A DNA stretch of 22,929 nucleotides from a virus. The stretch covers positions 1-22,929 of IMG/VR virus record IMGVR_UViG_3300045940_000125. One strand, 5' to 3'. A model generated the notes under the pieces. That model made no database searches. It was not told the DNA's origin and worked only from the letters and a program-made list of their open reading frames with translations. Below are positions 1 to 22,929 of the stretch, piece after piece. The translations under genes were made by a program, and so were the position numbers. Within the stretch, counting starts at the first letter, position 1. Every line of letters begins with the position of its first letter.

Positions 1-28
1 GTCGCGCACAGAATGAGACAGTTTCCAT

Positions 29-385
29 ATGACTGCTAAGCGTGTACCGACCCGCAATCAACGAATTCAACGCGCGAAGAAAGGTGCATACGATCCCACG
101 GCGGAAAAAGCGCTCAATTACGCACGCTTGACGAATCTATTTACCGATGCGATCCGCTCTGATGATCGGGTGGCGGCACTTGGCGCTCTCAAAGAACTTA
201 ATCGCCTCTTGGGGCTATATGCCGCGCGGCCGACCGAGACGCCGCCGGCTCCGGAGCCACTCGCGGCAGTCGTGGCGCGATATCTGGTGCCGCTCAAACT
301 CCTGCCGGCCGACGAACCTGCCTCCGAACATATTCGGGTCGCGGCCCAGCATTTAATTGACGGCACGTTACCCGAATTGCAATGA
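29..385 (+). CDS. Small protein preceding terminase; possible small terminase subunit
   Basis: A 118-residue protein directly upstream of the large terminase; its stop overlaps the next ATG as ATGA, so the two are probably translationally coupled. The N-terminus is basic (many Lys/Arg in residues 3-20), followed by a helical region (about 25-65) and a Pro/Glu-rich linker near 68-78. A small, basic, helical protein before the ATPase is where small terminase subunits, which recognise phage DNA, are normally encoded, but I see no clear HTH motif, so the role rests on position. The ribosome site is weak (GAGA about 12 bases before ATG). The 28 bases before it hold nothing I can identify. Confidence 0.6.
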   Translation: MTAKRVPTRNQRIQRAKKGAYDPTAEKALNYARLTNLFTDAIRSDDRVAALGALKELNRLLGLYAARPTETPPAPEPLAAVVARYLVPLKLLPADEPASEHIRVAAQHLIDGTLPELQ

Positions 386-2454
386 GCGCAACGAGCGCAG
401 CACGATATCGCGCCGCGAGAGACAACAGACACGCCTATCATGCGGCGGAATCGCGGGCCGCGCGCGAGATCGCCCCGCTACCAAAGGTCGCCAATCCTCC
501 GCGGCGCCGGGCCGCCCGCAAGAGCTTCCAAGCGTTTTGCGAGCTCTACCAGGCGGGCGTGTATATGCTGCCCTGGTCCGACGATCACCTGCGGATGATT
601 GCCCGGATCGAGTCGGCGGTGCGGAAGGGGACGCTCTGCGCGTTCGCGATGCCGCGGGGATCGGGCAAGACTTCGCTGTGCGAATCGGCCGTCTTGTGGG
701 CGACATTGCACGGGTTCGTGCCGTTCTCCGTGCTCCTGGGCGCCGATCACGCGGCCGCGGAGCGCAATCTTCAGTCGATTCATTCGCAGCTGATCATGAA
801 CTCGGACATCATCGAGGATTGGCCGGAAGTCTGTGAGCCCCTGGCAAGGTTGGAGGGAATTCATCAACGCAAGTTCTTATACAACGGCCGGCCAATCACC
901 TACCAGCTCACGCATACGCGGATCGTGCTGCCGAACATCGCCGGCGCGGTGGCATGCGGGGCGGTGATTCAGACCGCCGGCCTCACGAGCCACATCCGAG
1001 GCATGAAATACCAGCACCCGAGCGGCCGCGCCATCCGCCCGGCGCTTGTGATGGTCGATGATCCTCAGACTGACGAGTCGGCTCGCTCTCCCGCCCAGTG
1101 CGAGGCGCGGGCGTCAATCCTGGCGGGGGCCGTTCTGGGTCTGGCGGGGCCGGGCAAGCGGATCGCCGGCGTCATGCCTTGCACCGTGATCAGTCCCGGC
1201 GACTTGGCCGACACGATCCTCGATCGCTCCAAGCACCCCGACTGGCATGGCGAGCGGACGAGGATGGTCTACAGCTTCCCGAGCTCGCCGAGGTGGGAGG
1301 AGTACGCCGCCATCCGGGCCGATAGCCTGCGGGCCGGCGGGGGCGGGGCCGAGGCCACCGAATACTATCGCCAGCATAGGGAGGAGATGGACGAAGGGGC
1401 GGCGGTGGCCTGGCCGGCCCGGTATCACGAAGGTGAGCTATCGGCGATCCAGCACGCGATCAATCTGAAGCTCCGCAACGAGGCGGCGTTCTGGTCCGAA
1501 TACCAGAACGAGCCTCTGCCGGACCCGGTCTTCGCGGCGGAGCTCACGGCCGACCAGGTCGCCGCCCGCGTGACGGGCCGGCCTCGGGGCGTGGCGCCGC
1601 TCGAGACGATGCTCGTGACCGGGTTCGTCGATGTGCAGGCCGCGGCGCTGTACTGGGTTCTGGTGGCCTGGGCGGCCGACTTCACGGGATCGGTGATCGA
1701 TTACGGAACCTATCCAGACCAGGGGCGACATTATTTCACGTTGCGAGACGTCCGGAGGACGCTGGCCCGCGTGGCGCCGGGGACCGGCCTCGAGGGAGCG
1801 ATCCACGCGGGGCTCGAGACCTTGATTGCCCAGCTCGCGACCCGGCCGATCGCGCGCGACGACGGGGCGGAGCTGCGAATCGATCGGCTCCTGGTCGACG
1901 CCAACTGGAGCGTGTCGACGGAGATTGTCTACAGCGTCTGCCGGGCCAGTCCCCACGCGGCGGTGGTCATGCCGTCGCACGGCCGCTATGTCGGGGCCAG
2001 CTCGCGGCCGATGAGCGAATGGCATCGCAAGCCGGGGGACCGCCGCGGCCTGAATTGGACCGTGCCGGCGGTGGAGAAACGGGCGATCCGGCACCTCGTC
2101 TTCGACACAAACTACTGGAAGTCATTCGTGCACGCGCGGTTGGCGACGGCGCCGGGCGACCGAGGAGCCCTGCGCCTCTTTGGCGACCGCTCCGAGGTGC
2201 ACCGCATGTTTGCCGAGCACCTGACGGCGGAGTACCGGGTGGCGACAACGGGCCGGGGCCGTACGGTCGAAGAATGGAAGGCGCGGCCCGACGGCGGCGA
2301 CAACCACTGGCTGGACGGTCTGGTGGGCGCGGCGGTGGCCGCCAGCCTGCAGGGCGCGGCGCTGGCGGGTCAGGCGGCGCCCCGGCCGGCGCGGCGCCGG
2401 TACACGGGGGCGGATGCGAATAAAGCCGCCGCGGCATCCGCGCCGCGGCGGTAG
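382..2454 (+). CDS. Phage terminase large subunit (GpA-like ATPase/nuclease)
   Basis: DNA-packaging motor: an N-terminal ATPase drives DNA into the procapsid and a C-terminal nuclease cuts the concatemer. The 690-residue length suits the GpA family. Walker A is PRGSGKTS (residues 91-98), Walker B is LVMVDD (222-227), with a following QTDESARS stretch. The nuclease half starts near 410 with GFVDVQ (Asp417 a likely metal ligand), then LLVDANW, and ends with the DNHWLDGLVGA motif typical of GpA-type C-termini. The tail (about 670-690) is Ala/Arg/Pro-rich. The start overlaps the stop of the preceding gene by ATGA. The stop lies at the edge of a pentanucleotide repeat array. Assignment to this superfamily is firm; the exact subfamily is from memory. 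Confidence 0.95.
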   Translation: MSATSAARYRAARDNRHAYHAAESRAAREIAPLPKVANPPRRRAARKSFQAFCELYQAGVYMLPWSDDHLRMIARIESAVRKGTLCAFAMPRGSGKTSLCESAVLWATLHGFVPFSVLLGADHAAAERNLQSIHSQLIMNSDIIEDWPEVCEPLARLEGIHQRKFLYNGRPITYQLTHTRIVLPNIAGAVACGAVIQTAGLTSHIRGMKYQHPSGRAIRPALVMVDDPQTDESARSPAQCEARASILAGAVLGLAGPGKRIAGVMPCTVISPGDLADTILDRSKHPDWHGERTRMVYSFPSSPRWEEYAAIRADSLRAGGGGAEATEYYRQHREEMDEGAAVAWPARYHEGELSAIQHAINLKLRNEAAFWSEYQNEPLPDPVFAAELTADQVAARVTGRPRGVAPLETMLVTGFVDVQAAALYWVLVAWAADFTGSVIDYGTYPDQGRHYFTLRDVRRTLARVAPGTGLEGAIHAGLETLIAQLATRPIARDDGAELRIDRLLVDANWSVSTEIVYSVCRASPHAAVVMPSHGRYVGASSRPMSEWHRKPGDRRGLNWTVPAVEKRAIRHLVFDTNYWKSFVHARLATAPGDRGALRLFGDRSEVHRMFAEHLTAEYRVATTGRGRTVEEWKARPDGGDNHWLDGLVGAAVAASLQGAALAGQAAPRPARRRYTGADANKAAAASAPRR

Positions 2455-2635
2455 CCCTGCCTTGCCATGCCCCGCCTCGCCCGGCCTTGCCAGACCCAGC
2501 CTCGCCTGCCTCGCCTGCCTTGCCTTGCCCTGCCAAGCCCCGCCGGGCCTTGCCATGCCTGCCTTGCCCTGCCCAGCCGTGCCGCGCCGCGCCCCGCCGT
2601 GCCGCGCCTTGCCATGCCATGCCTGCCTTGATCAG
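2455..2635. repeat. Degenerate pentanucleotide (GCCNN)n array
   Basis: About 180 bases between two convergent genes read as roughly 35 units of GCC plus two variable bases, mostly GCCTT, GCCAT, GCCCC, GCCTC or GCCGT, with occasional phase slips. One strand is C-rich, the other G-rich (GGCAAGG, GGCAGG). A period of five is incompatible with selection for an encoded protein, although it leaves all frames open and creates spurious ORFs. Possible roles are a barrier or terminator between convergent transcription units, a protein-binding array or a packaging-related site; none is shown. Confidence 0.85.
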
Positions 2636-3111
2636 TTCCGCGCCTTGGCGATCGCTTGTTCGACTCTGGTCAAGCGCTGATCGAGCGCGATCTGATTGGC
2701 GTAGATCGCCTCGGTGAGAATAAGGTGCCCCTCATGCGCAGCGCGGACGTTGGGCTCCATTTCGTCCCAACGCACATGCCGCAAGGTTTCCAGGCCGCGG
2801 AGTAGTTGCGCGTCGGCGCGGCGCTTGTCGTAGCGAGCCAACGTCATATGCTCGCTCGCCGGCGCCAGCCGATAGCCGACGGTGCGGACGTTGTGCAGCC
2901 GGCGTTGTTGTTCCTTGAGCAGCCGCGCTAGAGCGGTCCGGACGATCTGCTGGACGTCGCGCGTGGAATAAGAGCGCTGGGCGGCGGCGCCCAGCGCTTC
3001 GGAGAGCGCGTCATAGGTATAGAGATTGCCCGGCTCGCCGTCGCGGACATGATCAAGAATGACTTGCACGTTGGACCGGCCATCGCGCCGGGTGATCTCG
3101 AAGGCGTTCAT
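2632..3111 (-). CDS. Hypothetical protein, possible winged-helix DNA-binding N-terminus
   Basis: A 159-residue protein, last gene of a three-gene minus-strand operon; its ATG overlaps the stop of the upstream gene (ATGA). Residues about 13-85 look like a small helical domain ending in a beta-hairpin-like NVRTVGYRLAP, reminiscent of the wing of winged-helix proteins. Residues about 90-158 are helical and charged, possibly coiled coil (LDQRLTRVEQAIAKA). I recall phage proteins with a similar layout beside the upstream family, but no function is established. It points opposite to the head genes on both sides, so it is probably expressed separately from them. Regulator or accessory partner of the RAMP-like protein is inference. 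Confidence 0.75.
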   Translation of the reverse strand: MNAFEITRRDGRSNVQVILDHVRDGEPGNLYTYDALSEALGAAAQRSYSTRDVQQIVRTALARLLKEQQRRLHNVRTVGYRLAPASEHMTLARYDKRRADAQLLRGLETLRHVRWDEMEPNVRAAHEGHLILTEAIYANQIALDQRLTRVEQAIAKARN

Positions 3112-3698
3112 TGCGCGATCTCCACTTTGCCGGTGAAGCGGCCGTATCCATTCACGCGGTTGTCACCGATGCCTTCGGTCACACCGGCCATCTCGACGAT
3201 CCGGGCGAGATCCTCGAAATTCAAGCCGGCGTCCTCAATGAAGAGACCGGAGAGGCTCATGGCCCAGGGAAAGAACCGCGGCCGCACGCGCATGATGCGC
3301 TTACCGCCGACCACGACCGGCATGCGGGAGTGAAAATTGTTGTCGGCGAAGAGCTTCTCGATGTCCTTCGATCCCTCGTGTAGCAAGGGGATCTCCAGAT
3401 CGGCGAATGACAGGGCTCGTTCGACGTTCTTGCCTTGCTTGAAGATCCGGGCGGCGTTGATCAGGCACTTGCGGACCTTGGACGTCGGCTGGACGACGAC
3501 CGGCGCCTTGCCGTTCAAGCTCGTGTACAAGCCTCCGAACCACTCCAGGCGCTCGATCAATCGCAGATCCTCATCCGTCTTTTTTCGTTTGGCGGTGATC
3601 GCCTTGATCTGGCGATTCAGGTCGAACTCGGGATCGACCATTCTGGGATTGTGCATCAAGAGGGGGCTGGTGCCAGTCAATGTGAGAGTGATGCGCAT
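3108..3698 (-). CDS. Phage protein of unknown function with RAMP/RRM-like features
   Basis: A 196-residue protein with a start like that of a recurrent phage family: an opening beta strand followed by TGTSPLLMHN. The C-terminal third has an alternating strand-helix pattern (WAMSLSGLFIEDA, NFEDLARIVEMAG) and ends in a glycine-rich segment, GIGDNRVNGYGRF, which resembles the G-rich loop of RAMP (Cas5/6/7-type RRM) RNA-binding proteins. That resemblance is by eye only. A nucleic-acid-binding role is plausible, enzymatic activity is not shown. It is the middle gene of the minus-strand operon, overlapping the downstream gene by 4 bases and the upstream one by 22. A GAGG lies 8 bases before the ATG. 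Confidence 0.8.
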   Translation of the reverse strand: MRITLTLTGTSPLLMHNPRMVDPEFDLNRQIKAITAKRKKTDEDLRLIERLEWFGGLYTSLNGKAPVVVQPTSKVRKCLINAARIFKQGKNVERALSFADLEIPLLHEGSKDIEKLFADNNFHSRMPVVVGGKRIMRVRPRFFPWAMSLSGLFIEDAGLNFEDLARIVEMAGVTEGIGDNRVNGYGRFTGKVEIAQ

Positions 3699-3919
3699 GG
3701 GGACGACCTCGGAAGAGAGACGACGAGACCGTGCCGGATCATGACTTCCCGGTGGCCGACGATCTCGCCGCGGGGTTGGGGCGTGGGTTTCTTGCGGGGC
3801 GGCGCTGGCGGGGGTGTAGGCTCCGCCAGCAGTCGCCGGGCGGCCGCCACGCTAACGCGCAGCGCTCGAGCGAGCTGACGGGCGGTGATCGGGGCCGGAT
3901 CGCCGCGGCGCTGGGTCAC
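3677..3919 (-). CDS. Small HTH-like protein, first gene of the minus-strand operon
   Basis: The long open frame here extends upstream to 4282, but that part is antisense to the gpW-like gene and has poor codon use. I place the start at GTG 3919, preceded by GAGGA with ideal spacing, giving 80 residues. Residues about 11-32 (ITARQLARALRVSVAAARRLL) look like a helix-turn-helix of the kind that picks a start for a short regulator. A Pro/Lys linker (TPPPAPPRKKPTPQPRG) and a short hydrophobic tail follow. It diverges from the gpW-like gene across 72 bases, where its promoter and any operator should lie. Autoregulation of the operon is inference. Confidence 0.6.
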   Translation of the reverse strand: MTQRRGDPAPITARQLARALRVSVAAARRLLAEPTPPPAPPRKKPTPQPRGEIVGHREVMIRHGLVVSLPRSSPCASLSH

Positions 3920-3991
3920 GGAATTCCTCGAAACTGATCTAGAACTCGATTCCTCGGATTCCTTATCACGAACTGCACGGAGAATCCAGCC
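3920..3991. promoter_or_regulatory. Divergent intergenic region with a direct repeat
   Basis: This 72-base gap separates the divergent starts at 3919 (minus) and 3992 (plus). It is more AT-rich than its surroundings and holds two near copies of ATTCCTCG (about 3923-3930 and 3950-3957), one of them carrying the Shine-Dalgarno of the minus gene. GGAG lies about 8 bases before the plus-strand ATG. I expect a promoter for the minus operon here but cannot point to convincing -35 and -10 hexamers. Confidence 0.35.
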
Positions 3992-4213
3992 ATGCCTATC
4001 CGACCTCGCAGCACGCCGACGGAAGACCCCGCCTACGACGCCTTGCTGGCCGCCATCAGCGGGCCGGCCCGGGTGACGATCGACGGCAACACCACGGAGC
4101 TGCCGTCGATCTCGGACCTGATCGCGGCGAACCGGTATCTGCGGGCGCTGCAGGCGAGGGTTTCGAGCCGGGGATTCTCCCTCAGTCAATTTGTTCCGCC
4201 GGGGAGCATCTAG
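3992..4213 (+). CDS. gpW-like head-tail joining protein
   Basis: A 73-residue protein. After residues 13-24 (EDPAYDALLAAI) comes a beta pair, ARVTIDGNTTELPSI, then a helix, SDLIAANRYLRALQARV. This matches the gpW pattern in which a strand reading V-x-[FIY]-[DN]-G-[RN] precedes a helix beginning SI/SL-[DS]-[ED]-L. Lambda gpW sits between terminase A and portal B and completes the head after DNA packaging; here too it lies just before the portal, now separated from the terminase by the minus-strand operon. GGAG 8 bases before ATG supports the start. No membrane segment. Confidence 0.75.
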   Translation: MPIRPRSTPTEDPAYDALLAAISGPARVTIDGNTTELPSISDLIAANRYLRALQARVSSRGFSLSQFVPPGSI

Positions 4214-4243
4214 AGTCCTTAAAAGAAAGTAGTTTCCGATCAC

Positions 4244-5842
4244 TTGAATACCTCGCACATTCAAGTCATCGACGCGTTCCACGAGCGGAACGGCGACCCG
4301 CCACCGCCTTTTCGGGCGAGAAGTGGTGGGCGCGCGCGGGCGGACCGGTTGGGGTCACGGCCGGCCGCCCGCGCAGTTCGTGCCCGGTACGACGCCGCGG
4401 TCACGACCGACGAGAATTTCATGCACTGGGCGAACGCGGACGGCCTTTCGGCCAACGCCGCCAATTCGCCCGAGGTGCGGCGGATTCTGCGCAATCGCGC
4501 TCGTTACGAGTCTGCCAACAACTCGTGGTGCCGGGGGATCGTGCTCACGCTGGCCAACGCCTCGATCTCGACAGGGCCGCGCTTGCAGGTCCAAACGGCC
4601 AACGACGACGCCAATAACCGGATCGAGGCGGCGTTCGGCCAGTGGGCGCAATTGATCCACCTCCCCGAGAAACTGCGGACCATGCGGCAATCGCGGGCCG
4701 TGGACGGCGAGGCGTTCGCCATGCTGGCGACGAATCCCAAGATCGACCACGAGATCACGCTGGACATCAAGTTGATCGAGGCCGACCAGGTCGCCGATCC
4801 CTATCCCCTGGCCGGCCTCGATACGTTCCGGCCGGCGAGCTCGCACGTCGACGGGATCGACTTCGATTCGTTCGGGAACCCCACGACCTACTATCTGCTC
4901 GAGGAGCACCCGGGCGATCTGGCGTATCGTTTCGCGGCCCGCGCCTTGCGCGTCGCGGCCCGGTTCGTCCTGCACTGGTTCCGGCAGGATCGCCCTGGGC
5001 AGGCTCGAGGGATTCCCGACATCACGCCGGCCTTGCCGCTCTTCGCCCAGCTGCGACGCTACACGCTGGCGACGATCGCCGCGGCGGAGACGGCCGCCGA
5101 CCTGGCGGCGGTGCTGGAGACGACGGAGCCGCCGGGCCTCGAGGACGAAGCCGGGGACAGCGAAACATGGGACTCGATCCCGATCCGGCCGCGGCTGATG
5201 GCCCGGTTGCCGGACGGGTACAAGATGAGCCAATTCAAGCCGGAGCAACCGGCCAGCACGTACGAAACGACGGTTCGCCAGATCGTCAACGAGATCATCC
5301 GCTGCTTGGAGATGCCGCTGGCGGTCGGCCTGGGCAACTCATCGGGCTACAACTACGCCTCGGGCCGGCTGGACTTCCAGGTATTCGGCCGGGCGGTGGC
5401 GATCGAGCGAACGGACATCGAGAGCGCGATCCTGCGGCGGATCTTCGAGGCGTGGCTCGATGAGGCGGCCACGCTTCCGGGCTATCTCCCGCCCGGTCTG
5501 CCCGCGCGGAACGTGCCTCATGCCTGGTATTGGCCGGCGGAGCGGCACGTTGACCCGATGAAAGAAGCTCAGGCTCAAGCGGCCCGGCTGATCAATCTGA
5601 CCACGACGTACGCCGATGAGTTCGCCGCCGAGGGTCAGGACTGGAAGACGCAATTCGCCCAGCGCGCCCGGGAGCAAAAAGAGATGATCCGCCTGGGATT
5701 GGTGTCACCCACGCCGCCGGAACAACAACCTCCGCCCGACGATCCCGAGCCCGACCTTGATGAGGACGAGCTCGACAACGACGAGGCCGACGAGGAACCC
5801 GCGCCAGAACCTGCCGAGGAGCTCGCAGACGATGAAGATTGA
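4244..5842 (+). CDS. Phage portal protein, lambda gpB family
   Basis: The portal is the dodecameric ring at the head vertex through which DNA passes. The sequence has family hallmarks: ARYDAA near residue 48, NSPEVRRILRNRARYESANN followed by a hydrophobic stretch, then DGEAFAMLATNP, DIKLIEADQV, and the late ATYETTVRQIVNEIIRCLEMP-like segment (STYETTVRQIVNEI) leading to GNSSGYNYASGRLDF. The last 50 residues are Pro/Asp/Glu-rich. At 532 residues it is normal length. The chosen start is TTG 4244 with no good ribosome site; the first 40 residues are weakly conserved in style, so a start further inside is possible. The 3' end overlaps the next gene by 11 bases. Confidence 0.92.
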   Translation: MNTSHIQVIDAFHERNGDPPPPFRARSGGRARADRLGSRPAARAVRARYDAAVTTDENFMHWANADGLSANAANSPEVRRILRNRARYESANNSWCRGIVLTLANASISTGPRLQVQTANDDANNRIEAAFGQWAQLIHLPEKLRTMRQSRAVDGEAFAMLATNPKIDHEITLDIKLIEADQVADPYPLAGLDTFRPASSHVDGIDFDSFGNPTTYYLLEEHPGDLAYRFAARALRVAARFVLHWFRQDRPGQARGIPDITPALPLFAQLRRYTLATIAAAETAADLAAVLETTEPPGLEDEAGDSETWDSIPIRPRLMARLPDGYKMSQFKPEQPASTYETTVRQIVNEIIRCLEMPLAVGLGNSSGYNYASGRLDFQVFGRAVAIERTDIESAILRRIFEAWLDEAATLPGYLPPGLPARNVPHAWYWPAERHVDPMKEAQAQAARLINLTTTYADEFAAEGQDWKTQFAQRAREQKEMIRLGLVSPTPPEQQPPPDDPEPDLDEDELDNDEADEEPAPEPAEELADDED

Positions 5843-7778
5843 CATTCCATCCTGTCTCGCCATTCACGCGAACGCCCGGATTGAGTTCGAGGCGCGCAAG
5901 TCCGAAACCGAGGATGGTCCGGCGCCGTTGCCGGCGATCGAAATGGTGGCCTATACCGGGGCGGCCATGCGCCTGAGCGGCTGGGGACATCCCGTTCTGC
6001 TGGACATGGACGGCCTCGAGATCGCTTCCCAGAACCGGCCGATCCGGTTCAACCACGAGGCCTCGGCCGGGGTGGGCCACACCGACCGGATCGCGATCAA
6101 GGATGGGCGGCTGGTGGCCTCGGGCGTGATCTCACGCGACACGCCCGAGGCGCGGGAGGTGGTGGCCGCCGCCGCCAACGGGTTTCCCTGGCAGGCGTCA
6201 CTCGGGGCGGGGGTCGAGAAGTATGACTTCATCCGCCAGGGCGATACGGTGTCGGTCAATGGCCGGGAGTGGAAGGGGCCTTTGATCGTCGTGCGCCGGG
6301 CCACGCTGGGGGAGATCTCGCTTGTGGACGCGGGGGCCGATGGCGGCACGGTGGCGCGGATCGCCGCTCGAGCCGATGAGGGCGCCCCGCCGGCCGAAGG
6401 CGATGAGCCTGAGCTCGCGGGCGCGCTCACGCGGGAGTCGGTGCTCTTCCGGCATCGGGTGGAGACGGAGCGACGGCAGACAATCGCGGCGCTCATGCAG
6501 GAATCCCTCGATCAACCAGGGATCGATACGACCGCCGTGGAGGAGCTGGCGGCCAAGGCCGAGACCGAGCGCTGGCCGGTACTCATGTTCGAGAATCAAC
6601 TCTTGAAGCTGAGTCGCCCAGCGCCCTTGCCGCGGCGGAGCTCGGGCCTGGCGAGTGGTCGCGTGATCGAGGCCGCGGTATGCACGGCCGGCGGCCTGCA
6701 TGACCTCGAGGGGGCGTTCGACGCCGGCACGCTCGAAGCGGCCCACCAGAGCTTCCCGCACGGCCTGGGCCTGGTGGATCTCTTCATGCTGGCGGCCCGC
6801 CAGAACGGCTATACCGGGCATTCGTCCAAGGATGTCCGGGGGATGCTGCAGGCGGCCTTCCGGGCAGACGTCCGCGCCACGGGCGGCGGCGGTTTCTCGA
6901 CGCTGAGTCTGCCCGGAATCATGACGAACGTCGCCAACAAATTCTTGGCGGCCGGGTTCGCCGCCATCGAATCGACCTGGCGGGCGATCGCCGTGATCGG
7001 CAGCGCCCGCGACTTCAAGACGATCACGAGCTATTCGCTCACGGGCGGCCTGGTGTATGAGAAGGTCGGGCCGGGCGGCGAGATCAAGCATGGCGACCTG
7101 TCCGAGCTCGCCTACACCAACCAGATCGCGACCTACGCCCGCATGTTCGCGGTCACGCGCACCGACATCATCAATGATGACCTCGGGGCGCTAAGCCAGA
7201 TCCCATCGCGGCTGGGGCGGGGGGCGGCGCTCAAGCTCAACGATGTGTTCTGGGCGGCATTCATGGACAACGCCACCTTCTTCACGACGCTTCGTGGCAA
7301 CTACTTCGACGGGGCCGAGTCGGCGCTCTCGATCGACAGCCTGACCACCGCCGAGGCGATGTTCATGAACCAGACCGACCCGGATGGGCAACCGGTCGGA
7401 GTGATGCCGTCAATTCTGCTCGTGCCCAACGCGCTCTTCACGACCGCCAACAACCTCATGAACTCGACGCAGATCGTGGGCGGCACGACAGCGCAGCTGG
7501 CCAATAATCCGCACGCCGGGAAGTACCAGGTGGTGCGCTCGAGCTATCTCTCCAACGCGAGCTACACGGGCAACTCCACGACGGCCTGGTATCTGCTGGC
7601 CGATCCCGCGGCGCTGGGCGTGATCGAGGTGCGTTTCCTGAACGGCCGCGAAACGCCGATCGTGGAATCGGCCGACGCGGACTTCAACACGCTGGGGGTT
7701 CAGATGCGGGGGTATCACGACTTCGGGGTCGCGAAGCAGGAATACCGGGCGGGCGTGAAATCGAAGGGGGTTGTGTGA
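5832..7778 (+). CDS. Prohead protease-major capsid protein fusion
   Basis: A single 648-residue chain combines two head proteins. Residues about 30-185 look like a prohead maturation protease (S78/U35 type): RFNHEASAGVGHTDR with His75 and PWQASLGAGVEKYDF with Ser123 are likely catalytic, then the EISLVDAGADGGTVA segment. Residues about 190-345 are a charged, Ala-rich linker that may act as scaffold. Residues about 350-648 resemble Mu gpT-like major capsid proteins (FKTITSYSLTGGLVYEKVG, then YARMFAVTRTDIINDDLGA). Start ATG 5832 overlaps the portal and has GAGGAG 11 bases upstream; an upstream ATG at 5757 in the same frame runs antisense to sense over the portal tail and is unlikely. Self-release of capsid from protease by cleavage is inferred. 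Confidence 0.9.
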   Translation: MKIDIPSCLAIHANARIEFEARKSETEDGPAPLPAIEMVAYTGAAMRLSGWGHPVLLDMDGLEIASQNRPIRFNHEASAGVGHTDRIAIKDGRLVASGVISRDTPEAREVVAAAANGFPWQASLGAGVEKYDFIRQGDTVSVNGREWKGPLIVVRRATLGEISLVDAGADGGTVARIAARADEGAPPAEGDEPELAGALTRESVLFRHRVETERRQTIAALMQESLDQPGIDTTAVEELAAKAETERWPVLMFENQLLKLSRPAPLPRRSSGLASGRVIEAAVCTAGGLHDLEGAFDAGTLEAAHQSFPHGLGLVDLFMLAARQNGYTGHSSKDVRGMLQAAFRADVRATGGGGFSTLSLPGIMTNVANKFLAAGFAAIESTWRAIAVIGSARDFKTITSYSLTGGLVYEKVGPGGEIKHGDLSELAYTNQIATYARMFAVTRTDIINDDLGALSQIPSRLGRGAALKLNDVFWAAFMDNATFFTTLRGNYFDGAESALSIDSLTTAEAMFMNQTDPDGQPVGVMPSILLVPNALFTTANNLMNSTQIVGGTTAQLANNPHAGKYQVVRSSYLSNASYTGNSTTAWYLLADPAALGVIEVRFLNGRETPIVESADADFNTLGVQMRGYHDFGVAKQEYRAGVKSKGVV

Positions 7779-7781
7779 ACC

Positions 7782-8135
7782 ATGCCGAAGCTCAAGCTCA
7801 CACTCAATATCGGCAAGGCCGATGCCACGCGTCTCGGCCTCAAGGAAACCGAGGCCGACAAGGAAGTTGACGTCGCCGACGAGCCCGCCGGCGAGCTCTT
7901 GCGTAATGGCTGGGCAGTGGAACCAGGCCAAGCGGAGGAGGAAGAGGCGGCGCCCGGGCTCACGCCGGCCGATCTGGCGCGGGGCACGGCGGCGATCCAA
8001 TTCTCTGGTCCCGAGGCCGATCCGCCGGCGGCCAAGGCGGAGCGGCGGGCCAAGGCGACCGAGGAAAAGAAGCGCCGGGGCCGGCCGCCGAAGAGCGGCG
8101 GCAGCGCGCGTTTCGGCGACAACCCGCATAAGTAG
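7782..8135 (+). CDS. Small head-region protein with AT-hook-like C-terminus
   Basis: A 117-residue protein starting 3 bases after the capsid gene. The first 50 residues form a short domain (LTLNIGKADATRLGLKETE, then ADEPAGELLRNGWAVE) of a type I recall next to capsid genes in similar phages. The second half is Ala/Glu/Lys-rich, with RRGRPPKSG near residue 97 matching the AT-hook core (RGRP), which could contact packaged DNA. AAGGGGG lies about 12 bases before ATG. A structural or head-associated role is inferred from position only. Confidence 0.75.
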   Translation: MPKLKLTLNIGKADATRLGLKETEADKEVDVADEPAGELLRNGWAVEPGQAEEEEAAPGLTPADLARGTAAIQFSGPEADPPAAKAERRAKATEEKKRRGRPPKSGGSARFGDNPHK

Positions 8136-8147
8136 GAGGCTCAGTCA

Positions 8148-8498
8148 ATGCCTGAGGCAACGTTTCGGCACGGCGATCCGATCATGATCGACTATACGCC
8201 CGGCGCCGCGGTGGCGGCTGGGGAGGTGATCGCGCTGGGGGGCGCGGCCGGCCTGGCGTGCGGGATCGCGCACCGGGACATCGCCGCCAGTGAACTCGGC
8301 GCGCTGGCCGCGGGCGGCGGGGTCTATGACGTGAAGAACATCGACAACGCCGCCAATTACGCCAAGGTGTACTGGGATACCACGAACAATGGCGTGACCA
8401 CGACGGCGACCGCCAACGCGCTCTTCGGCTACATCGTCACGGGCGGCACCGGCGGCGCGAACTCGATCTGCCGGGCGCTCCATAAACCTTACATGTAA
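8148..8498 (+). CDS. Capsid decoration protein-like (DUF2190 family)
   Basis: A 116-residue protein with the DUF2190 pattern: an early DYTPGAAVAAGEVIALG, a middle GIAHRDIAASELGALAAGGGVYDV, and KVYWDTTNNGVTTT before GYIVTGG. Proteins of this family sit after the major capsid gene and are thought to decorate or stabilise the capsid. The position directly after the capsid block agrees. AGGAGG stands 9 bases before ATG, one of the strongest ribosome sites here, which fits high expression of an abundant virion protein. No membrane segment or signal. Confidence 0.85.
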   Translation: MPEATFRHGDPIMIDYTPGAAVAAGEVIALGGAAGLACGIAHRDIAASELGALAAGGGVYDVKNIDNAANYAKVYWDTTNNGVTTTATANALFGYIVTGGTGGANSICRALHKPYM

Positions 8499-8514
8499 TC
8501 CGAGGCCGGCTCTT

Positions 8515-10284
8515 GTGGCGCAAGCGACGATTCAGACCCTCAATTACTTGCGACAGGCCTTGGCCTCGGCGCACGCCGTGGGTAGCAACACGCTGATCGT
8601 GTCCGACGGCGCCGCCTGGGGCGCGCCAACGCCGGCGGCGCCCCTGATCGCGACGGCGTTCTATGTCGACGACCCGGGCGTGCCGATCTTCAATGCCCGG
8701 ATCACCGGGCGATCGGGCAACCAGCTCACGATCGGCGCCATCACCTGGGGCGTGGATCTGGCGCTTGGAGTGGGCGACATCGTAGCGCTCACTCCGGCGG
8801 CGGAGCTCTTCGACGAGCTCCGTAACGCCGTCAACTCCAAGACGGACACCGGCCACGATCACGACGATCGCTATTACATTGACGCCGAGGTGGACGCCGC
8901 CCTGGCGGGCAAGGCGAATGTGAGCCATTCGCATCCGGCCGCCGACATCACGAGCGGCGTTCTAGCCCCGGCCCGGCTGGCGACGGGCACGCCGGACGCC
9001 ACCAACTACGTGCGGGGCGATGGCACCTGGGCGGTGGTGCCGCTAGCTGCCCACGATCACGACGAGCGCTACTATCTTGAGGCCGAGGTCGACGCGGCCC
9101 TGGCGGGCAAGGCGAATGTGAGCCACGCGCACGCCGCGGCGGACATCACAAGCGGCGTGATCGCGCCCGCGCGACTGGCGACGGGCACGCCGGACGCCAC
9201 CAACTATGTGCGGGGCGATGGGACCTGGGCGGCGGGACCGGTGGGGCCGCAGGGTGAACAGGGCATTGAGGGGCCGCCGGGGCCGCAGGGCACGCCTGGT
9301 GAAGGCGTGCCAGCCGGCGGCGCGACGGGCCAGGTGCTGGCCAAGGCGTCAGCCACGGACTACGACACGGCGTGGGTCGACCAGACTGGGGGCGGCGGCC
9401 TCGCCGACGGGGACAAGGGCGAGATCACGGTCACCTCGGGGGGCACGGTCTGGACGATCGATGATGGCGTGGTGACGCCGGCGAAACTATCGGGGCTGGT
9501 CCCGATCGCGCAGGGCGGCACGGGCGGCGGCACGGCGGCCGAGGCGCAGACGAACCTTGAGGTGGTGCCGGGAATGCACGTGCAAGCCTGGGACTCGGCG
9601 CTGGACGCCATCGCGGCCTTGCCGGTCGACAAGGGCAATCTGATCGTCGCCTCGGGCGTGGTCTGGGACCGTCTGCCGGTGGGGATGAATGGAGCGGTAT
9701 TGAAAGCGGATTCCTCGAGGGCGACCGGTCTGCGCTGGACGATCGGCGGGAATGTCCTGGTCTGGTTTACCTCACTCACCAGTATCGCCGTCACGAATAC
9801 GACGACGGAATCCAGCTTGATTCCCACGAGCCTCTCGGGAACGAAAACGGTCGAGCCCGCGCAGATGGTGGTGGGGGACATCGTGCGGCTCGAGATGTGC
9901 GGCACGTGCACCACCTTGGCGGCGACCCCCGGCAACGCCACATTCCGGTGGAAGGTGAACGGCGTCACCCTCGCGGCGGCGGGTCCCCACGCTCTACCCA
10001 CGAATAACGCGCTCTACTATTTTCGCGTTTCGGCGGTGTTCATCATTCGCGCCACGGGCGCCGGCGGTAGTGTGGGCGGCTCGATGGAGATTCAATTGCC
10101 CAATGGGGCCTCGAACACGGCGACCTTCCGACATGCGCATTCGTCCGGCGGGCCGGTGTCGGTCGATCTGAGCGGCGGCGCCACGATTGACCTCACGCTC
10201 CAGATGACAGTGGCCGACGCGGGCAACAACTTCACGGCCTCGATGGTTTCGCTCAAACAGGAGCGCGCCTACAACCTGCCATGA
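8515..10284 (+). CDS. Modular phage fibre with duplicated module and collagen-like repeat
   Basis: A 589-residue protein that I read as a trimeric fibre. Residues 1-110 form an N-terminal domain. Two near-identical 60-residue modules follow (DNA 8854-9033 and 9052-9231), each with DHD[DE]RYY, EVDAALAGKANVSH, DITSGV, ARLATGTPDATNYVRGDGTW; such modules are common in tail fibres. Next is a collagen-like stretch of about eight G-x-y triplets (GPVGPQGEQGIEGPPGPQG), a GGATGQVLAKAS-type repeat and a C-terminal Thr/Ser/Val-rich beta domain. Start is GTG 8515 with GAGG about 9 bases upstream. It lies between the decoration protein and the connector genes, so a head fibre or baseplate fibre are both possible. 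Carbohydrate or cell binding is inferred. Confidence 0.85.
   Translation: MAQATIQTLNYLRQALASAHAVGSNTLIVSDGAAWGAPTPAAPLIATAFYVDDPGVPIFNARITGRSGNQLTIGAITWGVDLALGVGDIVALTPAAELFDELRNAVNSKTDTGHDHDDRYYIDAEVDAALAGKANVSHSHPAADITSGVLAPARLATGTPDATNYVRGDGTWAVVPLAAHDHDERYYLEAEVDAALAGKANVSHAHAAADITSGVIAPARLATGTPDATNYVRGDGTWAAGPVGPQGEQGIEGPPGPQGTPGEGVPAGGATGQVLAKASATDYDTAWVDQTGGGGLADGDKGEITVTSGGTVWTIDDGVVTPAKLSGLVPIAQGGTGGGTAAEAQTNLEVVPGMHVQAWDSALDAIAALPVDKGNLIVASGVVWDRLPVGMNGAVLKADSSRATGLRWTIGGNVLVWFTSLTSIAVTNTTTESSLIPTSLSGTKTVEPAQMVVGDIVRLEMCGTCTTLAATPGNATFRWKVNGVTLAAAGPHALPTNNALYYFRVSAVFIIRATGAGGSVGGSMEIQLPNGASNTATFRHAHSSGGPVSVDLSGGATIDLTLQMTVADAGNNFTASMVSLKQERAYNLP
8854..9231 (+). repeat. Tandem 180-bp modules in the fibre gene (198-bp period)
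   Basis: Two 180-base copies at 8854-9033 and 9052-9231, separated by 18 bases, encode the same 60-residue fibre module with only a few amino-acid changes. Nucleotide identity is high over long stretches, for example the segment coding LATGTPDATNYVRGDGTW. Such in-frame repeats can expand or contract by recombination and change fibre length. Confidence 0.9.
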
Positions 10285-11153
10285 ATTTCGCACCACTCAC
10301 GACGCTGGCACTGTCCGAATATCTGCCGACGGCGGTCGAGCCGCCGCCGCTGGAATGCGGCACGGACGTGATGGCGGACGCCGCGCTCTGGCTGGCCGAT
10401 CAGCTGCACGCTCATACGTCGCGGCCGGTGACGTATTGTCGCGGCGCCACGGAAGTCGCCCTCTGCGCCACGGTGGGGCGATCGGCGGCCACCCAGGAGG
10501 ATATCTATGGCGCCTTGCGGGTGATCTATACCGACCGGGATTACTTGATCCCCGCGAGCCAATTGTTGATCGAGGGAGTAGCCACATTGCCGATGGAAGG
10601 GGACCGGATCAAGGAGGATCTGGACGGCGCGATCGTGGAGTTCGCGGTCGTGGCCTCGGAGGGTGAGCCGGCCTGGCGATACAGCGACCCGCACGGGCGA
10701 ATGCTGCGCATCCATACCAAGGAGATCGAGAGCGATAGCACGGTGGCGGCGGCGCCAGCGGCCTGCGGCCTCGATCTGATGGATGGCATGGCGCTCTGGT
10801 TGGCGGATCAGATGAGCGCCCACGCTTCGAGGCCGATCACCTACAGCCAGGGCCAGATCGAGATCAAGCTCTGCGCCACGGTGGGGCGTACGGCCAGTAC
10901 CCAGGACGATATCTACGGCGCCCTGCGGGTGATTTATACCGACCGGGATTACCTGATCCCGACGGCGAGCTTGCGGTATGGCGGCCAGCCGGTGTTGCCG
11001 GCGGCAGGCGATCGTATCCAGGAGGATGTGGCGGGCCGGCTCATGGAGTTCGAGGTCGCGGCCTCGGAGGGCGAGCCGGCGTGGCGCTACAGCGACCCGC
11101 AGCGGCGGATCCTGCGGGTCCATACCAAGCAAATCGAGAGTGCCCTGGCGTGA
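10281..11153 (+). CDS. Probable head-tail adaptor with tandem-duplicated domain
   Basis: A 290-residue protein made of two homologous halves, about residues 32-155 and 168-290. Each has ALWLADQ, A-x-SRP[VI]TY, LCATVGR, T[QE]-x-DIYGALRVIYTDRDYLIP, GDRI-[KQ]-ED, EF-x-V-x-ASEGEPAWRYSDP and LR[IV]HTK. The DRI...E...W form at the end resembles small beta-barrel connector proteins such as lambda gpFII, which joins head and tail, but that match is by eye. Such connectors are normally single-domain, so the duplication is unusual. Its ATG overlaps the fibre stop (ATGA), and it is followed by the tail terminator-like gene with GTGA overlap. Confidence 0.65.
   Translation: MNFAPLTTLALSEYLPTAVEPPPLECGTDVMADAALWLADQLHAHTSRPVTYCRGATEVALCATVGRSAATQEDIYGALRVIYTDRDYLIPASQLLIEGVATLPMEGDRIKEDLDGAIVEFAVVASEGEPAWRYSDPHGRMLRIHTKEIESDSTVAAAPAACGLDLMDGMALWLADQMSAHASRPITYSQGQIEIKLCATVGRTASTQDDIYGALRVIYTDRDYLIPTASLRYGGQPVLPAAGDRIQEDVAGRLMEFEVAASEGEPAWRYSDPQRRILRVHTKQIESALA
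10383..11145 (+). repeat. Intragenic duplication, 408-bp period
   Basis: The two halves of the adaptor-like gene are aligned with a 408-base (136-codon) offset: GCGCTCTGG recurs at 10383 and 10791, and the segment coding DIYGALRVIYTDRDYLIP recurs with the same spacing. The copies have diverged in sequence but keep frame and motif order, so this is an old or functionally constrained in-frame duplication, not an assembly artefact. Confidence 0.85.
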
Positions 11154-11590
11154 GTGTGATCACCGATCTGGCCGATGCCATCACCGAGCGAATCAACGGC
11201 TTGCCGGAAATGCTTGAACATCCGGCTTCGAGGCGGCTCTATCTCCCCAGGTACACGCTCGAGGAGCTGGCGACGGTGCAGGTCGCGGTTGTGCCGGCGG
11301 CCATCGTGATCACGCCTATGGATCGCCTGCGCGATCAGTTCGATTACCGGGTACAGATCGGCATCCAGCAGCGAGTCGAGCCCACGCTGGCCAATCTGGA
11401 CGCTCTCATGAGCTTGACCGAGGAGATCGCCGACGCCTTTCGGCCGGGCGTGCTTCTGAGTTTTCACGGTCTGCGGTGCGTGCAGGTGGAGAACGATCCG
11501 ATCTACGACGTGCCATCGCTCGAGACGGCGCATCAATTCGTGTCGGTGTTGCAATTGACGTATCGCGCCGGCCGGGAGCGTGAGGAATGA
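11150..11590 (+). CDS. Probable tail terminator/completion protein
   Basis: A 146-residue protein. The open frame begins earlier (11081), but I place the start at GTG 11150, which overlaps the previous stop as GTGA; a second GTG lies two codons on. It opens with a helix (ITDLADAITERING), then strands (VQVAVVPAAIVITPMDR, FDYRVQIGIQQRV), a helix (NLDALMSLTEEIADAF) and a last strand pair ending FVSVLQLTYRA. This alternation and size match tail terminator proteins (lambda gpU fold class), which cap tail polymerisation, and the position between the adaptor and gp10-like genes agrees. The family link is by pattern. Confidence 0.7.
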   Translation: MSVITDLADAITERINGLPEMLEHPASRRLYLPRYTLEELATVQVAVVPAAIVITPMDRLRDQFDYRVQIGIQQRVEPTLANLDALMSLTEEIADAFRPGVLLSFHGLRCVQVENDPIYDVPSLETAHQFVSVLQLTYRAGREREE

Positions 11591-12021
11591 TCGGCGTCAA
11601 GTACAAGCAAACGCCGCGCGATCCCTTCACCTCTCCCCGGGTGGTGTTCGCCATCGAGCAGGGGCAGGCGAAGGTCTTCAAGCGCTTCGGGGCGTTCGTG
11701 CGCCAGACGGCCCGGCGCTCGATCCGCAAGCGCAAGCGGGTGTCGCTTCCCGGCCAGCCGCCCAGCTCGCATACCGGCGCCATCAAGAATCTGATTCAAT
11801 TCGCCTACGACGCCAAGGCGCGGTCGGTGGTAATCGGCCCGATCCTTGGCAGCTCACGATCGGGGGCGCCAGCCGCTCTGGAATGGGGGGCGCCGTCGCG
11901 GATCGCCGCCGGCAAGCGCCAGGGCGAGGAGATCCGAATCCAGCCGCGACCGTATATGACCCCGGCGTTCACTCAGGAAACATCCAAGCTACCGGCATTG
12001 TGGCGGAACTCGATCAAGTAG
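11587..12021 (+). CDS. HK97 gp10-like tail completion/neck protein
   Basis: A 144-residue basic protein with TARRSIRKRKR near residue 40, a central PGQPPSSHTGAIKNLIQFAYD and a later GAPAALEWGAP and PRPYMTPAF. The SHTG...L and E[WF]G...PRP[FY]-[ML]-xPAF pattern is characteristic of HK97-gp10/virion-morphogenesis type proteins that complete the neck of siphophage or myophage tails. Its ATG overlaps the preceding stop by 4 bases. The location before the tail tube gene agrees with the normal neck gene order. Confidence 0.8.
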   Translation: MIGVKYKQTPRDPFTSPRVVFAIEQGQAKVFKRFGAFVRQTARRSIRKRKRVSLPGQPPSSHTGAIKNLIQFAYDAKARSVVIGPILGSSRSGAPAALEWGAPSRIAAGKRQGEEIRIQPRPYMTPAFTQETSKLPALWRNSIK

Positions 12022-12033
12022 GAGGATGGGCCG

Positions 12034-12510
12034 ATGGCGATTGAACAAGTGCCCCTCGGGCTCGACTGCAAACTTTACCGCAACACGAGCACATATGAAA
12101 CGCCGGCGTGGGTCGAGATGAAGATGATCAGGGACAACACCCTAGGCCTCGAGAGCTCCGAGGCCGACGTCACCAGCCGCGCTAACGCCGGGTGGCGGGC
12201 GACCGTGCCTACTCTGCACGAAGGGTCGCTCGAGTTCGAGATGCTTGACAAGAGGACCGTGTCGCCCACCGACGACATCTCAATCATCCAGGACGCCTGG
12301 CTCAACCGCACGCCGATTGAGTTCGCGGTGATGAATGGCCCAATCAACGAGATCACGTCGCGGGGCCTGCGGGCGACCTTCAATATCATGACCTTCTCGC
12401 GCGGCGAGGCGCTCGAGGAGGGCGTCGTGTACTCGGTCTCGGCGATGGTCGGCCAGTCGGACAATCCTCCCGAATTCATCATAGGCGACGTCACGTGGAT
12501 TCCAACCTGA
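12034..12510 (+). CDS. Major tail tube protein
   Basis: A 158-residue beta-rich protein, of the size and shape expected for a siphophage tube protein: LGLDCKLYRNTSTYETPAWVE at the start, a central LESSEADVTSRANAGWRATVPTL stretch in which the DVT and W patterns are characteristic, and an end IIGDVTWIPT. It should form the stacked hexameric rings around the tape measure. The ribosome site AGGAGG (about 9 bases before the ATG) is among the best in the window, agreeing with a high-copy structural protein. Neck genes precede it and the tail chaperone follows, the standard order. Confidence 0.85.
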   Translation: MAIEQVPLGLDCKLYRNTSTYETPAWVEMKMIRDNTLGLESSEADVTSRANAGWRATVPTLHEGSLEFEMLDKRTVSPTDDISIIQDAWLNRTPIEFAVMNGPINEITSRGLRATFNIMTFSRGEALEEGVVYSVSAMVGQSDNPPEFIIGDVTWIPT

Positions 12511-12514
12511 TCCT

Positions 12515-13039
12515 ATGCAAACCTTCCGCGACAACGCCGGCCGGCAATGGCAGCTCGAGGTGACGGTAACGACCATCAAGCGAGTACGGCTCCTGAACGG
12601 CGTCGACCTGCACCGGGTGATCGCGCGCGAACCCAAGAATCCGGCAAACCCGTTTCCGAATCTGGAGGAGTTCTTCGAGGATTCGATCCAGGTGGCGGAT
12701 GTGGTCTGGACGTTGGTCGAATCTCAGGCCGCCGCGTCCGGGATCGATCAAGAATCCTTTGGCGAGGCGCTGGCGGGCGCGGCGCTCGAGGCCGCGGCGG
12801 TCGCTCTCTACAACGCCTTGGGCGACTACTGCCCGCACGCGCCGACACGGCACGCGCTAAAAAAAATCGGCGAGGCCAGGCAGAGGCTGGAGCAACAGGC
12901 GGTGGCGCGGGTCGAGGCGCTCGAGCTGGGCGCCGGCGGCGACTCACGGCCCGAGGGCTCGAACGGCGGATCCACGAGCTCGCCGGCGTACTCGGCGTCG
13001 ACCCCGGACCGTTTTCGTGGCATGAGCTCGAGCTCATGA
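12515..13039 (+). CDS. Tail assembly chaperone, short (G-like) form
   Basis: A 174-residue protein between tail tube and tape measure, where phages encode the two-frame tail assembly chaperone. Residues 1-115 form a helical domain (VTTIKRVRLLNG, LEEFFEDSIQVADVVWTLVESQ, FGEALAGAALEAAAVALYNALGDYCP), then a coiled-coil-like segment and a low-complexity Gly/Ser tail. Codon 115-117 region reads CTA AAA AAA ATC, giving the slippery heptamer A-AAA-AAA. The gene starts 4 bases after the tube stop without a good ribosome site, so it probably depends on coupled translation. The final TGA overlaps an ATG in the -1 frame. Confidence 0.8.
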   Translation: MQTFRDNAGRQWQLEVTVTTIKRVRLLNGVDLHRVIAREPKNPANPFPNLEEFFEDSIQVADVVWTLVESQAAASGIDQESFGEALAGAALEAAAVALYNALGDYCPHAPTRHALKKIGEARQRLEQQAVARVEALELGAGGDSRPEGSNGGSTSSPAYSASTPDRFRGMSSSS

Positions 13040-13281
13040 CGACGGCCCGCTTGCGGTGCCAGTGGGAGCATACCGCATGCTTGATGGCCCAGCAGCTGAA
13101 CATCCATCGCAAGCGGGGCCGGCGCTTGATCCAGCCGCGGGAATTGATGCCGGCCTGGCTACGGCCGCCACGGCGGCGGCGGCGGCAACCGAAGCTCAGT
13201 GAAGCGCAGTTCCTGCGAACGCTCAAGCTCTTGATTCCACCGGGGATGAAAGTCAATGGCGAGTACCCAGGGAGCAATTAA
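12515..13281 (+). CDS. Tail assembly chaperone, frameshifted (GT-like) form
   Basis: The -1 frame is open through the end of the G-like gene to 13281 and has a domain that belongs with it: RRIHELAGVLGVDPGPFSW followed by TARLRCQWEHTACLMAQQLN, a pattern I associate with the second part of tail chaperones in similar phages. A -1 shift at A-AAA-AAA (12859-12865) would fuse the two, joining about 116 residues to about 138. Against the site: G/C third-position preference stays in the zero frame to about 12940. The alternative is independent start at ATG 13036, giving 81 residues, which would cut the domain. The 3' end overlaps the tape measure start by 26 bases. Confidence 0.65.
12859..12865 (+). 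promoter_or_regulatory. Candidate -1 ribosomal frameshift heptamer A-AAA-AAA
   Basis: A run of eight A (12859-12866) is exceptional in this GC-rich gene and is phased CTA AAA AAA ATC, the canonical X-XXY-YYZ arrangement. Sliding by -1 enters the frame of the conserved downstream chaperone domain. GC-rich sequence follows and could stall the ribosome. The location near the end of the gene before the tape measure is classical for G/GT. Confidence 0.65.
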
Positions 13282-14683
13282 AGCCGGCCGGTCGTTCGTG
13301 GAGCTATTCGCGGACGATTCCAAGTTGATCGCTGGCCTCAAGCGCGCGAACGCCGGGCTGAAAGCTTTCGGCAAGGATGTGGCGGGGGCCGCCAAGATAT
13401 TGGCAGGCCTCGGTGCCGTCGCAGCGGCGGGCCTGGGCGCGGCGGTGCTGCGCTTCGCCGACGCCGGCAGCGCGCTTAAAGACATGAGCGATCGGACGGG
13501 CGTGTCGGTCGAGACGCTTTCCGAGCTGCGGTATGCGGCTGGCCAGTCCGGCACATCGATCGAAGCCCTTGAAAAAGGCTTGACGAAGCTGGCCAAGGCG
13601 GGCGCGGCCGATCCGGTGGCGGCGTTTCGCGAGCTCGCTAATCAGATTCAGGCGACCGAAGACCCCGCGGAGCGTACGCGGATCGCCCTCGAGGCGTTCG
13701 GCAGGTCAGGCACGGAACTGTTGCCCTTGATGCTCAATGGGGCCGCCGGGATCGCCGCGCTTGAGGAGGAAGCGCGGAAACTGGGCGTGACCATGTCGAC
13801 CGAGGATGCGGTCGCGGCCGAAGAATTCGGCGACAAGATGAGCGCCCTCCAGACCGCGACCGACGCACTGGCGCAGAAACTCGGTTCCGTACTCGTGCCC
13901 TCCCTCACGGCGGTGGTGGAGAAACTGACCGAGGCGGTCGTCGAGCTGGGGAAGTTCAAGAAAGACGCGGACGATGCGGCCGACGGCATGGGAACGGTAT
14001 GGATGAATCTGGGGAATACCCTCGAGCGCTGGCAGAAAGGCTTAGGCGATGTGTTCCACGACGCGCGGGCTGAGTTCGAGGCGACTTCCAAGAAATTGGA
14101 TAATATGCTCGCCAATCAAGCGGATCTGAATGATGAGGTGGATCGTCAGGCCAACGCGGAGATCGCGGCGCGGGCGGCGGCACGGGCCGCTCTCGAGAAA
14201 GAACACGAACGGCAACACGACGAAGCCATCCTTGACCTGGCCCGGCAACAATCCGAGGAGCAGGAGCGCGCCGCCCAGGCCGCGCGCGACAAGGTGGCGG
14301 CAAACAAGGCAGCCGCCGACGCGGCGGCGGAGCAGGCTGGTTTTCTCGATACGGCGATGGGAGCGGCGGCGGGCGCGGGGCCGGGCGTGATCGCCGCCCA
14401 GGAGGCGGAGCTGGAGACCTTGATCGACGACATGCTTGATCCCTTCGGCTCCTTCGCCCAGGAGCTCATGATGCAAGCTGGCGGGCCGCCGGCGCCCACC
14501 GAGCTGGCCGCGATGGCGGCGCCGGTTGCGACGGCCGCGGGCACCTTCGCCGCCGCGGGTGCGGCGGGCCTGGGCGTCACGACCGCCCAGGAACGGGCGG
14601 CCGACGCGGCCGAGGATACGGCGGAGTACACCCGGCAACTGGTGGAGATGGGGCGCAACGGCCCCTTCGTCTTTCAGGCGTGA
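13256..14683 (+). CDS. Tail tape measure protein
   Basis: Sets tail length and is ejected with DNA. At 475 residues it is short for the class, suggesting a short siphophage tail. N-terminal FVELFADDSKLIAGLKRA is typical, followed by a Gly/Ala-rich hydrophobic stretch at about 43-65 and the SALKDMSDRTGVSVETLSEL motif common in tape measures. Residues about 298-362 form an Ala/Glu/Arg/Gln-rich coiled coil; a hydrophobic Ala/Gly-rich segment sits near 410-440. The ATG overlaps the GT-like frame by 26 bases, consistent with the chaperone-tape measure order. No peptidase or lytic domain is visible. Confidence 0.9.
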   Translation: MASTQGAIKAGRSFVELFADDSKLIAGLKRANAGLKAFGKDVAGAAKILAGLGAVAAAGLGAAVLRFADAGSALKDMSDRTGVSVETLSELRYAAGQSGTSIEALEKGLTKLAKAGAADPVAAFRELANQIQATEDPAERTRIALEAFGRSGTELLPLMLNGAAGIAALEEEARKLGVTMSTEDAVAAEEFGDKMSALQTATDALAQKLGSVLVPSLTAVVEKLTEAVVELGKFKKDADDAADGMGTVWMNLGNTLERWQKGLGDVFHDARAEFEATSKKLDNMLANQADLNDEVDRQANAEIAARAAARAALEKEHERQHDEAILDLARQQSEEQERAAQAARDKVAANKAAADAAAEQAGFLDTAMGAAAGAGPGVIAAQEAELETLIDDMLDPFGSFAQELMMQAGGPPAPTELAAMAAPVATAAGTFAAAGAAGLGVTTAQERAADAAEDTAEYTRQLVEMGRNGPFVFQA

Positions 14684-14693
14684 GGCCGCGTGA

Positions 14694-16052
14694 ATGAGCG
14701 CCATCTACTACGTCGACCCTTCCCTGCCACCGGCGCTGCGCGATTACGAGCGTGAGCGCCTCGAGTGCCATTCCGCGCCCGGCAGTCCCGACACGGCCTA
14801 TCCCAGCTACGCGGCGGTGTGGGCGCTCAATCCCGCGCCCGACTCGATCATTCGGCTCAAGCGCGGCACGACGTTCGCCGAGGAACTCTGGTTTAAGTCG
14901 GGCGCCGGGCCGGATGCGCCTTTCACGGTGGAGACCTATGGAGAAGGCGCGGCGCCCGTGATGACGCATCCCACGGAAGGGAACATGCTGCGCTGGAATC
15001 GGGAGGCCGGGCTGGAGAATACGACCGTGCGCGACCTGCGATTCTACCGGCCCACGATGGATCCGGAGAATCCGGCGTTCAACGGCCGCGCCAAGGCATT
15101 CTTGGGCGATCCGTTCTACGATCAATCACCCGTGTCGAACCTACTGTTTGACGGCTGCATGTTCGATCATTGCACGGCCTCGATGTATTGCTCCTCGGGA
15201 TCGCTGCGCGCGGGATCGACGGGCGCGATCTTCCGGAACACTCTCTTCTATCGGGGCTGGCAGGCTCGCGACCTGGGCCACGCCCAGGGCGTCTACGCCG
15301 CCAAGTTCCCGCTCACCTTCGAGGATTGCGTGGTCCTCGAGGGCGGCTGGTGCCCGACGGCGCCGCCGGGGGCGCTCGCCGAGGCCACGATGTTCAACCA
15401 CGCGATGTACCTGACCTACTGCCCGGCACTCACGATCACGGGTTGTACATTCGACCGGCCGAGCGCGATGGGCGTCAAACTGCGCTCCGACACCAGCGGC
15501 GGTGCGGGCACGCATATCTTCAATGATAATCTGTTCATTGATAATGAGGTCTCTATATCGGCTGGCGGCAACACCGACCTGCCCGATCGATTCGCGCGGG
15601 TGGAGATTGAGAACAACGTCGGCTTGTTCCCAGGCTTCACGTGCCCGACGGCCTGGGCCGAGGGCGATGTCGCCGGCCGCAATCTGGCCTGGTTCCTGGA
15701 CTGCAACGACTGGAGCTCAGGTGTGATCCGCAAGAATCTTCTTCTCGGGCAAGGCCGGCCCGATCGCGTGCAGTCAACCTCTTACGCCAAACTCTGGGGC
15801 GTGCTCCGAGGCGTGACGATGGATGACAATTACTTCCACTGCGCCACCATGCACGAGGCGCTCTGGATCAAGGGCGTCCAGGAGGGGTGCAATCATCACG
15901 TGCCGCGGCAGACACCCAAGCAGACCTCGCTAGCGGCGTTCTCGCTCGACCTCTGGCGGCGAGGCTGGGTCGAGGCGGGCCGCCAGGCGGGCCGCGTGGC
16001 GAAGCACGCCCGCGACTTCAACGGCGCGGCGCGGCAGACACTGGGGATCTAG
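14694..16052 (+). CDS. Right-handed beta-helix protein, tailspike-like
   Basis: A 452-residue protein whose N-terminus, YYVDPSLPP then SYAAVWALNPAPDSIIRLKRGTTF, is the entry typical of pectate-lyase-like parallel beta-helix proteins. The middle repeats short rungs with cysteines and asparagines (LLFDGCMFDHCTASMY, FEDCVVLEGG, LTITGCTFDRPSAMGVKL, IFNDNLFIDNEVSIS, IRKNLLLGQ, TMDDNYFHCATM). Phage beta-helix proteins are commonly tailspikes that bind or cleave surface polysaccharide. Catalytic residues cannot be assigned by eye. Unlike usual tailspikes it has no obvious trimerisation tail. GAGG stands 9 bases before ATG. It lies right after the tape measure, so a tail-tip location is plausible. 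Confidence 0.85.
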   Translation: MSAIYYVDPSLPPALRDYERERLECHSAPGSPDTAYPSYAAVWALNPAPDSIIRLKRGTTFAEELWFKSGAGPDAPFTVETYGEGAAPVMTHPTEGNMLRWNREAGLENTTVRDLRFYRPTMDPENPAFNGRAKAFLGDPFYDQSPVSNLLFDGCMFDHCTASMYCSSGSLRAGSTGAIFRNTLFYRGWQARDLGHAQGVYAAKFPLTFEDCVVLEGGWCPTAPPGALAEATMFNHAMYLTYCPALTITGCTFDRPSAMGVKLRSDTSGGAGTHIFNDNLFIDNEVSISAGGNTDLPDRFARVEIENNVGLFPGFTCPTAWAEGDVAGRNLAWFLDCNDWSSGVIRKNLLLGQGRPDRVQSTSYAKLWGVLRGVTMDDNYFHCATMHEALWIKGVQEGCNHHVPRQTPKQTSLAAFSLDLWRRGWVEAGRQAGRVAKHARDFNGAARQTLGI

Positions 16053-16055
16053 GCG

Positions 16056-16847
16056 ATGGTCGCGACGATCGAGGAACGCTGGGGCTCGCGGCGCTGGTCC
16101 AAGGGGCCGAACCCTACCTTTGAATACCTCTGGACGGTCCAGGGTACGGAAGACGAGATCGAGGTGCGTGACTTGATCGAGGCGACATCGCCCGAAACCT
16201 ACTTCGATCTCGAGAAAGACACGACAAGCGCCGAGCAGGTGGGGCCGCAACTCTGGTTCGGCGCGGCCCGCTACGCCTATCCGGGGAGCGAGTCGGAGTA
16301 TTCGTTTCAACTCGGCGGCGGGTCGGTTCACATCACGCATTCGCGGGCGACGATCGCGTCGTACCCGGCGCCGGGATTCACGACGGCGCCCGACTTCCAG
16401 GGCGGAATCAACGTCACGACCGAGGCGGTGGAAGGCGTCGACATCGACTGGCCCGAGTACACGTTCGCGGAGACGCACTACTTCGACGACACCTTCGTCA
16501 CGCCCGCGTACAAGGCCACACTCTTCGAGCTCTGCAAGTGCACGAACAACGCCGCGTTCAAGGGGTTCGCGGCGGGCGAGGTGCGGCTGCTGGGCGTGGA
16601 GGGCTCCAAGCGAGGATCGCGCGAACGGTGGGCGCTCACCTATAACTTCAAGGCGTCGGAGAACGCCACGAGCCTCACGGTGGGGCCGATCACGGCGATC
16701 GCCAAGAAGGGCTGGGAATACCTCTGGGTCCGCACGATGGAGTTCGAGGACACGACGGCCAAGATGCTCGTGAAACGGCCGGTGGCGGTGTATGTGGAAG
16801 AAGTCTATCCCAGCGCCGACTTCAGTTTGCTGGGGATCGGGACATGA
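16056..16847 (+). CDS. Tail-region protein of unknown function
   Basis: A 263-residue protein starting 3 bases after the spike stop. It is rich in beta-strand-like segments: FEYLWTVQGTEDE, EVRDLIEATSPETYFDL, LWFGAARYAYP, INVTTEAVEGVDI, FAETHYFDDTFVTPAYKATLFE, GFAAGEVRLLGVEGSKRG, and AIAKKGWEYLWVRTMEFEDTTAKML. I recall proteins of this shape after tape measure genes in Planctomycetes prophages, where they are annotated as hypothetical. Distal tail or baseplate subunit is a guess from position. Its stop overlaps the next ATG by 4 bases. Confidence 0.8.
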   Translation: MVATIEERWGSRRWSKGPNPTFEYLWTVQGTEDEIEVRDLIEATSPETYFDLEKDTTSAEQVGPQLWFGAARYAYPGSESEYSFQLGGGSVHITHSRATIASYPAPGFTTAPDFQGGINVTTEAVEGVDIDWPEYTFAETHYFDDTFVTPAYKATLFELCKCTNNAAFKGFAAGEVRLLGVEGSKRGSRERWALTYNFKASENATSLTVGPITAIAKKGWEYLWVRTMEFEDTTAKMLVKRPVAVYVEEVYPSADFSLLGIGT

Positions 16848-17578
16848 ACGGGGGGCCCGTCCAGCCAGGCGAGCGCCTCCAGATCCGGGCCTCCACGTGG
16901 AACGCGCTGCTTGATATGGAGCGGCGGATCGCGACGGGCGAGGGCGCCGCTCCCGCGAGCCCTGGGCGGGGGCAGTCCGATCCCACATTGATCCGGGTCA
17001 AGAACACGAGCACGACCGACCTGGGCCGGTACGGCGTCTGCGGTCTGGGCGACACCTTGTGGATGCCGACCGATAATCAAGCCCAATTCCTGGAAATGGT
17101 CGTCTTGAAGGCGATCGCGCCCGCCAGCAACATGCAGCTCACCTTCGGCGTCGCGGTCGAGCCGATCGCGATCGATCGCATCGGCCGCGTGCAGGTCGAA
17201 GGCTCGACCCCGGTCAAGATCAACGTGACGGATGAGGCCAACCAGTGGGCGATCTGCACGGCGAACATGACCCGCCTCGAGACGCGGCCCTACGGCACGG
17301 CGCGGATCCTCTGGAAGGAGGCGGGCACGGGTGAGAGGTGGGGCGTGGTGCGGCTCGGCTTGCTATCCGGGCCGTTCCGGATTCAGTTTCCCGGGGCGGT
17401 GGCTGCAGGCAGCTCGATCGCATGCCAGTACTACGTGATGGGTGGCACGCTTTCGAGCCAAACAGTCGCCATCTTCAATCGTTCCGGCGGCAGCATCGGT
17501 ACGGCGGGCCGGGTCGGCTATGCCTATCTGAACTCCCAGGAGCGCGAGCTGCAGTTCATCCAGGAGTCGTGCCCGTGA
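16844..17578 (+). CDS. Tail-region protein of unknown function
   Basis: A 244-residue protein with ATGA overlap to the preceding gene and GTGA overlap to the following one, hence probably co-produced with both. The N-terminus, PGERLQIRASTWNALLDMERR, is helical; after a Gly/Pro-rich linker come RVKNTSTTDLGRYGVCGLGD and mostly beta-like segments (VVLKAIAPAS, LTFGVAVEPIAI, GRVQVEGSTPVKINV, WAICTANMTRLETRP). The second half repeats short Val/Thr-rich strands. I recognise the layout from phage tail neighbourhoods but not a function. A structural, receptor-end protein is plausible. Confidence 0.8.
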   Translation: MNGGPVQPGERLQIRASTWNALLDMERRIATGEGAAPASPGRGQSDPTLIRVKNTSTTDLGRYGVCGLGDTLWMPTDNQAQFLEMVVLKAIAPASNMQLTFGVAVEPIAIDRIGRVQVEGSTPVKINVTDEANQWAICTANMTRLETRPYGTARILWKEAGTGERWGVVRLGLLSGPFRIQFPGAVAAGSSIACQYYVMGGTLSSQTVAIFNRSGGSIGTAGRVGYAYLNSQERELQFIQESCP

Positions 17579-18216
17579 GCCTGCGGCATTCGCTGGGGTG
17601 TCGGTGTTGCGGGGCCGAGGATTGCCTGGCATGCTTCGGGAGCGGCACCAAGCCGACAACCCTCACACTGGCGCTCAAGGCCTCGGTGGCGCCCAAGGGA
17701 GCCGGCGGCGGCGAACCGATCCCGCCGGAATGTCTCGAGAAAGATCTGACGGTCACGCTCTCGAATGCCAGTACACCCGGGAACTGCACGTACGCCGCAA
17801 CTTCGATGACCCCCGACCGGGAGCCCAGTTTCTACGCTCAGGTCGGTTCGACCGCGGCGTTTCTCTGCGGCTCAATCAGTCAGATTGAGCAATTGCCGCG
17901 GATCCGAAACTTTCACATCTTCGATCTCAGGTGTGAGGGCGGCGCGCCGGTCTTGCGGATCGTGTTACGCTCGATCAACAACCCGACCGGACCCAAGTAT
18001 ACGGACGCCACCTTTCGTTTCTCGATGACCCTGGCGAGCGAGACTCCGATCCTGCTCAATGCCTTCGTGCTGCAAGATGTCGGTTTCACCACCAATAACG
18101 TCCCGGCAACGCCGATCGTCTGGATCACCCGTATTCATCCGGGGTGCACATGCTTGCAGAACCCGAACGTGGCGTCTCTGACGAACCAGCTCCGACCCCA
18201 GACGATCGCGCCGTAG
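17575..18216 (+). CDS. Cysteine-rich N-terminus tail-region protein, unknown function
   Basis: The frame is open from 17338, but the first part is antisense-like overlap with the previous gene. GTG 17575 overlaps that gene's stop (GTGA) and has GGAG 9 bases upstream, so I place the start there: 213 residues. The N-terminus has a tight cysteine cluster, CRCCGAEDCLACFG (pattern C-x-C-C-x4-C-x2-C), which could bind a metal or iron-sulfur cluster, or be disulfide bonded outside the cell. The rest is beta-rich (TLALKASVAP, LTVTLSNAS, FRFSMTLASETPILLNAF) with further cysteines near the end (GCTCLQNP). Phage tail proteins carrying iron-sulfur or metal sites exist, but the match is not established. 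Confidence 0.75.
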   Translation: MSLRHSLGCRCCGAEDCLACFGSGTKPTTLTLALKASVAPKGAGGGEPIPPECLEKDLTVTLSNASTPGNCTYAATSMTPDREPSFYAQVGSTAAFLCGSISQIEQLPRIRNFHIFDLRCEGGAPVLRIVLRSINNPTGPKYTDATFRFSMTLASETPILLNAFVLQDVGFTTNNVPATPIVWITRIHPGCTCLQNPNVASLTNQLRPQTIAP

Positions 18217-18335
18217 TGCTGCTTCTGGTGCGCGACCCCGCGGACCCCCCGCCACGCTCCGCCAAGCCGCGGGTGGCCCTGGGTACACCGCACTGCCTAC
18301 CTTGCCAGGAAAAGCGGCGGGGAACGCAAATCTAA
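18216..18335 (+). CDS. Possible small protein with CxxC motif
   Basis: A 39-residue frame from GTG 18216, touching the previous stop by one base. It contains PHCLPCQEKRR near the C-terminus, a CxxC pair that could bind zinc, and its codon use is reasonable. An ATG at 18150 in the same frame would give a longer protein but overlaps the previous gene by 67 bases. No ribosome site is clear. It is the last plus-strand gene; its stop overlaps by 4 bases the end of the convergent minus-strand cassette. Could also be a non-coding tail. Confidence 0.35.
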   Translation: MLLLVRDPADPPPRSAKPRVALGTPHCLPCQEKRRGTQI

Positions 18336-18544
18336 ACCCCGCTTCCCAGGCTGGCGAGGAATCGGATCACGCCGATCACGACCATCGCGGCCACGCAAAT
18401 CCAGAACAATGTAATGATCCAGCTGGGGATCACGATGCCGAAGGCCTGCGCCGCCACGTATACTGCCGCCACGATGGCGATCAAGATCACAAGCCAAATC
18501 GCCCAACCAGCGATGGTTCGAGGCGGTTGAAATCCCGTGCTCAT
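18332..18544 (-). CDS. Small two-helix membrane protein, holin-like
   Basis: A 70-residue protein from ATG 18544 (ATGA overlap with the gene upstream, GGAG 8 bases before it); the longer open frame to 18730 is antisense-like and not used. It has two strongly hydrophobic segments, about residues 13-33 and 40-64, joined by a short loop, with basic residues near the N-terminus. Class II holins have two membrane helices and this size, so a role as holin in the lysis cassette is reasonable, but there is no family match by eye. It is the last gene of the cassette. Confidence 0.6.
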   Translation of the reverse strand: MSTGFQPPRTIAGWAIWLVILIAIVAAVYVAAQAFGIVIPSWIITLFWICVAAMVVIGVIRFLASLGSGV

Positions 18545-18834
18545 TGGCCGATCTCCAGCTTGGCGGCGATCCGATCCAGGATGGCGCGATTGGATCGAGC
18601 GAGCTCTTCGATGAGGGCGATCTGTTCGCGCTGATACACGGCATGCTGGACGGCGAGCGCCGCCACCGCCAGCAGGATCAAGACGGCCGCGATCGAGACG
18701 GCGTAGTCGTGCCAGTGCCTCAGGAGCCACCGGGCGAAGTCGGCCGGGCCGGGCCGCTCGAGGACGGCCCCGACGCGAATCGGAAAAGCGCCGGCGGCGG
18801 CGGGGGGCCGCTCATGGGAATTTGTCGCAGCCAC
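18541..18834 (-). CDS. Small single-pass membrane protein, possible lysis accessory
   Basis: A 97-residue protein from GTG 18834 with GGAGG 9 bases upstream. The N-terminal 35 residues are polar, then ARWLLRHWHDYAVSIAAV leads into a hydrophobic stretch (about residues 45-65) and a coiled-coil-like C-terminal part (YQREQIALIEELARSNRAILDRIAAKLE). Single-pass protein with a helical outer or inner tail resembles spanin inner-membrane or antiholin components. The first 115 bases overlap the gene upstream in another frame. Function is not established. Confidence 0.6.
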   Translation of the reverse strand: MAATNSHERPPAAAGAFPIRVGAVLERPGPADFARWLLRHWHDYAVSIAAVLILLAVAALAVQHAVYQREQIALIEELARSNRAILDRIAAKLEIGQ

Positions 18835-19055
18835 TGTTCCAGCCTCCCCAGGTAGTCCGCGAGCTCGGCGATCGCCTCGGCGTCGTCCGTTGAGCGCTCG
18901 AGACGCAGCCGCTGGAGCTCATGGGCGCGGGCCGACTTGACCGATTCGAAGTACCCTTGAATCACCGCCAGCACAACTACCGATACGCCGCCCGAGGCCA
19001 GACCCAGGGCCCCGGCGCCGACCGGACTGGCGGCCTGGGCGATGAGGTCGATCAC
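18720..19055 (-). CDS. Small membrane-anchored coiled-coil protein
   Basis: Placed at GTG 19055, which overlaps the peptidase stop as GTGA and has GGGGG 6 bases upstream: 111 residues. A hydrophobic segment at about 10-32 (GALGLASGGVSVVVLAVIQGYF) is followed by a charged helical region (ESVKSARAHELQRLRLERS, then AIAELADYLGRLEQW) and a proline-rich tail. The layout matches an inner-membrane spanin or holin accessory in form only. Its last 115 bases overlap the next gene in a different frame, which may mean the C-terminal tail is unimportant or that the overlap is constrained as in Rz/Rz1 pairs. Confidence 0.6.
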   Translation of the reverse strand: MIDLIAQAASPVGAGALGLASGGVSVVVLAVIQGYFESVKSARAHELQRLRLERSTDDAEAIAELADYLGRLEQWLRQIPMSGPPPPPALFRFASGPSSSGPARPTSPGGS

Positions 19056-19879
19056 GTCAACCCCCGTTCGACGATCGGCGGCACGTCCCGCACGACCACG
19101 GGCGCCGAGCGGTCGGCCGGATCTTCGTGCATGGCGCGGACCGTATAGGCGTCGAAGTGCGTCTGCCCTTCGATGTGGGCGCGGCTGATCCAGAAATACC
19201 CCTGGACGCCCCATGAGCGGCCCCACGAGTTCTGGCACTTGATGAGCCACGCGCCGTCCGCCCTTCGCTTGGCGCCCAAGCCGGCGGTGACGGCGTGGTT
19301 GCCGGGTCCGCGGCAGATCCCGCAACAGCCGTCGACGTCGAGCTGGTCGAACCCTGGCCCCACGCACACGCTGAAATTCATGGTTTGGCGGAGCTGGGTC
19401 GCCGACATCATTTCATCGAAGGAACGGATGGGGGCGCCGATCTCGATGCGGAAGCGGTGGGCGGTGATCGCATCCTGACGGGTGAATCGAGCAGGCGAGA
19501 TCGTTCCGTAAGGCACGCTGTCCTCGGGCACGGTTCCCTGACCTTGCATGAACGTCAGCGCCGCGCCGATGTGGGCGCCTTGATCGACGCCGCCGCAGAG
19601 GTGGGCGTAGGGATACCACGCCGATAGCGCCACGTGGGGCTGGCCGGTCATCCAGCGCTCCCATTCGGCCGAGGTGGCGGCGGCGTGGCCCACGCACGCG
19701 GAAAATGATGTTTGATTTTTGATGTTTACCGGCGAGTCGCTGATCTCGAATTCAATCCATTGCTCGGGTGGTACGAGATAGCCAGCGGCGGCGCCGCAGC
19801 GCACCGGAAAGTTCGCCGGGGTGGGCAACGTGCCCAGGCGTCGGAGCTCGCCCAGGTGGTCGATGAAGTCACTGGGCAT
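19052..19879 (-). CDS. Papain-like (C1A) cysteine peptidase
   Basis: A 275-residue protein with the ordered hallmarks of papain-type peptidases: Gln56 in NIKNQTSFSACVGHAAA (oxyanion hole) and Cys62 (nucleophile), His195 in GPGNHAVTAG, and Asn217 in CQNSWGRSWGVQGYFWI with the usual NSWG. The normal G-S-C-W around the nucleophile is S-A-C-V. No signal peptide or propeptide is visible; the enzyme seems produced in mature form. Extra cysteines lie at about 185-189 (DGCCGICRG). ATG 19879 overlaps the upstream gene by 11 bases. Placement in a cassette with small membrane proteins, where a muralytic endolysin would be expected, suggests a lysis or host-envelope role, but this is inference. Confidence 0.85.
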   Translation of the reverse strand: MPSDFIDHLGELRRLGTLPTPANFPVRCGAAAGYLVPPEQWIEFEISDSPVNIKNQTSFSACVGHAAATSAEWERWMTGQPHVALSAWYPYAHLCGGVDQGAHIGAALTFMQGQGTVPEDSVPYGTISPARFTRQDAITAHRFRIEIGAPIRSFDEMMSATQLRQTMNFSVCVGPGFDQLDVDGCCGICRGPGNHAVTAGLGAKRRADGAWLIKCQNSWGRSWGVQGYFWISRAHIEGQTHFDAYTVRAMHEDPADRSAPVVVRDVPPIVERGLT

Positions 19880-20387
19880 GGGCGACCCCCTTCACGGCGG
19901 CGGCGACGTCCGAGGGCATGGGCGACTCGAGCTCCACGAGGACCTTGCCCTCTTGGTCGACGATCAAGAGACAGGGGTAGCCGAGGCGGTCGGCATGGGT
20001 CCGCAGGTTCAAGGCGTCGACCTGGGCCTGATCGGAGCGCAGGAGGCGCCACGAGATCCGAGCGGCACGGACGGCCGCCCGGACCTCGGGAACGTCCGTG
20101 AGGGCGTACTGGCCGGGAGTGGCCTTCTGGGCGTCCAGGAGATAGTACGCCCAGGTGGAGGGCAGCTCCGGGGCCGGAGTGGGCTTGGGGGCCGGCTGGG
20201 GCTTGGGAGGCGGTTGGGGAGCCGGCGCCGGCCTCGGAGCTGGCGGCGGCGCCGGTTGGGGCGGCACATAGATTGGGATCGTGCCGGGGTCGTAGGGGAC
20301 GATCACGACGGCCGGCGTGGGCGGCGGGGCGTGGCCGCGGCCGAGGAGGCATGCCAGGCAGAGGCAGAGGCGGGGCAAGCGATTCAT
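19869..20387 (-). CDS. Exported proline-rich protein with thioredoxin-like C-terminus
   Basis: A 172-residue protein. Residues 1-20 look like a short signal (Arg3, Arg6, then LCLCLACLLG); Cys13 after LA could be lipidated but the -3 residue is Cys, so the lipobox is non-canonical. Residues about 41-76 are Pro/Ala/Lys repeats such as PKPQPAPKPTPAP, a stiff spacer. Residues about 80-168 look like a small alpha/beta domain ending GYPCLLIVDQEGKVLVELE, resembling the core of thioredoxin-like folds with a cis-Pro-type PC. It lacks CxxC, so redox activity is unlikely. First gene of the minus cassette, it overlaps the peptidase gene by 11 bases. Possibly a spanin-like or periplasmic adaptor. Confidence 0.65.
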   Translation of the reverse strand: MNRLPRLCLCLACLLGRGHAPPPTPAVVIVPYDPGTIPIYVPPQPAPPPAPRPAPAPQPPPKPQPAPKPTPAPELPSTWAYYLLDAQKATPGQYALTDVPEVRAAVRAARISWRLLRSDQAQVDALNLRTHADRLGYPCLLIVDQEGKVLVELESPMPSDVAAAVKGVAHAQ

Positions 20388-20396
20388 GGAATCGCT
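20380..20396 (-). promoter_or_regulatory. Inverted repeat spanning the first start codon of the cassette
   Basis: GCGATTC at 20380-20386 and GAATCGC at 20390-20396 form a 7-base inverted repeat with a 3-base centre that covers the ATG of the cassette's first gene (20387-20385 on the minus strand). No Shine-Dalgarno is visible upstream. Such a hairpin could hide the start or serve as an operator; a chance palindrome is possible. Confidence 0.4.
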
Positions 20397-20474
20397 ATAG
20401 CCGAAAGGGGATGAAGAGTTCTAGACCATCGGCCATCTAGGCCTTGAGGACCAATAGACCACCGGTCAATCTGC

Positions 20475-20509
20475 CCGATGGTTTTCCCATCGGCGCACAG
20501 TGCGCCGAT
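20475..20509. terminator. Two overlapping hairpins between integrase and lysis cassette
   Basis: CCGATGG (20475-20481) pairs with CCATCGG (20487-20493) around TTTTC. ATCGGCGCA (20489-20497) pairs perfectly with TGCGCCGAT (20501-20509) around CAG. The two share 20489-20493, so they are mutually exclusive. The second ends at the integrase stop codon and would be the first structure made by RNA transcribed out of the integrase. No long U run follows on either strand, so intrinsic termination is uncertain; a switch or operator is possible. The rest of 20388-20508 holds no gene I can support. Confidence 0.5.
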
Positions 20510-21456
20510 CATGCCGGCCAGATCTTGCCCGCGATCCGCGCCAGCTCCACGCGCTCGGCGGTCGGATCATGCTCCCGGTAGTAAGACTGCATGCCGGTTC
20601 CGCTATGGCGCAACCAGCGCTTGAGCTCATCGGGCGTCAGGCCCCACGCCCGCGCGTAGGTGCCGATCGTTTTCCGAAAGCTCAGGATCGTGAGACCGTC
20701 GAGACCGGCTCGGCGACCGGCCGCCTTGATGCGATCGAGCGGCTTGGACCCCGGCGGCCCGCCCTGCCAGAAACCCACACCAACCCCCGTGCGATTGGGA
20801 AAGACCCACGGCGTTGCACGGTACGTCCAGGTCCGCTCGAGCCACGCTCGCCAGTCGGATAGGACGGGGGCCAATTTGGGATGGATCCAGAGCGATGCCT
20901 CGGCGCTCGAGGTCTTGAGCGGCCGCGCCGGATGAGGGCGGATGTGAATCAATGACGCCTCGAGCTCAACGTCGATCCAACGTAAGCCCAGACCTTCCAT
21001 CTTGCGCAGACCAGTGAACGCATAAAGGTAGCCCAGAACTCGCGTGCGTCGGTCGAGAAATCGGCCGCCGGCCGCCTCGTGATCGAGCAGATCGAGAAAG
21101 CGCTTGATTTCCTCGGGCGTTCGGTGCCATTCCGTCGCTCCGGGCCGCGGCAACTGATGAATCCAACGCGAGCGCTTGCCGATCGGCGAGACCGTCAGAT
21201 ACTCCGATTCAATGCCGATCATGACCGCGCTCGCGAACGTACGGAGCAAGCTGTCAATAGTCGCTGGCCGCCGGTCGGGATGAGCGGCCAGCCAGCGCGC
21301 GACGATGACAGGTTTGAGGTCGCTCGTTTTCCGCACGCCCTCGAGGGCGCCGAACTCCGCTAGAACCTGGCGCATCTTCTCGCGGGTGGCGGGGCGGCGG
21401 TTCCCGTAGATCTCGAGGACTTCACTCATGAAGCGGTTGTACGAAACCGCCGCCAT
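20509..21456 (-). CDS. int: Tyrosine recombinase, phage integrase
   Basis: A 315-residue site-specific recombinase. The N-terminal half (1-110) fits the SAM-like DNA-binding domain. The catalytic half has Arg151 in FTGLRKMEG, Lys181 in the following PLKTSS, Arg261 in LSFRKTIGT, His284 in WLRHSGTG, and likely nucleophile Tyr293 (SYYREHDP, nine residues after His284). Box II normally reads HxLR; here the residue at the His position is Leu258 and Lys follows Arg. I prefer ATG 21456 because GGGAG stands 8 bases upstream, immediately after the zinc-ribbon stop; ATG 21483 would add 9 residues and overlap that gene. It should use the tRNA-Asp site at 21871. Confidence 0.92.
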   Translation of the reverse strand: MAAVSYNRFMSEVLEIYGNRRPATREKMRQVLAEFGALEGVRKTSDLKPVIVARWLAAHPDRRPATIDSLLRTFASAVMIGIESEYLTVSPIGKRSRWIHQLPRPGATEWHRTPEEIKRFLDLLDHEAAGGRFLDRRTRVLGYLYAFTGLRKMEGLGLRWIDVELEASLIHIRPHPARPLKTSSAEASLWIHPKLAPVLSDWRAWLERTWTYRATPWVFPNRTGVGVGFWQGGPPGSKPLDRIKAAGRRAGLDGLTILSFRKTIGTYARAWGLTPDELKRWLRHSGTGMQSYYREHDPTAERVELARIAGKIWPA

Positions 21457-21461
21457 CTCAA

Positions 21462-21791
21462 CTACTCCCGGTGAAACCAACATACAACATTCCCGGCAGA
21501 CACGAGCTTAGGCCCCGTATCCGTATAGGTCTCAAACATTTCATCATGCGACAACATCCTGGTATTGCCCGATGGGTGGATCCGCGCGGCGCCGCATACC
21601 TCGCAGCGCACCCGCTTGGCTCCCTTGGTCCGCGATGGCGCGCTCCGTGGAACCCACCCGCCGGCACCAACATCCCACTTCGCCGCGATCACCGCGCGGC
21701 CGCAAAATTGGCAGATCCTTGGCACCACGCTACCTCGCGTATTTCGCCAGTCAATGATCGCGTTACAACCTGTGCATATCGCCGTCGGCAT
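21462..21791 (-). CDS. Zinc-ribbon-like protein upstream of integrase
   Basis: A 109-residue protein from ATG 21791, chosen because GGGAGGA stands 5 bases upstream; the open frame extends to 21908 but that part translates tRNA-Asp sequence. It has CTGCN near residue 6 and CQFCG near 30, forming a four-cysteine zinc-ribbon spacing, and CEVCG near 67 with a possible later partner at the C-terminus. The middle is basic. It is the first gene after the attachment site and shares a transcript direction with the integrase. A DNA-binding or integration-accessory (excisionase) role is possible by position, not shown. Confidence 0.65.
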   Translation of the reverse strand: MPTAICTGCNAIIDWRNTRGSVVPRICQFCGRAVIAAKWDVGAGGWVPRSAPSRTKGAKRVRCEVCGAARIHPSGNTRMLSHDEMFETYTDTGPKLVSAGNVVCWFHRE

Positions 21792-21850
21792 GGCTCCTCC
21801 CTTAATGCATCGGCCACCACGGTCAGCGTGTCTCGCCCGATGTTGCGAAA

Positions 21851-21895
21851 AACCCGCAACCAACCTATCGCCTGTCACGCCGGAGGTTGCGGGTT
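21851..21895. repeat. 11-bp inverted repeat across the attachment core
   Basis: AACCCGCAACC (21851-21861) and GGTTGCGGGTT (21885-21895) are perfect inverted repeats centred at 21873, in the tRNA anticodon loop. The right arm is part of the tRNA fragment and the left arm is phage DNA. A related GTTGCG/CGCAAC hairpin lies at 21842-21860. This could be the pair of integrase core sites, although the 23-base spacing is longer than usual. Confidence 0.45.
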
Positions 21896-21913
21896 CGAGC
21901 CCCGTCATCCTCG
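21871..21913 (+). other. attachment site: 3' fragment of a tRNA-Asp(GUC) gene
   Basis: The sequence reads as the 3' half of a tRNA: anticodon loop CTGTCAC with GTC (21872-21878), 3' anticodon stem GCCGG (21879-21883), variable AGGTT, T arm GCGGG-TTCGAGC-CCCGT (21889-21905) and acceptor strand CATCCTC plus discriminator G (21906-21913). CCA is not encoded. Upstream of the anticodon loop the sequence does not pair as a tRNA (ATCGC instead of CCGGC, no GAGGATG within 75 bases), so the 5' half is missing. An integrase lies beside it. This is the footprint of integration in or near a tRNA-Asp gene. Confidence 0.8.
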
Positions 21914-21933
21914 ACTCGGTCGCGCCCGGGGGA

Positions 21934-21954
21934 CGAATGGTGTATAATCATTCG
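21934..21954. promoter_or_regulatory. TATAAT inside a 6-bp inverted repeat
   Basis: A consensus -10 hexamer TATAAT (21943-21948) lies between CGAATG (21934-21939) and CATTCG (21949-21954). No -35 element is convincing upstream (sequence is CGCGCCC). If active, it would start an RNA near 21955 that ends at the hairpin below, roughly 65 bases long. The symmetry could be an operator. Confidence 0.3.
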
Positions 21955-21975
21955 CTTCATCGGGCCGATCTCCGG

Positions 21976-22023
21976 GCCGGGCGGGGGGTATCACTTGTCA
22001 GGCTGTCCCTCGCCCGGCTTTTT
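21976..22023 (+). terminator. Structured repeat copy 1 with terminator hairpin
   Basis: GCCGGGCG (21976-21983) pairs with CGCCCGGC (22011-22018), extendable by GGGG with the UCCC-U on the other side, and is followed by TTTTT (22019-22023). The element begins with GGGCCGATCTCCGGGCC at 21962 and continues with CGTTGGCC after the T run; its upstream TCGGTCGCGCCC at 21916 is also shared with copy 2. Confidence 0.7.
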
Positions 22024-22076
22024 CGTTGGCCGGGCGTCACGCGGGAGCTGAAATGAAGTAACTGAAATCGGTCGCG

Positions 22077-22096
22077 CCCCGAGGTAGTCCTCGGGG
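22077..22096. other. 8-bp hairpin upstream of repeat copy 2
   Basis: CCCCGAGG (22077-22084) and CCTCGGGG (22089-22096) are a perfect inverted repeat around TAGT, directly before the second structured repeat. It replaces the TATAAT-containing stretch found at this place in copy 1. A structured RNA domain or a remnant of the first copy are possibilities. Confidence 0.45.
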
Positions 22097-22107
22097 CCGA
22101 TCTCCGG

Positions 22108-22157
22108 GCCGGGCGGGGGGTCTCACTTTCTCAGGGGTGTCCCTCGCCCGGCTTTTT
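22108..22157 (+). terminator. Structured repeat copy 2 with terminator hairpin
   Basis: GCCGGGCG (22108-22115) pairs with CGCCCGGC (22145-22152), followed by TTTTT (22153-22157). The conserved loop has GGGGGGTCTCACTTTCTCAG (loop start) and a GGGTGTCCC end. The same flanks as copy 1 are present: GGGCCGATCTCCGGG before and CGTTGGCC after. Confidence 0.7.
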
Positions 22158-22187
22158 CGTTGGCCAGACGCGGACCCCAATTGCCCC

Positions 22188-22412
22188 TCAGGCAACCTCG
22201 AGCAGCTTCATACGATCCGACGTCGTCAAGGCGTCCATCGTCCCTGTGACTTCGGCAACCTTGTAACGCCGCCGCTCCGCCTCCAGCTTGTGAGTGCGCT
22301 CCTGCAATGCCAGATTCGCCCGCAGCGCGTCGTTGAGATTGCGCTGAGCCGCGCTCAGCTCTTGTTCAACCTCAGCTTCACCCGCCCGCTCCATTGCCTT
22401 CTCGATGATCAT
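22188..22412 (-). CDS. Small coiled-coil protein, unknown function
   Basis: A 74-residue protein from ATG 22412, chosen because AGAGGCGGA lies a short distance upstream; the frame continues to 22454. It is almost entirely helical and charged, with a heptad-like core (AEVEQELSAAQRNLNDALRANLALQERTHKLEAERRR). No motif identifies it. The start overlaps the stop of the small frame upstream as ATGA, suggesting an operon. Codon use is like that of the region. It lies outside the tRNA footprint and may be host-derived. Confidence 0.55.
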   Translation of the reverse strand: MIIEKAMERAGEAEVEQELSAAQRNLNDALRANLALQERTHKLEAERRRYKVAEVTGTMDALTTSDRMKLLEVA

Positions 22413-22540
22413 CGTCCATCCGCCTCTCGAAGAAGTGCCGTCAATGATGAGCATGCCGAGATCAGACGCCTGATCATTCCTGGATGCTCCTCCTTCGTTG
22501 CAACACGAGCAGCCTGCTTCTTGTTCGGGATGCGCGTCAA
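22409..22540 (-). CDS. Possible small protein upstream of the coiled-coil gene
   Basis: A 43-residue frame with TTG 22540 as a possible start; the frame stays open upstream to about 22640 without a clear start. It is basic (RIPNKKQAARVATKEEH) and ends LLREADGR before ATGA overlap with the next gene. The TTG also overlaps the stop of a short upstream frame. Weak ribosome site. Could be a decayed gene. Confidence 0.35.
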   Translation of the reverse strand: MTRIPNKKQAARVATKEEHPGMIRRLISACSSLTALLREADGR

Positions 22541-22613
22541 CTGACAGTGCGGATCTCCTGTTCCAGCATCCGCGGAGAACTGCGGCGGCGGTTCGGCTTT
22601 GGGCCGTCTCCGG

Positions 22614-22659
22614 GCCGGGTGGGGGGTGTCACTGTCAGGGGTGTCCCTCGCCCGGCTTT
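22614..22659 (+). terminator. Structured repeat copy 3 with terminator hairpin
   Basis: GCCGGGTG (22614-22621) pairs with CGCCCGGC (22649-22656), keeping pairing through a G-U at the changed base. A TTTCTTTG run follows. The loop repeats GGTGTCACTGTCAGGGGTGT. The flank GGGCCGTCTCCGGGCC (22601) has lost one A relative to the other copies. Compensated change supports RNA structure. Confidence 0.6.
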
Positions 22660-22696
22660 CTTTGTTTGCCGGACGACGGACGGTCGTAAGTCAATC

Positions 22697-22731
22697 GGGG
22701 ACGGCAAGCGGTAGTAAACATTGCTGTCCCC
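22697..22731. terminator. 11-bp hairpin beyond the partial minus-strand gene
   Basis: GGGGACGGCAA (22697-22707) and TTGCTGTCCCC (22721-22731) pair with one G-U, around a 13-base loop. It stands 13 bases beyond the stop of the minus-strand gene. On that strand no U run follows, so termination is only possible. Confidence 0.45.
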
Positions 22732-22743
22732 GGCCCGCTCACT

Positions 22744-22929
22744 TCAATCGGCCAGATCACCGAGCGAAGGCAAGCCCTTCTTTTTGGTGTTGACCTTGAA
22801 GTTGTTGACGCGGGTTCCCTCCAAGTGGGCATGCCAAGCCTTGGCGCACTTGGCGTAGATATCGCGGGCGCTGACTGATTCCTTCTCATCCTTGATCCGG
22901 AAAAGTTCGCCGGCCAGGTCCGACGCGGC
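22744..22929 (-). CDS. C-terminal end of an unidentified gene (cut by window edge)
   Basis: The minus strand is open from the right edge to TGA at 22746-22744, giving 61 residues, with good codon use throughout. The end reads EKESVSARDIYAKCAKAWH, then EGTRVNNFKVNTKKKGLPSLGDLAD, helical then basic. I do not recognise the family. It reads toward the repeats and ends near a hairpin. The 5' part lies beyond the window. It probably belongs to the host side of the attachment site. Confidence 0.6.
   Translation of the reverse strand, partial: AASDLAGELFRIKDEKESVSARDIYAKCAKAWHAHLEGTRVNNFKVNTKKKGLPSLGDLAD

Follow-up and report, generated by a model that had tools for sequence, protein, structure and literature searches.

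A candidate phage lysis cassette that pairs a papain-family peptidase with a thioredoxin-fold partner

Accounts of phage lysis usually take peptidoglycan as the target. The locus considered here raises the question of whether some phages leave their hosts by another chemistry, because the position where a muralytic enzyme might be sought is occupied by a predicted cysteine peptidase. The locus lies in the window, a stretch of 22,929 bases that makes up the whole of its IMG/VR record. The best single reading of the evidence, at about even confidence, is that the peptidase serves lysis; roles in peptidoglycan cleavage, envelope remodelling, entry and host takeover are live rivals, and each is weighed below beside the data that bear on it.

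A predicted papain-family peptidase in a five-gene cassette

Five minus-strand ORFs fill positions 20387-18332 and encode, in order, an exported proline-rich protein, a C1A peptidase and three small membrane proteins (Table 1), with successive genes overlapping by 11, 10, 115 and 4 bp. The first-pass annotation had proposed a five-gene cassette in this interval, including a peptidase with intact Gln56, Cys62, His195 and Asn217 followed by three small membrane proteins in overlapping order; all five ORFs and the expected transmembrane (TM) segments are present and the four residues were named correctly.

Table 1. Coordinates of the cassette genes and their immediate neighbours in the window
Feature	Position	Strand	Details and evidence
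Exported Pro-rich protein ending in a thioredoxin-fold domain	19869..20387	-	172 aa; ORF, AlphaFold2, Foldseek, HMM
Predicted C1A papain-family (xylellain-type) cysteine peptidase	19052..19879	-	275 aa; PF00112, alignments, fold, 46 phage clusters
Small protein, one hydrophobic segment and charged helical tail	18720..19061	-	113 aa, 1 TM, GTG start; homologues in L006 and L004
Single-TM protein, C-terminal coiled-coil-like tail, overlapping frame	18541..18834	-	97 aa, GTG start; L006 homologue
Two-TM protein, candidate holin	18332..18544	-	70 aa; conserved in related phages, weak PHROG match
Tyrosine integrase, directly upstream of cassette, same strand (context)	20509..21456	-	PF00589, ORF
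Last gene of structural array, converging on cassette (context)	17569..18216	+	ORF

Against PF00112 (Peptidase_C1) the product of the second gene scored 35.2 bits (curated cut-off 20.7), and 14 of 17 family members matched the same profile at E<=0.01. In an alignment of 20 homologues Gln56, Cys62 and His195 are invariant, while Asn217 is kept in the window, in close relatives and in most homologues and is substituted in a few distant ones. The AlphaFold2 model is a papain fold (mean pLDDT 88, pTM 0.88) with xylellain (3ois) as its closest Foldseek match (E 1.4e-13, TM 0.70) and papain-family enzymes as the other matches, and a profile search likewise returned xylellain as the best solved-structure match (E 1.2e-26). 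A chance match is excluded because peptidase homologues are encoded at 56 phage loci, which form 46 clusters at 90% identity. Profile, alignment and model together confirm the predicted assignment to the C1A papain family. Neither a signal peptide nor an I29 propeptide was found in the peptidase.

Homologues were recovered only among uncultivated phage sequences from environmental DNA. Two motif scans of bacterial genome contigs returned none, so the family looks restricted to phages or else is too diverged for exact-motif scans. In one phage (L017:4651-6555; IMGVR 3300002460_000021) the C1 peptidase is split exactly before the catalytic Cys by an intein (QGSESS-intein-CTGQAS) that matched Pfam Intein_splicing at 39.6 bits and also gave a LAGLIDADG-like match, and peptidase activity at that locus would therefore depend on splicing.

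A thioredoxin-fold partner and three small membrane proteins

The gene upstream of the peptidase had been annotated simply as encoding an exported proline-rich protein. The N-terminal hydrophobic segment and Pro-rich linker of the 172-aa product bear this out, but the description was incomplete, as residues 79-172 form a C-terminal thioredoxin-fold domain that lacks CxxC. AlphaFold2 modelled this domain with block pLDDT values of 96-98 over most of residues 81-170 and with elements in the order beta-alpha-beta-alpha-beta-beta-alpha, and its best Foldseek match is DsbD-gamma (E 7.8e-5). The CxxC redox motif is absent from the domain in 20 of 20 aligned members, and in the window and L006 proteins CxxC is confined to the N-terminal region.

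An HMM built from 20 of these thioredoxin-like (Trx-like) proteins was run on the ORFs upstream of the 56 C1 loci, about half of which lie outside the building set. It matched directly upstream of the peptidase gene in 45 of the 46 clusters, and in 46 of 46 once L017 is counted, where the miss is an artefact of the peptidase intein (the Trx-like gene lies at 3894-4649 and was included in the alignment). The gene usually overlaps that of the peptidase by a few bases, and its product is exported or membrane-anchored in nearly all loci. The pair occurs in genomes of 25-595 kb, including 25-kb siphophages and phages of 187, 341 and 595 kb, and the presence of the match in nearly every cluster indicates that the two genes travel together from siphophages to huge phages. 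Judged by this conserved adjacency, the Trx-like protein is the predicted obligate upstream partner of the peptidase and its key partner.

Such a partner could be an inhibitor, and an enzyme with no propeptide could act in the reducing cytoplasm. Both points would suit a protease for host takeover inside the cell, or a toxin-like effector, that has no connection with the envelope and is inhibited or tethered by the Trx-like protein. The second also counts against lysis, since a papain that lacks a propeptide would need some restraint to stay inactive in the cytoplasm. However, the partner is exported or anchored almost throughout and the cassette neighbours are membrane proteins, and a takeover role is accordingly judged very unlikely. 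The same features, a Sec-exported or TM-anchored obligate partner and accompanying membrane proteins, suit the infected cell better than the virion, and both the window and G015 encode head-maturation proteases of their own; a virion-associated protease that opens a protein layer during entry, or that matures the particle, is thus distinctly improbable, although the cassette adjoins tail-fibre genes in L033, L035, L036 and L037.

Redox-type thioredoxins with CxxC adjoin the C1 peptidase in two further phages (L028:6653-7336 and L035:8910-9416), and the peptidase at L018:3718-4857 has a C-terminal extension with an FCAWC motif. These observations suggest that redox chemistry, namely disulphide reduction, may belong to the system.

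The small membrane proteins are less widely shared. The 113-aa protein (P0003) has homologues next to C1 in L006 (E 2.5e-33) and L004 (E 2.9e-7), and the 97-aa protein (P0004) has a clear homologue in L006 (E 1.4e-25) and a marginal one in L004. The 70-aa two-TM protein (P0005) is 78-89% identical in three related phages, and a scan with it returned four loci, all in C1-bearing phages. More distant C1 phages (L030, G014 and G015) carry TM proteins of comparable size next to the peptidase, and enrichment of small TM proteins near C1 was found in G015 (p 0.003) and G014 (p 0.012), was borderline in G002 (p 0.07) and was not significant in G001 (p 0.76). The survey of co-conservation proposed with the original annotation therefore gave a strong result for the Trx-like/C1 pair and a moderate one for the three membrane proteins, whose retention among close relatives only counts against a lysis function for the cassette.

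A single ancestry for these three proteins in every C1 phage was considered and set aside, homology being detectable among close relatives only. Holin or spanin identities sought through PHROGs gave only weak matches; that of the two-TM protein to holins was phrog_2879 at E 0.0029. No clear lipobox was found in the window proteins, and the single-TM proteins have helical tails encoded in overlapping frames. The 97-aa protein would be spanin- or holin-like in form only, and the membrane-protein part of the cassette as a whole appears to be recognised by form, not by family.

Wall hydrolases, genomic position and timing

Contig L120 is identical to the window at both ends (100% over 508 bp and 9,813 bp) and contains a missing 3,928 bp, and these overlaps close the genome of the window phage as a circle of ~26.9 kb. 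The missing 3.9-kb stretch (L120:509-4436) encodes a ParB/KorB-like protein and other small genes of regulatory or replication type. No peptidoglycan hydrolase was found by Pfam scans in the predicted genes of the window or in this gap, which extends to the remaining window the earlier claim that the cassette holds no glycosidase, amidase or wall-binding domain. Four relatives appear complete or near-complete, with exact 127-bp end repeats in G002, G003 and G015 and a 205-bp repeat at 99.5% in G001, as in complete circular contigs; in all four, Peptidase_C1 is the sole Pfam candidate for a lytic enzyme. The first-pass annotation had held that a conventional endolysin elsewhere would refute its proposal, and none is Pfam-detectable in the closed genome or in these relatives.

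Whole-record family searches in which positive controls matched found Amidase_2, Phage_lysozyme and SLT in 0 of 48 C1-bearing phage records, M15_4 was found in 0 of 19, NlpC/P60 (PF00877) in 0 of 19 with its controls matched, and CHAP was absent from Pfam scans of the complete genomes. The GH108 search carries no weight, since its controls gave no match. An M23 domain occurs only in the 595-kb LR756511, where it counts against the peptidase as lysis enzyme, and G007 gave a sub-threshold match. As a positive control, Amidase_2 was detected adjoining a 3TM holin in L122, a phage without C1 that came to light through a distantly similar terminase. A very divergent wall hydrolase outside Pfam may conceivably be present in these genomes.

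Papain-like folds of other families act on peptidoglycan. The C1A enzyme might therefore be a lysis enzyme repurposed as a peptidoglycan-peptide endopeptidase, like the papain-like CHAP and NlpC/P60 folds, and the genomic evidence for lysis by the peptidase would support this equally. Planctomycetes, moreover, possess peptidoglycan that is sensitive to lysozyme (PMC4432640), and a phage of such a host would still benefit from a peptidoglycan hydrolase. On the other hand, the neighbours of the enzyme in sequence and fold are true proteases (xylellain and cathepsins), and neither NlpC/P60, in the 19 records searched, nor a wall-binding domain was found, so that action on peptidoglycan is considered unlikely.

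Position offers a further guide. Lambda keeps its lysis genes upstream of the terminase. The terS-terL-portal array of G001 and G002 begins with the Trx-like and C1 genes, which stand at the start of the late operon and are divergent from the integrase, and the two-TM protein lies between terL and portal. The peptidase of L028 lies upstream of a terL homologous to the terminase of the window, and in G014 and G015 the cassette is followed by tail-fibre genes and then by terminase and head genes, all on the same strand. The arrangement differs in the window and G003, where the cassette comes after the integrase, on its strand, and is convergent with the tail genes, and this placement means that the window alone cannot reveal timing. 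No sigma-70-like promoter was found in 18100-22900, and promoter and terminator evidence on timing, also considered, was uninformative. Late placement would thus be read from the relatives, where the genes lie upstream of terminase; the window cassette faces away from the structural genes. G001 and G002 share the C1, Trx-like and two-TM genes with the window and have terminases, portals and capsids of a different type, indicating a portable module.

The integrase-side position would also fit lysogenic expression, which weighs against lysis. It is a typical site of lysogenic-conversion genes, and in the window and G003 it favours envelope remodelling or superinfection exclusion, a form of lysogenic conversion or takeover in which the Trx-like protein and peptidase alter surface proteins without lysis. 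Set against such a role are the lack of a signal peptide on the peptidase, its retention in huge phages and in complete genomes with no other detectable wall hydrolase, and its place at the head of the late operon, divergent from the integrase, in G001 and G002; remodelling is accordingly regarded as doubtful.

Several other features of the window were recorded. On the strand opposite to the terminase and portal genes, and lying between them, 3108-3698 (-) encodes a 196-aa protein in which a C-terminal GIGDNRVNGYGRF segment is reminiscent of the glycine-rich loop in RAMP-type proteins. Low-complexity degenerate repeats (CCTTGCC-like) follow terL at 2454-2630, and similar low-complexity ORFs are found at the G002 ends. 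One head-tail gene contains an internal duplication (10461-10732 and 10869-11140; 79% identity, 275 bp) and a collagen-like gene contains a direct repeat (8853-9034 and 9051-9232), while a GC-rich repeat (TCTCCGGGCCGGGYGGGGGG...CCCTCGCCCGGCTTT) is present in three copies (21969-22021, 22101-22153 and 22607-22659) in the intergenic and regulatory region.

A possible proteolytic route of exit and its hosts

The explanation favoured, by slightly better than an even chance, is a phage lysis cassette in which the papain-family peptidase replaces a peptidoglycan hydrolase as the envelope-degrading enzyme. Its established elements are the genes with their order and overlaps, the catalytic residues, both predicted folds, the conservation of the pair, the lack of Pfam-detectable wall hydrolases and the pre-terminase position in relatives; what we infer is lysis, together with the timing, the function of the holin, the substrate and the host. 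A peptidase with no signal peptide beside an exported or anchored Trx-like protein would be arranged as expected if a holin released the enzyme to a partner already waiting in the periplasm. The leaderless peptidase would accumulate in the cytoplasm until the two-TM protein, acting as holin, made a timed opening in the inner membrane. The Trx-like protein, waiting in the periplasm or anchored in the membrane, would then dock or fold the released enzyme, whose targets would be structural proteins of the envelope; the pair of single-TM proteins would assist disruption of the inner and outer membranes. The original proposal of a lysis cassette with the peptidase as its enzyme is in this sense partly supported.

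The window phage seems to share with dozens of unrelated phages a papain-like peptidase and a membrane-bound partner where a wall-dissolving enzyme would be usual, and this suggests that it leaves its host by digestion of a protein-rich envelope. A more tentative extension, held at somewhat less than even confidence, is that proteolytic exit is widespread and not previously described, with a membrane-targeted Trx-fold protein and a papain-family peptidase replacing the endolysin in phages whose hosts have an envelope of cross-linked protein, and with exported CxxC thioredoxins in some relatives helping to reduce the disulphides of the wall.

If the host is a planctomycete, published accounts give the favoured reading some context: the envelopes of these bacteria are reported to consist of protein with much Pro and Cys, held by disulphides (PMC3035269), and in P. 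limnophila most peptidoglycan-synthesis genes are dispensable while a Cys-rich YTV protein belongs to the essential set (PMC10632474). A host akin to Planctomycetota, its wall rich in protein and linked by disulphides, is plausible on circumstantial evidence, the clues being PEP-CTERM proteins in G001 and exported c-type-cytochrome-like proteins in huge phages. Exported phage proteins with PEP-CTERM sorting tails lie at L002:13583-14185 and L040:11246-11524, one of them between terL and the two-TM protein, and such tails imply a host with exosortase. The cytochrome-like proteins, with CxxCH, are encoded a few genes downstream of the peptidase (L008:11362-12225, L009:11182-12063 and L010:11182-12093). 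Searches for a host by plasmid and phage similarity with terminase, integrase, cytochrome-like and C1 queries were uninformative, returning only distant Leptospira C1 peptidases, and the available portions of the huge-phage paper and the Lac Pavin paper give no host for LR756511.

Compared with known systems, the cassette shares with the lambda type (holin, endolysin and Rz/Rz1 spanins) its small TM proteins, leaderless enzyme and overlapping genes, and in relatives the pre-terminase site, but it has a peptidase and an exported Trx-like protein in place of any detectable muralytic enzyme, and its holin and spanins are candidates only. CHAP and NlpC/P60 endolysins and tail lysins have the papain-like catalytic fold in common with the peptidase, whereas their Pfam families differ. 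L122 is also a tailed phage with adjacent enzyme and holin genes, but its enzyme is a conventional amidase and it has no C1 or Trx-like gene. Xylellain resembles the phage peptidase in profile and fold and likewise has no visible I29 propeptide; identity to it is only 17%, however, and the phage proteins sit in cassettes with an exported Trx-fold partner.

The system had been put forward as undescribed, which does not hold for the gene type itself: a 2023 survey reported xylellain-type C1A peptidases in Myoviridae and Siphoviridae as horizontal acquisitions (PMC10380794), the same enzyme type in tailed phages, and the accessible part of that survey gives no genomic context, partner or function for them. 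The proposed role and the partner are new. A literature search that left out preprints and most subscription journals returned no account of phage lysis by papain-family enzymes, of the cassette or its Trx-like partner, or of the absence of any further detectable wall hydrolase.

If the favoured explanation is true across phages of 25 to 595 kb, a peptidase with a dedicated membrane partner would constitute a distinct lysis chemistry. Furthermore, if the hosts are planctomycetes, it would bear on the old question of whether load is carried by the protein-rich, disulphide-linked envelope or by peptidoglycan, a question that the cassette makes testable with single genes.
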